From positions 1-64,000 of the forward strand of contig JAFQYM010000064.1 of the NCBI GenBank assembly GCA_017406465.1: 64,000 nucleotides of DNA, written 5' to 3'. Position numbers and translations under genes: made by a program. Positions 1 through 64,000 of the stretch are shown piece after piece. Each line of letters starts with the position of its first letter. Position 1 is the first letter of the stretch. Origin of the DNA: Kiritimatiellia bacterium. GTDB taxonomy: Bacteria > Verrucomicrobiota > Kiritimatiellia > RFP12 > UBA1067. The notes below the pieces were generated by a model, which was not told where the DNA came from, did no database searches, and saw nothing but the letters and a program-made list of their open reading frames with translations.

Positions 1-63
1 GTGGCCGATGGTGCCGACGTTCACGTGCGGCTTTCCGCCGCGATCGAATGTTTCCTTAGCCAT
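1..63 (-). CDS. tuf: Elongation factor Tu, N-terminal fragment
   Basis: Partial gene that runs off the left edge. The 21 visible codons begin MAKETFDRGG and continue KPHVNVGTIGH, the invariant EF-Tu start leading to the GHVDHGKT P-loop, which lies outside the window. A good AGGAG ribosome site sits about 8 nt before the ATG at 63. EF-Tu is the GTPase that delivers aminoacyl-tRNA to the ribosome. tRNA-Thr and tRNA-Met lie directly upstream on the same strand, the usual tRNA-tuf arrangement, so co-transcription is likely. Only the extreme N-terminus is visible, but the match is unambiguous. Confidence 0.93.
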   Translation of the reverse strand, partial: MAKETFDRGGKPHVNVGTIGH

Positions 64-111
64 TTTTTAACTCCTGTGAGTAGTTGTTCTTCTTTTGCCC
101 TCGCCCCATAA

Positions 112-187
112 TGGAGCCACCTAGCGGAATCGAACCGCCGACCTCATCCTTACCAAGGATGTGCTCTACCTACTGAGCTAAAGTGGC
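112..187 (-). tRNA. tRNA-Thr (GGT)
   Basis: Full cloverleaf read on the minus strand: acceptor GCCACTT pairs with AGGTGGC, the anticodon arm is CATCC-TTGGTAA-GGATG with anticodon GGT, and the T-arm is GGCGGTTCGATTCCGCT. The 3' CCA is encoded. It lies about 50 nt upstream of tuf and downstream of tRNA-Met on the same strand. Confidence 0.95.
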
Positions 188-213
188 CTCCCGTCTGGAG
201 CGAAAACTCGCAT

Positions 214-243
214 AGTATATCAAAAACGCGCCGACAGGCGCAA
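214..243 (-). promoter_or_regulatory. Candidate promoter for tRNA-Thr/tuf
   Basis: On the minus strand TTGCGC (238-243), an 18-nt spacer and TATACT (214-219) preceded by TG (extended -10) lie between tRNA-Met and tRNA-Thr. It may be a second, internal promoter for tRNA-Thr and tuf. A short GCGCC/GGCGC hairpin overlaps it. Confidence 0.5.
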
Positions 244-262
244 GGGGGTATTTTTAGGGGAA

Positions 263-338
263 TGGTGGCGAAGGAGGGGTTCGAACCCTCGACCCAAGGC
301 TTATGAGTCCTTTGCTCTACCGACTGAGCTACCTCGCC
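263..338 (-). tRNA. tRNA-Met (CAT), probably elongator
   Basis: Cloverleaf on the minus strand: acceptor GGCGAGG with CTTCGCC, anticodon arm AAGGA-CTCATAA-GCCTT with anticodon CAT, T-arm GAGGGTTCGAACCCCTC, and an encoded CCA. The last anticodon-stem pair is an A-G mismatch. The CAT anticodon could also belong to a tRNA-Ile modified to lysidine. Elongator Met is the simpler reading next to tRNA-Thr and tuf. Confidence 0.88.
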
Positions 339-356
339 ATGTGTCTTGGACGACAA

Positions 357-395
357 CAGGCGCGTAGTTTACCAAAACCACGCGCCTGCCGTCAA
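357..395 (-). promoter_or_regulatory. Promoter of the tRNA-Met/tRNA-Thr/tuf transcript, with dyad
   Basis: Minus-strand TTGACG (390-395), 18-nt spacer and TAAACT (366-371), with TGG giving an extended -10. A perfect 8-bp inverted repeat (CAGGCGCG at 357-364, CGCGCCTG at 381-388) brackets the -10 box. It could be an operator or a local cruciform. Confidence 0.75.
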
Positions 396-411
396 GGGTG
401 TTTTGCCGCTT

Positions 412-3400
412 TTACGGAAGAAGTACGAGCGAGCCGAACCCGGACGGCGTCCACGATTCAAGGCCGCGGCCCCATGCCGCCGCGCCGCGCGCCGCGCCGG
501 AATCGGTGTCGGTAAGCCTGAGCGAAAGCCCGAGACGCGTACCGGGCTGCGGACGGATTCCTCCCGCGTCACGCCACGGGATGCGGAACTCGTAGCAGGT
601 GTCGTTGCCCTTGCGCACGACGGCAATCTCGTATACGGACGAGTCTTTCGCGAGCTGTCCGCTCGCGAGGCCCGCGGCGTGCGCGGCGGGGCGGTAGACC
701 GTGTGCTTCCCCGAGCCGCTGCCCGGATTCGCCGCGGAGACCCACCACTCGATCGCGGCGCTGTCCGTTCCGGCGAGGCGGTTTGCGGGATGTAGCCCTA
801 TCTGCAGCGCGTCGCCCCTAAGCGTGTTCTCGCCCGTCTGCGCACTGTGGACGTCGTCGCGCACGCGCACCGCCATGTAGAGCGCTTCATCGTCCCACGC
901 GAGCTGCGCGATGCCGGAGAGGTTGTCGGGCGTCCACTTGTAGCCGCCTTCGGACGCGATCTGGTTCGCGCAGAGAAGCGGAATCGGATCGGCGAAATCC
1001 CAGTCGGAGAGGTCGCCGTCGATCTTCCGCGCCTTCGCGGCACGATGCGCCTCCGTCGCCCAGTCGGTGCCGTCGTGAAGCGTGAGGCGGATGTTGTCGT
1101 AGAGCGCACCGCCATTTTCGCCACTCGCGACGGGTTGCACCTGCACCTTGACGTCGTCCGGCTTCGAGTTGAGCACCTTGACCATGAACTGCCACGCACC
1201 GTGCGTATCCTTCGGCGCGGTGAAGACGTCCGGCATGTAGAGGTTGCGCGAGGAGCCGTTGCTGTTGACGAGCGACGCGTTCGAGCCCGCGTTCATGTTG
1301 TCCGTGCGCATCCACGCCGTGTAGAGGAGCTTGCGGCCCGGCGACGGATTGTCGGCGCGCTGGAATAGCTGAATCCAGCCCTTGCCGTGGTCAAGCGAAA
1401 GAGCGTTTCCGTCCTCGCCCGGACGGGAGCCGTCCAGCTTCACGATCCTGCCGCCGCCGTTCCACGACTCCTTCGACCCGCCTTTCGCCTCGAATCCGCC
1501 GTTCAAGAGGAGGTTGCCAAGCGTCGCGGGATCGATGACATCAACAGCGAAGTCGGTCTGCGCCATGACGTTCTCCTTGCCGCCTCCGAGCTTCCAGGCG
1601 ACGCGCGCCACGCCTTTCGCGGGGCCGGAGGGGAACGTCTCGGACGGAAGGTCGAGGATGAAGTGTGCGCTCTCGCCGGGCGCAAGGCTGAACGCCTTGC
1701 CCGACTTCCCGCCGGGAAAGACCGCGACACCGACTACTCCCTCGACGGGCGTGCGCAGCGGATTGCGCACCGAGACGCGCACCTGTGGCGCGGCGCCTTT
1801 CACGAAGCTCACTGAGGGCTTCGGCGTGAGCGGACCCTGCCCCTCGAGCGTGAGCGTGCAGCGGACGGCGAGAGGCGTAAGCGGCAGCCCCTCGTAGATC
1901 AACGGCATCGCGCCGGCCTTTATTGAAATAGTGTCGCCCTTGGCGGCGATGGTTCTCTCGTTGCCCTGGTGGTCGGTACTGACGATGGTGGAGCCGGGAG
2001 TCGCGGGGATATTCACCTCGACAGGCGCGGACTTCTCGTCGCCGTTCGCGGAACCGACTACGGCAAGCGCCGTGCCGTCCTTCCGCTCGAACACCATGAC
2101 GCGAGCGCCGGGTTCGGCATAGTAGGCGCCGACTGGGCGGGCGTTGCCGAGCTTCGCGGACAAGACGGCGAGCGTGGCGGCTACTGGGCGCGGCGTATAG
2201 TCGTCGAGGAGGTACTTCCAGTTTCCGGCGGGGTTCGCCTCGCCGCCGAAGTAGATTATGCCCTTCACGCCGGCGACGAGCTGCGCCGGCCATACGCGCA
2301 GCACGTTGCGCGACTGGAGGACGCTTCTCTCGAGCGCCTCGCGCCCGTCCATTCCCCACACCGATATGCCCGCGGCGGACTCGTCGTTCCAGACGGTCTT
2401 GATGCCGCCTGCAGCGGCGTCGGCAATCGCCTCCGCGGCGCTTTCGTACTCGCCGTAGTGGATCGGGAGGATGTCGACGTGCTTGCCGATTCCCGCACCG
2501 AGGACATCAAGACGGAAGTTGCGCGGCCAGAGTCCGCCGGCCATCATCGAGTGCGCCTTCGGGTTCACCTTCCGGAGTTCCTCTGTGCCGATCTCGCAGA
2601 AGCGGCTGTAGTCGGCGGCAGGGTTCGAGCTCTTGTTTCCGGGGGTGATCTCGTTGAGCCATTCGATGCCGAAGACGCGCTTTCCGAACCGCTGAGAGAT
2701 CGCGCGGATAGACTCGCGCCAGCCGGCCTCGTCGAACGGATACGGCTCGAAGCCGGGCGAGTGGACGTTCGGCGGGAGCACCCACTCGGGCGCGCCTACG
2801 AGCATAAGCCACGGCTTGATGCCATGCCTCTCCTGGCGATCCATCTGCGCGGATATTCCATCAAACCTGTATTCACCGCGCTTCGGCACAAGCGCACCCC
2901 AGTTGACAAACATGCGGTTCACGGAGAAGCCGAGCTTCGCGGCCGTCTCGCATTCGAGTTCGGTGTTGAGGTCGGTCGCGCCGAAGGGCGCGCGCCTTCC
3001 GCCAAGCTCCTTGTCGACATCGGGTATGACGCCGAAGAACGCGTCCACGGAAGTGTCGCCGCTGCGGCCTTCCGCAAGGAAGCATCCGAGGCGCCCGCCC
3101 AAGACGCCCGAGAGGTCAACTTTCGCCGTTGAGCCTGGCGCGGGCATCTTCGCGGTCGTGGAGCCGACCTCCTCGATCTTCCCGGCGTCGTCGAGCGCGA
3201 GGATCTTTATCGCGACGGGCTCTCCCGCCTTCGCGTCGGCGCCTGCCACGAGATCGACGACGGGCTTGTCGCGTCCGGCGACGAAAAGCCCGCCAGCCGT
3301 GTTAGCGACGATGTCGAGCCCGCGCACTGGCCGCACAATCTTCGGCACGCCGCATGTCTTGGTCCAGGGGAAATCCTTGTCGTCTCCGCCACGGAAGCGC

Positions 3401-4200
3401 ACATGGTAGAACAACGAATTATAGCGGTAGAGCTTCTTCGCCGTCTGCTTCACGCGGACCGTACCCTTCCCGGGCTTGACGGGCCTGAACGCCCAGCCGA
3501 GGCCCGGGATGCCGACGTGGTGCGCGTGCTTCTCGTGGACGCCATCGGGATTGTCGATCCACGGTCCGCAGGGGAACACGACGACATGGCACTTGTCGTT
3601 CCAGTATTCGGACGCGTCGAGGTAGTAGTCCGCGACGATTTCGAACGACTCGCCTTCGCGGATCTCCTTCATCGGCTCGTCGGTGCCGGGCCTGAAGCAT
3701 CCGCGAGGGACGATCCAGCTCTTCTTGTAGGTGATTCCGGCGGGCGGTTTCGCGCGCGCGGCCTTCGCCTCCGCCTCAGCCTTCCGCTTCGCGGCCTCCG
3801 CGCCGGACATCGCCCAGGTGATCTTTCCGCAGAAGATCTTGTGCGTCGCCTTGCCCCAGTCGCCGTTCGGCGCGATGAAGGCGAGCGGGCCGAAGTGCCC
3901 GACCTTGTCGCTCCCCTTCGCGGTGAAGGCGAACACCTTCGTCTCGCCCTTCTTCATCGTCTGCGGCGGACGCCACTCGCCGGTGCCCATCCAGCCGCCG
4001 TCGGTCTTGAACGTGTGCATCGCGACGGTCACGTTCTCGCTGGGTCCGAGGTCCTTCTTGAGCGTGACCTTCACCTGAAAGCCGGAATCGGGAACGACCT
4101 TGTCCGGCGTCTCGACCTTGAGCCAGTCGTCTTCGTGAACTGCAGCATGAAGTGCAAGCGCCGTGCCTGCGACAATCAATGCGGAAACCAGTTTCTTCAT
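412..4200 (-). CDS. Large secreted glycoside hydrolase (TIM barrel plus C-terminal CBM9-like domain)
   Basis: 1262-residue protein. The ATG at 4200 is chosen because it opens a signal peptide (MKKLVSALIVAGTALALHA) and has AAGGA upstream; the reading frame is open further upstream but has no signal there. N-terminal beta-rich modules are followed by a TIM barrel (about residues 430-720). The barrel has the clan-A acid/base motif in GIEWLNE (about residue 515) and a candidate nucleophile in WNDESA (about 606). A jelly-roll-like carbohydrate-binding region follows, then a C-terminal domain with IDGDLSDW and AWDDEALYMAVRVRDD, typical of CBM9/DOMON modules. It probably cleaves a complex polysaccharide outside the cytoplasm. 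Substrate and GH family are not certain; a GH39/GH5-like clan-A enzyme is my best reading. It has its own promoter with a dyad shared with the gene at 8830. Confidence 0.8.
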   Translation of the reverse strand: MKKLVSALIVAGTALALHAAVHEDDWLKVETPDKVVPDSGFQVKVTLKKDLGPSENVTVAMHTFKTDGGWMGTGEWRPPQTMKKGETKVFAFTAKGSDKVGHFGPLAFIAPNGDWGKATHKIFCGKITWAMSGAEAAKRKAEAEAKAARAKPPAGITYKKSWIVPRGCFRPGTDEPMKEIREGESFEIVADYYLDASEYWNDKCHVVVFPCGPWIDNPDGVHEKHAHHVGIPGLGWAFRPVKPGKGTVRVKQTAKKLYRYNSLFYHVRFRGGDDKDFPWTKTCGVPKIVRPVRGLDIVANTAGGLFVAGRDKPVVDLVAGADAKAGEPVAIKILALDDAGKIEEVGSTTAKMPAPGSTAKVDLSGVLGGRLGCFLAEGRSGDTSVDAFFGVIPDVDKELGGRRAPFGATDLNTELECETAAKLGFSVNRMFVNWGALVPKRGEYRFDGISAQMDRQERHGIKPWLMLVGAPEWVLPPNVHSPGFEPYPFDEAGWRESIRAISQRFGKRVFGIEWLNEITPGNKSSNPAADYSRFCEIGTEELRKVNPKAHSMMAGGLWPRNFRLDVLGAGIGKHVDILPIHYGEYESAAEAIADAAAGGIKTVWNDESAAGISVWGMDGREALERSVLQSRNVLRVWPAQLVAGVKGIIYFGGEANPAGNWKYLLDDYTPRPVAATLAVLSAKLGNARPVGAYYAEPGARVMVFERKDGTALAVVGSANGDEKSAPVEVNIPATPGSTIVSTDHQGNERTIAAKGDTISIKAGAMPLIYEGLPLTPLAVRCTLTLEGQGPLTPKPSVSFVKGAAPQVRVSVRNPLRTPVEGVVGVAVFPGGKSGKAFSLAPGESAHFILDLPSETFPSGPAKGVARVAWKLGGGKENVMAQTDFAVDVIDPATLGNLLLNGGFEAKGGSKESWNGGGRIVKLDGSRPGEDGNALSLDHGKGWIQLFQRADNPSPGRKLLYTAWMRTDNMNAGSNASLVNSNGSSRNLYMPDVFTAPKDTHGAWQFMVKVLNSKPDDVKVQVQPVASGENGGALYDNIRLTLHDGTDWATEAHRAAKARKIDGDLSDWDFADPIPLLCANQIASEGGYKWTPDNLSGIAQLAWDDEALYMAVRVRDDVHSAQTGENTLRGDALQIGLHPANRLAGTDSAAIEWWVSAANPGSGSGKHTVYRPAAHAAGLASGQLAKDSSVYEIAVVRKGNDTCYEFRIPWRDAGGIRPQPGTRLGLSLRLTDTDSGAARGAAAWGRGLESWTPSGFGSLVLLP

Positions 4201-4240
4201 TGCTTTTTCCTTTGTTTTAAGCCGTTTGCTTAGTTGTGTA

Positions 4241-4341
4241 AATGGAAGTTGGAGTGAAGAGTTGGAGTTGGAGAGTGGAATTTGAGATTTTTTGTTTCGA
4301 AATTTTTGCCGCAGAGGCGCAGAGACGCCGAGTTCGCAGAG
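4241..4341. repeat. Heptamer- and octamer-repeat tracts in the leader of the large glycosidase
   Basis: Two adjoining low-complexity arrays lie in the roughly 170-nt untranslated leader. 4310-4341 is four octamers of type CGCAGAGR. 4241-4285 is a degenerate array of AGTTGGA/GAGTGGA-like units with a period near 7. The octamer is close to the CACAGAGG array inside the dus gene (62212-62235). Confidence 0.7.
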
Positions 4342-4377
4342 AGTTGTTTTCCCCTTGTCAGGCAATTGACTGGCGCG

Positions 4378-4420
4378 ATTTTACCAAAAGCGCCGCGAAG
4401 CAACAATACACGGAAGTGTA
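4378..4420 (-). promoter_or_regulatory. Promoter with TACAC-N4-GTGTA operator
   Basis: Minus strand: -35 TTGTTG (4401-4406), 17-nt spacer, -10 TAAAAT (4378-4383) with an upstream TGG. A perfect dyad TACAC-TTCC-GTGTA (4407-4420) abuts the -35 box, centred near -42, the usual place for a class II activator. The same arrangement occurs at 8868-8910. Confidence 0.75.
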
Positions 4421-4432
4421 GTCGACCCGGAA

Positions 4433-5761
4433 TCAGATGAACATCGCCATGTAGTGCGGCAGCGTGATCTTCTTTCCCGAAACGCCGACGTTTCCGTCGA
4501 TGAACTTGTAACCGTACGGCACCTGCCTGTTCTCCAGTGCCTCGTTCAACGAGATGGTCGCTCCATTCGACGCCTTGACCTCGGCCGGCACGATTCCGCC
4601 GTCGCGCTCAATCGCGAATTCGATTTCACGCGTCCCGTCCATGGTCTTGAAATAGTAAAGTGGGATGCCCTTGCGGTCAAGCATGCCGGCGATCAGATTC
4701 TCGTAGAGTCCACCCTTGGCGTTCCCCTTCAACCGCCCGGAGTACAGCAGCCCCTTGGTTTCCGTGCCATACATAGCCGAGAGCAGTCCAATGTCCGAAA
4801 GATACAGCTTGAACCATCCGTCCCGGACCTGTGCGTTCAGCGGCACCTCCGCCATCGTGACATTCAGCGCACGGGATGCGAACGACGCATCGCAGAGCCA
4901 GTTCACCGAGGTGGCGTACTTGCGTTCACTGCCGCCCTTTTCCACCTCGGCATATTTGAACTTGCGGTTCTCCTTTGCAAGAAGGCGCGGGATCGCGCGG
5001 TAGCAGGCTTCGATTTTCGGGATATCCGTCGTGTCCGCGTACTTGTGGATGTCGTCCACGTACGAGGCGAGTATCTTTTCCTGCTCCTCCTGCACTGGCC
5101 CGAAATCCCCTGCCTCGACATACGCCTTGACGACAGCCGGCATGCCGCCGACGATCATATACTCCCTGAGCAGATCCGAATACCTGCGGTTCACCGCCTC
5201 TGGAACAATCTCGCGTCGATCGCAGTATCCCTTCAGAACCGCGACAGCCTCTTCCGTAATGCCCCTCGCCCAGAGGAACTCCTCGAAATCGAGGGAATGC
5301 ATCGTGACCTGCCGCTCGTAGCCGACAGGGATTGACTTCGGTTCGCGCCTGTCGCGATTCTTCTTGTTCTTGTATTTTATCCCAAGCAAAGAGCCCGAGG
5401 CAATCACATCGCAGCATCCGTCTATCGCGAACGACTTCAGCGCAGTCCTTGCATTTGCGCACTCCTGTATCTCGTCGAGGAAAATCAATGTCCTCCCAGG
5501 CAGAATCCGCCGTGTTGCATCGTATGCGGAAATCTTTCGATAAAGGTCGTCCGCCTTGAGGCTGCCGTCGAACAACGAGCCGGCGTCGGGATCCAGTATG
5601 AAGTTGAATTCGATGAAACTTTCGTACTGCTCCCTCCCGAACTTCTCGATGATGAATGTCTTTCCAATCTGACGCGCACCCTTGACGAGAAGACAGTCTT
5701 TATGCCGAGCATTCTTCCACTGCATCAGCTTGTCGTAGAACTTTCGCTTGAGTTCTGCCAT
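4433..5761 (-). CDS. AAA ATPase with DUF4143-type C-terminal domain
   Basis: 442 residues starting MAELKRKFYD. The ATG at 5761 is chosen over an upstream in-frame ATG because AAAAGGAG lies 7 nt before it. The N-terminal P-loop is GARQIGKT and Walker B is TLIFLDEIQ, both characteristic of the AAA_14/DUF4143 family. The second half carries the DUF4143 nuclease-like region (FEIAIERDG, VPAEVKAS). These ATPases are common, patchily distributed genes in anaerobes, with no settled function. It stands alone between two surface-protein genes. Its promoter is near consensus, with three evenly spaced boxes upstream. Confidence 0.88.
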   Translation of the reverse strand: MAELKRKFYDKLMQWKNARHKDCLLVKGARQIGKTFIIEKFGREQYESFIEFNFILDPDAGSLFDGSLKADDLYRKISAYDATRRILPGRTLIFLDEIQECANARTALKSFAIDGCCDVIASGSLLGIKYKNKKNRDRREPKSIPVGYERQVTMHSLDFEEFLWARGITEEAVAVLKGYCDRREIVPEAVNRRYSDLLREYMIVGGMPAVVKAYVEAGDFGPVQEEQEKILASYVDDIHKYADTTDIPKIEACYRAIPRLLAKENRKFKYAEVEKGGSERKYATSVNWLCDASFASRALNVTMAEVPLNAQVRDGWFKLYLSDIGLLSAMYGTETKGLLYSGRLKGNAKGGLYENLIAGMLDRKGIPLYYFKTMDGTREIEFAIERDGGIVPAEVKASNGATISLNEALENRQVPYGYKFIDGNVGVSGKKITLPHYMAMFI

Positions 5762-5786
5762 ATACGCTCCTTTTAAAAAGGGCAGA

Positions 5787-5894
5787 ATTATATCAAATAT
5801 CGCCAAATATTGTCAATATGCAACTTTTCAGACACATCTGCACAATAAAATTGCAACTTTTTGGACGATAGTTTGGCATATATTTGCAACTTTT
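5787..5894 (-). promoter_or_regulatory. Consensus promoter with three 33-bp-spaced AAAAGTTGC boxes
   Basis: Minus strand: TTGACA (5811-5816), 18-nt spacer, TATAAT (5787-5792). Upstream, the box AAAAGTTGC occurs three times, starting on the plus strand at 5820, 5853 and 5886. The step is exactly 33 bp, about three helical turns, while the sequence between boxes is not conserved. This looks like a cooperative regulator array for the ATPase gene. Confidence 0.72.
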
Positions 5895-5977
5895 GGGCGA
5901 GATACCCTATCAGCATCTTATGGCGTTCGGCCTGTATTATCGTGGCCTTCCAGTCGAGGCACCAGCCCTACCTCCCG

Positions 5978-8830
5978 TCAGCGGACGATGATGATGAACG
6001 CGGAGGATCTCGCCTCGTAGCAGCCGATGTCGATCTTGCTGCCGATTTTGCGCGGATTGCCCGCTAGGTCGACAGACGCCATCCCATCGTAGTTGATGCC
6101 CTTGTTGTAGAGCGAACCACCAGACGCCGGCGTGTAGTCGCCGTTCGCATAGTTTTTGAATGCGGCAGAGGTCAGTCCGAGTATTGACCCCTTCTGGTCG
6201 TAGGTTTCCGCAGCGTCTGATGCGCAGTGATCGAACAAAGTCGCAGTTCCGCCGAATGGAACGGTGGTTACGGCCAGCTCATCGTTGACCTTAATGCGTT
6301 TTTCGCAGCAGAACGCCACGCAGTTGCGGACAAGCGTGGACGCGTTGTTCGCCAGAATGCCGCCCGTATGGCTGCCATAGCAGCCGACGACCGTGCAGTT
6401 CACGGCGCTCGCGCCGGCCGTGCCCAGCATGATGCCGCCCACCATATTCGCAAAGGTGGGTGCCGTGCGGGGATTCCGGCAGTCGATCACGAGACAATTC
6501 TCCACCCGCCCCGTCCCGGCATATACGCCGGCTGCACCTGCCTTCGCCCAGTTGGCTTCCGTCGCTTGTGCCGTGCAGTTAGAGACGGTGCAATGCGTCA
6601 GGACTGCAGAACCCCCTTCCAGAAACACGCCGCCGCCGTACGCACTCGAGTTCGAAGACTGGGAAATGCTACAATCGCGGATCACGCAATTAGACACCAC
6701 ACCCGCCGCGGCATAGACGCCCCCGCCACCCTTGCCGTCCGCGATGTTGACGAACCCGTTTTCCAGCGTCATACCGCTGAGCAGCGCATTGGCGTCTTCA
6801 AGCCAGAACAATCGATGATTTTTCCCGTAGCCTGTTTCCGTACTCGCATTGGAAACGACGACCCGGGACGGATCTTCGTCGCAACCGACGACGCGAATCG
6901 CGTTCGTCACCATGATCGGATTCGAGACCGGATAAGTTCCCGGCGCGACGTGGACCGTGCAGGGCATCGTCTGCGCGATGTCTTCCAGCGAGGCCACCGC
7001 GGCGCCGATCGTCTTCTTCGGCAGCGCGGACGTCCCGCCGTGGTTCGCGTCGTCGCCTGTGGTGGCGACATAGCGCACCGCCGGATCGAAGGTTGCGTTG
7101 ACGATAGTCATCGTCGCAGTAGAGGACGTTCCGACCGTATCGCCCGAGACGGTCAGCACAATTTCTGCGTCGGCATCGACGGTTGCCGTATAGACCGGCG
7201 TGATGGTAATATCGACCGAAGCCTCGCCAGACGGAATCGTGACGGACGTCACACCCGGATTGGACACCGCGCTCAGACCCGCACCCGAAAACGCCACGTC
7301 GACCGCGAGTGCCGGAAGCCCCGTCGCATCGGCATCGGCGCGGGCGATGCGGAACGTGCCAGCCGTGAGTGTTCCTTCATCGGCGTTCGCAACAACGGTA
7401 ACGGCAAGCGCGCCGATGTGGAATGCTGTAGGGCATGTCATAGAAACAACCGTTCCGCTCGTCGCCGTCGCGGCGATCGTGGCCGTGTATGTTCCGGCGG
7501 CAAGACCCGAAACGACGGCGGAATAGGTTGCGGGAAGCGCCGTATCGGATGTCGTCATCGCGAAGTCGGTGCCGCCCGCCGTGCAGACGATTGAATCCGG
7601 GGCGTTTCCCGACACCTCGACCGAGACGATGAACGTTCCTTCCGCGTTGCGTGCGAGAACAGGCGTTGCGAGAATAGGAGCGGACAGATCCACCTCCACG
7701 ACATCATCAAGAACGGCGAACGAAGCCGGCGCGTTGACCGAATCGTATTCCGCCTTGATCCAGTCCGCCGAGGCGGTCCCGTTCAGGATGCGCACTTCGT
7801 CCATGTCGCCCTGGAAGCAGTAGTCCGTGCTCGTCTGATGCCCGCCAAAGGCCCACGTATCTCTGCCGGGATCGAGAATCTTCCGCGCCGAAGACGTCGA
7901 ATAGATCTCATCGCCGTCGGAATAGGAGACGAGCGTTGACGCCGACTTGTCGTATCGGAAGGCGATGTGCCCCCAGGTGTCGGTGACAAGTTCACCCTTG
8001 CCGCTATTGCCTTGGTGCGCTCCCGAACCATCCACCCCCACGCCGACGGAAAAATACGTTCCTCCTTCGACGATGGCGACAAAGCCGTCTTTATTCCATT
8101 CATCGCGATTCTTGTTGACGAGAAGAACCGAGCCGCGCACGCCGGTCGTCTTGAACCAGCCGGAGAACGAGAAGTTGCCGATGGACGACAGCGCTCCGGA
8201 CTTGACGGGGTTTGAGAACTGGACGCCCTTCGAGATCCTCTTCGTCATCACGCCGCCCGCCTTGCCGCCGGTCGTCGCGGTCGTGGCGCCATTAACGGTA
8301 ATTGCAGTCGCATGGCCACTTGCATCGGCAATCGACGCGCCACCGTGGAAGACAGCCGCGTAGCGCGACCAGACATCGGTTGCGCTGACCGTCGGCAAAG
8401 TGGTCGTGCCGTCCGCGCCGTAGTAGCAGGTAATCTTCGTGGCCGTGCCGACGATGGACGGCACCTTGACCCAGATGCAGGACGTCCCCGTCCTATCCCA
8501 TGTCTCGATCTCGTGCGGCAGGAGCGCACCCGTCGCGTCCGCGAAGCGCAGGTCGGAGCCGTCCGTCGCGCAGTCGGCGTAGTCGAAGCCCGTCGGCGAG
8601 CCGGCCTCAAGCGCCACGAGAACGGGGAAGTCCGTCAGTTCCGTGGAGCCCGCATAGCCGGAAATCGTTATCGGAATCTTTTTGGAAAACGGCGTCGTGT
8701 CGAGCGTGCCACCGATCGCCGCTGCGGCACAGAGCGCGGCGAGAAAAGTTGCGAGAATCGCACCGCTGCGATTGTGCGAAGATAGCGGCGTGGAAGGCGA
8801 TTCGAGACATTCGATCTGCGGCTTTTTCAT
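5978..8830 (-). CDS. Secreted beta-helix surface protein with LamG-like and Calx-beta-like domains
   Basis: 950 residues. The start is fixed by AAAGGAG before the ATG at 8830. An extended N-region leads to a hydrophobic stretch (AILATFLAALCAAAA), read as a signal peptide. Residues about 50-150 resemble the DUF2341 domain (PFSKKIPITISGYAG). A concanavalin-A/LamG-like domain follows (about 170-370), then Ig/Calx-beta-like repeats. The C-terminal parallel beta-helix (about 600-930) has rungs such as NCVIRDCSI and HCTVSNCTA. It ends GCYEARSSAFIIIVR, like the protein at 12602. It is probably a surface-exposed adhesin or glycan-binding protein; no catalytic residues were recognised. It shares its operator type with the large glycosidase. 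Confidence 0.82.
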   Translation of the reverse strand: MKKPQIECLESPSTPLSSHNRSGAILATFLAALCAAAAIGGTLDTTPFSKKIPITISGYAGSTELTDFPVLVALEAGSPTGFDYADCATDGSDLRFADATGALLPHEIETWDRTGTSCIWVKVPSIVGTATKITCYYGADGTTTLPTVSATDVWSRYAAVFHGGASIADASGHATAITVNGATTATTGGKAGGVMTKRISKGVQFSNPVKSGALSSIGNFSFSGWFKTTGVRGSVLLVNKNRDEWNKDGFVAIVEGGTYFSVGVGVDGSGAHQGNSGKGELVTDTWGHIAFRYDKSASTLVSYSDGDEIYSTSSARKILDPGRDTWAFGGHQTSTDYCFQGDMDEVRILNGTASADWIKAEYDSVNAPASFAVLDDVVEVDLSAPILATPVLARNAEGTFIVSVEVSGNAPDSIVCTAGGTDFAMTTSDTALPATYSAVVSGLAAGTYTATIAATATSGTVVSMTCPTAFHIGALAVTVVANADEGTLTAGTFRIARADADATGLPALAVDVAFSGAGLSAVSNPGVTSVTIPSGEASVDITITPVYTATVDADAEIVLTVSGDTVGTSSTATMTIVNATFDPAVRYVATTGDDANHGGTSALPKKTIGAAVASLEDIAQTMPCTVHVAPGTYPVSNPIMVTNAIRVVGCDEDPSRVVVSNASTETGYGKNHRLFWLEDANALLSGMTLENGFVNIADGKGGGGVYAAAGVVSNCVIRDCSISQSSNSSAYGGGVFLEGGSAVLTHCTVSNCTAQATEANWAKAGAAGVYAGTGRVENCLVIDCRNPRTAPTFANMVGGIMLGTAGASAVNCTVVGCYGSHTGGILANNASTLVRNCVAFCCEKRIKVNDELAVTTVPFGGTATLFDHCASDAAETYDQKGSILGLTSAAFKNYANGDYTPASGGSLYNKGINYDGMASVDLAGNPRKIGSKIDIGCYEARSSAFIIIVR

Positions 8831-8867
8831 TGCTTTCGGCTCCTTTGCAATTTTCTTTTATGTCACG

Positions 8868-8910
8868 ATTCTACCAAAACGCCCACAACGGGACAATACA
8901 CGAAAGTGTA
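8868..8910 (-). promoter_or_regulatory. Promoter with TACAC-N4-GTGTA operator (second copy)
   Basis: Minus strand: -35 TTGTCC (8891-8896), 17-nt spacer, -10 TAGAAT (8868-8873) with upstream TGG. The dyad TACAC-TTTC-GTGTA (8897-8910) abuts the -35 exactly as at 4378-4420. A 38-nt leader carries AAAGGAG before the ATG at 8830. Confidence 0.75.
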
Positions 8911-8993
8911 GTGCCGCCTTGAATCCTCATCAGGGGCAGCTCAGCCGGGGAGGGACGGCGCGCGAGCGCCTTGCGGCAGGCGAGCGCGGCGGA

Positions 8994-11075
8994 TCAGGAC
9001 CCGGCCCGGCGCTCGAGCGTGACCGCGACGTAGCCGCGCTTTTCGCCGAACGTCAGCGTCATGCCGGAGCGCGTCGCGCGCTCGCGCATGTTGGAGATGC
9101 CGAAATGCCCCTTCTCCGGACCTGGCGCGGCGTCCGCCGAGAACGGGGCGCCGTCGTTGAGGACATCCAGCGTAAACGCGCCTGCGCCGTCGCCCTCGCT
9201 CACGACGATGACGTTCGCCGCCCCGCCGTGCCGCACGGCGTTTCCGATCGCCTCGGAAGCGATGGCAAGGAGGTCGCGCTTCACGCGGATCGGAAGATTC
9301 ACAGGGAGGCCGCGTAGGAAACTGCGCACCCTCGTCCGCCCAGGGACCGACTCGTTGCGGCAGATGCGCCGCAGAAGCGACTCCGGCGACTGAGATACGA
9401 ACTCGTCGCTCTGGAGGTCCATGATTGCATCGCGTATCTCGCGCCGCGTCGCCTCAAGGACGTTCTCCGCCATCACGAGCGCATCTGCCGCGCCAGGCGC
9501 AAGCGTGTCGCCGGCGGCCATCTTCGCGGAGTACACCCACAGCTTCGCGCCGGATATGTGCTGGGATATCGTGTCGTGCAGTTCCGCGGCGATGCGCCGC
9601 CTGTCGGCCGCTATCGCCTCCGCCCCGACGTGCGCGCGGTGACGGCGGAAGGCGACGACTGCCGCGAACGCGCCGAACGCGGCGAGGACCGAGAGCAGCG
9701 CGATCCACGCGAAGCCGAGCGCGCGCCGCACGCCCCAGCGCCAGTCGGGAACGAGCACTATGTCGCCGGCGTCCCTCGTGCGCAGATGGAAGCCCTCGAA
9801 GCTGAACAGCCTGTTCGTCGCGTTGCCGAGCGAGACACGCGCGTCAAGAACGCCGCGGACACGCACGATCGGACGGTCCTCAATCCCCCAGGGAAGCTCG
9901 GCCGCTACGGACGGCGGGAGCATCACGTCCACGTTCTGCCCGTCGACGTCAATGATGAGACGCCCGCCCGGGCCATGCTCCAGGCGCACGTCTTCGACGC
10001 GTCCCACGAGCTCGACGAGGCGGAACTGCAGGTCGTTGTCGGCCATGAACCCGCCGAGGTCGAACAGCGACCCCGGCGCGAGCGAGAGGCGGTGCACTTC
10101 CGCCGGCTCGACTTCCGCATCCGTGCGCCGCCAAAGCGCACCCACGAGCGCGCCGCACTCGTCCCGTATCGCCGGGAAGCCGACAGCCTCCACAATGTCG
10201 CCCACCGCCGGAGGCTCGCCGTCCGCGAACACCCTCGCGGACGCCTTTCCGCGCTGGACGGAAAACGCACCGTCTTCCGTGTAGATGCACGTGACCTCGC
10301 CCATGACGCGGCAGGCGTGCAGCCTGCGTCCGCGCGGGCTCCATGCGAGCAGCGCCCATGTGTCGCACTCGGGCACGGAGAACGGGTCCTCCGGCGGCGC
10401 CTTCGCCACCGAGATGGACTTCGCGTCGAGCGCCTCGATCTCCGCGCCGATGAACTCGTGGCGCGGATTGAACACGGGAACGACCACGCCGTCCACCTCC
10501 ACCTCCGCGTCGCGGAACGCCGCAGGCGAGAGGCCATCCGCGCGGACGCGCACACGGACCTCTCCGTCCGAAGTCGAAAGCCACAGGAGAAACGCCGGTT
10601 TCCCGACCGCGGTGCCGTATGCCGCCGACATGCCGACGCCGCGCACATGCACACGGCAGTTGTTGAAGTGCCCCGCCTTTATTCCAAGAACAGACCGGGG
10701 ACGCGGCGGGGGAAGGTCGGCGTGCGAAACGAACTTCACGCTCTCCACGTCTATTCCGGGCTCAAGCAGCATCGGATCCGGAGCGCCGACGACCCTCACT
10801 ATGTCGCCGGGCTCGACCATGTCGAACTTGCCGGGCTGAGGTTCCGTGAACGTCGCGAAATAGAGAGCATGCCCGTCGACATCGCCAACATCGGTGGCCA
10901 CGAACGCATTCTCCACCCAGGGTATGTTGAACGTCACCTGCACTTCAAGCTCGCACTTCCCGCATGCGGCGATCTCGTCTGCGTCCATGGCGAGGACATC
11001 CGAGATCTTCACGCGCGGAAGCGCGAAGGCCGAAGCGGCAAGCGCCGCGCACAGGACTGACAGACCGCATTTCAT
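8994..11075 (-). CDS. Sensor histidine kinase, NarL-partner (HisKA_3) type
   Basis: 693 residues. A signal-like N-terminus (AALAASAFA) is followed by a large predicted periplasmic sensor (about 20-445) with OB-fold-like stretches. One membrane segment lies at about 450-472 (FAWIALLSVLAAFGAFAAVV). The HisKA_3 phosphoacceptor motif is ELHDTISQHISG (H near 500). A C-terminal ATPase domain has an N-box (SEAIGNAVRHGG) and G-box (GHFGISNMRERA). It follows the response-regulator gene by 21 nt on the same strand, so the two form a two-component pair in one operon. The signal is unknown; a carbohydrate or envelope cue is plausible from the neighbours. Confidence 0.88.
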   Translation of the reverse strand: MKCGLSVLCAALAASAFALPRVKISDVLAMDADEIAACGKCELEVQVTFNIPWVENAFVATDVGDVDGHALYFATFTEPQPGKFDMVEPGDIVRVVGAPDPMLLEPGIDVESVKFVSHADLPPPRPRSVLGIKAGHFNNCRVHVRGVGMSAAYGTAVGKPAFLLWLSTSDGEVRVRVRADGLSPAAFRDAEVEVDGVVVPVFNPRHEFIGAEIEALDAKSISVAKAPPEDPFSVPECDTWALLAWSPRGRRLHACRVMGEVTCIYTEDGAFSVQRGKASARVFADGEPPAVGDIVEAVGFPAIRDECGALVGALWRRTDAEVEPAEVHRLSLAPGSLFDLGGFMADNDLQFRLVELVGRVEDVRLEHGPGGRLIIDVDGQNVDVMLPPSVAAELPWGIEDRPIVRVRGVLDARVSLGNATNRLFSFEGFHLRTRDAGDIVLVPDWRWGVRRALGFAWIALLSVLAAFGAFAAVVAFRRHRAHVGAEAIAADRRRIAAELHDTISQHISGAKLWVYSAKMAAGDTLAPGAADALVMAENVLEATRREIRDAIMDLQSDEFVSQSPESLLRRICRNESVPGRTRVRSFLRGLPVNLPIRVKRDLLAIASEAIGNAVRHGGAANVIVVSEGDGAGAFTLDVLNDGAPFSADAAPGPEKGHFGISNMRERATRSGMTLTFGEKRGYVAVTLERRAGS

Positions 11076-11096
11076 TTTTCGCCGAACGGACGCAAA

Positions 11097-11729
11097 CTAC
11101 ACCACACCGGCGGGACGGGCTATGCCGCGCCTGATGGCGACGGATATCGCGCCAGCGCGGTCATTTACGCCGAGCTTCTCGTAGGCATGCTTGAGGCGTA
11201 CCTTCACGCCGTCTTCGGATATCCCGACCTTTTCGGCTATGGCCTTGTTGCTGAGCCCCTGGACGAGCAGTCCAACTGCCTCGCGCTCCGTGGGCGTAAG
11301 CTCCGGCTCCTCGCTCCTCGCCTTGTAGATCGCCTTGATGTCGTCGGGGATAAAGGTTCCGCCCTCCGCGACGGTGCGCACTGCCTTGACGATGTTCTCC
11401 GGATTGCGGTCCTTTAGGACGTATCCCTTCGCGCCGGCGTTCAGCGCGGCATATACGTCTTCCTCCATTGAGCTCGTAGTGAGCATTACAACCTTTGCGG
11501 AAGGATCTGCCGCAAGCATCTCGCCGAGGGCGGCTAGGCCGTCCTTGCCCGGCATCCTGATGTCAAGCAGGGCGACATCCGCGCCCGAGCTTTTCATGAG
11601 TTCCGCCGCGCGTTCCCCATCCGACAGCTCGCCGGCTAGTTCAATGTCCTTGAAGAGTGAAAGCGCATACTTGAGGCCCATTCGCACTACCGCATGATCA
11701 TCGACAAGAAGCACCTTGATCTTCTTCAT
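11097..11729 (-). CDS. NarL/LuxR-family response regulator
   Basis: 210 residues. The ATG at 11729 is used (MKKIKVLLVDDHAVVRMG) with AAGGGG upstream; the frame is open further upstream but that stretch is not protein-like. The receiver domain has DD near residue 10, phosphoacceptor Asp in LLDIRMPG (about 55) and K in YVLKDR. The C-terminal LuxR-type helix-turn-helix includes LTPTEREAVGLLVQGLSNKAIAEKVG. The kinase gene is immediately downstream. NarL-type proteins bind TAC-containing dyads, so this regulator is a candidate for the TACAC-N4-GTGTA sites at 4407 and 8897. That link is inference. A promoter (TACAAT) lies just upstream, inside the small ORF at 11747. Confidence 0.93.
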   Translation of the reverse strand: MKKIKVLLVDDHAVVRMGLKYALSLFKDIELAGELSDGERAAELMKSSGADVALLDIRMPGKDGLAALGEMLAADPSAKVVMLTTSSMEEDVYAALNAGAKGYVLKDRNPENIVKAVRTVAEGGTFIPDDIKAIYKARSEEPELTPTEREAVGLLVQGLSNKAIAEKVGISEDGVKVRLKHAYEKLGVNDRAGAISVAIRRGIARPAGVV

Positions 11730-11746
11730 CCTTCGTCCCCTTTTTC

Positions 11747-11920
11747 TTAATTGTACCAAATCCTTATGATTTCGTAGTAGCAGGTCGCTTCGGCGGGATC
11801 GCGGGCTGTGTTCGCAACGAAGGAGACCTTCCCGCCATTCGAAACGGCAAGGTCTGCGGTGGTTGCCCAGCACAGGCCGGACGCGCATGCAATGAATAAT
11901 GCAAGCGAAAGTTCTTTCAT
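11747..11920 (-). CDS. Small secreted protein, 57 residues
   Basis: Short ORF with a good signal peptide (MKELSLALFIACASGLCWA) and a 38-residue mature part ending YYEIIRIWYN. A purine-rich AAAGAGAGAG lies about 10 nt before the ATG at 11920. It sits 18 nt downstream of the relic gene at 11939, and its 3' end overlaps the likely promoter of the response regulator. Homology is not recognised. It may be a real peptide or the start of a truncated surface-protein gene. Confidence 0.5.
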   Translation of the reverse strand: MKELSLALFIACASGLCWATTADLAVSNGGKVSFVANTARDPAEATCYYEIIRIWYN

Positions 11921-11938
11921 GGCTTTTACGCTCTCTCT

Positions 11939-12335
11939 TTAGTTTTCGGGAACGATTTCAACTCGGAAGAAGCGACAAGTGGATGTACGCGTCTCCGTCA
12001 CGACTTCCCATGTAGACAGTGCGGCGGAAAGCTCGGTCGTGCCCTTGATAACCGCCTTGAAGCCATCCGCAATCTGCGAGTCTCCAGGAGAATACGTAAC
12101 AACCGGCTCTCCGTTCACCATCGTTATGAATGCGACAAGCTTTTCTGCTGGATCCGTCGGGCTCGTACCACACACATACTCTGCCCAGTTCGGAAGCCCG
12201 TCGGAATCGGCGTCGGCATTCGCCGCCACCAGTCAACATCACTGTGTAGGTGCCTGGACCCGAAACTGTGACTGCAGAGGCCGCAAGCGATACGGCCGCC
12301 AGACCACAAGCAAGGAAAATACGCGACAGTCCCAT
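11939..12335 (-). pseudogene. Relic of a surface protein: signal peptide joined out of frame to a C-terminal tail
   Basis: The start (MGLSRIFLACGLAAVSLAA then SAVTVSGPGTYT) is nearly identical to the start of the 1421-residue protein at 16867. After about 31 codons the sequence jumps, in another frame, to ANADADSDGLPNWAEYVCG, a calcium-binding TSP3-like motif followed by a plausible beta-sandwich tail ending RFFRVEIVPEN. The body of the gene has been deleted and the frame lost. The promoter and start region belong to a 143-bp duplication. It is read as a deletion derivative of a beta-helix surface gene. Confidence 0.75.
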
Positions 12336-12386
12336 TTGACTGGTATTTTATCATAATCCACCATCTGCGACAACCAGAAGCGGAAA
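12244..12386 (-). repeat. Direct repeat A1: promoter plus signal-peptide cassette
   Basis: About 143 bp, nearly identical to 16776-16917 and in the same orientation. It includes the promoter (TTGTCG, 17 nt, TAAAAT), the start codon and the first 30 or so codons of a secreted protein. Here it is fused to a foreign tail (see the pseudogene). Confidence 0.85.
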
Positions 12387-12413
12387 CGGAAATGTAGATC
12401 GTGTCGGCAATTA

Positions 12414-12600
12414 TCAAACACGTAAAAAGAAAGCTTGTCTGTCGCTCTTTAGCGTGTTGTCGCGTTGATACGCAGTTTCTACCTCGTTGCTCCGCGTCGT
12501 GAAGTCTCCGTTTTGGAACAATCGCATTCCCGCCGTGTATTCGCCCGTGCTGTCGCGGCCCGCAAACACGCGATCCCGACTTGCATGAGGTAAATGCGAT
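12414..12600 (-). pseudogene. Possible C-terminal fragment of another surface protein
   Basis: A minus-strand frame ending at 12414 reads TGEYTAGMRLFQNGDFTTRS and then NEVETAYQRDN, which is protein-like and not a shadow of a known gene here. The frame has no credible start of its own. It lies between the relic at 11939-12335 and the stop of the 1421-residue beta-helix gene. I read it as debris of a further surface-protein gene, consistent with repeated recombination in this spot. Confidence 0.4.
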
Positions 12601-12601
12601 C

Positions 12602-15600
12602 TTAACGGAAGGACAGGGTAAACCCTCGCGCTGCGCATTCGTAGCACCCAGCGTCTACCGAGTGGCCGCAAAGCCGTGAATTCCCGACCATATCCTTCGA
12701 TTCCTTCGCCGCGCGTCTCGTCTCGCCCCAGAACGTCCAATCGCCGATATCAAGGCATGGCGAGTCGCCCACGAGCGAGAAGTCGCAGGCGGAGAGATTG
12801 GCGAATCCAGGCATGAAGCCGACGTAATTGCCAGTTTGCGTGCCGCCGGAAGGCGCGAAGACGCCGGCGATTGAATTGGCCACTGTGCCGCCCGTCTGGC
12901 CGATGTCGTTTGTCGCGCCCGAATAAAGCGTGTTTCCCCAGACGGTGTTGTTGTAGGCGGAGCCGGCTGACACATAGAGCGCACCTGCGGTGGCGGCCGA
13001 GGACTTCACGATGCGGTTGTCAAGGACGAGGCAGTTTCGCATCGTCCCACCGCGCACGGTCGCGCCGGCGCCCGTCGCAAAGGTGACGAGCGATCCGCCG
13101 CCCGACCCGTTGCCGGTATTGTTGGAGATGACGCAGTTCTCGACAAGACCATTGTCGACCAACACCGCACCACTGCTGTCGGTTTTATTTCCGCGGATGA
13201 CGGAATCGCGCAGAACCGCCGTCGCGCCATTGACGCGCACGGCGCCACCCGCGCCATCGGTGCAACCTTGAATCACAAGCCGCTCCGCCGTTCCTCCAAG
13301 CATGTAAAGTCCGCCGCCAAAGCGGTCGCCGCCAGAATGGGTGCCCGCATAGCTGTTCTCGATCGTCGTGTCGCAGACGAGCCCGCCCATTTGCCGCACC
13401 ATCCCCGCGCCATCGGCGCTTCCGACGGAGAAGATGCAGTTTGAGACCATGCCGCCGTAGAGCCATAGCCCGCCCGAATCGTCGCCGTATCTCCCTTTGA
13501 CGTTGATGAACTTCAAGTTGGCGACCTTGGCCTTGGCATTGTTCACGCACATGATTTTGTGGTAGGTGGTTTCGCCATCGAAGATCGCACCGCACGTGGC
13601 GTTCGTCCCGCAGAACAGAATCGGGAGCGCGAGGTTCACCGTAAAGTTGTCGGTGTCATGGCGGGTGTATGTTCCGTCCGCGACAAGGATGCGACCGGGC
13701 TCCAGATCCGTCGCATAAACGGCGCCGACGGCAAGCGTCCAGTCGTCCGTCGCCTTCTCCCAGGTGTCGTAGGGCCAAACGCCCGAGCCGGTCGTCGAGA
13801 CATGGACGACGGGAGACTTGATCATGATGAACGACGAACGCACAACTGGCTCGTCAAGCGTCGCACCCGTCGCATCCTCGACATCGAGCGAGACATCGTG
13901 TGCGCCAAACGAGAATGTGTGCGTGAAGGTGTTTTCGTTCGTCTCGTAGGTTGTGCCGCCGACTGTCCAGCGGTAGGTGTAGGGGGCAGTGCCGCCGGAG
14001 GCCTGCGCAGTAAACGCCACCGTCGTTTCGCCATGACCCGTCGTGACATCCGCCTCGAAGGACGCCGTCATCTGCCCGGAAAAGTCCATTTCGTAGGCGC
14101 CGATGTCATATTCAGCCATACCGCTGCCATTTCCGTCAATCGGGCGCACCGTCCCGGCGAAATCCGTTGCAACCGCCGCAATTTCCATTCCCGTGTCGAT
14201 GCAGGGCGAACCGTAGAGGAGTTCGAAACGGCCGCCAGCCGGGTTCTTGAGCTTCGCGTCGCCCGTGATGTTGCCGTCGCCGTCAACCTCCGTGCGAAAG
14301 AGGCAATAGGTCGCCGTGCCCCCGCGTTTGTAAACGTCGTTCTCCGGCGTAACGTCCGTGCCGACGAAGATGCAGTTGCGAACCGTGCCGTCGCCCATTG
14401 AGAGCTCGTCGCAGCGCGTCGCGGAGGAGGATGTGTTGCCGTAGAACGTGCAGTTCTCGACTGTGCCGCCGTAAATGGCCACGCCGCCGCCACCGCTCGA
14501 GTTGGCATCAATCTTGTATTTCGAGCCGGTATTAGTCGACTTGTTGAAGGCAATGATGCAGTTGCGAACGGTGGAGGACTTGTTACTGAGCTGCACACCG
14601 CCGCCCGCACCGCCAGAGGTGTTGTTGGTAACGACGCAGTGCGTCAAGAGCCCGGCTTCAACCGTAACTCCAGCACCACCGCAGCCGTTGCACGAGTTTC
14701 CACGGAAGACGCAATTGGAGATGACGGCCGAGGCATGGTTCATGTAGGCGCCGCCGCCGAACCCGCCGGCGTTGTTCTCGAAGATGCAGCCAGCGGCAGT
14801 CGCCGGACCGTAGATCTGAAGTCCCGCGCCACGACGGTCGGTTCCGGAGGCGTTGCAGCTGTTGGTGCCGAAGTAGCAGTCCTGAATCCATCCGCCCTCG
14901 GCCGTCACGGCGCCGTCGTAGTTGCCGTGACACGCGATGACGGTGCAGTTGGAGACGACGCCACCCGTCATATAGAGCGCCCCGCCGATGTACGGCCCGC
15001 CGTTCTGTCCGTTCCGGCATCGGTAGAACGTCAGATTGCGGACAGAGGTCTGGGGGTGGAAGAGATACATGCCCCTTGTGTTGTTTTTGCCGTCGAAAAG
15101 GGCCCGGCCCTCATCGGGGCCGACAATCGAGACCGGCTTCGCGACCATGAACCAGGGGATGTTGGAACTGTTTCGGTTCGCGCCGGTGTACTGGTAAGTC
15201 CCGGCGGCGACGTGGACGGTTCCGGCCAGTTCATCGTCGTCGTAGGTGGCGTCGATGGCGCTCTGAAGGTCGTGCGCGGCCTTCTCCCAGGTGTCGTACG
15301 GGAACTGGTCGGATCCGGTCGTGGAGACGTATGTGTCCACGGGCAGGACGTGGATTTCGAGCGTTGCCGACTCCAAGCCGACGGTCAGCGCCACGGTGTG
15401 GATGCCGGCCGTGGCGAAGGTGTGCGAGGCCGTCGCGCCGGAACCGGTCGCGCCGTCGCCGAACTCCCAGGCCGCCGCCGAGGCGTCGCCGAGGCAGTGC
15501 GCCGTGAAGGCTACGGCGAGCGGGGCCATGCCGACGACGCGGCTCGCCTCGACGAAGCAGTCGCCCGTCGCATAGAAGAGCGAAGCGTTAACTTCGTTCG

Positions 15601-16867
15601 CGCCGGAAATGTTCGGGCATTGGAATTCGCAGTCCGCAATGGTCACGGACGGATCAACGGAGACGATGGCCGAGCCGGGGATGGCGTGCAGGTTCTCGAT
15701 GACGGTCGTGCCGGTGATGGAACCTTCGGTCTTGCTGAGGGACCTGCCGCCTGAAACCTTTGCCGTGTTGTCTGCGATGACGCAGCCCGCGATTGCGCCT
15801 CCGGTCGAATAGACGCCGCCGTAGCTGCCAGTGCTGTGGTTGTCCTTGACGAGGCAGTTGAGGAGCGTCCCGCCGGTCTGGTAGACGCCGGCCGCGCGGC
15901 CAGTGTTGTTGGAGATGACGCAGTTCTCGACAATCCCATCCTTAAGATAGACGCCGCCGCCGTAGCGCGGCTTGTCGTCGTCGAAGTCGCAGACGTTCCC
16001 GTCGATGACGCAGCCGGTCGCGCGTGCCGTCGCGCCGGCCACGTAGATGCCGCCGCCATGGTTTTTCCACGCCCTGTTGCCGCGAATCACGCAGTTCGTG
16101 ATTGTTCCCCCTTCAAGATAGACGCCGGCACCTGGCGCGTTCTGATTGTTGTTGCTGCGGTTGTAGGCGATGAGGCTGTGGCGCGTCTCACCGCCCGTCA
16201 TGTGAAGCGCCGACGCGCCGTGGTTTGGTAGCGTGTTCGAAACCGTGCAGTATTCGACAAGCCCTCGCTGGAGGTAGAGGCCGAGTCCCTGTGGCGTCTG
16301 CCTGCCGTCGCAACCGAAGTTGCGCAGAGTCAGCCCCTTGAGTATGGCGAGGTCGCTATTGAGGTTGATACCCTTGCTGAGCGACTTGATGGTCGTGCCA
16401 CTTGGATTGTTGGGGCCACGGAAACAGGCAAGTTCCGCACCGTTTCTGGACATCACCTTAATCGGCTTGTCAATCACCACAAAAGCGGGAGTTGCATTCG
16501 TATGCTGGCCGTCTTCGAGGACAATGGTGTCATAGTCGGACGCCGCCGCAACGGCGGCATTGAGCGTGGGATAGTCGCCGGTGCCATCTGCCTTAACCGT
16601 TATCTCGTTTCCGAAAAGCGCGCCTATACTGCCGTCGGGGACCGTGAAGGTAATTGTCGCTTCGGCAGGGTCTGCATTCCCGATGTCGCCCGTCCAGCGG
16701 AAGAAGGCCTTTCCGGAATCAGGAACCGCCGTCAGCGTGACGGTTTCGCCAACGGCAAGCGTTCCCGCGTCAAGCGTGTAGGTGCCTGGACCCGAAACTG
16801 TGACTGCAGAGGCCGCAAGCGATACGGCCGCCAGACTACAAGCGAGAAAAATACGCGATGCTTCCAT
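12602..16867 (-). CDS. Very large secreted protein with three parallel beta-helix modules and PKD-like domains
   Basis: 1421 residues with signal peptide (LACSLAAVSLAASA). Three modules each open with a pectate-lyase-like cap: ADGTGDYPTLNAAV, then two with VSTTGS and PYDTWEKA. Each runs into many right-handed beta-helix rungs (NCVIRGN, NCVISNNTG, NCTFYGNT). PKD-like domains join them, for example AAAWEFGDGATGSG and APYTYRWTVGGTTY. It ends GCYECAARGFTLSFR, similar to the 950-residue protein. No sorting signal or catalytic residues were recognised. It is probably a surface adhesin or polysaccharide-binding protein. It starts 9 nt after a TAGAAT -10 box, so its mRNA should be leaderless. Confidence 0.82.
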   Translation of the reverse strand: MEASRIFLACSLAAVSLAASAVTVSGPGTYTLDAGTLAVGETVTLTAVPDSGKAFFRWTGDIGNADPAEATITFTVPDGSIGALFGNEITVKADGTGDYPTLNAAVAAASDYDTIVLEDGQHTNATPAFVVIDKPIKVMSRNGAELACFRGPNNPSGTTIKSLSKGINLNSDLAILKGLTLRNFGCDGRQTPQGLGLYLQRGLVEYCTVSNTLPNHGASALHMTGGETRHSLIAYNRSNNNQNAPGAGVYLEGGTITNCVIRGNRAWKNHGGGIYVAGATARATGCVIDGNVCDFDDDKPRYGGGVYLKDGIVENCVISNNTGRAAGVYQTGGTLLNCLVKDNHSTGSYGGVYSTGGAIAGCVIADNTAKVSGGRSLSKTEGSITGTTVIENLHAIPGSAIVSVDPSVTIADCEFQCPNISGANEVNASLFYATGDCFVEASRVVGMAPLAVAFTAHCLGDASAAAWEFGDGATGSGATASHTFATAGIHTVALTVGLESATLEIHVLPVDTYVSTTGSDQFPYDTWEKAAHDLQSAIDATYDDDELAGTVHVAAGTYQYTGANRNSSNIPWFMVAKPVSIVGPDEGRALFDGKNNTRGMYLFHPQTSVRNLTFYRCRNGQNGGPYIGGALYMTGGVVSNCTVIACHGNYDGAVTAEGGWIQDCYFGTNSCNASGTDRRGAGLQIYGPATAAGCIFENNAGGFGGGAYMNHASAVISNCVFRGNSCNGCGGAGVTVEAGLLTHCVVTNNTSGGAGGGVQLSNKSSTVRNCIIAFNKSTNTGSKYKIDANSSGGGGVAIYGGTVENCTFYGNTSSSATRCDELSMGDGTVRNCIFVGTDVTPENDVYKRGGTATYCLFRTEVDGDGNITGDAKLKNPAGGRFELLYGSPCIDTGMEIAAVATDFAGTVRPIDGNGSGMAEYDIGAYEMDFSGQMTASFEADVTTGHGETTVAFTAQASGGTAPYTYRWTVGGTTYETNENTFTHTFSFGAHDVSLDVEDATGATLDEPVVRSSFIMIKSPVVHVSTTGSGVWPYDTWEKATDDWTLAVGAVYATDLEPGRILVADGTYTRHDTDNFTVNLALPILFCGTNATCGAIFDGETTYHKIMCVNNAKAKVANLKFINVKGRYGDDSGGLWLYGGMVSNCIFSVGSADGAGMVRQMGGLVCDTTIENSYAGTHSGGDRFGGGLYMLGGTAERLVIQGCTDGAGGAVRVNGATAVLRDSVIRGNKTDSSGAVLVDNGLVENCVISNNTGNGSGGGSLVTFATGAGATVRGGTMRNCLVLDNRIVKSSAATAGALYVSAGSAYNNTVWGNTLYSGATNDIGQTGGTVANSIAGVFAPSGGTQTGNYVGFMPGFANLSACDFSLVGDSPCLDIGDWTFWGETRRAAKESKDMVGNSRLCGHSVDAGCYECAARGFTLSFR

Positions 16868-16917
16868 TTGACAGGTATTCTATCATAATCTACCATCTGC
16901 GACAACCAGAAGCGGAA
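16776..16917 (-). repeat. Direct repeat A2: promoter plus signal-peptide cassette
   Basis: The intact partner of 12244-12386. It spans the -35 and -10 boxes, start codon and signal-peptide codons of the 1421-residue gene, and part of the divergent promoter region of the gene at 16934. The two copies differ at only a handful of positions. Confidence 0.85.
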
Positions 16918-16933
16918 GTGGTATAATATAGCC
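16868..16933. promoter_or_regulatory. 66-bp divergent promoter region, both sides leaderless
   Basis: Minus strand: TTGTCG, 17 nt, TAGAAT (16877-16882), then 9 nt to the ATG at 16867. Plus strand: extended -10 TGGTATAAT (TATAAT at 16922-16927), then 6 nt to the ATG at 16934. Neither leader has room for a ribosome-binding site. Confidence 0.75.
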
Positions 16934-19555
16934 ATGCGGAGGATGACTTTGATAACCGTGGCGCACATTGCAGCGACTGCGATAGCGATGACTTCTCTCG
17001 CGGCACCATTTTCCGAGCCGCCGCCCTATCCGAGGATGGAAGAATGGACGTTCCGCGAGGAGTTGGCGATGCCCGAGGCCCTGCCGCCTGTGTCGACGAA
17101 CGACGTCACATTCGTGCGCGCGCCTGTGGAAGGCCGCGAAAGCTACAGAATTGACATTGGCGAAAACGGCAAGGTCACGATTACGACGGAGGACGACGAG
17201 GGCCTTCGCCGCGCCGTCTACTACTACCAGGACCGCGTACGCGCCGGCGATCTCGCCCCATGCGTCCGCAAGCCCTGGGTGCGCAACCGCATTGCACGCT
17301 GCTTCTTCGGACCGATCAAGCGCCCGCCCCTCAACCACGACGAGTTGATGGACGACGTCGACTACTACCCCGAGCCCTATCTCGACCGCCTCGCACACGA
17401 GGGAATCAACGGGCTGTGGCTCACGGTGGAATGGCGCGATCTCGCGGAGACGTCGTTCACGAAGCGCTCGCCCGACGCGATGCGACGAATCGAAAAACTG
17501 CGCAGGACCGTCGACCGTTGCCTCAAGTACGGCATCAAGACATGGATTTTCTGCATCGAGCCGCGCCGCTGCGGCAAGGACGACCTGCTCCTCAAGGAGC
17601 ATCCGGAGCTCTTCGGATGCACGGTTGCTGGCGAGTCCCTGATGTGTCCGATGCAGCATGCGGCGCAACGCTACATCGAAGAATCAGTAAAGGACATCTT
17701 CACCCAGGTCCCCCGGCTCGGCGGCATCATGATGATCTCCTACGGCGAGAGGGAGACCACGTGCCTCTCGAGGTTCGACCCGCTGACGGGGCGCTTCAAC
17801 GGAAACTGCCCCCGCTGCGCGAGGCTTGAGCCGTGGCAGATCCACTGGGAGACGGCGAGCGCGATCATGCGCGGCATACGTGCCGCGGGTTCGGATGCCG
17901 AATACATAAGCTGGTTCTACCAGCCGCAGGTGCGTCCCGAGCGCGGCGCCTGGAACGCCGACGTCGCGCGACACCTCCCGGACGGCGTGACGCTCGCCTA
18001 CAACTTCGAGTCGGGCGCAGTCAAGGAGCAGCTCGGGCGCCTCCGCAACGGCGGTGACTACTGGCTCTCCTACGTTGGTCCCGCAGAGGGCTTCCGCAAG
18101 GTGGCCGAAGCAGGCCGCCAAGTCGGAGCACCGATCGGCGCGAAGATCCAGGTCGGCAACTCCCACGAAGTCGCCACGGTGCCGTTCGTGCCCGTGCCTG
18201 GGCTTCTCTACCGCAAGTACAAGGCCATGCGCGAAATGGGCGTTTCGACCGTGCTCCAGTGCTGGTACTTCGGGAACTGCCCTGGAATCATGAACAAGGC
18301 GGCGGGCGAGCTCTCGTTTGATTCGTTCGACGACGACGAGGCAACGTTCCTCAAGCGGCTCGCCGCGCCGGACTGGGGGAAGGACGCGGCGCTCGTCGCG
18401 TCCGTCTGGCAGCAGCTCTCCGACGCCTATGCGAACTATCCGCTCTCCAACGACATGCAGTACTACGGCCCGTTCCATGCGGGCCCCGCATGGCCACTGC
18501 TCCCCGACGTCTCGCTCGCGCCGCTCGCCCGCACCTGGAAGCCGCACGACCCGCCGAGCGGCGACGCAATCGGCGAGTGTCTCGAGAACCACACGATCGA
18601 GGAGGCGTCGATTCTCGCGGAATACATGGCCAAGGACGCGCGCGTCCGCACGCCGGACGGCGAGGATGCACTCAAGGTGCTCGCGTCGCGCTGGGGCGGA
18701 GACTTCGAGCGGATGCGCGACATCGGCGTGATGAGGGCACTCGCACTCCAGTTCCAGAGCGGCAGCGACATCTTCGACTTCTACCGCGAACGCGCAAGGG
18801 CGCTCTACGAAAGCCGCGTGCTCGGCAACGCAACGGCGGCGCGCGCGGCCGTGCGTCGCATGGGCGAGGCCGTGGCGCGCGAGGAGTCGGTGACGCGTGA
18901 GTTGCTTCCGCTCGCAAGGGCCGACTCGCGCCTCGGCTTCCATTCGGAGGCCGAGGCCCACCAGTACCATCCCGCGAAACTCGAATGGCGGCTCAGCGAA
19001 CTCGCGAAGACGAAGGCGCGCCTCGCGGAAATCGACGCGGCGCTCGCCCGCGGCGAACCCTATCCTGAATCGGAGTTTGAACGCACCGCGCCTGTCTGCA
19101 AGCTCGGCGGCGAATGGACGGATGCCGCGGACGGCGTCAGGTTTCGTGCCCGAGAGACGGTCGGCGTCGGCTTGGAGATCGAGCTCGACTTCCGCAAGGA
19201 AATGCGCCTACGCGTCAACACGCTCGACGCCGCAGGCGTCACATGGTACCGATCGATCGCCGTCGACGAGACGGGCGCACGGCCCTACGAATTCCACAAC
19301 GTGGTGACTCCGTCGCACGAGGTGGCGGAGAGCCGCGTGGAAGTCGCAGACGGAAGAGTACGCGTCAGATTCGTGCTCTCGTCCGCTGGCTGGGGCGGAG
19401 ACGGCGAGCGCCGCCGAAGTCTTCGCCGCCCCGAATGGCTTCAGATAATGAACGGCAACACGCCGCTTTGGCCGGAAAGACAACTCCCGTCCGGCGACTG
19501 GCGGCTCAACCTCGATCCCGTCAGGGGAAATCTCTTCGGCCGCCTGCGCTGGTGA
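16934..19555 (+). CDS. Secreted TIM-barrel glycoside hydrolase-like protein (GH20/GH67-like architecture)
   Basis: 873 residues with signal peptide (IAATAIAMTSLAA). An N-terminal alpha/beta domain ends EGLRRAVYYYQDR, as in the GH20b/GH67N domains that precede hexosaminidase and glucuronidase barrels. A TIM barrel follows (about 115-470) with YLDRLAHEGINGLWLTVEW, CIEPRR, MMISYGERE and CWYFGNCPG; acidic residues in the GERE and CIEP strands are catalytic candidates. The C-terminal half is helical, followed by a beta domain. It lies divergently beside the large beta-helix protein. It is probably an exo-acting glycosidase; the exact family is not recognised. The ATG is 6 nt after a TATAAT box. 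Confidence 0.7.
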   Translation: MRRMTLITVAHIAATAIAMTSLAAPFSEPPPYPRMEEWTFREELAMPEALPPVSTNDVTFVRAPVEGRESYRIDIGENGKVTITTEDDEGLRRAVYYYQDRVRAGDLAPCVRKPWVRNRIARCFFGPIKRPPLNHDELMDDVDYYPEPYLDRLAHEGINGLWLTVEWRDLAETSFTKRSPDAMRRIEKLRRTVDRCLKYGIKTWIFCIEPRRCGKDDLLLKEHPELFGCTVAGESLMCPMQHAAQRYIEESVKDIFTQVPRLGGIMMISYGERETTCLSRFDPLTGRFNGNCPRCARLEPWQIHWETASAIMRGIRAAGSDAEYISWFYQPQVRPERGAWNADVARHLPDGVTLAYNFESGAVKEQLGRLRNGGDYWLSYVGPAEGFRKVAEAGRQVGAPIGAKIQVGNSHEVATVPFVPVPGLLYRKYKAMREMGVSTVLQCWYFGNCPGIMNKAAGELSFDSFDDDEATFLKRLAAPDWGKDAALVASVWQQLSDAYANYPLSNDMQYYGPFHAGPAWPLLPDVSLAPLARTWKPHDPPSGDAIGECLENHTIEEASILAEYMAKDARVRTPDGEDALKVLASRWGGDFERMRDIGVMRALALQFQSGSDIFDFYRERARALYESRVLGNATAARAAVRRMGEAVAREESVTRELLPLARADSRLGFHSEAEAHQYHPAKLEWRLSELAKTKARLAEIDAALARGEPYPESEFERTAPVCKLGGEWTDAADGVRFRARETVGVGLEIELDFRKEMRLRVNTLDAAGVTWYRSIAVDETGARPYEFHNVVTPSHEVAESRVEVADGRVRVRFVLSSAGWGGDGERRRSLRRPEWLQIMNGNTPLWPERQLPSGDWRLNLDPVRGNLFGRLRW

Positions 19556-19587
19556 CGAGCGCCATCTTGCCAGTGGGCAAAAGCGAG

Positions 19588-19666
19588 GCGGTGGAGCGAA
19601 GGTCCGAGCGAGTGGATACGGCGTATTCGCCGAGGGTCCACGAGGAGGAGCCTTCGGCCGCCGCCG
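19588..19666. repeat. Dispersed hairpin-rich intergenic repeat, copy 1
   Basis: The first 48 bp (19588-19635) are identical to 59240-59287, and the homology continues, with changes, to about 19666. It contains the inverted repeat CGGCG-TATT-CGCCG. Here it lies between two convergent gene ends, a typical place for REP/BIME-like elements. Confidence 0.75.
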
Positions 19667-19671
19667 AACCT

Positions 19672-20859
19672 TTAGAATATCTCGCAAGGCGGAAGGTCGC
19701 CGACGATCGGGCGTGCGTATGCAAGGAACGCCTCGGTCACGTCGTGGCCGTTCTTCGCTATGTATTCCTTCGGTACCGAACGCGTGTACTTCGCCGCGTT
19801 TTGGATCGGCACCGGCGCAAACGCCACACGGTACTTCTTCGACTCTTCGCGGACAATCGCAATCGTGCCCTTCGAGAGCTCGCCCTTAAGCGCCGCCTTT
19901 ACCGCCGCCGCACCTGCTGCGCGGCCCTCGGCCTGGTCGACCTTCGAGGCAATCCCAGGGAAGGAGCGCTGGAGATAGCCAAATGTGTCGGCGCGGACGC
20001 GCTTCACCTTCGCCTTCTCCTTGAGGACGCGAGCAAGCGCATCGCCAAGCGCGCCAGTTCCCGACATCTGCACATTTCCATGGCTGTCCTTCTCGCCGGA
20101 GCCAAGCTTCGCGCCAATCGGAATGCCGTCCTTGCCGCGGATGCCCTCGGAGACGGCGCAGACACAGCGGCCAAACTTCTTGAGCGCGGCCTTGACGTCC
20201 TTCACAAACTTCGCCTCGCTAAACGGGACTTCAGGGAGATAGATGAGGTGTGGGCCGTCGTCGGGACGAACGCGGGCAAGCGCGGACGCGGCGGTGAGAA
20301 AGCCGGCGTCGCGGCCCATTATGACGTCGATCTTGACGCCGCCGAGAGCCCTGTTGTCGAGATCATCGCCGCGAATCGCGCTCGCGACAAACCGAGCCGC
20401 AGAGCCGAAGCCGGGCGTGTGGTCGCACGAGCGGAGATCGTTGTCAATCGTCTTCGGGATGTGGTAGACGACGAGCGGATAGCCCTCCTTCTCGGCCTCT
20501 TCAGCGACGATGCGCGCGGCGTCTGCGGAATCGTTGCCGCCGATGTAGAAGAAGTAGCCGACATTCAGCTTCCTGAACGCCTCGAAAATCGCGCGGCAGT
20601 CGGCGGCGTCAGGTTTCTTGCGGCAACTGCCAAGCGCAGAAGAGGGAGTTTCCGCAATCGCCTCGAGCTTCTTCGCGGAAGGTTTCCTGAGGTCGATGTA
20701 GTCGTTTCCAAGGATGCCGAGGATGCCGTGCCTTGCACCGAGGATCTTGCCTATTTTCGCCGACTTGCGGGCTTCAAGCACCGCGCCCACAAGCGACTGG
20801 TTGATTACCATCGAGGGGCCGCCCGACTGGGCGATTACCATGTTCATCTTTTTTTTCAT
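19672..20859 (-). CDS. pfp: Diphosphate-dependent 6-phosphofructokinase
   Basis: 395 residues from MKKKMNMVIAQSGGPSMVIN, start at 20859. The nucleotide/phosphate loop AQSGGPS, the motif GGNDSADAAR and the catalytic PKTIDNDL are all present. GGNDS, rather than the GGDGT of ATP enzymes, places it with PPi-type enzymes, where the Asp blocks the ATP site. PPi-PFK interconverts fructose 6-phosphate and fructose 1,6-bisphosphate reversibly in the cytoplasm, saving ATP in fermenters. It follows the GH88 gene by 13 nt on the same strand, so the two are probably one transcript linking uronate sugar release to glycolysis. Confidence 0.9.
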   Translation of the reverse strand: MKKKMNMVIAQSGGPSMVINQSLVGAVLEARKSAKIGKILGARHGILGILGNDYIDLRKPSAKKLEAIAETPSSALGSCRKKPDAADCRAIFEAFRKLNVGYFFYIGGNDSADAARIVAEEAEKEGYPLVVYHIPKTIDNDLRSCDHTPGFGSAARFVASAIRGDDLDNRALGGVKIDVIMGRDAGFLTAASALARVRPDDGPHLIYLPEVPFSEAKFVKDVKAALKKFGRCVCAVSEGIRGKDGIPIGAKLGSGEKDSHGNVQMSGTGALGDALARVLKEKAKVKRVRADTFGYLQRSFPGIASKVDQAEGRAAGAAAVKAALKGELSKGTIAIVREESKKYRVAFAPVPIQNAAKYTRSVPKEYIAKNGHDVTEAFLAYARPIVGDLPPCEIF

Positions 20860-20872
20860 AGCGCAGAAATCA

Positions 20873-22102
20873 TTAGAGGGCGAAGCCGCCGGCGAGGCGG
20901 CGGAAGCGCAGAAGCGCCTCGAGGAAGTAGTAGTCGCCGTAGTCGAGCGGAACGTCGATCTCGCCGCCGGCCGGCTTGTGGCCGACGCCGTGCTTGAGGA
21001 GCCAGTCGCCGTTCTCGCCCGGTTTCGCAAAGTACGCGTCGGAACAAAGCGAAAGGAGCTGCTTCACAGCGAACGCGCGGTACTTAGCGCCCTTCTCGCC
21101 GCCGACAAAAGTCGAAAGCTCGAGAAGCCCCGACGCCATTACCGACGCGGCGGAGGAGTCGCGCTCTTCGCCAGGCGCGCCGAAATCCCAGTAAGGAACG
21201 CCGTCTTCAGGCATGTTCGGATGGTTGATCGCAAAGTCAGAGACCTTCTTGGCAAAGGCAAGGTAGGCGGGGTCCTTCGTCTCGCGGTACATCATCGTGT
21301 AGCCGTAGATCGCCCACGACTGCCCGCGGCTCCACGCCGTCTCGCACGATAGCCCCTGCCCACGGCGGATTTCCTGCACCGCGCCATGGAAGCCAGGCCG
21401 CTGGTCGTAGTTGAGGACATGGTAGGTGCCGCCGTCCGCGCGGAAATGGTGCGCCATCGTCTTAGTAGCGTGCGAACGCGCGATTTCGTCAAACCGCTTG
21501 TCGCCGCCGTTCTTCGCCGCCCACTCGAGAAGCTCGAGGTTCATCATGTTGTCGGGAATGACGAGGAAGTCTTTCTTCTCGGCGACGTCGCCCCAGCTCC
21601 TGATGAGCCCAAGGTCGGGGTTGAAGCGCTTCGCGAGCGACGCCGCCGTCTCGAGAAGCAGCGCATCGTACTTATCAGTCCTGAGAAGACGACGGGCATT
21701 GCCGAACGAGCAGTACATGATGAAACCGACGTCATGGTTGTCGGAGACCTTCGAGTTCGGCGCGATGGACTCGGTCCAGACGATTGCCCTCTCCTTGAAG
21801 AACTCGTCGCCCGTCGCCTGGTAGAGATACCAGAGAGACCCGGGGAAGTGGCCGGAGGTCCACCAGTAGATGGAGCGCATGTCGGGCTTGCCGTTCTTCG
21901 CGTCCCAACCGTGAGGGACAAGGCGCTCTCCGTGCGGCTTCTTCTCCTTGGCGGCGTCGCCAGAGTTCATCAGCGGTGTCGCCGCAGCGTCGATCGCGCG
22001 ATAGTGCGCAGCGCTTTTCTCGAAGATAACGGGAATCTTTTTATCAAGCTCAACCTCTCCAGGCGAGGCGAGAATTGCCGCAAAGATACAGGCAGTCAGC
22101 AT
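20873..22102 (-). CDS. Unsaturated glucuronyl hydrolase, GH88 family
   Basis: 409 residues. The (alpha/alpha)6-barrel motifs of GH88 are present: WWTSGHFPGSLWYLYQATGD, DNHDVGFIMYCSFGNA, VIPDNMMNLELLEWAA, AWSRGQSWAIYGY and DVPLDYGDYYFLEALLR. The two conserved catalytic Asp lie in DNHDVGF and IPDNMMN. The family hydrates the unsaturated uronate left by polysaccharide lyases on chondroitin, hyaluronan or similar oligosaccharides. A short hydrophobic start (MLTACIFAAILAS) suggests export. A TATAAT promoter and GGAAGGA ribosome site precede the ATG. It implies that lyases are encoded elsewhere in the genome. Confidence 0.87.
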   Translation of the reverse strand: MLTACIFAAILASPGEVELDKKIPVIFEKSAAHYRAIDAAATPLMNSGDAAKEKKPHGERLVPHGWDAKNGKPDMRSIYWWTSGHFPGSLWYLYQATGDEFFKERAIVWTESIAPNSKVSDNHDVGFIMYCSFGNARRLLRTDKYDALLLETAASLAKRFNPDLGLIRSWGDVAEKKDFLVIPDNMMNLELLEWAAKNGGDKRFDEIARSHATKTMAHHFRADGGTYHVLNYDQRPGFHGAVQEIRRGQGLSCETAWSRGQSWAIYGYTMMYRETKDPAYLAFAKKVSDFAINHPNMPEDGVPYWDFGAPGEERDSSAASVMASGLLELSTFVGGEKGAKYRAFAVKQLLSLCSDAYFAKPGENGDWLLKHGVGHKPAGGEIDVPLDYGDYYFLEALLRFRRLAGGFAL

Positions 22103-22164
22103 AGATGTTCCTTCCGTTGTAGATTGAATACAGTTGGCATTATATCAAAAACGCGGTAATCGCG

Positions 22165-23346
22165 TCATGCGGTGTTTCGCCTGAGCCGTGCCGCAAACGC
22201 GCCGTCGGTTCCACTCTCATACGGAATCGACTCACGCGACTCTTCAAGCGAGAAATCGGGATGCCGCGCGAGGAATGAGGTGACTTGCGCTTCGTTTTCC
22301 TCGGGCTCGTTCGAGCATGTGGAATAGACGAGCGCACCGCCGGGAACAACGCGTGACGCGCAGGCATCGAGAATCTCGGCCTGGAGCTTCACGAGCGCGG
22401 CGAGCTTCTCCTCGTTCCAGTTCCACCGCGCGTCGGGACGGCGGCGAAGGACACCCGTGTTCGAGCAAGGCGCGTCGACAAGCACCTTATGAAAGAGTTT
22501 AAAGTTTGAAGTTGAAAGTTGAAAGTTTTCAGGAAGAGACGGGAGTTCCGGTATGACCTCGACGCCAAGCTTCAGTCGTGCAAGATTCTCCTCGAGCCGA
22601 CGGCGGCGCTTCGGGTTCACCTCGCAGGCAACGACGGAAGCACCACGCCACGCAATCTGGACTGTTTTGCCGCCAGGTGCCGCGCAGGCGTCGAGAATGT
22701 GCTCACCCTCCTTTGGACCAAGCAATTCAATTGCAAGACGAGTGCCGGGGTCTTGCACAATGAAATCGCCCTCGGCGTAGCCAGGAATGTCCTCTACGCG
22801 CTGCCCGCGCTCGAGCTTCACGAAACTGCCGTCGCGCCGCGCGATAAAAGTCTCGGCGGGCGTATTGTGCCACGCGCAGAGACGTGCGGCGTTCTCAGTG
22901 CCGAAGCGCCGCTCCCAACGGCGCACAAGCGCAGTTGGAAAGCTCTCGCGCTCCTCAAACGGAGCGTCGGCAATCATCTTCTCAAATTCCTCACGGCGGC
23001 GAATGACGTTCCTAAGAACTCCGTTCACGACCTTTGCAATCGACGGGTTCTCGCACCCCTTCGCCGCGTCCACCGTCTCGCTCACCGCGGCAAAATCGGG
23101 AACGTCGGGCATGTAGAGTATCTGCGCCGCGCCAACATAGAGAAGCGCCTCAAGCTCGCCCTTCGGCCACTGCTTCATCAGCACGCCGAGAATCTTCCTC
23201 AAGGGTCGAATTCGGCGTATCGTCGTGTAGACGATGTCTTGGACGAACGCGCGGTTTTCTCCAGTCGGCAGCATTGACGAGGGAAAGTCCTTCGTCGCGA
23301 TCCATCGTGCGACGATGAACGCCGCCGATCTGCGGGAGTTCCCCAT
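22165..23346 (-). CDS. rsmB: 16S rRNA (cytosine-5)-methyltransferase B-like
   Basis: 393 residues. An N-terminal NusB-like helical domain (about 1-135) is followed by a Rossmann methyltransferase domain. SAM motif I is LDACAAPGGKTVQIA. DAPCSNTGVLRRRPDARW carries one catalytic-region Cys, and YSTCSNEPEENE carries the nucleophilic Cys. It methylates C967 of 16S rRNA in E. coli. Its ATG overlaps the HIT gene stop (TAATG), so translation is coupled. A 14-codon insertion between LPSLP and HKVLVDAPC is encoded by a heptamer array (22491-22532), a position that is normally a short loop. Confidence 0.9.
   Translation of the reverse strand: MGNSRRSAAFIVARWIATKDFPSSMLPTGENRAFVQDIVYTTIRRIRPLRKILGVLMKQWPKGELEALLYVGAAQILYMPDVPDFAAVSETVDAAKGCENPSIAKVVNGVLRNVIRRREEFEKMIADAPFEERESFPTALVRRWERRFGTENAARLCAWHNTPAETFIARRDGSFVKLERGQRVEDIPGYAEGDFIVQDPGTRLAIELLGPKEGEHILDACAAPGGKTVQIAWRGASVVACEVNPKRRRRLEENLARLKLGVEVIPELPSLPENFQLSTSNFKLFHKVLVDAPCSNTGVLRRRPDARWNWNEEKLAALVKLQAEILDACASRVVPGGALVYSTCSNEPEENEAQVTSFLARHPDFSLEESRESIPYESGTDGAFAARLRRNTA
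22491..22532. repeat. Six-unit heptamer array inside rsmB
   Basis: Plus-strand units are GAAAGAG, TTTAAAG, TTTGAAG, TTGAAAG, TTGAAAG and TTTTCAG: 42 nt, a multiple of three, so rsmB stays in frame. The unit is the same family as the array at 24755-24811. Confidence 0.85.
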
Positions 23347-23747
23347 TAGAGCCGGATGCGCTCCGCGAGCGCCTTAAGGACGTCCATGTCGCCTTTGTGG
23401 TTCTCGAACGAGATGGGCTCCATGCCGTAACGCGGAACGATGTGGAAATGGACGTGCTTCACCGTCTGGCCTGCGGCCTCGCCATTGTTCTGGAGAATGT
23501 TGAAGCCATCGCAGGGAAGTGCGTCCTTGATGTGCGCCGCGACCTTCTTGACTCGTGCGATGACGGCGGCAAGCGTCGCGTCGGGCGTGTCGAGAAGACC
23601 TTCCGTATGTTCCTTTGGAATCACGAGGACATGGCCCTTCGAGAACGGATTGATGTCGAGGTAGGCGAGGACGACATCGTCCTCGTAGACCTTGAAGCTC
23701 GGGATCTCGCCTGCCGCTATCGCACAGAAAATGCAGTTGTTCTTCAT
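23346..23747 (-). CDS. HIT-family nucleotide hydrolase
   Basis: 133 residues. The ATG at 23747 overlaps the rnfD stop (TGATG) and has GGAG 7 nt upstream; a GTG one codon earlier is possible. An N-terminal CIFCAI zinc-type start, NILQNNGEAAGQTVKHVHFH and the histidine triad HVHFHIVP mark an HINT-like purine nucleoside phosphoramidase or Ap4A-type hydrolase. It sits between rnfD and rsmB in a tight unit (1-nt overlaps), so it is translated together with them. The physiological substrate cannot be read from sequence. Confidence 0.93.
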   Translation of the reverse strand: MKNNCIFCAIAAGEIPSFKVYEDDVVLAYLDINPFSKGHVLVIPKEHTEGLLDTPDATLAAVIARVKKVAAHIKDALPCDGFNILQNNGEAAGQTVKHVHFHIVPRYGMEPISFENHKGDMDVLKALAERIRL

Positions 23748-24748
23748 CACTTTGCTCCAAAGGGCTTGGGCTGTGTCCAGCGGTTGACGAGCGGGCAGAG
23801 AGCATTCATTATGAGAATCGCGAACGAACAGCCCTCAGGATAGGAACCGAACTGGCGAATGAGCATGCAGAGAAGTCCGCAGCCAAAACCGAAGATCAAC
23901 TTGCCCTTCGCGGTGATCGGGCTAGTCACATAGTCCGTCGCCATGAAGCAGGCGCCGATCATCACGCCGCCAGTCAGCACCTGCATCATCGCAGGGGCTC
24001 CGCCCGCAATCAGCGAATAGACGAAGACGGTCGCAATGAACGCGACAGGAATGTGCCATGTTATCACCTTGCGCCACAGCAGATACGCCGCACCGATCGC
24101 AAGCGCAGCAGCCGACACTTCGCCAATGCAGCCGGGCATGTTGCCGACAAGCATGTCGCAAAGCGAGGGGACGCCCTTGCACGCGGCGTTGCAAAGCCCA
24201 TGGGGAGACGCAGACGCCGTCGCCTCGGCGACGAACCAAGTCTTCATCACCGCGAGAGGTGTCGCAGTCGTCGCGGCCTCGGGAGTCTTCCACCAGAACG
24301 GCTTGAGCCAAGTGGTCATCGGACCGGTGAAGGAAATGAGCATGAACGCGCGCGCGGCAAGCGCGGGGTTGAACGGATTCATGCCAAGGCCGCCGAACAC
24401 CTGCTTCGCGATGGCGATTGCAAAGACCGAGCCGACGGCGGCCATCCAAAGCGGAATCCCCGCAGGAAGGTTGAGCGCGAGAAGAAGACCCGTCAGCACC
24501 GCCGAAAGGTCGCCTATCGTGCTCTCGCGCTTCATCGCCATGCGGCAGAGCGCTTCCGTCACAATGCACGTCGAGACACACACGGCAATCGTCCACACGG
24601 CCGGCATGCCGAAGAAGTAAATACCCATCGCGGTCGTCGGGAGAAGCGCGATTATGACGTCGAGCATTATGCGCCTCACGCTCGCGTTGGCGTGCGCATG
24701 TGGGGAACTGGAAAGGATATAATGTTCGGCGGTATCTTTTGGTTTCAT
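23747..24748 (-). CDS. rnfD: Rnf electron transport complex subunit D
   Basis: 333 residues, polytopic (about eight or nine membrane helices). Landmarks are GGLGMNPFNPALAARAF and EAATTATPL, the Thr-containing site for covalent FMN in RnfD/NqrB. RnfD forms part of the ion-pumping membrane core that couples ferredoxin oxidation to NAD reduction. rnfC is directly upstream, but rnfG, rnfE, rnfA and rnfB do not follow; the unit continues with HIT and rsmB. A heptamer array fills the rnfC-rnfD gap, and no clear ribosome site is visible in it. Confidence 0.93.
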   Translation of the reverse strand: MKPKDTAEHYILSSSPHAHANASVRRIMLDVIIALLPTTAMGIYFFGMPAVWTIAVCVSTCIVTEALCRMAMKRESTIGDLSAVLTGLLLALNLPAGIPLWMAAVGSVFAIAIAKQVFGGLGMNPFNPALAARAFMLISFTGPMTTWLKPFWWKTPEAATTATPLAVMKTWFVAEATASASPHGLCNAACKGVPSLCDMLVGNMPGCIGEVSAAALAIGAAYLLWRKVITWHIPVAFIATVFVYSLIAGGAPAMMQVLTGGVMIGACFMATDYVTSPITAKGKLIFGFGCGLLCMLIRQFGSYPEGCSFAILIMNALCPLVNRWTQPKPFGAK

Positions 24749-24754
24749 ATTTTC

Positions 24755-24811
24755 AACCTTCCAACTCTCAAGCCTTCACTTTCAACTTTCAACTTTTAAC
24801 TTTCAACTCTT
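24755..24811. repeat. Heptamer array between rnfC and rnfD
   Basis: About eight units of AACTTTC or variants on the plus strand (GTTGAAA on the coding strand) fill the whole intergenic gap. The first coding-strand unit supplies the TGA stop codon of rnfC. Confidence 0.85.
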
Positions 24812-26215
24812 TTTAGCTGCCTGGGCCTTTGCCTTCTCCGCCGCGATGCGGGCGCGGATCGAGTTCTTCGCGCGGCGGCAGCTCTGGGTGATCGTGCGGT
24901 AGGCCGGGCAGCCGAAGCTGCACGCGCCGCACTCGATGCAGTCCATCACACTCGCGTCCTCGGCGGCCTTGATGTCGTTCGCGTCTACGGCCTTCGAGAT
25001 GAGCGCCGGGTTCAGGTTCATCGGGCACGCCCTGAGGCAGCGCCCGCAGTTGATGCATGCGCCCGACGCATACTGGAAGACCTTCTTCTTGGAAAGCAGC
25101 AGCAAGCCCGACGTCGTCTTGGTCGTGCCGATCTCAAGCGTCGAGACGGCGAAGCCCATCATCGTGCCGCCGGAGATAACCTTCGCTGGCGGCTCCTTCT
25201 CGCCGCCGCAGAACGCGACGAGATCGGCGTACTTAGTTCCGCTCGGCGCAAGGATGTTCTTGGGCTCGACAACCGCATCGCCGGAGACAGTCGTGACGCG
25301 CTCGAGAAGCGGCTCGCCCTTCTCAACGGCGTCGGCTATCGCGGCGACAGTGCCGACGTTCTCAACGACGCACCCGACGTCGATCGGGAGCGCAGGCGGC
25401 TCGGGAACAACACGCCCGACCGTAGCGTAAATCTGGTGCTTTTCACTGCCCTGCGGATAGAGAACAGGAAGGACGACAATCTCTACGTTGCCCTCGATAT
25501 CGGCAAACGCCTTCTCCATCGCGGCAATCGCCTCGGGCTTGTTCGCCTCGATTGCAATCCTCACGGCAGGGCCACCGAGAATCTTGCGCATTATCTCGAC
25601 GCCGAGGCGGATGCGGTCGGCGCGCTCAAGCATTACGCGGAAGTCGGCAGTCAGATACGGCTCGCACTCCGCGCCGTTGAGGACGAGATATTCGCAGCGC
25701 TTCCCAGGCGGCGGGTTGAGCTTTACGGATGTCGGGAATCCCGCGCCACCCATGCCGCATATCCCCGCTTCCTCGACGCGCTTCAAGAGCTCCTCGCGCG
25801 TCGCCGTCTTCCAGTCAAGCGGAGGAAGAATGGGAGTGGGTGAGTTGGTGGGTGGTGGAGTGGGTGAGTTGGCGTCAGGCGCAGGCTCCGGCGTGGCCGT
25901 TGTATCAAGAACCACCGCGTCTGCCTTGCCACCCGCTGGGCCAAGTCGCTTCTCGACTGCCTTGACCTTGCCATCGGCCGGAGCGCGGACGCAAACCGAA
26001 ATAAAGCCGTTCTTCTCGCCGATGAGCTGGCCGCGCTTCACGAAGTCGCCGACCTTGACGAGGCACTTCGCCGGTGCACCGAGGTGCTGCGACATCGAGA
26101 CTACGAGCTCGGCGGGAAGCGGCAGCTTCTCTATTGGCTTGTCACGCGCCAGTTCCTTGTTGTAGTCGGGGTGAACCCCGCCTTTGAAATGAAAAGGTGA
26201 TTTTACAGTCTTCAC
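24803..26215 (-). CDS. rnfC: Rnf electron transport complex subunit C
   Basis: 470 residues. The start is GTG at 26215, with GGAAGGGA about 7 nt upstream. The barrel-sandwich N-terminus (FKGGVHPDYNKEL, PADGKVKAVEKR) is followed by the SLBB/NADH-FMN region (GMGGAGFPTSVKL) and two 4Fe-4S sites, CINCGRCLRACPM and CIECGACSFGCPA. RnfC is the peripheral NADH-side subunit on the cytoplasmic face. A linker between the first two domains holds a duplicated octapeptide, NSPTPPPTNSPTP. Upstream is a promoter (TATAAT at 26257-26262) followed by an 11-codon leaderless micro-ORF whose TAG overlaps this GTG. Confidence 0.93.
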   Translation of the reverse strand: MKTVKSPFHFKGGVHPDYNKELARDKPIEKLPLPAELVVSMSQHLGAPAKCLVKVGDFVKRGQLIGEKNGFISVCVRAPADGKVKAVEKRLGPAGGKADAVVLDTTATPEPAPDANSPTPPPTNSPTPILPPLDWKTATREELLKRVEEAGICGMGGAGFPTSVKLNPPPGKRCEYLVLNGAECEPYLTADFRVMLERADRIRLGVEIMRKILGGPAVRIAIEANKPEAIAAMEKAFADIEGNVEIVVLPVLYPQGSEKHQIYATVGRVVPEPPALPIDVGCVVENVGTVAAIADAVEKGEPLLERVTTVSGDAVVEPKNILAPSGTKYADLVAFCGGEKEPPAKVISGGTMMGFAVSTLEIGTTKTTSGLLLLSKKKVFQYASGACINCGRCLRACPMNLNPALISKAVDANDIKAAEDASVMDCIECGACSFGCPAYRTITQSCRRAKNSIRARIAAEKAKAQAAKKS

Positions 26216-26250
26216 TAGTATTCCCTTCCAGCCGCAAAGGAGCGAACCAT
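26215..26250 (-). CDS. Leaderless micro-ORF upstream of rnfC
   Basis: Encodes MVRSFAAGREY then TAG. Its ATG (26250) lies 6 nt after TATAAT (26257-26262), so transcription should begin at or next to the A of ATG. The TAG overlaps the GTG start of rnfC (TAGTG), and the rnfC ribosome site (GGAAGGGA) lies inside the micro-ORF. This suits translational coupling or a leader-peptide control. It could also be chance, since no homologue can be checked here. Confidence 0.45.
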   Translation of the reverse strand: MVRSFAAGREY

Positions 26251-26282
26251 GTCGGTATTATAGCAAATCCGCATCAAAACCA

Positions 26283-26726
26283 TCAAGCCACAAGCTCAAC
26301 GGTGAACGGGCCGTCGTTAAGAAGACGGACTTTCATGTCGGCGCCGAAACGGCCTGTGCCGACGCGATCGGGACCAAGCGCCGAGCGAAGGCCGGCGACA
26401 AAGCGCTCGTAGAGCGGCACGGCGAGATCGGGACGCGCGGCGGCGGAAAAGCCTGGACGGTTGCCGTGATCGGTGTCGGCGTAGAGCGTGAACTGCGAAA
26501 CGACTATGATGGAACCTGCGACGTCCTCGATTGACCTGTTCGTCTTGCCGTTCTCGTCCTCGAAGATCCTCAACTTGACGATGCGCGAGGCGAGCTTGTC
26601 GGCCATCACCTCGGTGTCGCCGTGGGTCACGCCAAAAAGGACAAGATAGCCCCTGCCGATCTCGGCTACGACTTCGCCGTCAATCGTCACGCTCGCCTCG
26701 GCAACGCGCTGGACAAGTGCCTTCAT
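26283..26726 (-). CDS. dtd: D-aminoacyl-tRNA deacylase
   Basis: 147 residues, the usual length. It starts [20 protein letters not shown]. The catalytic motif SQFTLYAD is intact. The second signature, normally NxGPVT with a cross-subunit Gly-cisPro pair, reads NDGPFT, with Gly-Pro kept. The enzyme hydrolyses D-amino acids from mischarged tRNA in the cytoplasm. The ATG at 26726 lies one nucleotide after the stop of a 10-codon micro-ORF. No separate ribosome site is obvious, so translation is probably coupled to it. Confidence 0.94.
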
Positions 26727-26727
26727 C

Positions 26728-26760
26728 TTATCGACCGGATTTGAGGACCTTGGACATCAT
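26728..26760 (-). CDS. Leaderless micro-ORF upstream of dtd
   Basis: Encodes [10 protein letters not shown] then TAA. The first ATG (26760) lies 7 nt after the extended -10 TGGTATAAT (TATAAT at 26768-26773). The TAA is followed by a single G and then the dtd ATG (TAAGATG). The arrangement mirrors the micro-ORF before rnfC about 0.5 kb away on the same strand. Confidence 0.45.
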
Positions 26761-26835
26761 GTGATACATTATACCATAAACGCGCCGCCCTCGCCTATTG
26801 CACGCCGAGTAGGGATTATGGTATCATATTTTTGA

Positions 26836-27921
26836 ATGGATCAAGTGGAAAAGAGACACACGACGACAACGACAGGCCCGCTGTTCAATCCGGGCGACGT
26901 CTTCAAGGGCTATGTAGTGGAAAGAGCCCTTGGCAGCGGCGCGTCGGGGACGGTGTGGCTCGTCCGCCACGAGTTTCTCGACACCCTTTTCGCCTTGAAG
27001 ACTATGGCCGCAGGTCACGGCGACGGAAAGAACGAACGCGCGAAGCGATTCGTGCGCGAGGCGAAGCTCGCAAGCCGCATAAAGCATCCAAACCTCGCGG
27101 AAGTGCATGACGCGGGCTACGACCCCGAACGCGGGCTTTACTATCTCGTGATGGACTACGTGGAGGGCGACACGCTGCGCACGGCAATCGCGCTCGGCGG
27201 TCCTATGGAGGAAAACCTCGCTGTCGGCACCATCCTCCAGGTCTGCGATGTCCTCGCCCTTGCCGGACGTTTCGGAATGGTTCACCGCGACCTCAAGCCG
27301 GAAAATGTCATCATCGCGCGAAACGGCTCGGCGATGCTGCTCGACTTCGGGATCGCAAAGGCCGCGAAACGACTCGACTCGCTTGTCACGATGGCAAACA
27401 CCGTGTTCGGCACGCCCAGCTACATAGCCCCCGAGCAGGCGGCAGACTCGAGCGCAGTCAGCCCGAGCGCCGACGTGTACAGTCTCGGCATCATACTGTT
27501 CGAGATGCTTGCAGGGCGCACGCCATGGACGGGGAAATCCCCTATCGAGATAATGGTCGAGGTTACGAGCCCGGAAGAGATTCCCGATGTCCGCACGCTG
27601 GCCCCTTCCGTCTCCGCCGAGACGGCCGACATTCTGCGCCGCATGTGCACAAAGAAGGCCGAAGAACGGCTACAGTCGGCCGACGCCGTGATCGAAGAGT
27701 TCGCGAAATGCGGACACACGGCGAAAATCAACAGCAGCAGGAAGGCGGCTGCGGAGGAGACCGAAGAGTCGATGGACGCCCTTCTCGCCAAATACGGGAA
27801 CGTTGCCGCCGCAGACGACGGCCCCGCACCCGCCCGCCGCTCCAAGTTCCCGTGGCTCGCCATCGCGATTGCCGCGGCAATTGCCGCGACCGCCGCCGTC
27901 TTACTGCTAGTGATTCCGTAG
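26836..27921 (+). CDS. Hanks-type Ser/Thr protein kinase with C-terminal membrane anchor
   Basis: 361 residues. The glycine loop is ALGSGASGTVWLV (31-43), with Lys in FALKTM (K55), HRDLKPEN (150-157), DFG (170-172) and APEQ (198-201), all intact, so an active kinase is expected. The C-terminus has a single membrane helix (about 337-359: WLAIAIAAAIAATAAVLLLVI) and almost nothing after it, so this is a tail-anchored enzyme with a cytoplasmic kinase domain and no external sensor. The ATG is 8 nt after TATCAT, hence probably leaderless. A second kinase follows on the same strand. Confidence 0.93.
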   Translation: MDQVEKRHTTTTTGPLFNPGDVFKGYVVERALGSGASGTVWLVRHEFLDTLFALKTMAAGHGDGKNERAKRFVREAKLASRIKHPNLAEVHDAGYDPERGLYYLVMDYVEGDTLRTAIALGGPMEENLAVGTILQVCDVLALAGRFGMVHRDLKPENVIIARNGSAMLLDFGIAKAAKRLDSLVTMANTVFGTPSYIAPEQAADSSAVSPSADVYSLGIILFEMLAGRTPWTGKSPIEIMVEVTSPEEIPDVRTLAPSVSAETADILRRMCTKKAEERLQSADAVIEEFAKCGHTAKINSSRKAAAEETEESMDALLAKYGNVAAADDGPAPARRSKFPWLAIAIAAAIAATAAVLLLVIP

Positions 27922-28024
27922 ACTCCGCCGAAGCGCCCCATTGCGAGCCGCCGCAACTCTTGCGTTTGCGCGGGGAAATGTGGTATTATATTCCCACATC
28001 AGATAAAACACCTTGTTGTATCAG

Positions 28025-29035
28025 ATGAACCAACAGCAAGAGAGCGACCAGCCGGGCAACGAGGGGAAGGAGCCAATACGCCACGGAGACTCGGTGCTTG
28101 AAATTGGCGACAGATTCGGCGACTGCACGATCGTGCGCGCGCTCGGATCTGGCGCGATGGGCCAGGTCTACCTCGCGCAGGCCCCCGATGGGACAAACTA
28201 CGCGCTCAAGATCCTGCATCCCGAATTTGCACGGCGCAACTCGGACACGAAGCGCCGCTTCCTCAATGAAGCTGTGTTCGCGATGACAATCCGCCACCGC
28301 AATCTCGTGGAGGTGCGCGATGCGGGCGAAGAGCCGGAAAAGGGGCTCTGCTACATGCTGATGGAATACATGCCCGGCGGAAGTCTCAAGGACATGATCG
28401 ACAAAGAAGGCGCACTTCCTATAGAACAGGCGATTTCCTACGTCTCCCAGATTGCCTACGCCCTCGCACTCGCGCACCGCAACGGCGTGATACACCGCGA
28501 CATCAAGCCGGACAACATCCTGTTCACCGCGGACGGCGTCCCCAAGCTGGCCGACCTCGGCATCGCGAAGTTCATCAGCGACACCCAGACCTCAACTCTT
28601 ACCATGAAAGGCCACATCCTCGGTACGCCTGCCTACATGGCCCCCGAGCAGATGATGGACTCCCACCACATCGACGCACGCGCCGACATATACTCGCTCG
28701 GCGTCGTGCTATACGAGATGCTTACCGGCAGGAAGCCAAACGCCGGCAGCACTTTGATGGGGCTTCTCACAAAGGCCATAAAGGGCGAACCGCTTCCCGA
28801 TGTGCGCAAGATGCGCCCAGAAGTGTCTACTTCGGTGGCGTACGTCCTCTCGCTTATGTGTGCTCCGAAGCCGGAGGACCGACCCATGTCGACAAGCGTC
28901 GTAGCCGACTTGCTTTCGCGCGCAAATGTCGACGGGCTTATCCTGCCGAACGCCGGCGAACCGCCGTCCCCGCAAAAAACGCAGGAAGAGGCGAAACCGT
29001 CAATTTTCTCGCGGTTCTTCGGCTCAAAAAAATAG
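28025..29035 (+). CDS. Hanks-type Ser/Thr protein kinase, soluble
   Basis: 336 residues from the ATG at 28025 (in-frame TTG codons lie just upstream). The glycine loop is ALGSGAMGQVYLA (39-51), with K62, HRDIKPDN (157-164), DLG in place of DFG (177-179) and APEQ (207-210). DLG kinases are usually still active. No membrane helix is seen; the tail is short and basic (FFGSKK). A TATTAT promoter box lies about 35 nt upstream. It is paralogous to the kinase just upstream. Targets are unknown; the converging hybrid histidine kinase next door suggests a signalling cluster. Confidence 0.92.
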   Translation: MNQQQESDQPGNEGKEPIRHGDSVLEIGDRFGDCTIVRALGSGAMGQVYLAQAPDGTNYALKILHPEFARRNSDTKRRFLNEAVFAMTIRHRNLVEVRDAGEEPEKGLCYMLMEYMPGGSLKDMIDKEGALPIEQAISYVSQIAYALALAHRNGVIHRDIKPDNILFTADGVPKLADLGIAKFISDTQTSTLTMKGHILGTPAYMAPEQMMDSHHIDARADIYSLGVVLYEMLTGRKPNAGSTLMGLLTKAIKGEPLPDVRKMRPEVSTSVAYVLSLMCAPKPEDRPMSTSVVADLLSRANVDGLILPNAGEPPSPQKTQEEAKPSIFSRFFGSKK

Positions 29036-29050
29036 GGCAGGGCGTTCCCG

Positions 29051-32000
29051 CTATATCTCGCCAAAGAGACTCTGGAGCTTTTCCGTCGTAACAGGCTTGG
29101 CGAGCACTTTCGCGAAGAGCCTTATGTCGAAGGTGGACCCCACGTCCACGTCGGCGGTAACGGCGACGATCGGGATGTCGTCGAAACGACTGTCCTTCCT
29201 CATTGCCTCTGCAAGCTGGGCACCGTCCATCTTCGGCATCCACATGTCGGTCAGCACGACGTCTGGCGTCCAGTCTGCCATGATCGCCATCGCGTCCTCG
29301 CCGTTCTCCGCAGTGCGAACCTCGGCGACATTGAGATTCTTCAGGTGTATCCTGAGTATCCTGCGGTTTGTCTCCATATCGTCCACCACGAGCACTTTCC
29401 CGGGCACGGCGGGAAGCACATGCTCAGACGGCTTGGAACTGGTCTCGGAGCGCCTCACCACCGAGAGCTCCGGTATGTCGATGCAGAACTCGGTTCCCTT
29501 GCCGAGGCAACTCCTTGCCGTCACGGTGCCGCGCGCGTTGTCCACCATGCGCTTCACGATGGGAAGCCCAAGTCCCGTGCCCTTCGCGTCGTTCGCGGTC
29601 CGCTCCATGCGGCTCGCGATGTCCTGCACGAAAGGATCGAACAGCTTCGCCATCTTCTTCTCCGAGATGCCGCACCCGGTGTCCGCAACCTCGATGTGCA
29701 GCGTATTCGTCTCGGAACGCCACGCGGCCCTGACCGTTATCGACCCCGTCGTTGTGAACTTGGCCGCGTTGCCGACGAGGTTGATGAGGATCTGCCGCAT
29801 ACCCTGTTGCGAAAGCCCAACCACGGGAATTCCGTCGCCCTCCACCGAGACGACGAGCTTTACGCCATGCCGCCTGATGCGGTAGCCGAATATGGCCGGG
29901 AGCTCGTCGAGAAGCTTCCTTATGTCGCACTCGCCGGTGCGCATGTCCGTCGCGCCGGCCTCGAGCTTGGAGAGGTCGAGGATGTCGTTGATGAGGTCAA
30001 GAAGCGCATTCGCGCTCATGAGTATGCCGTCCGTGTACTCCTGGCGTCTGTCGCTGTCCACGTCCTTGCGCGAGAGGAACTCGGCAAAGCCGATGACGGC
30101 GTTGAGGGGCGTCCGGAGCTCGTGCGACATCATCGCAAGGAAGCGAGTCTTCGCCTTGGCGTGCTCTTCTGCCGCGGCAGCCGACATGTTGGCCCTGAAC
30201 GCCTCGCGCTTGAGGAGACGCACCATATAACCGCTGTACACCACGATCGCGAGCAGCACGAGGAGCACCACGGACACAATCACCTTGAGCATCTGGTCGC
30301 CGGTGAGCCCGAACACCTTGTGTACGACCTTGCGCTCCGCCGCCGCGCTCATGAACATCTCCTGCAGCCGCACGGCGTCGATGCCGGTCACCGCTTTCCT
30401 CAGGATCGAGACGAGCTCGGGCGGAGCCGACGGATTCGCAAGCATCTCGAACTCGAGCATGTCGTCCTCCGCCCCGTAGAACTCGGCGACCATCGTCGGC
30501 ACGGGGATGGAAAACACCGACTTCGCCCCGAACACGGCGTCGCCGGCCTTAGCCGGATAGGGAATCCAGAACATAGTCTCCCCCCGCATGAACTTCGCCT
30601 GCGCGGTGTAGATGCCCGTCTGCACCTGCGGGAGTATCTCGAGTCCCGTGCGACGCTTGACCTCGGACTGCAGCAAAAGCGCAAGTCCAAGCGCGCGCCC
30701 CGACTTGTCCCTTATGCCAAACGGCCACGGGGAGAAGTCAACGTACACGGGCTCCCCCGTCTTTACCCTGGCGTTAAGCCACTCCGACTCCTTGAGCGTG
30801 AGCGGCGCCATCTCGCTCCGCGAGCCGTAGTGGTGGTCCCTTATCATCCGCATGTACTTGGGCAAGTCGTCGCACAGCTCGGCGAGTGCGTTTTCGAGGG
30901 CCGCGAAGACATCCGCCCTGTCCAGCGCCGCGCATATGTACATCGGATGCGCGACACACAGGTGGAGGGCCGTCTCGTGCGCGAGCTCGGGCATCTCAAC
31001 GTCGACGCATGCGTCTATCTCGCCCCCGAAGTAGGCACGCAGCATCTCGCGATCCGAAGAGTATTCCTTAAAAGTCACCCCCAGCGGCTCCGACTCGAGC
31101 TGCCGCTTCACGCGCAAGGAGCTCACGGTTCCAGTCAAGAGGCCAACCCTCATCCCCCGCCAAGTCTGCGGGCTGCCCGGCTCGTACGGAAGGCTCTTGT
31201 GCGTCCAGAGGTAGACGCGAAGCATGCCGATGGGCGTGTGCGGATAAAGGAAGCTCCCGCGCCGGGCGACGTCGAAACTGAGTCCGCCGATGATGTCGAG
31301 CCGCCCCTTCTTCACATCCTCGATGCTCTCCTCGTAACCGCCGTAGACATAGTCGAGCTCCCACTGCGTCGTAGAGCAGATGGCCTTGAGCCAGGTCTCA
31401 AGATCGCCCGAATGATCGCCGTCCGGCGACACGCTGAAGATGTCGCCGCGGCTGTACGCCGCAATGCGGACACGGTTCGCGGGCTTCTGGATGCCGAAAT
31501 GCCTTTCGCGCAACTCGTCCACCCTGTCGATACGGTCAATGTAGAAGTCGCGGTACGCCTTGGTGAGCTTCGCGAGAAGTTCTGGCTTGCCCTTCTTGAC
31601 GGCAAAGTACGCGTTCCGCGCTCCAATGGGAACGACCTCCACAACATCCTTCGGACGGCGACTATAGGGCGTGTATAGGAAGAGCGCGTCGACATTGCCG
31701 CTGTGGAGCGCCCGCACCGCATCGGCGCTGCGCGGAAACTCCACGTAGTCTGGCGATAGTCTCACGTGCTCGAAATACTTTGTCCTGTCGTCGCTCTGGC
31801 CCTGCGAGACAGGCGAATACCCGACCCTCATCGTAGGCCAGTCGGTTATCTTCATGGAAAGCATTTCCTTGGCGCGCTCCGGCGCGGCATAGAGCGCGAA
31901 GTGCATCCGGCTCATCGGCTGAAGCGGAAAGTCGTACCTCTCTATGAGCTCGGGCGTCCTGAAAGCGGAGCAGATCACGTCAACCTCGTCTCCCGGAAGC

Positions 32001-32221
32001 GAGGCGTCGTTTCCTGGAGCGACCCACGCCGGCTCGAGACCGGCTGTCTTAAAAACCTCCTCCATCACCTCGTGTGCGTATCGCACGTCGGGTGCGGCCC
32101 AGACGTCAAGCGACGCATCCCGAACGCAATCGACGACGCGTACAGTCTCGGCCGAAAGACCTTTCCATGCAAATGCCAGCACCAGCGCGGCAGCAAGCAG
32201 AACAAAGCGCAAGGTCTTCAT
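29051..32221 (-). CDS. Hybrid sensor histidine kinase with tandem SBP_bac_3 sensor domains
   Basis: 1056 residues: signal peptide, then about 620 residues of periplasmic sensor made of what look like three solute-binding (SBP_bac_3) units. The third opens LTLKESEWLNARVKTGEPVY, as in EvgS/BvgS-type sensors. One membrane helix lies at about 644-668. HisKA follows (FLAMMSHELRTPLNAVIGF, H near 699), then an ATPase domain (N-box NLVGNAAKF, G-boxes ADTGCGIS and GTGLGLPI). A C-terminal receiver has DD and phosphoacceptor Asp in LTDMWMPKMDG (about 990). No HPt or DNA-binding output is present, so a partner must exist elsewhere. Start at 32221 with GGAGG upstream, 19 nt after the gene at 32241. Confidence 0.9.
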   Translation of the reverse strand: MKTLRFVLLAAALVLAFAWKGLSAETVRVVDCVRDASLDVWAAPDVRYAHEVMEEVFKTAGLEPAWVAPGNDASLPGDEVDVICSAFRTPELIERYDFPLQPMSRMHFALYAAPERAKEMLSMKITDWPTMRVGYSPVSQGQSDDRTKYFEHVRLSPDYVEFPRSADAVRALHSGNVDALFLYTPYSRRPKDVVEVVPIGARNAYFAVKKGKPELLAKLTKAYRDFYIDRIDRVDELRERHFGIQKPANRVRIAAYSRGDIFSVSPDGDHSGDLETWLKAICSTTQWELDYVYGGYEESIEDVKKGRLDIIGGLSFDVARRGSFLYPHTPIGMLRVYLWTHKSLPYEPGSPQTWRGMRVGLLTGTVSSLRVKRQLESEPLGVTFKEYSSDREMLRAYFGGEIDACVDVEMPELAHETALHLCVAHPMYICAALDRADVFAALENALAELCDDLPKYMRMIRDHHYGSRSEMAPLTLKESEWLNARVKTGEPVYVDFSPWPFGIRDKSGRALGLALLLQSEVKRRTGLEILPQVQTGIYTAQAKFMRGETMFWIPYPAKAGDAVFGAKSVFSIPVPTMVAEFYGAEDDMLEFEMLANPSAPPELVSILRKAVTGIDAVRLQEMFMSAAAERKVVHKVFGLTGDQMLKVIVSVVLLVLLAIVVYSGYMVRLLKREAFRANMSAAAAEEHAKAKTRFLAMMSHELRTPLNAVIGFAEFLSRKDVDSDRRQEYTDGILMSANALLDLINDILDLSKLEAGATDMRTGECDIRKLLDELPAIFGYRIRRHGVKLVVSVEGDGIPVVGLSQQGMRQILINLVGNAAKFTTTGSITVRAAWRSETNTLHIEVADTGCGISEKKMAKLFDPFVQDIASRMERTANDAKGTGLGLPIVKRMVDNARGTVTARSCLGKGTEFCIDIPELSVVRRSETSSKPSEHVLPAVPGKVLVVDDMETNRRILRIHLKNLNVAEVRTAENGEDAMAIMADWTPDVVLTDMWMPKMDGAQLAEAMRKDSRFDDIPIVAVTADVDVGSTFDIRLFAKVLAKPVTTEKLQSLFGEI

Positions 32222-32240
32222 CTACTTCCTCCCTAAGCCA

Positions 32241-34556
32241 CTACTTCGAAAACGCAGACCTAAGCGCCGCCTTCCTGTTTTCCACGGCGCGTTCGGTGTC
32301 CTTCAGCGTCCGCGATATCTCCTCGTTCTCGGGAGCGAGCTCATGCGCCTTCTTGACGTACTCAAGCGCTTTGTCGAGCCGGTTCGTCTTGCGGAAGATT
32401 ATCGAGAGGTTGTTGAGGACGGCCGGCTCGTCGGGGCGCTTTATGAGCGTGCGCTCAAGGTAGAACTCGGCGTCCTTGTACTTCTCCTCCATGAGAAACG
32501 CCATGCCGGTGCCGAAGTTCGCCTCGGGATCCTCGGGGTCGATCTGAAGGACGGTCGCGCCGTACTTGCGCGCCTCCACGAAGTCGGCGCGGCGAAGCGA
32601 AAGCCGGAGCCCCTCGTAGGGCGTCATCTGCATGAACGTGCGCATGCGCTCGTAGTCTATGAGCCGCATCATGTGCTTGACGGCGTCGTTCCATTCGTCA
32701 AGCTCGTTCGCAAGCTGCTCGTCGTCCCTCATACGGGCGAAGCGCGAGATGCGCCACGACACGGCGGAGACCGCGCTGCGAAGCGCCGACGACATGACGG
32801 CATGGGGTTGCTCCTTGGCAGCCCTGATTATGCGCTTGGCAATGTTGTTCGCCGTGGCGACGCCGCGTTCGGCGTCGGCATCGGAAAGCCCCTTCTCCCG
32901 CGCGACGAAGCCGGAGCACTTCGGAAGCGGCTTCCGCGCGCGACGCCAGAACTCGAAACCGAGCTGAACGGCGGCGTTGTCCATGCCGTTCGTCATTTCG
33001 CCGGCCCAGACGCGCAAAAGGACGGGAACGCCGACCTCGACCGACGAACGGTCGGCAGACCCTTCCTCGAAATGCCTCATGCGGATGTGCTTATCCCACG
33101 CCGAAGGACCGCTCATCATGTTTAGCGGCTTCACTTGCGAGCCCATCAGCGAGCCAATGAGCTCTATGCCGGGGTCGAGCCGCCCGTCGGTGAACAGGAA
33201 CTTCGCATCGCCGCACTCGCGCACCGTCTCCACAACGGCATCGTGCACCAGCGACCTAAGCTCGGTTTCGACGGGTCGGTAAATGCGAAACACGAGCGGC
33301 AGCATGCATACGATGACGATAACCTGCACGAGGTTGCGCATCACGGGGCCACGCGGCTCCGCGACCTTGAACGTCATGTCGTCTTCGTCCAGGTAAAACG
33401 CCTCTTGGCACCCGATGGCGAAGCACGACGCCGCAAGCGCAAGTGTTATGACCGTCATAAGCATGAACACGCACTCAAGGAAGTCGGAGTTGATCTCGAC
33501 TGCACCTGAAGAGAAGGACCAGAGCCTCGTATACGGGAGGATCCCGCACTGGACAAGCGCCATCACGCCCGCGAGGAGGAGCACAATCCCGATCCTGAAC
33601 CTTATTGGCTCGGTGTTTCGGCTAAGCAGCGGGAACATGACGAGAGACACAACGAGTGGGAAGAGCGAAAACGTAACGGCAAGCATCCAGCCAATGGGTG
33701 AAGCAGCCGATGCAAGAGCGCCGTAGTAGTTGACGGCATAGTGGAACGCGAGGTCGAAGGCGCTCCATTCGCTCGCCTCGAGCCCGCCGTGCGAGACAAA
33801 GGCCACGATGTTCAGTGACACAACGGATACGAAGCCAAACGCAAACGAGAAGAACATGCGCCAATACGGCATATAGGCCAAATGCCCTGGATCGTCGTCG
33901 AGTTTCTGCTTGTCGTTGATCGCCTCGGCAAGCGCAAGCCGACTGGCAACATAGTATACGCCAGGGAGCAGCAACCCGACGATCGTCTCGCCGGCGACGA
34001 AACCAGCAAACAGCATAGAGATGAGAATTCTCCATAAGCCGCCGACTTTAAGGAAGCGAAGGAATGCATGGAGCGAGAATACCAGACCCAAAAACTGAAA
34101 GGCCGCCGACGAGACGGGTGACACTCCGCGGAAGGCGGCATCACCCGCGCAGAAGCAGATCGTCGCGAGCATGGAGAAGAGCGGCGCTATCCAACTCCAG
34201 TGTTCAAGGCTCTTGACGCGAACGAGGGAAGCGAGTATCTGCCGCACCACGAGATAGACAAAGAAGGCCGACACTCCGCCCACTACGGCACCGATGATCC
34301 TGAGCACCTGCGCTATGCTCTGCGCGCCAAAAGCCCCAAGGCAGTACGAAACGAGAACACACCACAGGCCATGAAAAATCTTCGCCGGGGGCCTTATGCC
34401 AGCGGCAACGGTCATTTCGTCCCAAAGCGAGGGGTCAAGCCCCCGTGGTGAGAAAATGAGGTATATCAACATGAAACCGATGCCGGCAAAAGTCGCGAGC
34501 CGCAAATCGCGCTTACCGAGGTTGTCTCTCTCAAAAAGTTTCTTGTCCATATTCAT
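32241..34556 (-). CDS. Polytopic membrane protein with C-terminal TPR region
   Basis: 771 residues. The N-terminal two thirds hold about ten to twelve membrane helices with an early exposed acidic loop (GLDPSLWDEM), reminiscent of membrane glycosyltransferases of the DUF2723/GT39 type, though the family is not certain. The last 150 or so residues form TPR-like repeats (KYKDAEFYLERTL, AVLNNLSIIFRKTNRLDKA, ALEYVKKAHELAPENEE). It precedes the hybrid sensor kinase by 19 nt on the same strand, so the two are one operon and may work together in envelope sensing. A GATAAT box and GAAGGTAG lie upstream. Confidence 0.72.
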   Translation of the reverse strand: MNMDKKLFERDNLGKRDLRLATFAGIGFMLIYLIFSPRGLDPSLWDEMTVAAGIRPPAKIFHGLWCVLVSYCLGAFGAQSIAQVLRIIGAVVGGVSAFFVYLVVRQILASLVRVKSLEHWSWIAPLFSMLATICFCAGDAAFRGVSPVSSAAFQFLGLVFSLHAFLRFLKVGGLWRILISMLFAGFVAGETIVGLLLPGVYYVASRLALAEAINDKQKLDDDPGHLAYMPYWRMFFSFAFGFVSVVSLNIVAFVSHGGLEASEWSAFDLAFHYAVNYYGALASAASPIGWMLAVTFSLFPLVVSLVMFPLLSRNTEPIRFRIGIVLLLAGVMALVQCGILPYTRLWSFSSGAVEINSDFLECVFMLMTVITLALAASCFAIGCQEAFYLDEDDMTFKVAEPRGPVMRNLVQVIVIVCMLPLVFRIYRPVETELRSLVHDAVVETVRECGDAKFLFTDGRLDPGIELIGSLMGSQVKPLNMMSGPSAWDKHIRMRHFEEGSADRSSVEVGVPVLLRVWAGEMTNGMDNAAVQLGFEFWRRARKPLPKCSGFVAREKGLSDADAERGVATANNIAKRIIRAAKEQPHAVMSSALRSAVSAVSWRISRFARMRDDEQLANELDEWNDAVKHMMRLIDYERMRTFMQMTPYEGLRLSLRRADFVEARKYGATVLQIDPEDPEANFGTGMAFLMEEKYKDAEFYLERTLIKRPDEPAVLNNLSIIFRKTNRLDKALEYVKKAHELAPENEEISRTLKDTERAVENRKAALRSAFSK

Positions 34557-34622
34557 CTACCTTCGATTCGCTCGTATTATCCCATAATTATTAAGCCGCG
34601 TCAATGAGCGGAGGACAAAGAA

Positions 34623-34655
34623 AAATGCAAGACGCCGTGGTGGTGTCTTGCATTT
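34623..34655 (-). terminator. Rho-independent terminator of the secreted-protein operon
   Basis: An 11-bp perfect stem (AAATGCAAGAC with GTCTTGCATTT) and an 11-nt loop, followed on the minus strand by a T-rich run. It lies just downstream of the PEP-CTERM gene stop. Confidence 0.85.
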
Positions 34656-34678
34656 CGCTTTTCATGAGCAGACGCTGC

Positions 34679-35188
34679 TCAGACCTGCTGACGACGGCGC
34701 TTCAGACCAAGCAACATACCTCCCACGAGGAACAGCAGCCCGCTCGTCGGCTCCGGGACGTTGTAGGTGTTATGACCAGGAGCCTGACCAAAACCACCAG
34801 ACGCAAGAGAAGTCGGAGCTGCTATGCTGCCAGAACGCGCGATATATGAATTCACAAGAGAATCATACGTTTCAGGGGTCGTCTTGGTTCCATTCCACAA
34901 TTCAACGTAGAACGAATATGCATTGCTGCCATAGCTACCAAGTTCTGTCTCAAAATAAGAATTACCCCAGTAAGCATTTGCAACTTCACTCGCAGACTTA
35001 CCTTCTATTCTTATTCCGCTATCAACATCAGATGTCGTAGCACAAATCCACGCATATGGATCAGTCGCATTCTCATTGGTATTTCTAGTGTCCTCATATG
35101 CCTCATCGGACACCATCCAATAGATGACATCTGCATAGGCCACTGATAATGATAGGACCGCCAACGCTGTTATCAATACTTTTTTCAT
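34679..35188 (-). CDS. PEP-CTERM sorting-signal protein
   Basis: 169 residues: signal peptide (MKKVLITALAVLSLSVAYA), a Ser/Thr/Asn-rich middle with Trp and Tyr, and a C-terminal tripartite signal VPEPTSGLLFLVGGMLLG followed by KRRRQQV. That tail is the PEP-CTERM motif recognised by exosortase, which processes and anchors or releases exported proteins, usually in bacteria with extracellular polysaccharide. It is the last gene of a four-gene operon of secreted proteins, before a strong terminator. The function of the middle region is unknown. Composition is more AT-rich than the window average. Confidence 0.9.
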   Translation of the reverse strand: MKKVLITALAVLSLSVAYADVIYWMVSDEAYEDTRNTNENATDPYAWICATTSDVDSGIRIEGKSASEVANAYWGNSYFETELGSYGSNAYSFYVELWNGTKTTPETYDSLVNSYIARSGSIAAPTSLASGGFGQAPGHNTYNVPEPTSGLLFLVGGMLLGLKRRRQQV

Positions 35189-35228
35189 GTCAATAGTTCT
35201 ATTTGAATTTCAAGCAACTTAGGTTAAA

Positions 35229-35945
35229 TCAGTCAAAAGAAAGGGTAGCCTTAGTGCCATCGACACCGATGTACCAGAAACCCTGCCCAACAGGAATGGT
35301 AATGCTCCCGACATTAGCGCCATTGCGCTTCCAACCAGCAGTTATTCCAGCAGGCGCACCTGCCTTCGGCACCGTATACTTATAACGCAGTGAAGTTCCA
35401 TCCTGTGGAATCACTATTTCATCGCCGGCAACCATGCCCGACACAACTAACGATGCGTCAGCCTGAGTTGTGTTAGCAACAAAATTGACACCTGCCGTAA
35501 TGGCTGGCGAAGAAGGCAGTACCGTAGCATTGCCATAGATGCAGAATGTCTTGGGAGTCCCAGCCGCAGGAGCCTCTGGGAGAACAATCCAGAAGGATGT
35601 TCCATAATTTACTGTCTGATTGGCCTCAGCCGCAGACGCCTCAATGATCTGAGCAGGAGTCGCGCTTATAGCAGCCTGCCATCCCTCATCTGTAAGTTTC
35701 CATGCTGAATATGCAGAACCCGAATGGACATAAATCCATGTGTTGTTTTCAAGTCCATTGGTGCAGACGAGATCTTTGACGGAAAGCGCTACAGTGCTAT
35801 TAGTCAACGAAGTGAACGGCACCGCCACCAAGGTGTTTTTGTTCGTCGTAGAAATCTGCGTAACCCCAATTATAGGACTAGGCTCTGGCTCTGCTATCGC
35901 CACAAGAGCGAGGGAGGCAGCCGCGAGTGAGAGAATTGTTTTCAT
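35229..35945 (-). CDS. Secreted protein of unknown function
   Basis: 238 residues with signal peptide (MKTILSLAAASLALVAIA). The mature part is rich in Thr, Ala and Val, with probable beta structure (TLVAVPFTSLTNSTVAL, TNGLENNTWIYVHSG) and a near-C-terminal VGQGFWYIGVDG. No cysteine pattern, anchor or catalytic motif is recognised. It is the third gene of the secreted operon, 40 nt before the PEP-CTERM gene. It is probably a structural or surface protein expressed at a high level from the promoter at 37783-37857. Confidence 0.75.
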   Translation of the reverse strand: MKTILSLAAASLALVAIAEPEPSPIIGVTQISTTNKNTLVAVPFTSLTNSTVALSVKDLVCTNGLENNTWIYVHSGSAYSAWKLTDEGWQAAISATPAQIIEASAAEANQTVNYGTSFWIVLPEAPAAGTPKTFCIYGNATVLPSSPAITAGVNFVANTTQADASLVVSGMVAGDEIVIPQDGTSLRYKYTVPKAGAPAGITAGWKRNGANVGSITIPVGQGFWYIGVDGTKATLSFD

Positions 35946-35965
35946 TTTTCCTTTACCTCCAAACT

Positions 35966-36685
35966 TTACTTGACCGTTGTCGTGGACACCTTGAAGAACT
36001 GCGCACCAGGCTCCTTGGGCGTCACAAGCTTAATCTCGCCACCCTTGTTGCCGTTGGCACACGTCGCCGCAGGAGGAACGGAGAACTCCTTCTTTACGTC
36101 AGATCCGGCCTGCAGCGTATAAGCAACAAACGGAACCGTATCGGCAACCGTCACAACGACGTTCGCGTTTTCAACCTCAATCTTTGTAACCCTCGGAGCA
36201 GGGACGTTGAGCGCCGCAAGATCATAACCATCGGCCGACACACCTTTAGCCGCGTCTGCGGTAACGATTGCGCCTTCCGATGACACTATGCCGTCTGCAA
36301 CGGCAACCTTGACATTTTGGGAATCGGCGTCAAACTTGCCTGCAAGACCAGTAACCTTCGTGTCGCCGTTCTCGTCAGTCGCAAATACGCGAGTGTCAAG
36401 CAGATAGACGCCAAAGGTCCCTTCTTTATAAGTTTCAGCATCCACGGTGAAAAGCACTGGTACACACTTGCCATCCTTGGCGGCCTTTACCGCACAAACA
36501 ATGGTCTGCTCGCCGCCATTGGCAGGCGTCCAAACAAGAGCATAGTACTCGTCGTCGAGGACAGGTGTGCCGTCGGCATACTGGTCGGGACCAGGAGTCG
36601 AGAATGAAATGTTAAGATCCTTGTCCGCACCAGCGAACGCTGCGACGGAAAGAAGCGCGAAAAGAACCGCAATTGTCTTTTTCAT
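35966..36685 (-). CDS. Secreted protein of unknown function
   Basis: 239 residues. The signal peptide (MKKTIAVLFALLSVAAFAGA) is followed by a beta-rich acidic domain (SFSTPGPDQYADGTPVLDDE, EYYALVWTPANGG). The C-terminus has a fibronectin-like feel (VTKIEVENANVVVTVADTVP, AQFFKVSTTTV). No family is recognised. It lies 20 nt after the previous gene's end in the same operon, and its sequence type resembles the other two uncharacterised members. The coding density, ribosome site and signal peptide make it a real gene. Confidence 0.75.
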   Translation of the reverse strand: MKKTIAVLFALLSVAAFAGADKDLNISFSTPGPDQYADGTPVLDDEYYALVWTPANGGEQTIVCAVKAAKDGKCVPVLFTVDAETYKEGTFGVYLLDTRVFATDENGDTKVTGLAGKFDADSQNVKVAVADGIVSSEGAIVTADAAKGVSADGYDLAALNVPAPRVTKIEVENANVVVTVADTVPFVAYTLQAGSDVKKEFSVPPAATCANGNKGGEIKLVTPKEPGAQFFKVSTTTVK

Positions 36686-36707
36686 TTTTTATATTCCTTA
36701 TTTAGAA

Positions 36708-37763
36708 TTACTGCTGCGCAGCCTTGATGACCGGAACAACCTTGTAGGTGCCCGTTTCCATCGGGATCTGGATGGCAGCAGCCGGATATTCGGTATCGCC
36801 AACCTCAGAACCAACCTTCTGCACCTTGAACTTTGCCTCTACTCCAGAAGCTACCGAACCATCAAACTTAATTGTAATAACTCCGGCAACCGCTTCGTCA
36901 GCTGGCGCGAGAGGAATCTTTGCATTGGCATCATCGTCCGCAATGCCAAGAACTTCACACTCCCAAGTCGCCAAACCATTCTCCGCAGTCTTGGCTTCAA
37001 CGGCCTCGCCAGAGGCATCAATTTCCTTCACTTCGCCATCCTGCCCAGCGGCAATTACCGCCTCGACCGCCGAACCATAGAGATTGGTCGTCGCGCCATT
37101 ATCGGTCACGGCGGCCGCCACAGCAACTTCGTACTTGCTCTCAATGGAAGTGATTGCACCAGAGCCATAGGCAGCGACACTGCTCAGATTGGCGAAGTTG
37201 TTGGAAATGGCAAACGAAGTCGTCGAAACCCCATTGGTATCGCCCGAGAGAAGATCATCCCCCTTGTAAAACTGAACCGTGCTCTTCCGATAGTCAAGCA
37301 CAATCTTGAATTGGGTTGCCGTTTCGGGGGCAGAAGGAGTGCCGCTGAGCTGAATCCACGCAGGCAAACCGTTGGTCGCTGCCGACGCAAAGCCGTAGAA
37401 GTTTGTGGCTGCTCCATTATTGCTGACGCCAACTGCAAAACCAGCTTGTGCTCCAACCAATTCAAGGTCAGAGACCTCGCTCGGCGTCAAAACAGCCGAG
37501 GAAGTAATCGTGACAAGACCATCATTCAACGCCGGCGTCGTGTCAAGCGGCGTAACTGTATATGCAGAGTCTTTGTCATTATCAATGTAGATCTTGGACG
37601 CATCAATTCTCTCAATCGTCCCGGCGACAGTGGCCTTGTTAGTGGTTACTGCCGCATCTGACGCCTCAACGCCAAACCAAACTTCTGTCGTATTTGCAAA
37701 AACAGAACTCGACGCGCACGCGAACGCGCACGCCACGATTCCCAAAACCTTTTCTGCTTTCAT
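36708..37763 (-). CDS. Secreted protein of unknown function, first gene of a strongly promoted operon
   Basis: 351 residues with signal peptide (GIVACAFACASSSVFA). The mature part is Ala/Thr/Val-rich and acidic, with probable LamG-like beta strands in the middle (TQFKIVLDYRKSTVQFYKGD). There is no anchor. An ideal AAGGAGGA ribosome site lies 5 nt before the ATG, and a rRNA-grade promoter lies upstream. High expression of an acidic, low-cysteine secreted protein fits a surface-layer or matrix component. That role is inference. Confidence 0.76.
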   Translation of the reverse strand: MKAEKVLGIVACAFACASSSVFANTTEVWFGVEASDAAVTTNKATVAGTIERIDASKIYIDNDKDSAYTVTPLDTTPALNDGLVTITSSAVLTPSEVSDLELVGAQAGFAVGVSNNGAATNFYGFASAATNGLPAWIQLSGTPSAPETATQFKIVLDYRKSTVQFYKGDDLLSGDTNGVSTTSFAISNNFANLSSVAAYGSGAITSIESKYEVAVAAAVTDNGATTNLYGSAVEAVIAAGQDGEVKEIDASGEAVEAKTAENGLATWECEVLGIADDDANAKIPLAPADEAVAGVITIKFDGSVASGVEAKFKVQKVGSEVGDTEYPAAAIQIPMETGTYKVVPVIKAAQQ

Positions 37764-37782
37764 CTATTCCTCCTTAAAAGGG

Positions 37783-37857
37783 TTGACGGCGCATATTATA
37801 CCCCCAAATGGGGGAAGCCGTCAAGGGGGTATTTTAATTTTTTTTTAAATTTTTTTT
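37783..37857 (-). promoter_or_regulatory. Very strong promoter with UP-like A/T tract and spanning dyad
   Basis: Minus strand: TTGACG (37819-37824), 18-nt spacer, TATAAT (37795-37800). Upstream (37830-37857) is an almost pure A/T tract of UP-element type. The -35 forms half of the inverted repeat TTGACGGC/GCCGTCAA (37817-37824 and 37783-37790), which brackets the core. The spacer holds a CCCCC/GGGGG pair. Confidence 0.82.
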
Positions 37858-37893
37858 GTGTCCTTTTCAACCCCATTGGAACACGTCAAATCC

Positions 37894-37941
37894 CTGAAAA
37901 CATTGGGCCGCGGCAGATGCGCCGCGGCCCTACGTTTTCAG
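37894..37941 (-). terminator. Terminator after pnp
   Basis: A long hairpin: outer 8-bp stem CTGAAAAC/GTTTTCAG and inner 10-bp stem GGGCCGCGGC/GCCGCGGCCC with a 6-nt loop. It lies 15 nt past the pnp stop. The outer stem supplies the short T run. Confidence 0.75.
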
Positions 37942-37955
37942 CGTTGCGCGAACAA

Positions 37956-40067
37956 TCAGTTCGCGGCCTGCTCGTCGAGATCCTTCATAGCCGCCTTGCG
38001 GGAGAGCTTGATGCGCCCGCGCTCGTCGACGTCAAGGCACTTGACCTTGATGATGTCGCCGACCTTGCAGACGCCGTCCATCGACTTGAGGAACTTGTCG
38101 GAGAACTCCGAGATGTGGCAGAGGCCGTCCATTCCGGGGAGGATCTCGACGAACGCGCCGAAGTCCTTTATGCCAGTGACCTTGCCCTCGTATATCTTGC
38201 CGGGCTCGGCGACGGCCGAGACCGCGCCGACCGCGCGCTTCGCCGCCTCCATCGACTCAAGCGAGGTCGCGAAGATCGAGACCTTGCCGTCGTCGTCGAT
38301 GTCGATCTGCGCACCCGTGGACTCCACGATGCCGCGGATGTTCGAGCCGCCGGGGCCGATGAGCGCGCCGATCTTGTCGACGGGGATCTGCATCTCCTCG
38401 ATCCGGGGCGCGTACTTGTTGAGCTCGGCGCGCGGGGCGGGGATGACGGACTCCATGAAGTCGATGATCTTGAGGCGCGCGTCGTGCGCGGCCTTGACCG
38501 CGCCCTCGACGAGGTCCCACGTGAGGCCGCGGAGCTTCAGGTCCACCTGGAAGCCCGTGATGCCCTTCTTCGTGCCGCCGACCTTGAAGTCCATGTCGCC
38601 GCAGTGGTCTTCGGCGCCGAGAATATCGGTGACGAGAACCTTCTTGGACTGGTCTTCGTTGGTGAAGAGGCCGATGGAGATGCCCGCGACGGTGCGCTTC
38701 AGCGGAACGCCCGCATCCATGAGCGCGAGGCAGCCGTTGCAGATCGACGCCATCGAGGACGAGCCGTTGGAGCCCATGATCTCGCTGACGACGCGGATCG
38801 AGTACGGGAACTCGTCGGGGAGAACCTCCGCGATCGAGCGCTCGGCGAGAGCGCCGTGTCCGATCTCGCGGCGCCCGGTGGAGCCGAGACGCCCGACCTC
38901 GCCCGTGCAGTAGGGCGGGAAGTTGTAGTGGAGCATGAAGCGCTTCGAGGGCTCGCCGCCAGTCACGGAGTCGAGGTCCTGCGCATCCTTCTTCGTGCCG
39001 AGCGTGACCGTCGCGAACGACTGGGTCTCGCCGCGCGAGAAGATCGCAGAGCCGTGGAGGCGCGGAAGGACGCCGACCTGGGCGGAGAGCGGACGGATCT
39101 CGTGCTGGGCGCGGCCGTCGATGCGGAGGCCCTTCTCCAAGACGTTCTTGCGGACGGTCTCGATTTCAAGGGCGTCGAAGAGGTGCACGAAGCCGACTGC
39201 GTCGACCTCTGGCCACTTCTCGCTGACCTTTTTGAGGAGGTCTTCCTTGATTGCGGAGACCTTGCCCTGGCGCTCGAGCTTGCCCTTGATGAGAAGCGCT
39301 GCGGCAAGTGCCTCGCCGCCCTCCTTGCGCATGAAGTCCATCTTGTCCGCGGGCTGCGGAATGTCGTGGATGTCCTTGTCGGGCTTGCCGAGGGCACGGC
39401 GCATCTCGATCTGGAGGTCGATGATCTTCTCGACTTCCTCGTGGGCGCGCTTGAGGGCGGCGACGAAATCCTCGTCGCTGATCTCCGAGGCGGAGCCCTC
39501 CATCATGAGGAACTTGCCGCGGATGCCGGCGTAGAGGAGGTCGATGTCGCTCTTTGCCTTCTGCTCGTGGGTCGGGTTGATGACCCACTGGCCGTCAATG
39601 CGACCGATGCGCACGCATCCGATCGGGCCCATGAACGGGATCTCGGAGATGTGGAGCGCGGCGGACGACGCGTTGACGGCGAGGAAGTCGGCCTCCCTGG
39701 TGCCGTCGGACTGGATGAGCGTCGAGTTGACCTGGACGTCGTTGTAGTAGCCGTCGGGGAAGAGCGGACGGATCGGACGGTCGCACATGCGGGCCGTGAG
39801 GATCTCCTTGCTCGTCGGACGCGCTTCGCGCTTGAAGAACCCGCCGGGGAACTTGCCCGCCGCGTAGAACTTCTCGCGATACTCGCACTGCAGCGGGAAG
39901 AAGTCGATGCCTTCCCGCGGCGTATCGGTATTTGTGACCGCCGTAAAGACGGTCGTGTCACCGTACGAGACGGTGACGGCTCCGGCGGCCTGCTGCGCCA
40001 GGAGCCCGGTCTCGATCACGAGGTCCGTCCCCGCGATGTTGACCTTGAACTGCTTTGTTCCTTGCAT
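37956..40067 (-). CDS. pnp: Polyribonucleotide nucleotidyltransferase (PNPase)
   Basis: 703 residues, the usual length. Two RNase PH domains (the first with GDTTVFTAVTNTD and FFPLQCEYREKFYAAGKFPGG, the second with GRREIGHGALAERS and ICNGCLALMDAGVP) are separated by a helical linker. KH (IGPGGSNIRGIVESTGAQID) and S1 (EGKVTGIKDFGAFVEILPG) domains follow. It degrades RNA 3'-5' by phosphorolysis as a trimer in the RNA degradosome. It lies 96 nt after rpsO, the classic rpsO-pnp pair. Its own ribosome site is a weak purine-rich stretch. Confidence 0.98.
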   Translation of the reverse strand: MQGTKQFKVNIAGTDLVIETGLLAQQAAGAVTVSYGDTTVFTAVTNTDTPREGIDFFPLQCEYREKFYAAGKFPGGFFKREARPTSKEILTARMCDRPIRPLFPDGYYNDVQVNSTLIQSDGTREADFLAVNASSAALHISEIPFMGPIGCVRIGRIDGQWVINPTHEQKAKSDIDLLYAGIRGKFLMMEGSASEISDEDFVAALKRAHEEVEKIIDLQIEMRRALGKPDKDIHDIPQPADKMDFMRKEGGEALAAALLIKGKLERQGKVSAIKEDLLKKVSEKWPEVDAVGFVHLFDALEIETVRKNVLEKGLRIDGRAQHEIRPLSAQVGVLPRLHGSAIFSRGETQSFATVTLGTKKDAQDLDSVTGGEPSKRFMLHYNFPPYCTGEVGRLGSTGRREIGHGALAERSIAEVLPDEFPYSIRVVSEIMGSNGSSSMASICNGCLALMDAGVPLKRTVAGISIGLFTNEDQSKKVLVTDILGAEDHCGDMDFKVGGTKKGITGFQVDLKLRGLTWDLVEGAVKAAHDARLKIIDFMESVIPAPRAELNKYAPRIEEMQIPVDKIGALIGPGGSNIRGIVESTGAQIDIDDDGKVSIFATSLESMEAAKRAVGAVSAVAEPGKIYEGKVTGIKDFGAFVEILPGMDGLCHISEFSDKFLKSMDGVCKVGDIIKVKCLDVDERGRIKLSRKAAMKDLDEQAAN

Positions 40068-40163
40068 TTTCTTTTTTCTTTTCTTTGTTTCGTTGGTAAA
40101 CTTCTTGGAACGGACAGGGACTCTGGCGTCCCCGCACCCCGCCCATAGCAGCGAAGCCCCCGC

Positions 40164-40424
40164 TTAGCGGCGGATGCCGAGCTTCTTGATGAGCTCGCGG
40201 TAGCTCGCCTCGTTCTCGCGCTTCAGGTAGTCGAGGAGGCTGCGGCGGTTCTGGACCTTGCGGAGGAGGCCGTAGCGGGAAGAATGGTCCTTCTTGTTCG
40301 CCTTGAGGTGGGCGGTGAGCGCCTCGATCTCCTTGGTGAGAATCGCAATCTGGACTTCGGAGGAACCCGTGTCGCGGTCGTGACGCTGGAATTCGGACTT
40401 GATGGCGGCCTTGTCGATCTTCAT
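40164..40424 (-). CDS. rpsO: Ribosomal protein S15
   Basis: 86 residues starting [20 protein letters not shown]. The family core is intact: [31 protein letters not shown] and [20 protein letters not shown]. It is a 30S primary binding protein contacting 16S rRNA helices 20-22. The mRNA leader upstream is long and can fold (40468-40528), as expected for a protein that often controls its own translation. pnp follows. Confidence 0.98.
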
Positions 40425-40467
40425 TTTATCTTTTCTTTCTCTTTATTCTGCGTACTGGGAAGCAAGA

Positions 40468-40528
40468 CCCTGCCAGTGTCCCCGACATGGGACACCGAAC
40501 GCCCGAATTTCGAGCACCCGCGGCAGGG
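40468..40528 (-). promoter_or_regulatory. Structured rpsO leader
   Basis: Within the leader, CCCTGCC (minus strand, 40522-40528) can pair with GGCAGGG (40468-40474), closing a region that contains a second stem, GTGTCCC/GGGACAC (40477-40495). It is a candidate S15 autoregulatory element. The rest of the 333-bp gap up to 40757 shows only the promoter below and no gene. Confidence 0.5.
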
Positions 40529-40561
40529 ATAACCTCCTGAGACAGTCGCAGGACGGCGGAT

Positions 40562-40590
40562 AATATACCAAATCCCCGCGCAGGATGCAA
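40562..40590 (-). promoter_or_regulatory. rpsO-pnp promoter
   Basis: Minus strand: TTGCAT (40585-40590), 17-nt spacer, TATATT (40562-40567) with upstream TGG. It gives a leader of about 130 nt. Confidence 0.7.
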
Positions 40591-40757
40591 TGGGGGAACT
40601 TATATTCACGGCAGGCAGATTACAGTGCGGACGAAATCGCACATCCCCCAAGCCGAAGGCAAGCCAGCCCGAAACAGTGTCAGATTAGGGGCAAATAGGG
40701 TCAAGTAGAGTTAGGGCACGTACGCGCCACCGCTACATATCGGACTGTGCGGCGCGA

Positions 40758-41564
40758 TCACGAGGTCGGGCGGCCGTTGGACATGGCGACGCCCAGCCCC
40801 CGCTTCTTCGCGCACTTCTGGTACAGCGCCTTGGCCTCGTCCATGTGCTCGGTGAGGTTCTTGACGCGCGTCTCGTCGCACGGATGCGTCGATGCGAGCT
40901 CGCCGAGCTTCGACGAGTTTCCCGTTCCGAAGCGCTTCCAGAATGTGACGGACGCCTGCGGGTCGTATCCCGCCTTCGCCATGAGGTAGAGCCCTATGAG
41001 GTCGGCCTCGCTCTCGTGGCTGCGACTGTATGGAAGCAGTATTCCGTACTGCGTGCCGATTCCGTATATCTGCTGCACCTGGTCGCCGCATCCGATGAGC
41101 GACAGCCCGAGCGTTCCGGCCGCCTGCAACTGCGACCAGCTCATACGCTCGCCGCCGTGCCGCGCGATTGCGTGGCCCACCTCGTGCGCAACGACACAGG
41201 CGAGCTCCGCCTCGTTGGCGAACTTCGTCATGATGCCGGTGTAGACGGCGACCTTACCGCCTGGGAGACAGAACGCGTTCACCTCGTCGCTCTGCAGAAC
41301 CGTGAACTCCCATTCAAAGCCCGTGTCGCCCGCGGCATCCTTGACCGCCGCGCCGACCCTCGCGAGGAGCGCCTGCTGCGACGCATCGGCCGACGGCTTC
41401 GTCTGCGCCTTGTATTCGCCGTACGCCGTGGCCCCCATCTCCCGCTCGCTCGCGTCCGACGAGAGCATTAGCTGCGTGCGCCCGGTAATCGGAACGGTGC
41501 GGCAGCCCGCAGCAACGACCGCAAACACGGCCGCAGCCGCAAGTACTGCTATGTCCGTCCTCAT
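40758..41564 (-). CDS. M48-family metallopeptidase, lipoprotein
   Basis: 268 residues from the ATG at 41564, which has GGAG upstream and starts 4 nt after the proS stop. The signal peptide ends in a lipobox (VVAAGC), so the protein should be lipid-anchored in the envelope. The zinc motif is HEVGH in VVAHEVGHAIARHGG, and the third ligand lies in ESEADLIGLYLMAKAGYDP. It resembles LoiP/YcaL-type periplasmic proteases (BepA without its TPR domain) involved in envelope quality control. Co-transcribed with proS, but functionally unrelated. Confidence 0.92.
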   Translation of the reverse strand: MRTDIAVLAAAAVFAVVAAGCRTVPITGRTQLMLSSDASEREMGATAYGEYKAQTKPSADASQQALLARVGAAVKDAAGDTGFEWEFTVLQSDEVNAFCLPGGKVAVYTGIMTKFANEAELACVVAHEVGHAIARHGGERMSWSQLQAAGTLGLSLIGCGDQVQQIYGIGTQYGILLPYSRSHESEADLIGLYLMAKAGYDPQASVTFWKRFGTGNSSKLGELASTHPCDETRVKNLTEHMDEAKALYQKCAKKRGLGVAMSNGRPTS

Positions 41565-41568
41565 GATA

Positions 41569-43296
41569 CTATTCTCCTTCAAGCGCGGCCTTGATCGCCT
41601 CGACTGCCGCGTCTGGCGCGACGATCTGCATCTTCGACTTGTCGTCGCAGCGGCGCTTGATCTCTACGCCGCCGTTGGCAAGCCCCTTGGCGCCGACTAC
41701 GACGCGGACGGGGAAGCCGATCAGGTCGGCGTCCTTGAATTTGACGCCGGGACGCTCCGCGCGGTCGTCGACGATTACGTCGATTCCAGCCGCCTCGAGC
41801 GCAGACTCGAGGTCGTCGGCGATCTTCGTGACCTCCTCCTTGTCGGGATCGAGGTTTTCGACGATGACCTGGTACGGCGCGACGGACGCGGGCCAGATTA
41901 TACCGTCCTTGTCGTGGCACTGCTCGATAACCGCCTGGAGCGTGCGGGAAACGCCGACGCCGTAGCAGCCCATGATCATCACATGGTCTTCGAGCTTGTC
42001 GTTCTTATAAACGGCATTGAACGCGGCGGAGTACTTCGTGCCAAGCTTGAAGACCTGCCCGACCTCGATGCCGCGCTTGATGGCCATGGGCTTACCGCAC
42101 TTCGCGCAGATGTCGCCGTCCTTCACGATCACGAGATCGGCGTAGTCCGCGTCCGCAATCTTCGCGTCGCGCGCGAGGTCAACGTTCTTGAGGTGGAAGT
42201 CGTCCTTGTTCGCGCCGACGATGCGGCCCTTCGCGCCCTTGAGCGCAATGTCCGCGACGATCTTGAGTGACGCATCCGCGGGAGCGACGGGGCCAACGAA
42301 GCCCGCGTTCGCGCCTGTCACCTTGAGGACGGTGCCGAAATCGGCGAGCGCGACGGACTTCGCGCCGAGGAAGCGCTTGAGCTTCACCTCGTTCACGTCG
42401 CGATCGCCCTGAACGCACACCATGACCGGCTTGCCGTCGGCAACATAAACGAGAGACTTGACGAAGCGGTCGGCGGGAAGACCGAGGAAAGAGGCGACCT
42501 CTTCGATAGTCTTGGCGTTGGGCGTCGCAACCTCTTCGCAGGCTTCCCCGTTCCCCGTTCCCCATTCCCCGTTCCCCATCTTCCGTTCCGCCTTCTCGAG
42601 ATTCGCCGCGTAGCCGCAGCCATCGCAGAACGCGATGCCGTCTTCGCCAGCGTCGGCAAGCACGTGGAACTCGTGCGTCATCGAATCGCCCATGTCGCCA
42701 CCGTCGGCCTGCACAGGGACGGCCTTGAGCCCGCAACGCGCGTAGATGCGCTCGTAGGCGTGGTACATGTTCCAGTAGCTCTTGTCCGCGCCCTCGGCGT
42801 CCGTGTCGAAGGAGTAGGCGTCCTTCATGAGGAATTCCTTGGAGCGCATGAGCCCGAATCTCGGGCGCGTCTCGTCGCGGAACTTCCACTGGATCTGGTA
42901 GATCGTGACGGGCAGCTGGCGGTAGGAGCTGATGAGCGACTTCGCGAGGTCGGTGAAGACCTCCTCGGCCGTCGGACCGAGCGCGAACTCATGCTCGCCG
43001 CGGTCGCGGAGCTTGAACATGTTCGGACCCATCGTGTCCCAGCGTCCCGTGGTGCGCCAGAGCTCCGCCGGCTGGAGGATAGGCGAGACGATCTCGAGCG
43101 CGCCGGCACGGTCCATCTCCTCTCGGACTATCTGCTGGATTTTCCTCAGCGAGCGCATCCCGAGCGGCAGGTAGGCATAGAGCCCGCCTGCGACCTTGCG
43201 CGCGAGCCCCGCGCGGATAAGGAGCTTGTGAGAGTCGATTTCTGCGTCACCGGGATTTTCCCGGAGCGTCTGGATGAGAGACTTGGTCCATTTCAT
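41569..43296 (-). CDS. proS: Prolyl-tRNA synthetase, bacterial type
   Basis: 575 residues. Class II motifs are present: motif 2 region QIQWKFRDETRPRFGLMRSKEF, motif 3 GCYGVGVSRTLQAVIEQ, the editing-type insertion domain (TPNAKTIEEVASFLGL, CVQGDRDVNEVKLKRF) and the C-terminal anticodon domain (DDRAERPGVKFKDADLIGFP). It charges tRNA-Pro in the cytoplasm. Between the catalytic core and the insertion domain a linker encoded by heptamers (MGNGEWGTGNGEA) replaces ordinary sequence. The ATG at 43296 is 9 nt after TATAAT, so the mRNA should be leaderless. The frame is open further upstream but non-coding. Confidence 0.96.
   Translation of the reverse strand: MKWTKSLIQTLRENPGDAEIDSHKLLIRAGLARKVAGGLYAYLPLGMRSLRKIQQIVREEMDRAGALEIVSPILQPAELWRTTGRWDTMGPNMFKLRDRGEHEFALGPTAEEVFTDLAKSLISSYRQLPVTIYQIQWKFRDETRPRFGLMRSKEFLMKDAYSFDTDAEGADKSYWNMYHAYERIYARCGLKAVPVQADGGDMGDSMTHEFHVLADAGEDGIAFCDGCGYAANLEKAERKMGNGEWGTGNGEACEEVATPNAKTIEEVASFLGLPADRFVKSLVYVADGKPVMVCVQGDRDVNEVKLKRFLGAKSVALADFGTVLKVTGANAGFVGPVAPADASLKIVADIALKGAKGRIVGANKDDFHLKNVDLARDAKIADADYADLVIVKDGDICAKCGKPMAIKRGIEVGQVFKLGTKYSAAFNAVYKNDKLEDHVMIMGCYGVGVSRTLQAVIEQCHDKDGIIWPASVAPYQVIVENLDPDKEEVTKIADDLESALEAAGIDVIVDDRAERPGVKFKDADLIGFPVRVVVGAKGLANGGVEIKRRCDDKSKMQIVAPDAAVEAIKAALEGE
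42543..42590. repeat. Heptamer array inside proS
   Basis: Five perfect units on the plus strand (CTTCCCC, GTTCCCC, GTTCCCC, ATTCCCC, GTTCCCC), then degenerate units to about 42590. The proS frame is kept. Confidence 0.85.
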
Positions 43297-43442
43297 GATT
43301 GGGATATTATACCAAATCCTGCCGCTTTGCTGCATGACTGCCTTGCGGCGGGAAATCTGGGGCCGGAATATGGTATAATACTCGCGCCTGCACGGAACGG
43401 ACACAGTGTCCGCCACGGCTCGCAATCGAAAGGAAAACAAAA

Positions 43443-43658
43443 ATGAAGTGCATGTATGTCGCCGCAGTCGCGGCCGCTCTCGCTTCCTCCGTCCTCTTCA
43501 CCGGATGCGAGAAGAATGAGTCCACTCTCTCCGAAAAGATGGAGCAGGCCGGCAAGGACCTCTCGAAGACCGCCGACAAGGCCGCAAAGGACGCGGACAA
43601 AACTGCCAACAAGGCCGCAGACGAAGCCGGCAAGGCCGTCGATTCGCTCAAGAAGTAA
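43443..43658 (+). CDS. Small lipoprotein with Lys/Ala/Asp repeats
   Basis: 71 residues. The signal peptide has lipobox LFTGC (Cys about 22). The mature part is an amphipathic helix of repeats such as KTADKAAKDADKTANKAADE, like entericidin, LEA or apolipoprotein-like small envelope proteins. A strong extended -10 (TATAAT at 43373-43378) and AAAGGA lie upstream. A GC hairpin without a T run follows at 43702. It may act as a stress-induced membrane or periplasm spacer; that role is inferred from composition only. Confidence 0.85.
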   Translation: MKCMYVAAVAAALASSVLFTGCEKNESTLSEKMEQAGKDLSKTADKAAKDADKTANKAADEAGKAVDSLKK

Positions 43659-43701
43659 GGACGAATCCAAGACGGGACGCGCTGTTGCCGTCCCGAATAC
43701 G

Positions 43702-43727
43702 GCGGGGCCGGCGAATGCCGGCCCCGC
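43702..43727 (+). terminator. Hairpin after the small lipoprotein gene
   Basis: Perfect 11-bp stem GCGGGGCCGGC/GCCGGCCCCGC with a GAAT loop. There is no T run, so it may be an attenuating or mRNA-stabilising hairpin before tcdA rather than a full terminator. Confidence 0.6.
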
Positions 43728-43737
43728 TAAATCGCAG

Positions 43738-44553
43738 ATGAACCATCAGGCCATATTCAGACGGACGGAACTGATGCTCGGAACCGAGGCCCTCGATGCG
43801 CTCGCAGGCACGAAAGTCGCAGTGTTCGGGCTCGGAGGCGTGGGCAGCTGGTGCGCCGAGTCGCTCGTCAGGTCTGGCATCGGGAAACTGCTCCTCGTGG
43901 ACTCCGACCGCGTCTGCATCACGAACGTGAACCGGCAGCTGATGGCCACGACGAAGACCGCGGGGCAGGTCAAGGCGGATGTCCTCGCAAAGCGTCTGAA
44001 GGAGATCAACCCCCTCGTCGAGCTCGATGTGCGCCAGCAGATATACTCTCCCGAAACCGCCGGGGAGTTCGCGCTGGACGAATACGACTACGTCATAGAC
44101 GCCATCGACTCGCTTCGCGAAAAGGCGGAGCTCATACGCCACGCGCTGTCGATTCCGACGGTAACTCTCTTCGCCTCCATGGGCGCGGCGCTTAAGATGG
44201 ATCCCTTCCAGATCCGCGCAACAGAGTTCCGCAAGGTCGAGGGCGACGGCCTCGCGCGCGCACTGCGCACGAAGTTCAAGAAGACAGGCGGAATGCCGGC
44301 GCGGAAATTCAAGTGCGTGTGGAGCCCGGAGCGCCGAGAGAACCTGGGGCCGGCAGGCGCGGGGTGCGGCCTCGGCGAGTGCGTATGCCCGAAGGACCCG
44401 GGCGTCGGCGAGAGTTCGCTCGCAACGCACGAATGGTGCTCGTCAAAGGCGCGCATAAACGGCACGATCGCCCACACAACGGCCATCTTCGGTTTCGCGC
44501 TCGCAGGACTCGTCGTCCAAGACGTCGAACGCAGGGTTAGAGGATTTTCTTAA
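43738..44553 (+). CDS. tcdA: tRNA threonylcarbamoyladenosine dehydratase
   Basis: 271 residues of the ThiF/E1 superfamily. The ATP site is AVFGLGGVGSWCAESLVRSGIG, with NVNRQL and catalytic-region features matching CsdL/TcdA (DYVIDAIDSLREKAELI, FASMGAALKMDP). It carries Cys residues in a C-terminal segment (CVWSPERRENLG, CGLGECVCPKDPG). It cyclises t6A to ct6A at tRNA position 37. It overlaps the convergent fumarase subunit gene by 17 bp at the 3' end. The ribosome site is weak. Confidence 0.92.
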   Translation: MNHQAIFRRTELMLGTEALDALAGTKVAVFGLGGVGSWCAESLVRSGIGKLLLVDSDRVCITNVNRQLMATTKTAGQVKADVLAKRLKEINPLVELDVRQQIYSPETAGEFALDEYDYVIDAIDSLREKAELIRHALSIPTVTLFASMGAALKMDPFQIRATEFRKVEGDGLARALRTKFKKTGGMPARKFKCVWSPERRENLGPAGAGCGLGECVCPKDPGVGESSLATHEWCSSKARINGTIAHTTAIFGFALAGLVVQDVERRVRGFS

Positions 44554-45103
44554 GCTGCTTGTCTGCGGCAGCGGCAACCTTGTCGAAAAGCGAATTTCCG
44601 CGCGCGTCCATCGCGACTACGCCGCGAAAGCCCTCTACCTCGAAATGCCAGCACGCCTCGGCTGCGCCGAACTTGTCGAGAAGGTCCACGCCGGCGACCT
44701 TTTTCACCGAAGCGGCGTAAAGCGCACCCGCGCCGCCAACTGCCTGCACGTAGACGCAACCGCACTTCTTCATTGCAGCGAGAGTCGCGTCGTCCATGCC
44801 GCCCTTTCCGATGATGATGCGGACGCCAGACGACTTTATGAAAGCGGGCTCGTATGGATTTTCCCTGACGCTCGTCGTCGGGCCTGCCGAGACAACCGTC
44901 CAGCCGTCCTCGCGCTTGACGCACACGGGCCCGCAATGGTAGAGCGCACCGTCGTGGAAGTCGACGGGGATATTCCCGCCGTCCGCGAAGAACTTGTGAA
45001 ACTTGTCGCGCCCGGTGTGGACGATGCCGGAGATGCTAACGGAATCGCCCGCCTTCAGCGCGCGAACCTGCCTCTCGTCAAACGGATATCTAAGTTCTTT
45101 CAT
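44537..45103 (-). CDS. Class I fumarate (or tartrate) hydratase, beta subunit
   Basis: 188 residues, matching the C-terminal domain of Fe-S fumarases, with GDSVSISGIVHTGRDKFHK, DGALYHCGPV, SAGPTTSVRENPYE and GKGGMDDATLAAMKK. Together with the alpha subunit it forms the 4Fe-4S enzyme that interconverts fumarate and malate. The alpha gene is not adjacent; it lies 18 kb away at 62934-63782 on the same strand. A TGATATAAT promoter lies about 25 nt upstream, and no clear ribosome site is seen. L(+)-tartrate dehydratase is the alternative. Confidence 0.9.
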   Translation of the reverse strand: MKELRYPFDERQVRALKAGDSVSISGIVHTGRDKFHKFFADGGNIPVDFHDGALYHCGPVCVKREDGWTVVSAGPTTSVRENPYEPAFIKSSGVRIIIGKGGMDDATLAAMKKCGCVYVQAVGGAGALYAASVKKVAGVDLLDKFGAAEACWHFEVEGFRGVVAMDARGNSLFDKVAAAADKQLKKIL

Positions 45104-45172
45104 CTGCGAATCTGTCTTGTCTGTGATTATATCATATTTTCGCCCGCATGCCCCCGGACTGGAATCGACATG

Positions 45173-47662
45173 TCACTTCAAAAAGCCGGACAGCCTGACG
45201 GCATCGCCTGGCTTCAGGGCGACACGCCGCAGTTCGGGGGAGGCCGGCATGTAGACGTCAAGGCTGCGAGCCGCGAAGGCGCCGTCGAGCGAAACCACAG
45301 ACTGCCACTCTCCGTTTCCCCACGAAATATCGACTTTCACTCCGCCCGGCGCGCGGAGGCCCTTAATCGAACCATGTCTCCACGCCGCAGGCAGCGCCGG
45401 AAGGATGCGCAGCGACGTCTCGTCGATGCCGAGCAGCATCTCCTGAACGGCAGCGGCGAAGCCATACGCGGCGTCGAGCTGGATGGGCGGGGTCGTGCCG
45501 TGCAGCATCTCCAGCGTGACACCCATGCCGCGCCAGTCGTTGTGCCGAGTGAAGAGATTGGGGCCCGTGCAGCAGCGCAGAAGCAACTCAAGACACCCAA
45601 GCGCCCGATCTCCCTCTCCGAGCCGCGCCCACACGCAGGCCATGTGCGCCAGACTCCATCCCGTCTGGTCCGGGAGTCCCGTCGCAAGCCGCGCCTCTGT
45701 CGCCTTCTTCGCGGCCGCGAAGAGCGCGGCGTCGCGGTGGGGCGCGATCTCGCGCCCGGGAAAGAGCGGATAGAGATGCGAGAGATGCCGGTGGTGGTCG
45801 TTGTCGCCAAAACGCGGGTCGAGCCATTCGCAAAGAGCGCCGCGCTCGTTTGTTCTGTAGGGCGGAAGTTTCGCGAGCATCTTGCGCCAGCGCGCGGTCT
45901 GCGCGTCGTCGATTCCGAGCTCCGCTGCGGCGGCAAGCGCATGATTCAGAAGTTCGCGCACGAGCGCGATCTCCATTGTCGGATCGACGCAGACATCGAT
46001 CTTTGCGCCGCCTTCTACGACGGGCGAATTCTCGGGAGAGACAGCGGGCGCGGCGTGGAGAAGCCCGTCGGAGCCTTCATGGAGAAAGTCCTCGTAGAAA
46101 AGCGCCGTCTCGCGCAGAAACGGCCATGCGCGGTCGCGAAGAAACGCGCGATCCCCCGTCCAGAGCCAGTAGTCCCAGTGGAACGAGGCTATCCACGCGC
46201 CCGCGCCGGTCCAGTATACGCAGTGTGGCTGGAAATCTCCCTTGAGTCCGCCGCGATCGCCCATGTAGAGCGGCAGGACGAACCCGCGGCAGCCCCAGAG
46301 CCGCCGCGCGTTCATGCGGAAGTCTTCCTTCCAGCGGTCGAGCAAATCGAAGAGCGGCAGCAGCGTCTCGGGCATTCCGCCGCGGAGCGCCTGCCAGTAC
46401 ATCATGGCGACGTTCTCGTCGAGAAAATACGTCGCTCCCCATGCCGGCGAATAGTCGCCGTTCCAGACGCCCTGGAGGTTCGCGGGGCGCGCGCAGCCGA
46501 AACCGGAGGACGAGAGGAGAAGGTAGCGCCCGAAGTCCGCCATCTTCTCGACGAGCCGCGCGTCGGGCGCCTTCGCGTAGGCGTCGAGAAGAAGGCGCTC
46601 GTTCGATTCGCGCGGCGCATCCGCCGCGCCGAGGGAGAACGTCGTCTCGCGGAAGCGCTTCGAGAACTCCGCAGAGTGGCCGGCGAGAAGCGCGTCGAAC
46701 GACCGTCCGTCGCAAAGCGGCGCAAGAGACGCCTCGAAGTCGGCGAACGAGATCGCGCTGTCCCTTACGTCTACGAGAAGGACGAGCTCGTGCGCCGCTT
46801 CGACGCGGAGCGACGGAACCTTCCCCTTCACCCCCTCGGCTTTCGCGACTTTGCCGTCAGTCGAGAGAATGCGCGCCATGCCGCAAAAGGAGAGACCGTC
46901 CGGCGTCTTCACGGTGGAAAGAACCGACCGTGCGCCCGCCTCGGCGGAGAAGTCATCCCATCCGCCATATTCCGGGAAGTCGATCAGGTCGTGGCGCGGC
47001 AGGGACACCTCGGCGGAGAACGGCCTGCCGTCGCGTCGGACGCGCATTACGAAAGGACCGCCCGCGCCATTCGCGCAGCTGACGAACGAAGTGCGCTCCC
47101 AATCTCCGCCGTCGTCGGTCCAGCGCACAGTGCAGACGCCGCGCGACATGTCGAGTTCGCGCGCGTAATCGCAGAAGACACCGTCGGTCCCGCAGCGGAG
47201 GCGCAGATCGAACGCCGGGAAGAACTTGCCTGTCGCGCTCTTGTAGCCGGACGCCTTCAGCGCGTCGGGATAGAGCCGGTTCGCCTCGGCGAAGCGTCCT
47301 TCGGCGAGAAGCGCGCGCACCTTTGGGAGAAGGCCCGAGAGATCGGGCATCTCGCCGCGGCTCGCCCAGTTGTAGAGCGCCTCGTGGTTGAACGTGACGC
47401 GCTCGTCGGAAGCGCGGCCGTGGACAAGCGCTCCGAGGCGTCCGTTCCCGAGCGGCGTCGCCTCGCGCCAGTCGCGCGCGGGAAGCGCCTGAAGCAGGAC
47501 CTCGTCGGAGCGCGGCTCGGAGAGCGCATGGGCGACAGCCGCCGCAACATTATTTCTTGCATCAGACAACTCGTCATCCCGATTTTGAGGCGGCTTGCCA
47601 AACGCCTGCACAAATACAAGCAGAAGCAGGATGACTATCGTTCGTTTAATTGCGGCTTTCAT
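45173..47662 (-). CDS. Glycoside hydrolase family 95-like (alpha-L-fucosidase or alpha-galactosidase)
   Basis: 829 residues from the ATG at 47662 (a GTG four codons earlier is possible), with signal peptide (IVILLLLVFVQAFG). The GH95 N-terminal domain has REATPLGNGRLGALVHG and FNHEALYNW. The (alpha/alpha)6 core has NLQGVWNGDYSPAWGATYF, MMYWQALRGGMPET, AVSPENSP (candidate catalytic Glu) and LPDQTGWSLAHMACVWARL. A short C-terminal beta domain is present. GH95 enzymes remove terminal alpha-fucose or alpha-galactose residues from glycans, usually in the periplasm or outside the cell. TATAAT and a 6-codon upstream ORF precede the start. Confidence 0.85.
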   Translation of the reverse strand: MKAAIKRTIVILLLLVFVQAFGKPPQNRDDELSDARNNVAAAVAHALSEPRSDEVLLQALPARDWREATPLGNGRLGALVHGRASDERVTFNHEALYNWASRGEMPDLSGLLPKVRALLAEGRFAEANRLYPDALKASGYKSATGKFFPAFDLRLRCGTDGVFCDYARELDMSRGVCTVRWTDDGGDWERTSFVSCANGAGGPFVMRVRRDGRPFSAEVSLPRHDLIDFPEYGGWDDFSAEAGARSVLSTVKTPDGLSFCGMARILSTDGKVAKAEGVKGKVPSLRVEAAHELVLLVDVRDSAISFADFEASLAPLCDGRSFDALLAGHSAEFSKRFRETTFSLGAADAPRESNERLLLDAYAKAPDARLVEKMADFGRYLLLSSSGFGCARPANLQGVWNGDYSPAWGATYFLDENVAMMYWQALRGGMPETLLPLFDLLDRWKEDFRMNARRLWGCRGFVLPLYMGDRGGLKGDFQPHCVYWTGAGAWIASFHWDYWLWTGDRAFLRDRAWPFLRETALFYEDFLHEGSDGLLHAAPAVSPENSPVVEGGAKIDVCVDPTMEIALVRELLNHALAAAAELGIDDAQTARWRKMLAKLPPYRTNERGALCEWLDPRFGDNDHHRHLSHLYPLFPGREIAPHRDAALFAAAKKATEARLATGLPDQTGWSLAHMACVWARLGEGDRALGCLELLLRCCTGPNLFTRHNDWRGMGVTLEMLHGTTPPIQLDAAYGFAAAVQEMLLGIDETSLRILPALPAAWRHGSIKGLRAPGGVKVDISWGNGEWQSVVSLDGAFAARSLDVYMPASPELRRVALKPGDAVRLSGFLK

Positions 47663-47778
47663 GGCGCCAGGCACTTTTGGCCTACTTGGGTTCAGCCCTC
47701 ATGGATGCGTGTTCCTTATGCGCTGTATTATATCACAAATCCCCCGACCATGTAGGGGCGTAAAGTAGGCAGAGAAGT

Positions 47779-48417
47779 TTACAAGAGCGATTGCCCGCCA
47801 TCGACTGGGATGATGCAGCCGGTTGTGGCGTTCGCCTCGAGAAGAAAGACGACTGCGCGGGCGACATCTTCAAGACGAGGCCTCCCAAGCGGCATCTCGC
47901 CCGCCTTCTCGCTCACGCCCTCCGGAGCAAGCACTGGGCCGGGAGCGACGGCATTCACTCGAATCGTATCGGCAAAAAGCGCCGCGGATTTCACGGTGTT
48001 CTCAAGAAGCTCGCGCTTCGACTTTTCGTATGCATCGCGCGGCTCAATCTCGCCAAGCACGCGGCAGTCGAGAATGTTCACGACAGCGCCACGCCCAGTC
48101 TCCCGCCCCGACATCAAAGTCGTGAGCTTGCGCGACGCCTCAAAATTAACTGCCTCAAGCGTCGCATCGTCGCCTACGAAAAGCGCCGCATTGTTGACGA
48201 GCGCGTCAGGCGGGTTGCCTCCAAGCATCCGCAGACACGCAGAATAGAGCTTTGCCGCGCCCAGCGGTTCCGCAAGGTCAGCGACGATGTCGGCGCCTGC
48301 GTCTGCGCGGTGGGAACTCGTTATGACACGCCATCCGTCTGCGCGCAAGGCGTCGGAAATCGCCTTGCCGATGCGCTTCGTACCGCCAGTCACAAGCACT
48401 GTCCGTTCGCCGCGCAT
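47779..48417 (-). CDS. Short-chain dehydrogenase, pteridine-reductase-like
   Basis: 212 residues from MRGERTVLVTGGTKRIGKAI. The NADP-binding TGGTKRIG and NNAA motifs are present. The active site has Asp (NILDCR) in place of the usual Ser, with YEKSK, as in FolM and PTR1 pteridine reductases. VNAVAPGPVL also fits. It may reduce dihydrofolate, dihydromonapterin or a related pterin; a general SDR role is possible. It is 8 nt downstream of the aminotransferase gene on the same strand, with AGGTGA as ribosome site, so it is co-transcribed. Confidence 0.82.
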   Translation of the reverse strand: MRGERTVLVTGGTKRIGKAISDALRADGWRVITSSHRADAGADIVADLAEPLGAAKLYSACLRMLGGNPPDALVNNAALFVGDDATLEAVNFEASRKLTTLMSGRETGRGAVVNILDCRVLGEIEPRDAYEKSKRELLENTVKSAALFADTIRVNAVAPGPVLAPEGVSEKAGEMPLGRPRLEDVARAVVFLLEANATTGCIIPVDGGQSLL

Positions 48418-48425
48418 GCCGTCAC

Positions 48426-49622
48426 CTACGAAATAGACTTCAGCATCTTCGCGATGCGCGACGCCGCGAGCTTGATCTTGTCGAGCGACGTCGCGTAGGA
48501 CATGCGAACGAACCCGGCGCCGCACGCGCCGAACGCGGTGCCCGGAACGCAGGCAACGCCAAACTCCTTGAGGAGCTTCAACGCGAACTCCTCGTCGGTA
48601 AGCCCAGTAGAGCGCACGTCGACGAAAAGGTAGAACGCGCCCTTCGGCATAAGGGTCTTGAGCCCCATGTCGTTAAGCACTGGAACAAGCCAGTCGCGGC
48701 GCTTCTTGTATTCTCGGCGCATGCGATCAACGTCCTTGTCGCCAAAGTTCATCGCCTCGACTCCCGCTGCCTGCGCGAGCGTCGGCGCGGACATTATGCC
48801 GTACTGGTGAATCTTCATCATCGCGTCGATGACGTCGGTAGGCCCGCATGCATAGCCGAGGCGGTAGCCGGTCATCGCCCACGATTTCGAAAAGCCGTTC
48901 AACAAAATCACGCGATCGCGGTATTCAGGAAACGCCGCAAACGAAGGCAATGTCCCGTTTGTCCTGGATGTCCCGTCCGTCCCGTCCTCTACATCGTAGT
49001 TAAGCTCCGAGTAAACCTCGTCCGCGAGAAGAATTATGTCGTGCCTTTCGCAGAAGTCGAGGATCGCCGCCATGTCGCCATGCGAAAGCGTCGCGCCAGT
49101 CGGGTTGCAGGGGAAGTTCAGGAGCATCGCCTTAGTCTTCGGCGTGACCTTCTTCTCGAGTTCTTCGACTGTAAGGCGGAACTCGTCCTCCACGCGCGTC
49201 TCGACGCAGACGGGAACTGCATGGGCAAGTCGGATCGTCGGCGCATACGACACGAAGCACGGTTCGTGGTAGAGCACTTCGTCGCCAGGCGAGCAGATGG
49301 CGCGTATCGCAAGGTCTATCGCCTCGGAAACGCCCACCGTCGCAAGCACCTCGCACTTCCAGTCGAACTTCGCGCAGAAGCGGCGGTCGAGGTAGCGGCA
49401 TATCGCCTGCCTCAGTTCGGGCGTTCCGAGATTTGAGGTGTAGTGAGTGCCGCCGTTTTCGAGACAGGTGACCGCAGCGCGGGAAATATGCCAGGGCGTG
49501 TCGAAGTCAGGCTCGCCTACACCGAGGGACACGATGTCCTTCGACTGGGCGACGATGTCGAAGAACTTCCTTATCCCGCTCTTCGGCAGCGCTGCGACGT
49601 GCTCTGCGACCCTGTTTCTCAT
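48426..49622 (-). CDS. PLP-dependent aminotransferase, class I/II (AspC-like)
   Basis: 398 residues starting MRNRVAEHVAALPKSGIRKF. Fold-type I landmarks are LGVGEPDFDTPWHI, NFPCNPTGATLS (substrate and PLP contacts), LLADEVYSELNYD and the PLP lysine in LLNGFSKSWAMTGYRLGY. C-terminal FVRMSYAT holds the carboxylate-binding Arg. It probably transfers amino groups among Asp, Tyr or similar amino acids. Just before the PLP strand an insertion, EDGTDGTSRTNGTLP, is encoded by a 9-nt array. It lies 20 nt after the flavodiiron gene. No strong ribosome site is seen. Confidence 0.92.
   Translation of the reverse strand: MRNRVAEHVAALPKSGIRKFFDIVAQSKDIVSLGVGEPDFDTPWHISRAAVTCLENGGTHYTSNLGTPELRQAICRYLDRRFCAKFDWKCEVLATVGVSEAIDLAIRAICSPGDEVLYHEPCFVSYAPTIRLAHAVPVCVETRVEDEFRLTVEELEKKVTPKTKAMLLNFPCNPTGATLSHGDMAAILDFCERHDIILLADEVYSELNYDVEDGTDGTSRTNGTLPSFAAFPEYRDRVILLNGFSKSWAMTGYRLGYACGPTDVIDAMMKIHQYGIMSAPTLAQAAGVEAMNFGDKDVDRMRREYKKRRDWLVPVLNDMGLKTLMPKGAFYLFVDVRSTGLTDEEFALKLLKEFGVACVPGTAFGACGAGFVRMSYATSLDKIKLAASRIAKMLKSIS
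48951..48986. repeat. 9-nt tandem array inside the aminotransferase gene
   Basis: Four units on the plus strand (TGTCCCGTT, TGTCCTGGA, TGTCCCGTC, CGTCCCGTC). It encodes the run DGTDGTSRTNGT and keeps the frame. Confidence 0.85.
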
Positions 49623-49642
49623 CTCGCGTGCTGCGGCTAATC

Positions 49643-50803
49643 CTACTTCAGTATTTCGTCGGCAAGCTTCTCGAGCTGCGCGACGGTGTCGTCCGTCATC
49701 GCGCCCTTCACCGTGACGGTCGCCTCGCAGAACGAGAGCCCCTTCGCGGCAGCGAGAAGGTCCTTCATGCCCTTCGCGGCCATCGGGCCCCACGAGCCGT
49801 TCTCGATGAAACCGACCTTGCGGTTCTGGTAGTTGCGCCGAAGGAGATGGCGGATGTACTCCTCCATCTTCGGGAAGACTCCGGTGTTGTAAGTCGTCGT
49901 CGCGAGGACAAGACGCCCGTAGCGGAAGCCGTCCTCGATCGTCTCGTACATGTCGTCGCGAGCGAGATCGGCGCAGGCGACCTTGGGGCAGCCCTTCGCC
50001 TTCAGGATCTCGTAGAACTTCTCGACGACGGCCTTGGTATGGCCGTAGACAGAGGTGTACGCGACGCACACGCCCTCGGTCTCGACGCCGTAGGAGCTCC
50101 ACGTCTGATACTGCTTGATGACATGGGCGATTTCCTCAGGCGTCTGGAGCACAGGACCGTGAAGCGGGCAGATGCGCGCGATGTCGAGCGTCGCCGCCTT
50201 CTTGAGAAGCGCCTGCACCTGCATGCCGAACTTGCCGACGATGCCGAAGTAGTAGCGACGCGCCTCGCAGTCCCATCCCTCGGGATCAACCTTGTCGTTC
50301 GCGCCAAACTTGCCGAAGCCGTCGGCGGAGAAAAGCGTCTTCGTCGCCGAGTCGTAGCTGACGACGACTTCAGGCCAGTGCACCATCGGAGCGCCGACGA
50401 ACGCAAGGGTGCGCCCGCCTAGGTCGAGCGTGTCGCCTTCTTTCACGACGACGCGACGGTCTGCAAAATCGGTGCCGAAGTAGTTCTTCATGATCGCGAA
50501 CGCCGGCATGGAAGAGACGATCTTCGCATTCGGGTACGCCTCTGCAAAACGCGCGATGTTCGAGGAGTGGTCGGGCTCCATGTGGTGGACGACGAGATAG
50601 TCGACCTTGTCGGTCGCGGCTGCGACGTTCTTAAGCCACTCGTCGCCAAAGCGCGCGTCGACCGTGTCCATCACGGCGATCTTCTCGCCCTTGACTACGT
50701 AGGAATTGTAGGCCATGCCGAGCGGAACCTCGAACTGGCCTTCGAAAAGGTCGATGTCATGATCGTTGACGCCGACATAGAGAATGTCATCGGTAATCTT
50801 CAT
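49643..50803 (-). CDS. Flavodiiron protein (oxygen/NO reductase)
   Basis: 386 residues. The N-terminal metallo-beta-lactamase-like domain keeps the di-iron ligands: HHMEPDHS (HxExD), VHWPE, SADGFG (Asp) and CPLHGP. The C-terminal flavodoxin domain has VAYTSVYGHTKAVVEKF and LATTTYNTGVFPKM for FMN. It reduces O2 to water (or NO to N2O) with electrons from rubredoxin or another carrier, in the cytoplasm of anaerobes. TATAAT lies 9 nt before the ATG (leaderless). It leads a transcript with the aminotransferase and SDR. No rubredoxin domain is fused. Confidence 0.96.
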   Translation of the reverse strand: MKITDDILYVGVNDHDIDLFEGQFEVPLGMAYNSYVVKGEKIAVMDTVDARFGDEWLKNVAAATDKVDYLVVHHMEPDHSSNIARFAEAYPNAKIVSSMPAFAIMKNYFGTDFADRRVVVKEGDTLDLGGRTLAFVGAPMVHWPEVVVSYDSATKTLFSADGFGKFGANDKVDPEGWDCEARRYYFGIVGKFGMQVQALLKKAATLDIARICPLHGPVLQTPEEIAHVIKQYQTWSSYGVETEGVCVAYTSVYGHTKAVVEKFYEILKAKGCPKVACADLARDDMYETIEDGFRYGRLVLATTTYNTGVFPKMEEYIRHLLRRNYQNRKVGFIENGSWGPMAAKGMKDLLAAAKGLSFCEATVTVKGAMTDDTVAQLEKLADEILK

Positions 50804-50844
50804 AGTTGGAATATTATATCATATAATTCGGCGTCGGCGGCTAC

Positions 50845-50873
50845 TTGAAAGCATCGGCAGAGTATGGTATACT
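50845..50873 (+). promoter_or_regulatory. Promoter of tRNA-Val
   Basis: TTGAAA (50845-50850), 17-nt spacer, TATACT (50868-50873) with upstream TGG. It lies 18 nt before the mature tRNA start. Confidence 0.82.
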
Positions 50874-50891
50874 ATCCGCGTTTTTCACCCC

Positions 50892-50965
50892 GGGCGATTA
50901 GCTCAGTTGGTTAGAGCATTACCTTCACACGGTAGGGGTCACTGGTCCGAGTCCAGTATCGCCCA
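50892..50965 (+). tRNA. tRNA-Val (CAC)
   Basis: Acceptor GGGCGAT with ATCGCCC, anticodon arm TTACC-TTCACAC-GGTAG with anticodon CAC. The T-arm carries TCCGAGTCCAG. The CCA end is not encoded, unlike the other four tRNAs here, so it must be added enzymatically. Confidence 0.93.
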
Positions 50966-51021
50966 CCCTCCCAAGCGCAGGATTCCCTGCAAAGTCTGTC
51001 CTTTGAAAAAGTCTTTCTCCT

Positions 51022-51464
51022 GAAGCGGCGCGCGGCGAATAAGCCAGATTCTGTTCACACGCCTTGCGGCGTGCTCCGATCATTCCTCTATGCAATCAAC
51101 CCGGAATCTCATGGCATCCTTTACGGCGCCAACCGAGCGGGCCGCCCGTTCGATCCCCTATTTGATCTTGCTCCGAGGAGGGTTTGCCCTGCGCGCGGCG
51201 TTTCAGCCGCGCCGGTGAGCTCTTACCTCACCTTTTCACCATTGCGGAGCTCGCTTGGTCGTTCGTTCCGTTCGGGCTTGCGCCCTTACTCACTCGCTCC
51301 CGCGCTCGGAATTTCTTCCTCTCTTCGCTGTCTATTCTCTGTGGCACTTTCCGTCGCGCACGATTGCCGTGCGCCCTCCGCCCTTGACGAGCGGATCCTC
51401 TGCCCTGCGGAGTCCGGACTTTCCTCTGCCTTGCGGCAGCGACCGGTCGCTCGCGCGCCGCTTC
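51022..51464 (-). ncRNA. rnpB: RNase P RNA
   Basis: Minus strand, about 443 nt. A perfect P1 helix joins the 5' end (GAAGCGGCGCGCG) and 3' end (CGCGCGCCGCTTC). The 5' conserved block is AGAGGAAAGTCCGGACTCC, and the 3' block contains ACAGAATCTGGCTTAT. This is the catalytic RNA that removes 5' leaders from pre-tRNAs. It begins 12 nt after the stop of the zinc-ribbon gene, with no clear promoter between, so it may be processed from a tRNA-Thr, tRNA-His, zinc-ribbon, rnpB transcript. Confidence 0.95.
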
Positions 51465-51475
51465 AGGAGAAATTG

Positions 51476-52180
51476 TCAAATATCGCGATACAGGATGCGG
51501 CCGCACATCGTGCAGGCGACGAGACCCGCATTGTGGTCGACGAGTTGCGACACGCTCGGCGGCTGGACGAGATGACAACCATCGCACACGCCGTCGTGGG
51601 TGAGCGTGACGACAACCGGCCACCTCTTCGTGCGCAGACGCTCGTAGTAGAGCATGAAGCGCGGGTCCGTCACGAGCTTCGCCTTCTCGGCGCGCTCCTT
51701 CTGGGCCTCCGCGAGCTCGGCCGTCACCGCCGCGATGCGCTCGTCGATCTCGTCGCAAAACGCCTTGACGCCGCCAGCCTCCTGGTCGAACTTTGCCTGC
51801 GCGTCGGCAATCCTGGCCTCGGCCGAAGGAAGGTCGTCCATCGCGGCGAGCTGGCTGTTCTCCGTCGCCTCGAGGTCGTGGGAGACGAGGTCGATCTGGA
51901 TCGAGTACTGCTGGTACTCCTTGTTCGACTTTAGCCCCATCTGGGTCGTCTTAAGCTGCTGAATCTTCTCCCTGAGCGCCTTCGCGTCTTCCTCGAAGCC
52001 CTTGACTCGCTGGTTGGCGAGCTCCTGATTCGTCTTCGCTGCCTGAAGATCGGCGGAAACGCCCGAAAGCCGCGCCGTTTCCTGTGCCTTGCGGCGGGGG
52101 AGGTCCTTCAACTCGAGCTCAAGCTCACGAATACGCCCGTCAACTTCCTGAAGATCAATAAGCGACTGAACAACGGTCAT
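51476..52180 (-). CDS. Coiled-coil zinc-ribbon protein (DUF164/CT398-like)
   Basis: 234 residues. The first 180 or so form a long coiled coil (VDGRIRELELELKDLPRRKA, EEDAKALREKIQQLKTTQMG). The C-terminus is a C4 zinc ribbon with CDGCHLVQP and CTMCGRIL. The family is widespread, of unsettled function (proposed adaptor or RNA-related roles). Lying directly upstream of rnpB and downstream of tRNA-His is suggestive of an RNA-linked role. AGGGGA lies before the ATG. Confidence 0.88.
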   Translation of the reverse strand: MTVVQSLIDLQEVDGRIRELELELKDLPRRKAQETARLSGVSADLQAAKTNQELANQRVKGFEEDAKALREKIQQLKTTQMGLKSNKEYQQYSIQIDLVSHDLEATENSQLAAMDDLPSAEARIADAQAKFDQEAGGVKAFCDEIDERIAAVTAELAEAQKERAEKAKLVTDPRFMLYYERLRTKRWPVVVTLTHDGVCDGCHLVQPPSVSQLVDHNAGLVACTMCGRILYRDI

Positions 52181-52210
52181 CTGTTTTCCCCTATCCCTAA
52201 GTTACTCGCC

Positions 52211-52288
52211 TGGGGCAGGAGACGGGACTCGAACCCGCAACCCACAGAATCACAATCTGTTGATCTAACCAATTGATCTACTCCCGCC
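52211..52288 (-). tRNA. tRNA-His (GTG)
   Basis: Anticodon arm ACAGA-TTGTGAT-TCTGT, anticodon GTG. The extra 5' G (G-1) faces C73, the identity element of tRNA-His. CCA is encoded. Confidence 0.95.
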
Positions 52289-52292
52289 ATCT

Positions 52293-52368
52293 TGGAGCCA
52301 GGTAAGGGACTCGAACCCCCGACCTGCTCATTACGAATGAGCCGCACTACCAACTGTGCTAACCTGGC
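52293..52368 (-). tRNA. tRNA-Thr (CGT)
   Basis: Acceptor GCCAGGT with ACCTGGC, anticodon arm GCTCA-TTCGTAA-TGAGC, anticodon CGT. CCA is encoded. It is only 4 nt from tRNA-His. Confidence 0.95.
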
Positions 52369-52386
52369 CATGACTTGTGAGTAGAT

Positions 52387-52416
52387 AGTATATCAAAACC
52401 CGTCCGCTGGCGTCAA
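52387..52416 (-). promoter_or_regulatory. Promoter of the tRNA-Thr/tRNA-His/zinc-ribbon/rnpB transcript
   Basis: Minus strand: TTGACG (52411-52416), 18-nt spacer, TATACT (52387-52392) with upstream TGA. It lies 18 nt before mature tRNA-Thr. Confidence 0.82.
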
Positions 52417-52431
52417 TAGCCCGCGAGTTTT

Positions 52432-53334
52432 TCATCTCCCCGAACTTGCTTTCGCCGGCTCGACGTGCACGACAGCGTCGACTATTCCGAGGTCGGACGC
52501 AAGCAACGCATCGGAGACGTCGTGCCCAATGCGATGCCCCTCCGCGACAGAAAGCCCGGCATCGACATGCACATGCAAGTCGGCCACATACGCGCCGCCG
52601 TATCGACGGACGCGGACCTTGTGCACCTCCACGACTCCGGCGATTTCGCGGGCGAGCGCCTCTGCCGCGGCGGATTTGCCGCCAATTTCAGCGTCCACGA
52701 GCTCCTGAAGCGCCGGATACGAAATCTCCCATGCGACATGGAGAATGAAGAGCGCCACAAGAACCGCGCCCACCGCGTCCACCCAGGCAAGCGACGGCCA
52801 GACATGCGCGACGACTACCGCGATGGCGACGGGGATCGAGCTGATGGCGTCCGACCTGTGGTGCCAGGCGTTGGCCTCGAGCGCAGGGGAGCATACCTTA
52901 CGCGCAACACAGCGCGTCCAGTGGAACAGCCACTCTTTCGAGGCGACCGAGACGAGCGCGACGAAAAGCGCGGGGAGCCCTGGAACAGACGACTCACCCG
53001 ACACGAGCGAGCGGACGGCGTGTGCGCCAAGCTCATAGGCGACGACGACAAGCGCAATCGCGATAAAGAGCGTCACCAGCGCCTCGATCTTGCCGTGCCC
53101 GTAGGGATGCTCTTCGTCAGCAGGAGCCGACCAGTAGCGCACGCCAAGGACTACCGCGAAGTCAGTAACGAGGTCGGAGAGAGAATGTATCGCGTCGGCG
53201 AACAACGCCTGCGAAGAGAACACGACGCCAACGCAGCCCTTCAACACCGCAATCGCGATGTTGACGGCCATCCCGGCGTATGTGACGCGCCGGACCTCGT
53301 GAACCGTATCTTTCTCTGAAGTCATAGAGTTCAT
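52432..53334 (-). CDS. Cation diffusion facilitator (CDF) transporter
   Basis: 300 residues from MNSMTSEKD. The ATG at 53334 overlaps the queH stop (ATGA). About six membrane helices carry the CDF metal site: ADAIHSLSDLVTDF in helix 2 and EANAWHHRSDAISS in helix 5. The cytoplasmic C-terminal domain follows (VVEVHKVRVRRYGGAYVADL, HVHVDAGLSV). It exports divalent metals such as Zn, Mn or Fe in exchange for protons. DxxHS/HxxxD ligand sets of this kind do not by themselves settle the metal. Confidence 0.92.
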   Translation of the reverse strand: MNSMTSEKDTVHEVRRVTYAGMAVNIAIAVLKGCVGVVFSSQALFADAIHSLSDLVTDFAVVLGVRYWSAPADEEHPYGHGKIEALVTLFIAIALVVVAYELGAHAVRSLVSGESSVPGLPALFVALVSVASKEWLFHWTRCVARKVCSPALEANAWHHRSDAISSIPVAIAVVVAHVWPSLAWVDAVGAVLVALFILHVAWEISYPALQELVDAEIGGKSAAAEALAREIAGVVEVHKVRVRRYGGAYVADLHVHVDAGLSVAEGHRIGHDVSDALLASDLGIVDAVVHVEPAKASSGR

Positions 53335-53918
53335 GTCTTCGCCACTGTACCTAACTTTGAAAACTCGCAGCCGCAATAGGACTGACGGTAGAGCCCGAGT
53401 TCCTTCGCGCGCGCAACGGAGAGCTTGAAGCCCTCGCGCTTCTTGAAGTCCTCGGGAAGAAAGGCCGTGCCGCCCTTCTCCGCGACCTCGCGCCCCGCGG
53501 CAAACACCATCTCGCTTGGCTTGTGCGGCGAGACGGTAAGCGAGGTGGTGAACGAATCAAAACCGTGCGCGGCCGCCCATTCCGCCGCCTTGCCGAGATT
53601 GTAGCGGAAGCACCTCGCGCACCTCTCGCCCTTCTCCGGCGCGTCCTCGAAGCCCTTTGCGACCTTCTCGAGCCAGTCGGCGTGGTCGTAGGGAAGCGAC
53701 GCGAACGCAACGCCGTCGTGAGCGGCGAGCCGTTCGGCCTCCGCGCGCCTGTGCTCGAATTCCTCGGCGGTGTCGATATTGGAGTTGGCGAAAAGCATCG
53801 TCACTTCCCGCCCCGCGTCCTTCAGCCGCGGCACACACGCGCTCGCGCACGGCCCGCAGCAGACATGGAGCACCGTCTGCTTTCCACTCGACTTATTTTC
53901 CTCTCGCAACATCCCCAT
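53331..53918 (-). CDS. queH: Epoxyqueuosine reductase QueH
   Basis: 195 residues. All QueH cysteine motifs are present: LHVCCGPCAS, GERCARCFRYNL and YRQSYCGCEFS, plus TTSLTVSPHK. It reduces epoxyqueuosine to queuosine in tRNA with a 4Fe-4S cluster and an adjacent metal site, the oxygen-sensitive alternative to QueG common in anaerobes. The start ATG at 53918 is 6 nt after GATAAT (leaderless). The stop overlaps the CDF start (ATGA), so the two are translationally coupled. Confidence 0.94.
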   Translation of the reverse strand: MGMLREENKSSGKQTVLHVCCGPCASACVPRLKDAGREVTMLFANSNIDTAEEFEHRRAEAERLAAHDGVAFASLPYDHADWLEKVAKGFEDAPEKGERCARCFRYNLGKAAEWAAAHGFDSFTTSLTVSPHKPSEMVFAAGREVAEKGGTAFLPEDFKKREGFKLSVARAKELGLYRQSYCGCEFSKLGTVAKT

Positions 53919-53937
53919 GCCGATATTATCCTCAAAC

Positions 53938-54696
53938 TTATTTGTCGTCTGGAAACTGGTTATTGATCTCTCGCTCGCTGTCAGTCAAGAAAATGAGTTC
54001 AGTTACGGTTTCTTCGGCACGGCTCGTGAAGTTGGTGATGACGACACCTTTTTCTTTGACCTTATACAGACTGACATAGTTGTTGGTCACAATCGAGCCA
54101 TCTCCCTGAATGACGCCAATGAGTTGACTACTCGTTATCTCATCTCGTTCTCCGCATGTGATGGAATTCGTCGACCGACAGTCAAGGCACTTCGCCTTCC
54201 CCTGTGCCATCGCCATTGCCCAGGCTTCGGTGGCTGGATCTTCGCTTATGCATTTCCGCGCCAACTCCTCCACCCGTTGCTGTCTCAAGGCAAGATCCTC
54301 CAGACTCCCCGCTTCGACGAATCTAACTTCAACCCGAATCATAAACACATTCATCAACGCGACAATCACAAGCAAGGCGATTGTAAGTGCCCTGCGCTGA
54401 TACAACCGATGCTTGATATACCAATAGGCACCGACAACGCAAAGCGCCCAGACAGGGAATGGACAAACATATTGAAACACCCACGAATGGTGCAAGTGCA
54501 GAAACGCCCCCCACACCAAGTTCTCCCAAACATCAAAGACACAGCGGACAGGTGTTCCCCATGCAAGGCCTCCGAAGAAATGGTAAATCGTGGCGCAAGG
54601 CCGCAAAAGCGCAAGCGCCATCACGACCATCCACAACCCAGTATTAACACTCCGCTGGGGAGACACCCCTTTCTCGTTCTCGTTTTCTGTCGCCAT
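53938..54696 (-). CDS. Membrane protein of unknown function
   Basis: 252 residues from MATENENEKG, chosen for AAAGGA upstream; a GTG six codons earlier is possible. Three or four hydrophobic segments lie in the first 115 residues (LWMVVMALALL, FPVWALCVVGAYWYI, LTIALLVIVALMNVFM). A soluble C-terminal domain carries CLDCRSTNS and CGERDE. The family is not recognised. It is first in a row of five small envelope-type genes on the same strand (to 56951) and may be co-transcribed with them. Confidence 0.7.
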   Translation of the reverse strand: MATENENEKGVSPQRSVNTGLWMVVMALALLRPCATIYHFFGGLAWGTPVRCVFDVWENLVWGAFLHLHHSWVFQYVCPFPVWALCVVGAYWYIKHRLYQRRALTIALLVIVALMNVFMIRVEVRFVEAGSLEDLALRQQRVEELARKCISEDPATEAWAMAMAQGKAKCLDCRSTNSITCGERDEITSSQLIGVIQGDGSIVTNNYVSLYKVKEKGVVITNFTSRAEETVTELIFLTDSEREINNQFPDDK

Positions 54697-54756
54697 TTCG
54701 CAATTTCCTTTCACTCTTCCCTCGCCGCGGCAAATCTGCCGCGCTGCATCTGATTG

Positions 54757-55659
54757 TCAATCGTGGCGCGGAGCCGTGCATTTGACCTCAGGCTTTCCGT
54801 CTTCGCCATAGGTCAGCGAATACTCGCCGCCGGCCGGACACGACGGGAACTCCTTGCCATTCTTCTTGAACTCATCGCGAAGGTCGTCCAGCGTCGGCTT
54901 CCGTTCAACGCCCGCAGTCGCCCAGTTTTGGGCCGCGTCCTCTATGATGTCACGCTCATGCCTACAGTATTGGTATTTTGGAATACCCTCGTCCTCTGTC
55001 AGCCCGCAATTATCCTCCAGCCATTTCTGAATACGCCGACTCGACACGACGGTAAGTCGTAGATCGCCAACAAAACCTTCTACACGCAGCGCATGTCCAT
55101 GATGGAGCGCGGACACAACGACACGCCGGCCGTCGCGCCACCAATCGATGCCCGGATAGCCGCAGCAACAGCACGGCATCGTTCGGCCAGAGAACTTGAA
55201 CATTTCGTTGAACGACGCGATCTCAGCCTTGTTCGTGATTTCAAAGAGTGACGGCTCTTCGTCTGGCTTGGAATGGCAAAGCCCACCCCCGTCGCGTATG
55301 ACGATACGGTCGGCATCACAGACGGCCGCCCTGAAAACAGGGATAATCACAAAGTCGAACGCCCCCGTGGCGAAATACAGCCAGAGCGCCACGATCGCAA
55401 GATGCACCGCGGCAAAAAGCCACGCCATAACCTCGCGAACAATCCTCCACGCGCTTCTTCCAACTTGCGGACGGCCCGGAACCAACGCACCGACAAGCGC
55501 GACAATGATCGCCACGATCAGCGGAAGGTACGGGAAGCCAAATGCCAAACTTGAGGCAATGCACACAAATGGCGCCCAGAATGACAATGCCAGCCCTCGC
55601 GCCGCGCCATACCAGCGCCGCACGCCGCCTTGGGCATCGTTCTTTGTCGTTTCAGCCAT
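54757..55659 (-). CDS. Membrane protein with pilin-like C-terminal peptide
   Basis: 300 residues. Three membrane segments lie in the first 125 residues (LAFGFPYLPLIVAIIVALVG, MAWLFAAVHLAIVALWLYFA). A soluble region contains MPCCCCGYPGIDWW. The C-terminus ends FPSCPAGGEYSLTYGEDGKP then EVKCT, resembling the CPAGG..Y....C tail seen on pseudopilin-like proteins of this phylum. Function is unknown; the tail suggests a surface or secretion link. Confidence 0.7.
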   Translation of the reverse strand: MAETTKNDAQGGVRRWYGAARGLALSFWAPFVCIASSLAFGFPYLPLIVAIIVALVGALVPGRPQVGRSAWRIVREVMAWLFAAVHLAIVALWLYFATGAFDFVIIPVFRAAVCDADRIVIRDGGGLCHSKPDEEPSLFEITNKAEIASFNEMFKFSGRTMPCCCCGYPGIDWWRDGRRVVVSALHHGHALRVEGFVGDLRLTVVSSRRIQKWLEDNCGLTEDEGIPKYQYCRHERDIIEDAAQNWATAGVERKPTLDDLRDEFKKNGKEFPSCPAGGEYSLTYGEDGKPEVKCTAPRHD

Positions 55660-55668
55660 GTTGCTCCC

Positions 55669-56139
55669 TTAGGGTCGTTTGGTGGAAATCGAGTGGATGT
55701 AGATGTCCGTCGGATGCTCGCCGCCGAAGACGGTGTGCATGACATTGCAGAGCCAAGCGATCTGGACGCCTTCCTGTCCGGCGGCCTTGACCTTGTAGGT
55801 CGCGCCGAACTTGTCATGCTCAACTATGTGGAGATGAAGCTTCCACTCGTCGGGGTTCGGAATGTCCGACGACAGCACGACAAACACTTCGTCGGCACCA
55901 TCGGAGACCTCTTCCAGCAGTGTGTCCGCGCCAGCGACCATCTGGTTCTCGGCCTTGGTGTGCTGCGGAACATCTGCGAACCACTCCGTGCCGGAGCGGT
56001 AGAAGCGAATTTCCTTGCGAACGGTCGAAGTGTCGACGCCGGTCGTCCTCGAGCGCAGGAAGCAGCACGCAAGGAGCGCGCCTATCACAACCGTTCCGAC
56101 AACCGCGCAGACCGCAACACGCAAAAATGATATTTTCAT
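55669..56139 (-). CDS. Small membrane-anchored protein of unknown function
   Basis: 156 residues from MKISFLRVAVCAVVGTVVIG, with an N-terminal membrane anchor or signal (ending LLACCF). The rest is a compact alpha/beta domain (EEVSDGADEVFVVLSSDIPN, WKLHLHIVEHDKFGATYKV). Homology is not recognised. The ATG is 6 nt after TATAAT in an extended -10 context, one of the clearest leaderless starts in the window. Confidence 0.72.
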   Translation of the reverse strand: MKISFLRVAVCAVVGTVVIGALLACCFLRSRTTGVDTSTVRKEIRFYRSGTEWFADVPQHTKAENQMVAGADTLLEEVSDGADEVFVVLSSDIPNPDEWKLHLHIVEHDKFGATYKVKAAGQEGVQIAWLCNVMHTVFGGEHPTDIYIHSISTKRP

Positions 56140-56171
56140 GCCTACATTATACCAAAACTCATCAACCGGCT

Positions 56172-56624
56172 TCACTCAACGAGTTTTCGTGCGGCGGCGT
56201 AGTCGCTTGGGGCGACGAGAACGCACATCCGCGTGCCAAGGCCGCCGTTCCCATAGCGGTGCCATGCGCGGTCTTCCTTTAGCAATTCAAGCCGGCAGCG
56301 GATTTGCGCCTTTTCAAGAGTCTCGGCCGCTGCCTTTGCCTCGTGAACGGCAACATCGTCCATCAGCACCGCCCAACCCTTCCACATCTCAACCTCTTCC
56401 TCTGGAACATTCTCCTCTCGCCAGTCTATTCCTCCGTCGTCATCGTCAAGTTCGCTGATGTCCTTGCACGGCTTCATTTTCGAAAAGGAGCAAAACTGCA
56501 GCACAAGAAACGACACCAATATGAAAAGAATGGCCGCACCCGCGACCGGCTCGTCAAATTTCATCGCGACAACGATAAGCACAACCGCCGCGACCAACGC
56601 CAAGAAAAGGAGCTTTTTGCTCAT
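56172..56624 (-). CDS. Membrane protein with DUF2007-like domain
   Basis: 150 residues. Two membrane segments at the N-terminus (LLFLALVAAVVLIVVAM, GAAILFILVSFLVLQF) are followed by an acidic linker. A C-terminal domain (VAVHEAKAAAETLEKAQIR, GLGTRMCVLVAPSDYAAARK) has the pattern of the DUF2007 putative signal-transducing family. It is 10 nt from its upstream neighbour, suggesting one transcript. Confidence 0.72.
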   Translation of the reverse strand: MSKKLLFLALVAAVVLIVVAMKFDEPVAGAAILFILVSFLVLQFCSFSKMKPCKDISELDDDDGGIDWREENVPEEEVEMWKGWAVLMDDVAVHEAKAAAETLEKAQIRCRLELLKEDRAWHRYGNGGLGTRMCVLVAPSDYAAARKLVE

Positions 56625-56633
56625 TATGGACTA

Positions 56634-56951
56634 CTACTCTTCAATCACTTCAACAATCCCGCCTTCCGCCTCGGACTCAAACTCGTTCACGGCGTTGGTG
56701 GTGCAATTTTGCAACTCGTCGTCTTTCAAGATCATCTTGCCCATTACAGACGCATCTCTCGTCTCGTGTGCGGTATTCTTCAGCTGTGGCGGCATCGGAT
56801 ATTCGCCCATCACAGTGCGTGGCGACCTTTCGCTACAGCCCCCGACTACGGCAGTCGCAAGCCCGACGAGCAACCCGCCAAGCCCCTTGCCAGAGGCAAG
56901 AGCCCTACTAATGGCGCTCTGTCGCGCCGCGTTCTTTTTCGACAGTTTCAT
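56634..56951 (-). CDS. Small putative lipoprotein
   Basis: 105 residues. A basic N-terminus and a hydrophobic stretch end in VVGGC, a plausible lipobox (Cys about 39). The mature tail is acidic and ends EGGIVEVIEE. A TAGAAT promoter box with upstream TGG lies at about 56984, and GGAGCTAGGA precedes the ATG. Function is unknown. It is probably the first gene of the 53938-56951 group. Confidence 0.68.
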   Translation of the reverse strand: MKLSKKNAARQSAISRALASGKGLGGLLVGLATAVVGGCSERSPRTVMGEYPMPPQLKNTAHETRDASVMGKMILKDDELQNCTTNAVNEFESEAEGGIVEVIEE

Positions 56952-57042
56952 GGCAATATTTCCTAGCTCCCTGTTTGCGTAAATATTCTACCACCTTGCT
57001 CATCTTCGGTCAACGCACAAACAGCGAACAAAAACATGCCCG

Positions 57043-59193
57043 TCAGAATCTTGCGCGGAGGCCAATCTCAAATGTGCGCGGTTCGCCGACGAGGCACTCG
57101 TAGAAGTGACGCGCGGACTCAAAGTACTTCTCGCCGAAAAGGTTGCGGATGCCGAGCGTCAGCGTCCAGTCCTCGGGTCCGCCGAACTTAGTCAGCGGAA
57201 CGGACATGTTGACATCGAAGACATGGCTGTGCGCAAAGTAGAGGTTGTCGTCGACAAACGTGCCGCGGAAAGTCGCAAAGCTCTTCGAGCGGAAACGGTA
57301 GCCGCAACCGACCACTATGTCGCGCAAAATATCACAGCAATCGAACCGATAGGAGGTGTTGAGCGAGAACGTGTGGTTGGGATTACGGCGGAAGACCGAC
57401 GGCGCCGTTCCTGTCGCGTTGCGGTTTTCGTAGCGGTTATACGAGTACATCGCGAGAACCGTCCAGTTCTCGGTGATGTCGCCCGCGAGCGAAAGCTCAA
57501 CGCCGCGCGAGTTGCTCTTGCCCTCGAAATAGTAGTACGTGTCGTTGTTGATCGTCTCGGCGACAGGCGTGTTGCGCTGGTCGATGCGATAGACCGAGGC
57601 CGAGAACCAGAGCTTCTCGACGGGACGGACGCGAAAGCCGCCTTCCATCTGCGTCGCCGTCCATGGGTCGGTCGGCCTGTTGCCGTCGGCATCGCGGTAG
57701 CCGAGCGTCGGGGTGCGCGTCTGGGAGAGGTTGCCGAAGAAGACGAGCCAGTCGAGCGGCTGGACCGTGAGACCGCCGCGCGGCGAGAACGCGAACTCGT
57801 TCGCGCGATGGTAGTGCGTGGTCGCTCCGTTGGACGCGGTCGTCGTCTGCGGATTCTCCGTAAACCAGTCATAGCGCAGGCCGCCAAGGAGCGTCACCCA
57901 TCCCCAGCCGAGCGAGTCCTGCAGCGTCGTGCCGTAGCGCGTAACGGGAGCACCGAAGCCGCTCGTCGACTCGCGGTACCAGAAGTCGGGCTGCACGACG
58001 AGAGTGTTCCTGAAGCCCCACGGCAGTTCCTCCTTCGTATAGACGGAGCGCGCGTAGAGGTTGTAGCTGCGGCTAATGCGGTCAGACTCGGAAAAGCCCG
58101 ACGTCATGTACTTCTCTCCGCTCGTCCACTCGCCTGTCTCGTAGAAATTGGCGAGGTCCCTGTTGTTCATGTACGGCTCGCGAGTCCTCTGCTCCCAGTC
58201 GGAGAACATGAAAGCGCCGCCGAACTTGAGAAGCCAGTCGTCTGTGACCTGCCAGTCGACGTAGGGATTCAGGTACATCGAGTCGTATTTCGAGCGGTCG
58301 CCCTTGCGGCACGACGACTCGTACCAGCTGTAGCCGCCGCCTGGCCGTCCGTGCCAGACGGGGACGCCGATGTAGCTCGGCTGGTCGGTCTTCTGGAACA
58401 TCGACTTGAGCCCGATCGTCACGTTCTCGACCGGACGCCACGCGAACGACGGTGCAATCGTGTAGGACTGCCTCGGGTCGGCACCCTTCTGCGAGCCCTC
58501 GCCAAGATAGGCAGGCGAGAAGACGTCGAACGCGCCGATTGCGCGGACGGCGAACTTGTCGTCGCCATAGACCTCGTTCGCGTCGATCATGCCGCGCTGG
58601 CGCCAGGTATGACGCCCGACGGAGGTGTTCTCCTGGAAGTCGATCCTGTCTCCGCGGAAGTTGGCGCCCTTCAAGTACATGTTGACCGAACCGCCCGCGC
58701 CCGAGTTGTTCTGCTGCGATCCCGCGCCGCCGGAAAGCGAGCCAATCGGGCCCTTCACGATTTCGACGCGCTCCATCAGGAACGGATCCATGAAAAGCCC
58801 CGCGCCAAGCCCGATCGGAACGACGCCGTCGAAAGCGGGCTCTGTGCCGCCCATGCCGCGTATCTGGAACGTTCCCGGCTGGCGGACGAGAAGCGACTTG
58901 CCGCCAGTCTCGACGCCTGGCACGTAGCGGAGAAGGTCGTGGAGGTCGGTCGGGTTGTGCTCGCGGATAAAGTCCTCGGTCAGCGTGTCGACGACTGTCG
59001 GCGACTTTTCGGGCGCAAGACCGGTGAAGGTCGCGCCTTCCACTGTCTCAGGCCTGTACTTGGACAGAGCCGAGCCCTCTACGACGACCGTCCCCAAGTC
59101 GGCCACCGCGTTCGTAGAGACGCCCGCCTCATCCCCCATTCCACTAAGCGTGCCTACAACAGCAGCGCAAACAACAACAATCTTACTTCTCAT
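57043..59193 (-). CDS. TonB-dependent outer-membrane receptor
   Basis: 716 residues with signal peptide. The plug domain has a TonB-box-like LGTVVVEGSAL, DLLRYVPGV, QIRGMGG and MERVEIVKGPIGSLSGGAGS. The 22-strand barrel follows, with alternating aromatic strands and the C-terminal Phe (FEIGLRARF) needed for BamA assembly. The overall type resembles ferrichrome/siderophore receptors, but the ligand is not identifiable and could be a glycan or cobalamin. No partner SusD or periplasmic binding protein is nearby. TAGGAT and AAAGGGG lie before the ATG. Confidence 0.93.
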   Translation of the reverse strand: MRSKIVVVCAAVVGTLSGMGDEAGVSTNAVADLGTVVVEGSALSKYRPETVEGATFTGLAPEKSPTVVDTLTEDFIREHNPTDLHDLLRYVPGVETGGKSLLVRQPGTFQIRGMGGTEPAFDGVVPIGLGAGLFMDPFLMERVEIVKGPIGSLSGGAGSQQNNSGAGGSVNMYLKGANFRGDRIDFQENTSVGRHTWRQRGMIDANEVYGDDKFAVRAIGAFDVFSPAYLGEGSQKGADPRQSYTIAPSFAWRPVENVTIGLKSMFQKTDQPSYIGVPVWHGRPGGGYSWYESSCRKGDRSKYDSMYLNPYVDWQVTDDWLLKFGGAFMFSDWEQRTREPYMNNRDLANFYETGEWTSGEKYMTSGFSESDRISRSYNLYARSVYTKEELPWGFRNTLVVQPDFWYRESTSGFGAPVTRYGTTLQDSLGWGWVTLLGGLRYDWFTENPQTTTASNGATTHYHRANEFAFSPRGGLTVQPLDWLVFFGNLSQTRTPTLGYRDADGNRPTDPWTATQMEGGFRVRPVEKLWFSASVYRIDQRNTPVAETINNDTYYYFEGKSNSRGVELSLAGDITENWTVLAMYSYNRYENRNATGTAPSVFRRNPNHTFSLNTSYRFDCCDILRDIVVGCGYRFRSKSFATFRGTFVDDNLYFAHSHVFDVNMSVPLTKFGGPEDWTLTLGIRNLFGEKYFESARHFYECLVGEPRTFEIGLRARF

Positions 59194-59239
59194 ACCCCTT
59201 TAAACGCCATCCTACCAAAGAAAGTTCACCTATGGGTCT

Positions 59240-59320
59240 GCGGTGGAGCGAAGGTCCGAGCGAGTGGATACGGCGTATTCGCCGAGGTTTCCTCGAGGAG
59301 GAGCCTTTGGACGCCGCCGA
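59240..59320. repeat. Dispersed hairpin-rich intergenic repeat, copy 2
   Basis: 48 bp identical to 19588-19635, then diverged to about 59320. It contains CGGCG-TATT-CGCCG and CGAGG-TTT-CCTCG stem-loops. It lies between the divergent TonB receptor and recD2 starts, about 20 nt from the recD2 -10 box. Confidence 0.75.
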
Positions 59321-59359
59321 CACACATTCTCATTCTCCATTTTGGTATAATATTCACAA

Positions 59360-61579
59360 ATGGCAGATGAAGCGAGCGAGACGGTTGAGGGAACGATCAA
59401 GTCGGTCGTCTTCCACAACGACGAGAACGGCTATACCGTCCTCCATGTTGAACTCCCTTCCGGCTTCGCTCTCAGGCAGCTCAACGAGATAACCGTCGTC
59501 GGCAAGGCACAGGCGGTATGGGAAGGCGAGGAGATTTCCGCAACCGGCTCGTGGGTAACAGACAAGGTCCACGGGCGCCAGTTCAAGGCCGAGTCAATCG
59601 TCTGCGTCGCGCCGAGGTCCCTCGTCGGCATCGAGCGCTATCTTGCCTCGGGACTCATAAAGGGCGTCGGCAAGGTTCTCGCAAAGCGCATCGTCGAAAC
59701 CTTCGGCGAAGAGACATTGAACGTCCTCTCTCACCAGTCGGCGCGACTCGTCGAAGTGCCAAAGCTCGGCAAGGCGAAGATCGAGCAGATACGCGCAAGC
59801 TGGCACGCGAACGAGACGCTTAGGGAGAACATGATCTTCGGCCAGACCTACGGCATCTCCATTGCGAAGATGACGAAGATCGTCCGCAAATACGGACCTG
59901 ATGCGATAGCGATAGTCAAGGCCGACCCCTACAAGCTCTGCCGCGACATCTGGGGCATCGGCTTCGCGACTGCCGACCGTATTGCGCTCTCCGTCGGCAT
60001 CCCGAAGGACTCGCCCCTTCGCGCACGCGCGTCGATTTCCTACACGCTCGAGACTGAGGCAGAGGACTCGGGGCACTGCTGGACTTTCGAAAACGACCTC
60101 CTTCTCCACGCGAACGAACTTACAGAGATACCGACCGAGATTCTCGGCGAAGCGCTCGAGAAGGAAATTGCCGAAGGCCGCGTAATCGCAGAGAGCGACA
60201 GCGCTGCGAAGGACGCAGACGCCACATGGGCCGAGCGGCACGACGCCACCTCTCCCCGCCGCATCTATCTGCGCTCGCTCTGGTGGGCTGAACGTGAAAC
60301 GGCTACACATGTCAGGCGCATAAGAGACTCCTTGCCGGGCTTCACGCCAGTAGACGCGGGGAAGGCCGTCGCGTGGTGGGAGCAAAAGGCGGGCTTCTCG
60401 CTCGCTGCGCAGCAGACTAACGCTCTCGAAAAATGCCTCTGCAACAAGTTCTCCATCATCACCGGCGGACCGGGCGTTGGAAAGACGACGATAATCCGCG
60501 CACTCGTCGACATCTACGGCGCGAAGAAGCTTAAAGTCGTTCTCGCCGCGCCAACGGGCCGCGCAGCGAAACGCATGTCAGAGTCTGTCGGCGCAGCGGC
60601 GCAGACGATCCACCGGCTTCTCAAGTGGAATCCCGTAACGAACAAGTTCACGTTCAACAAGGAAAGCCCACTTGAAGGAGACATCTTTATCTTCGACGAG
60701 ACGTCGATGATCGACATCAAGCTTGCAAACGATCTGCTCTCGGCGATTCCCTCCACGGCGGCGGTAGTGCTCGTCGGCGACACGGACCAGTTGCCGAGCG
60801 TCGGCGCGGGAAATGTCCTCGGCGATCTCATAAAGTCCGGCAACATCGCCTTTACGCGCCTCGACCAGATCTTCCGGCAGGACGCCGGCGGGCTCATAGT
60901 CACGAATGCCCACCACGTAAACGCCGGCGAACCGCTCGAAACAAGAAGCGGTGACACCGACTTCTACTTCGTAAGGTGCGAAGACCCGGAGCAGTGCCTT
61001 AGGCGCGCAATCGAGTTCATGACCCAGCGCATCCCGCGCAAGTTCGGGCTCGACCCGCTTGAGGACGTCCAGGTACTTACGCCTATGCGCCGCAACCTTC
61101 TCGGCACCGAAAGTCTCAACTTCGAGCTGCAGAAGGCGCTCAATCCCACGGGTGCGGCCTTAATCCGCGGTGGGACGACGTTCCGCGTAGGCGACCGTGT
61201 GATGCAGCTCAGGAACAACTACGACAAGGATGTCTACAACGGCGACGTCGGGTTCATAAAGGCGGTCGAACCGACGGACCGCTCGCTTGTCGTCACGTTC
61301 GATGGGCGGCCCGTAAAGTACGACGCTGGAGATCTAGATGAACTCGTGCTCGCCTACGCGACTACGATCCACAAGTCGCAGGGCTCGGAATACCCTGCTG
61401 TGATCGTCTTAATCCATACGCAGCACTACGTGATGCTTCAGAGGAATCTCCTCTACACCGCAATCACGCGCGGCAAGAAGCTCGTTCTTCTCATCGGCGT
61501 TCCCTACGCGGTAAGCCGCGCAATCGATACGAACGTCGTGCGCGAGCGCCGCACAACACTCGCGGAGCGGCTTGCATGA
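59360..61579 (+). CDS. recD2: RecD2-type DNA helicase
   Basis: 739 residues. An N-terminal OB/helix-hairpin region (GTIKSVVFHNDENGYTVLHV, ASGLIKGVGKVLAKRIVETF) is followed by the SF1B helicase core: Walker A GGPGVGKTT, motif Ia APTGRAAKRM, Walker B IFDETSM, motif III GDTDQLPSVGAG, and C-terminal YATTIHKSQGSEYPAV and YTAITRGKK. RecD2 helicases act in replication and repair without RecBC. The ATG is 8 nt after TATAAT (leaderless). Its stop overlaps the dus start (ATGA). Confidence 0.95.
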   Translation: MADEASETVEGTIKSVVFHNDENGYTVLHVELPSGFALRQLNEITVVGKAQAVWEGEEISATGSWVTDKVHGRQFKAESIVCVAPRSLVGIERYLASGLIKGVGKVLAKRIVETFGEETLNVLSHQSARLVEVPKLGKAKIEQIRASWHANETLRENMIFGQTYGISIAKMTKIVRKYGPDAIAIVKADPYKLCRDIWGIGFATADRIALSVGIPKDSPLRARASISYTLETEAEDSGHCWTFENDLLLHANELTEIPTEILGEALEKEIAEGRVIAESDSAAKDADATWAERHDATSPRRIYLRSLWWAERETATHVRRIRDSLPGFTPVDAGKAVAWWEQKAGFSLAAQQTNALEKCLCNKFSIITGGPGVGKTTIIRALVDIYGAKKLKVVLAAPTGRAAKRMSESVGAAAQTIHRLLKWNPVTNKFTFNKESPLEGDIFIFDETSMIDIKLANDLLSAIPSTAAVVLVGDTDQLPSVGAGNVLGDLIKSGNIAFTRLDQIFRQDAGGLIVTNAHHVNAGEPLETRSGDTDFYFVRCEDPEQCLRRAIEFMTQRIPRKFGLDPLEDVQVLTPMRRNLLGTESLNFELQKALNPTGAALIRGGTTFRVGDRVMQLRNNYDKDVYNGDVGFIKAVEPTDRSLVVTFDGRPVKYDAGDLDELVLAYATTIHKSQGSEYPAVIVLIHTQHYVMLQRNLLYTAITRGKKLVLLIGVPYAVSRAIDTNVVRERRTTLAERLA

Positions 61580-62463
61580 TCCTCGCGCCGCTCAGGGGAG
61601 TTACGATACGATGCTTCCGCGAAGTCTTTGCGGAACAGATACACGAGGCCGGCTTCACAGAGGCCATAACGCCGTTCCTTTCGGCAAACCCCGGCTTCGA
61701 TCCGCTGAAGGACCGGGAGCTGCGTGGAGCGCCAGAGCAGATCAAGGTAACGCCGCAGTTCATCGGCAAAGACCCCGAATCTTTGCGCGCGTGCCTTCTC
61801 CGCATAAAGGAAGCCGGCTACGACACCGCAGACCTCAACTGCGGCTGTCCATATCCAATGGTAAGAAACAAGGGGCGAGGTAGCGGGCTTTTGAGGACGC
61901 CCGCCGTACTCGAGAAGATGATCGCCGTCGGGTGCGAGACGATGGGAGATGGAAAATTCTCAGTGAAGACGCGACTTGGCTTCGACAAGAACGACGAGCT
62001 ACTCGCTCTTATGCCGATGCTCAATTCTTTCCCGCTGCGCTTCCTCACCGTTCATTCGCGAAACGCGCGGCAGATGTACGGCGGCGAGTGCGACTGGGAG
62101 TCGTTCAAGAAAGTCGCCGCCGTAGCAGAAATGCCAATCGTGCCGAATGGTGACTTGCCGCTTCAACCCTACATGGCTCCGTGTGCCCAAAATTGCGAAT
62201 CAAAAACATCACACAGAGGCACAAAGACACAGAGGATAATGATCGGACGCGCGTTTATTCGCCAGCTCGGGATGCGCGACGACATAGGCGAGCTGCTTTC
62301 AAGATACATCAACGCCTCATCTGCGGAGCTGTGCGGTCCCTCGCCAGTCCTTGGCCGCATGAAAGAGCTTATCGCCTACTGGAAAGATATCCCGCGCTGG
62401 AAGCGTCTTTGGCCAGTCATCAAAATCGCCCGCACGATTGACGAACTGCGCCTCGCCTACTGA
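61576..62463 (+). CDS. tRNA-dihydrouridine synthase
   Basis: 295 residues of the Dus TIM-barrel FMN family (DusB-like). It shows APLRGVT, TPQFIGKDPESLRACLLRIK, the catalytic Cys in LNCGCPYPMVRNKGRGSGLL, VKTRLGFD and VHSRNARQMYGG. C-terminal IMIGRAFIRQL binds FMN phosphate. Between NGD and MIGRA, where about 19 residues are usual, there are 28, partly encoded by an octamer array (SHRGTKTQR). That lengthens or replaces a surface helix. It starts within the recD2 stop (ATGA), so the genes are coupled. Confidence 0.9.
   Translation: MILAPLRGVTIRCFREVFAEQIHEAGFTEAITPFLSANPGFDPLKDRELRGAPEQIKVTPQFIGKDPESLRACLLRIKEAGYDTADLNCGCPYPMVRNKGRGSGLLRTPAVLEKMIAVGCETMGDGKFSVKTRLGFDKNDELLALMPMLNSFPLRFLTVHSRNARQMYGGECDWESFKKVAAVAEMPIVPNGDLPLQPYMAPCAQNCESKTSHRGTKTQRIMIGRAFIRQLGMRDDIGELLSRYINASSAELCGPSPVLGRMKELIAYWKDIPRWKRLWPVIKIARTIDELRLAY
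62212..62235. repeat. Octamer array inside dus
   Basis: Three units: CACAGAGG, CACAAAGA, CACAGAGG (24 nt, in frame). The unit family matches the CGCAGAGR array at 4310-4341. Confidence 0.8.
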
Positions 62464-62521
62464 ACCGACCTCAATCATCCCCACCTGTGCCAGCGGGGAC
62501 AGCAACCGACAGTTAAGCCGA

Positions 62522-62911
62522 TTATTTCAGCTTGAAGCCGGTGCCGACGAACTGCGCGATGTCGCGCCCGGTGTCGTCTGTGACATCGACGTTCACGACG
62601 CAAGAGCTGCGGCCGTCCTTCCTGTAGCGGGCCGTCGCGATGAGGCGCTTCCCCTTTGCCGCAGAGAGGTAGCTTATCGAGACTTGCTGGGCCACCGTCA
62701 CTTTTTCGCGGTCGTTCGTGAGCGCGGCGAAGGCGAAATCGGCAAGGGTGAATATCGCGCCGCCCATGACGCCGCCGAAGGCGTTCCTGTGGCGTGGCGA
62801 AAGCGTCATCGAGGTCACGGCATGTTCGCCGTCCAGCTCGTCGAGCGTTATTCCGTTCTCGGTGGCGAAACGGTCCTCCGAGAAATAGGCGCGGGCTTCT
62901 TCAATTGTCAT
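62522..62911 (-). CDS. PaaI-type acyl-CoA thioesterase (hotdog fold)
   Basis: 129 residues. The hotdog helix signature GGVMGGAIFTLADFAFAAL follows RHRNAF, with catalytic-type Asp in LAD. The strands VTVAQQVSISYLSAAKGK and RSSCVVNVDVTDDTG complete the fold. It hydrolyses acyl- or phenylacetyl-like thioesters. It lies 22 nt downstream of the fumarase alpha gene on the same strand, likely co-transcribed; the physiological substrate is unknown. Confidence 0.9.
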   Translation of the reverse strand: MTIEEARAYFSEDRFATENGITLDELDGEHAVTSMTLSPRHRNAFGGVMGGAIFTLADFAFAALTNDREKVTVAQQVSISYLSAAKGKRLIATARYRKDGRSSCVVNVDVTDDTGRDIAQFVGTGFKLK

Positions 62912-62933
62912 ATTTGTCTTCCCTCTACATGTT

Positions 62934-63782
62934 CTACACGGCTAAAACACAAACTTCTCCACGTCTGCACGCCCAGCACATATAGGCGACGGTCACGAAG
63001 AAGCTCGCGGGCACGCGCGGACGCGCCGCAATCCTGACGCCAAGAAGCGTCGTCTTCCCACCAAGCCCCATCGGGCCTATGCCGAGGGAGTTTGCGTCCT
63101 TCAGAATTTCCTTCTCAAGCCGCCTGAGCGTCGCGTCCTTCGATGCGCCAGCCGCGCCGAGCGGACGGAGAAGCTGCTCCTTCGCGACTTCATACGCTGT
63201 CGCGCGGTCGCCGCCGATGCAGACGCCAAGTATCCCCGGTGCACAGCCAAAGCCCTGCGCCTTGCGAACCGCGTCGAGGATGCACTTCCTCACGCCCGCG
63301 AGATCGCGCCCCGCCGCAAGTGACGCATCGGGCAGCGAATACTGGCGCGACATGTTCTCGCTGCCGCCGCCCTTCATGACAAGCGTCACGCACCCCGGCT
63401 TTTGCCAGTCGACGTAGTGGATCACGGGAGCCCCGTCCGCGCAGTTGTCGTCGTAGGACTTGCCTGTCACTGAGTCGATGCAGTTCTTTCGCAGATACCC
63501 TCGCGCAGTCGCAAGCGCGACCGCCTTCTTGACGACTGCGGGCGAGACCTTGCGGCGAAGCGCCGCGTCGACGTAGAACGCGAGAGTCCCCGTGTCCTGG
63601 CAAAGCGGCGAGCCGAGCTTCCGCGCAAGACGCACGTTGTCGAGTATCGTCCCGAGGACGACGGAAGCTGACGACCCGCGCGCCTCGCCGCGGAAAGATT
63701 TCCTGATCGCCGCTTCCACGTCCGGCGGGAGCGATGAACTCGTGTCGCGTATGAGTCCTGCAAGTTTTTCGACGATGTTCAT
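62934..63782 (-). CDS. Class I fumarate (or tartrate) hydratase, alpha subunit
   Basis: 282 residues. Fe-S cluster cysteines appear in PLCQDTGTLAFYVD, GFGCAPGILGVCIGGD and the C-terminal CWACRRGE. Substrate motifs include MKGGGSENMS and GPMGLGGKTTLLGV. It forms the catalytic 4Fe-4S subunit with the beta subunit encoded 18 kb away (44537-45103). The ATG is 7 nt after the extended -10 TATAAT (leaderless). The thioesterase gene follows. Confidence 0.92.
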   Translation of the reverse strand: MNIVEKLAGLIRDTSSSLPPDVEAAIRKSFRGEARGSSASVVLGTILDNVRLARKLGSPLCQDTGTLAFYVDAALRRKVSPAVVKKAVALATARGYLRKNCIDSVTGKSYDDNCADGAPVIHYVDWQKPGCVTLVMKGGGSENMSRQYSLPDASLAAGRDLAGVRKCILDAVRKAQGFGCAPGILGVCIGGDRATAYEVAKEQLLRPLGAAGASKDATLRRLEKEILKDANSLGIGPMGLGGKTTLLGVRIAARPRVPASFFVTVAYMCWACRRGEVCVLAV

Positions 63783-63806
63783 GTCGTAGATTATACCATA
63801 AGATTA

Positions 63807-64000
63807 CTATGCGAACACCCGCTTGAATCCCGCGAGTTCCGTCGCGACAGTCTTCTTGAGGTCGGTCTTGTCGAAGTCGTACTCGAAGTGGAGGACATAG
63901 AGCGGCTTGACGCCGTTCGCGTCCAGGAGTTTCTTCGTCTCGGCCCACGGCACGACCCCCTCGCCCGCCGCGACCATCTGCTTTTTCATCTTCTTCGGAT
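63807..64000 (-). CDS. C-terminal fragment of a sugar phosphate isomerase/epimerase-like TIM barrel
   Basis: Partial gene running off the right edge; the frame is open to position 64000. The visible 60 or so residues include GEGVVPWAETKKLLDANG and LYVLHFEYDFDKTDLKK, the last strand and helix typical of xylose-isomerase-like (AP_endonuc_2) epimerases, in which the Glu of HFE is a metal ligand. An in-frame ATG at 63989 is probably internal. The upstream part is not visible, so the exact family is unsure. Confidence 0.72.
   Translation of the reverse strand, partial: PKKMKKQMVAAGEGVVPWAETKKLLDANGVKPLYVLHFEYDFDKTDLKKTVATELAGFKRVFA

Follow-up and report, generated by a model that had tools for sequence, protein, structure and literature searches.

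The window analysed here is a 64,000-nt stretch of contig C97, part of a metagenome-assembled Kiritimatiellia genome that spans 3.5 Mb and is 83% complete. Its central part carries the following genes, named A to E in the order of reading, together with these regulatory elements:

Gene A, 36708-37763, minus strand: 351 aa; secreted passenger, whose N-terminal ~225 aa are joined to the C module in locus L069
Gene B, 35966-36685, minus strand: 239 aa; secreted, predicted all-beta, with weak Ig-like resemblance and the motif FSTPGPDxYADGTxVLDGE
Gene C, 35229-35945, minus strand: 238 aa; secreted; the C module as a stand-alone protein, which elsewhere terminates giant proteins
Gene D, 34679-35188, minus strand: 169 aa; PEP-CTERM protein of the exosortase-substrate type
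Gene E, 32241-34556, minus strand: 771 aa; 11 predicted TM segments, a TDG-x-LD segment and C-terminal TPRs
UP-like A/T tract, 37830-37857, minus strand: upstream of the -35 element
Promoter TTGACG-N18-TATAAT, 37795-37824, minus strand: TTGACG at 37824-37819 and TATAAT at 37800-37795; 11 of 12 consensus matches
Palindrome CCCCC-N4-GGGGG, 37801-37814, no strand assigned: in the promoter spacer, kept in close relatives; possible operator
Shine-Dalgarno sequence AAGGAGG, 37769-37775, minus strand: precedes gene A
Terminator or attenuator hairpin, 34623-34655, minus strand: between D and E; sequence kept in the relatives G002 and G030
Second promoter-like site TTGACG-N17-GATAAT, 34576-34604, minus strand: before E; same arrangement in G030

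Genes A to D are co-directional and separated by intergenic gaps of 22, 20 and 40 nt, and each encodes one N-terminal hydrophobic signal peptide, that of D comprising a hydrophobic segment at residues 4-22 and an AYA-D cleavage-type site. These reading frames, gaps and signals bear out the four-gene secreted operon that an earlier note had placed at 34679-37857; that extent includes A to D but leaves out gene E, a further member of the conserved cassette described below. The note had also called this DNA more AT-rich than its surroundings, and the GC contents of A, B, C and D (52.8, 53.9, 50.5 and 47.1%) indeed lie below the 59-65% of the neighbouring genes (surroundings ~62%). Recent horizontal transfer was considered as the source of this AT-richness and rejected, since A, C and D are AT-richer than their own loci in most relatives as well; low GC thus looks like a trait of these three genes and not a sign of recent arrival.

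Profile searches with A, B and C against Pfam and NCBIfam recovered no match above chance, so that the three secreted proteins for which the note could recognise no family also lack one in these libraries. Searches of the same three proteins against solved structures likewise returned nothing convincing. Structural models of B and C are all-beta and fairly confident (pLDDT 83 and 86, respectively). The best structure-library matches of B are tandem Ig-like proteins, weak and unreliable as evidence of homology, and C found no confident structural relative in the same kind of search. D, in turn, is the PEP-CTERM protein it had been taken for: its PEP motif, TM stretch and basic tail score 27.5 and 31.1 bits with the NCBIfam profile TIGR02595, against a cut-off of 16. 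D also has a conserved strand, YLYWMV.

The promoter upstream of A reaches an 11/12 sigma-70 match, a score never attained when the 192-nt intergenic region was dinucleotide-shuffled 2000 times, and it is kept in three relatives, G002 (with a perfect TTGACA-18-TATAAT), G008 and G030. In all three, an A/T tract and CCCC or a near variant are followed by TTGAC(A/G), a spacer with CCCCC-N4-GGGG, TA(T/G)AAT, and AAGGAGGA or a near variant. At the other end of the A-D unit, the hairpin at 34655-34623 is followed on the minus strand by the T-run TTTTTCTTTG; the hairpin GCAAGATGCC...GGTGTCTTGC is retained with its T-run in G002 and G030, and G004 carries a hairpin of unrelated sequence at the same position. 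Identity to the proteins of G002, G008 and G030 is 37-41% for A and 51-59% for B, and the persistence of promoter and terminator while the relatives' proteins share only ~35-60% identity argues that both elements are real. The near-consensus promoter, UP-like tract, ideal ribosome site and strong terminator to which the earlier note had drawn attention are therefore all present. The second promoter-like site, between this hairpin and E, suggests that E could be transcribed apart from A-D. Starting 19 nt after E is a gene (29051-32221) for a hybrid histidine kinase, whose sensor domains are of the solute-binding type and which also has a receiver domain; it may be co-transcribed with E.

The palindrome in the promoter spacer offers a possible regulatory lead. 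Genes of the csoR family were found in the window's own genome (G000) and in G002, G008, G030 and G031, and none was found in G004 or G013. Promoters of csoR genes carry ATACC(A/C)TACGGGGGTAT, of which only the right half is common to the operon spacer; the csoR-family promoter of the window's own genome (L130) likewise holds a G-rich palindrome, GGGGGTAT, between its -35 and -10 elements. Across the genome, the full 34-nt promoter occurs once even when 3 mismatches are allowed, and a looser spacer motif gives 4 matches, including the operon promoter itself, with 1 on the reversed control, from which we claim no regulon. CsoR-type regulation through the CCCC-N4-GGGG palindrome is raised here as a possible lead.

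We surveyed the gene neighborhoods of homologs recovered in searches with A, B and C, mapping about 50 loci and a further 20. Frequent gene orders were A-B-C-D-E, B-C-D-E, giantC-D-B and giantC-D-E-B. The loci were selected through matches to B or C, which inflates the cassette counts that follow. A C module lies directly upstream of D in 57 of 59 D genes, the two exceptions being one gene near a contig edge and one with B in front of D. B occurs within 12 kb of D in 54 of the 59 and E at most 3 kb downstream in 28, and some A-B-C-D loci, such as L041, are without E. The C module itself takes two forms, a stand-alone protein of ~240 aa (30 cases) and the last ~220 residues of long proteins of up to 2842 aa (27 cases). 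L069 encodes a single 851-aa protein that unites the N-terminal portion of A with the C module, which places A in the passenger slot; a profile comparison of A with the distant passengers of L044 and L101 revealed no relation, so the occupant of that slot varies.

In G008, D and B are fused in one frame at two loci (L089:6414-7799 and L093:4644-5912), with the order PEP-CTERM, arginine cluster, signal-peptide-like segment and B; these may be natural polyproteins in which an exosortase site stands beside a leader-peptidase site. In L170, a 1630-aa frame (2859-7751) within a double cassette matches B in its N-terminal part, suggesting that larger proteins may contain B as a domain as well. The window's own genome has a second cassette (L049:2-6999, on G000:C99), in which a protein of 1319 aa or more carries the C module at its end and is followed by D and E.

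The operon is thus conserved across species, one of the checks that the earlier note had proposed, and A-E is a real, conserved cassette of predicted surface proteins, unnamed in the databases and built around a known sorting system, with the C-D pair as its core. The note's suggestion of an undescribed system holds insofar as the cassette is conserved and lacks a database name; the unit is larger than described, including E, and its sorting system is a known one. The cassette looks like a previously undescribed route by which large proteins are presented at the cell surface.

Of the class's 346 genomes, 101 contain the B family according to the B profile. Among them are 50 of the 61 genomes in the window's own genus, further genera of its family and a few genomes from the order's other families; elsewhere in the class, matches are weak. 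The B-family relatives are Kiritimatiellia-type assemblies, several of them from rumen, goat, roe deer and horse gut. A degenerate-pattern scan for B was based on a 14-row alignment, the full set of 48 B proteins being too divergent. Our literature search found no paper linking Kiritimatiell- with PEP-CTERM.

The second check that the note had proposed concerned the sorting enzyme, and an exosortase gene is present in the genome itself (TIGR02602, 135.6 bits, G000:C50) as well as in 55 of 58 relatives. As a test independent of the B- and C-based choice of loci, we searched the window's own genome for PEP-CTERM proteins and recovered six, all of which match the D profile. In five of the six cases a C-profile gene immediately precedes the D-type gene; the remaining one is located close to a contig end, and the gene upstream of it is only weakly C-like. 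From what is established about the PEP-CTERM system (PMC1569441), D would be a substrate of this genome's exosortase. Four of the genome's D-type PEP-CTERM genes lie at L153, L154 and L155 (G000:C54, C60 and C34); most of them adjoin a gene for a secreted protein whose signal peptide is followed by ..ESANIVGY.., and the next gene starts MAWN... These loci resemble a sister cassette without B or E.

The 11 predicted TM segments of E all precede residue 425 and are followed by the nearly invariant TDG-x-LD segment and then by the TPRs. The window's E gave no match to PF11028 (TMEM260/DUF2723), nor did its own genome at an E-value of 1e-3, and in a defence-system library only the TPRs of E were matched. 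Two other members of the E family, however, pass the PF11028 cut-off of 24.2 bits: those of L100 (30.4 bits) and L101 (G038:C17; 27.9 bits). An acidic residue, expected as the catalytic one in the first extracytoplasmic loop, is present in the first-loop segment in 21 of 21 E members, with a shifting alignment column. Because two members pass the family cut-off, while the window's E is divergent and its acidic column is not fixed, we consider E likely to be a divergent TMEM260/DUF2723 relative and refer to it as a probable glycosyltransferase. It resembles that family and the TMTC O-mannosyltransferases in its multiple TM segments and C-terminal TPRs, with an acidic residue in the first-loop segment as well, and differs from them in the window protein's score below detection, in the unfixed position of that residue and in its placement within a cassette of predicted surface proteins. 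Plexins carry Ig-like IPT domains. Enzymes of the TMEM260, TMTC and POMT types are described in PMC11292533 as acting on plexins, cadherins and alpha-dystroglycan, those of the TMEM260 and TMTC types as O-mannosylating plexins and cadherins; PMC13123603 assigns cadherin domains an Ig-like fold. The Ig-like resemblance of B parallels these substrates, an analogy that is suggestive only.

Of the known systems that come near the cassette, PEP-CTERM/exosortase (EpsH) sorting shares with it the signal peptide and tripartite C-terminus of D and the exosortase in the genome; TPR and glycosyltransferase partners are also known company of that system (PMC1569441). The cassette differs in that the PEP-CTERM proteins found here are all of one small D type, nearly always encoded directly after a C-module gene, and in that the passenger itself bears no sorting tag. 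The TPRs of E in a PEP-CTERM setting recall PrsT (TIGR02917), the XrtA/PEP-CTERM TPR protein, but only these repeats match its profile (52.7 bits against a cut-off of 312.2), and E has an 11-TM region in place of a lipoprotein signal. Like the C-terminal domains of type IX secretion in Bacteroidota, the C module ends very large secreted proteins; unlike them, it has no NCBIfam match, also exists as a separate protein and is coupled to a PEP-CTERM partner.

The reading that we favour, with evenly divided confidence, is that A-B-C-D-E constitutes a modular surface-display cassette with D as anchor, C as docking module, B as accessory and E as glycosyltransferase. A to D would be exported by Sec, as their signal peptides suggest, and the displayed passenger would be A here and, in other cassettes, the long N-terminal stretch of proteins of 440-2842 aa. 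The C module, as a secreted beta domain, would serve to dock passengers to the cell surface, and D, encoded directly after it, would be its membrane-held partner, a role for C suggested by the strict adjacency of the two and by the position of C at the end of giant proteins. After Sec export, the exosortase would recognise the PEP-CTERM of D and thereby either fix the D-C-passenger assembly to the outer face of the cell or release it there. For B, a small secreted protein with Ig-like features, an accessory role is proposed. E, of the multi-TM TMEM260/DUF2723 type with TPRs, would add sugar to one or more of the beta domains; its assignment as the glycosyltransferase of the assembly draws on family kinship and linkage. 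The locus counts, the separate PEP-CTERM search in the genome, the exosortase gene and the D-B fusions speak for this reading, whereas the occurrence of E near only 28 of the 59 D genes, the missing PF11028 match of the window's E, the unfixed acidic column and the lack of a confident structural relative of C speak against it. What is observed is the anatomy of the cassette; C-D binding, anchoring, glycosylation and surface location are proposed.

Three other explanations were weighed. The earlier note proposed that A-D may rank with the cell's most abundant proteins, as a surface layer or matrix; on this reading they would be structural proteins made from a constitutive strong promoter. The near-consensus, conserved promoter with its A/T tract and ideal ribosome site fits this view, as do the several secreted beta-rich proteins. 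With 12 ribosomal-protein reading frames as reference (mean CAI 0.71), however, the CAI values of A, B, C and D are 0.31, 0.34, 0.23 and 0.21, against a median of 0.45 for 35 ORFs of the window and 0.76-0.79 for the neighbouring pnp and rpsO, a comparison tempered by the ability of AT-rich surface genes to evade codon selection. The claim of exceptional abundance is therefore not supported; codon adaptation, at values well short of the very high expression looked for in an S-layer, argues against routine very high expression of A-D. Given the conserved palindrome in the spacer of the strong promoter, regulated expression is at least as likely as constitutive high expression, and the palindrome leaves room for regulated bursts. 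Since the passengers elsewhere are also giant and more adhesin-like than lattice subunits would be, we regard a structural S-layer or matrix operon as very unlikely.

Alternatively, the PEP-CTERM proteins could be independent matrix proteins tied to exopolysaccharide, with the clustering of A-E reflecting shared regulation instead of a complex, and E serving the polysaccharide instead of protein. Exosortase genes are classically linked to exopolysaccharide loci (PMC1569441), and the exosortase gene of this genome adjoins one that resembles, by eye, a sugar-phosphate transferase. Independence sits poorly with the D-B fusions and with the fact that C and D stay adjacent in 57 of 59 cases whereas all other genes change places, and we consider this explanation unlikely. 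Carbohydrate capture, in which A and the giant passengers would bind or degrade plant or mucus polysaccharide with B and C as accessory binding modules tethered via D, would suit the gut and rumen hosts. One passenger has a weak Laminin_G_3 match and others have DUF4957 and InlB-like matches, all below curated cut-offs, but no catalytic carbohydrate family was found in any cassette protein tested, which makes this a quite improbable account.

Within the surface-display reading, a more specific proposal is put forward tentatively, as possible rather than probable: a two-part sorting scheme in which the tag resides on the small D and the passenger, of up to 2842 aa, carries only the C docking domain, complemented by a dedicated TMEM260-like glycosyltransferase and an Ig-like accessory. 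Exosortase substrates are usually described singly, with the tag on the cargo itself. If the proposal is true, tag and cargo would here be split between two proteins, unlike in described PEP-CTERM systems. If the C-D pairing is physical, exosortases would gain a cargo-adaptor logic, and the cassette would hint that bacteria have their own version of TMEM260-type protein O-glycosylation, with a limited, testable choice of likely substrates. The A-E families, which annotation libraries leave blank in about 100 genomes, can now receive names and boundaries, and this class of gut bacteria, of which few members have been cultured, is seen to pair, strictly, a small tagged D with an untagged docking domain.
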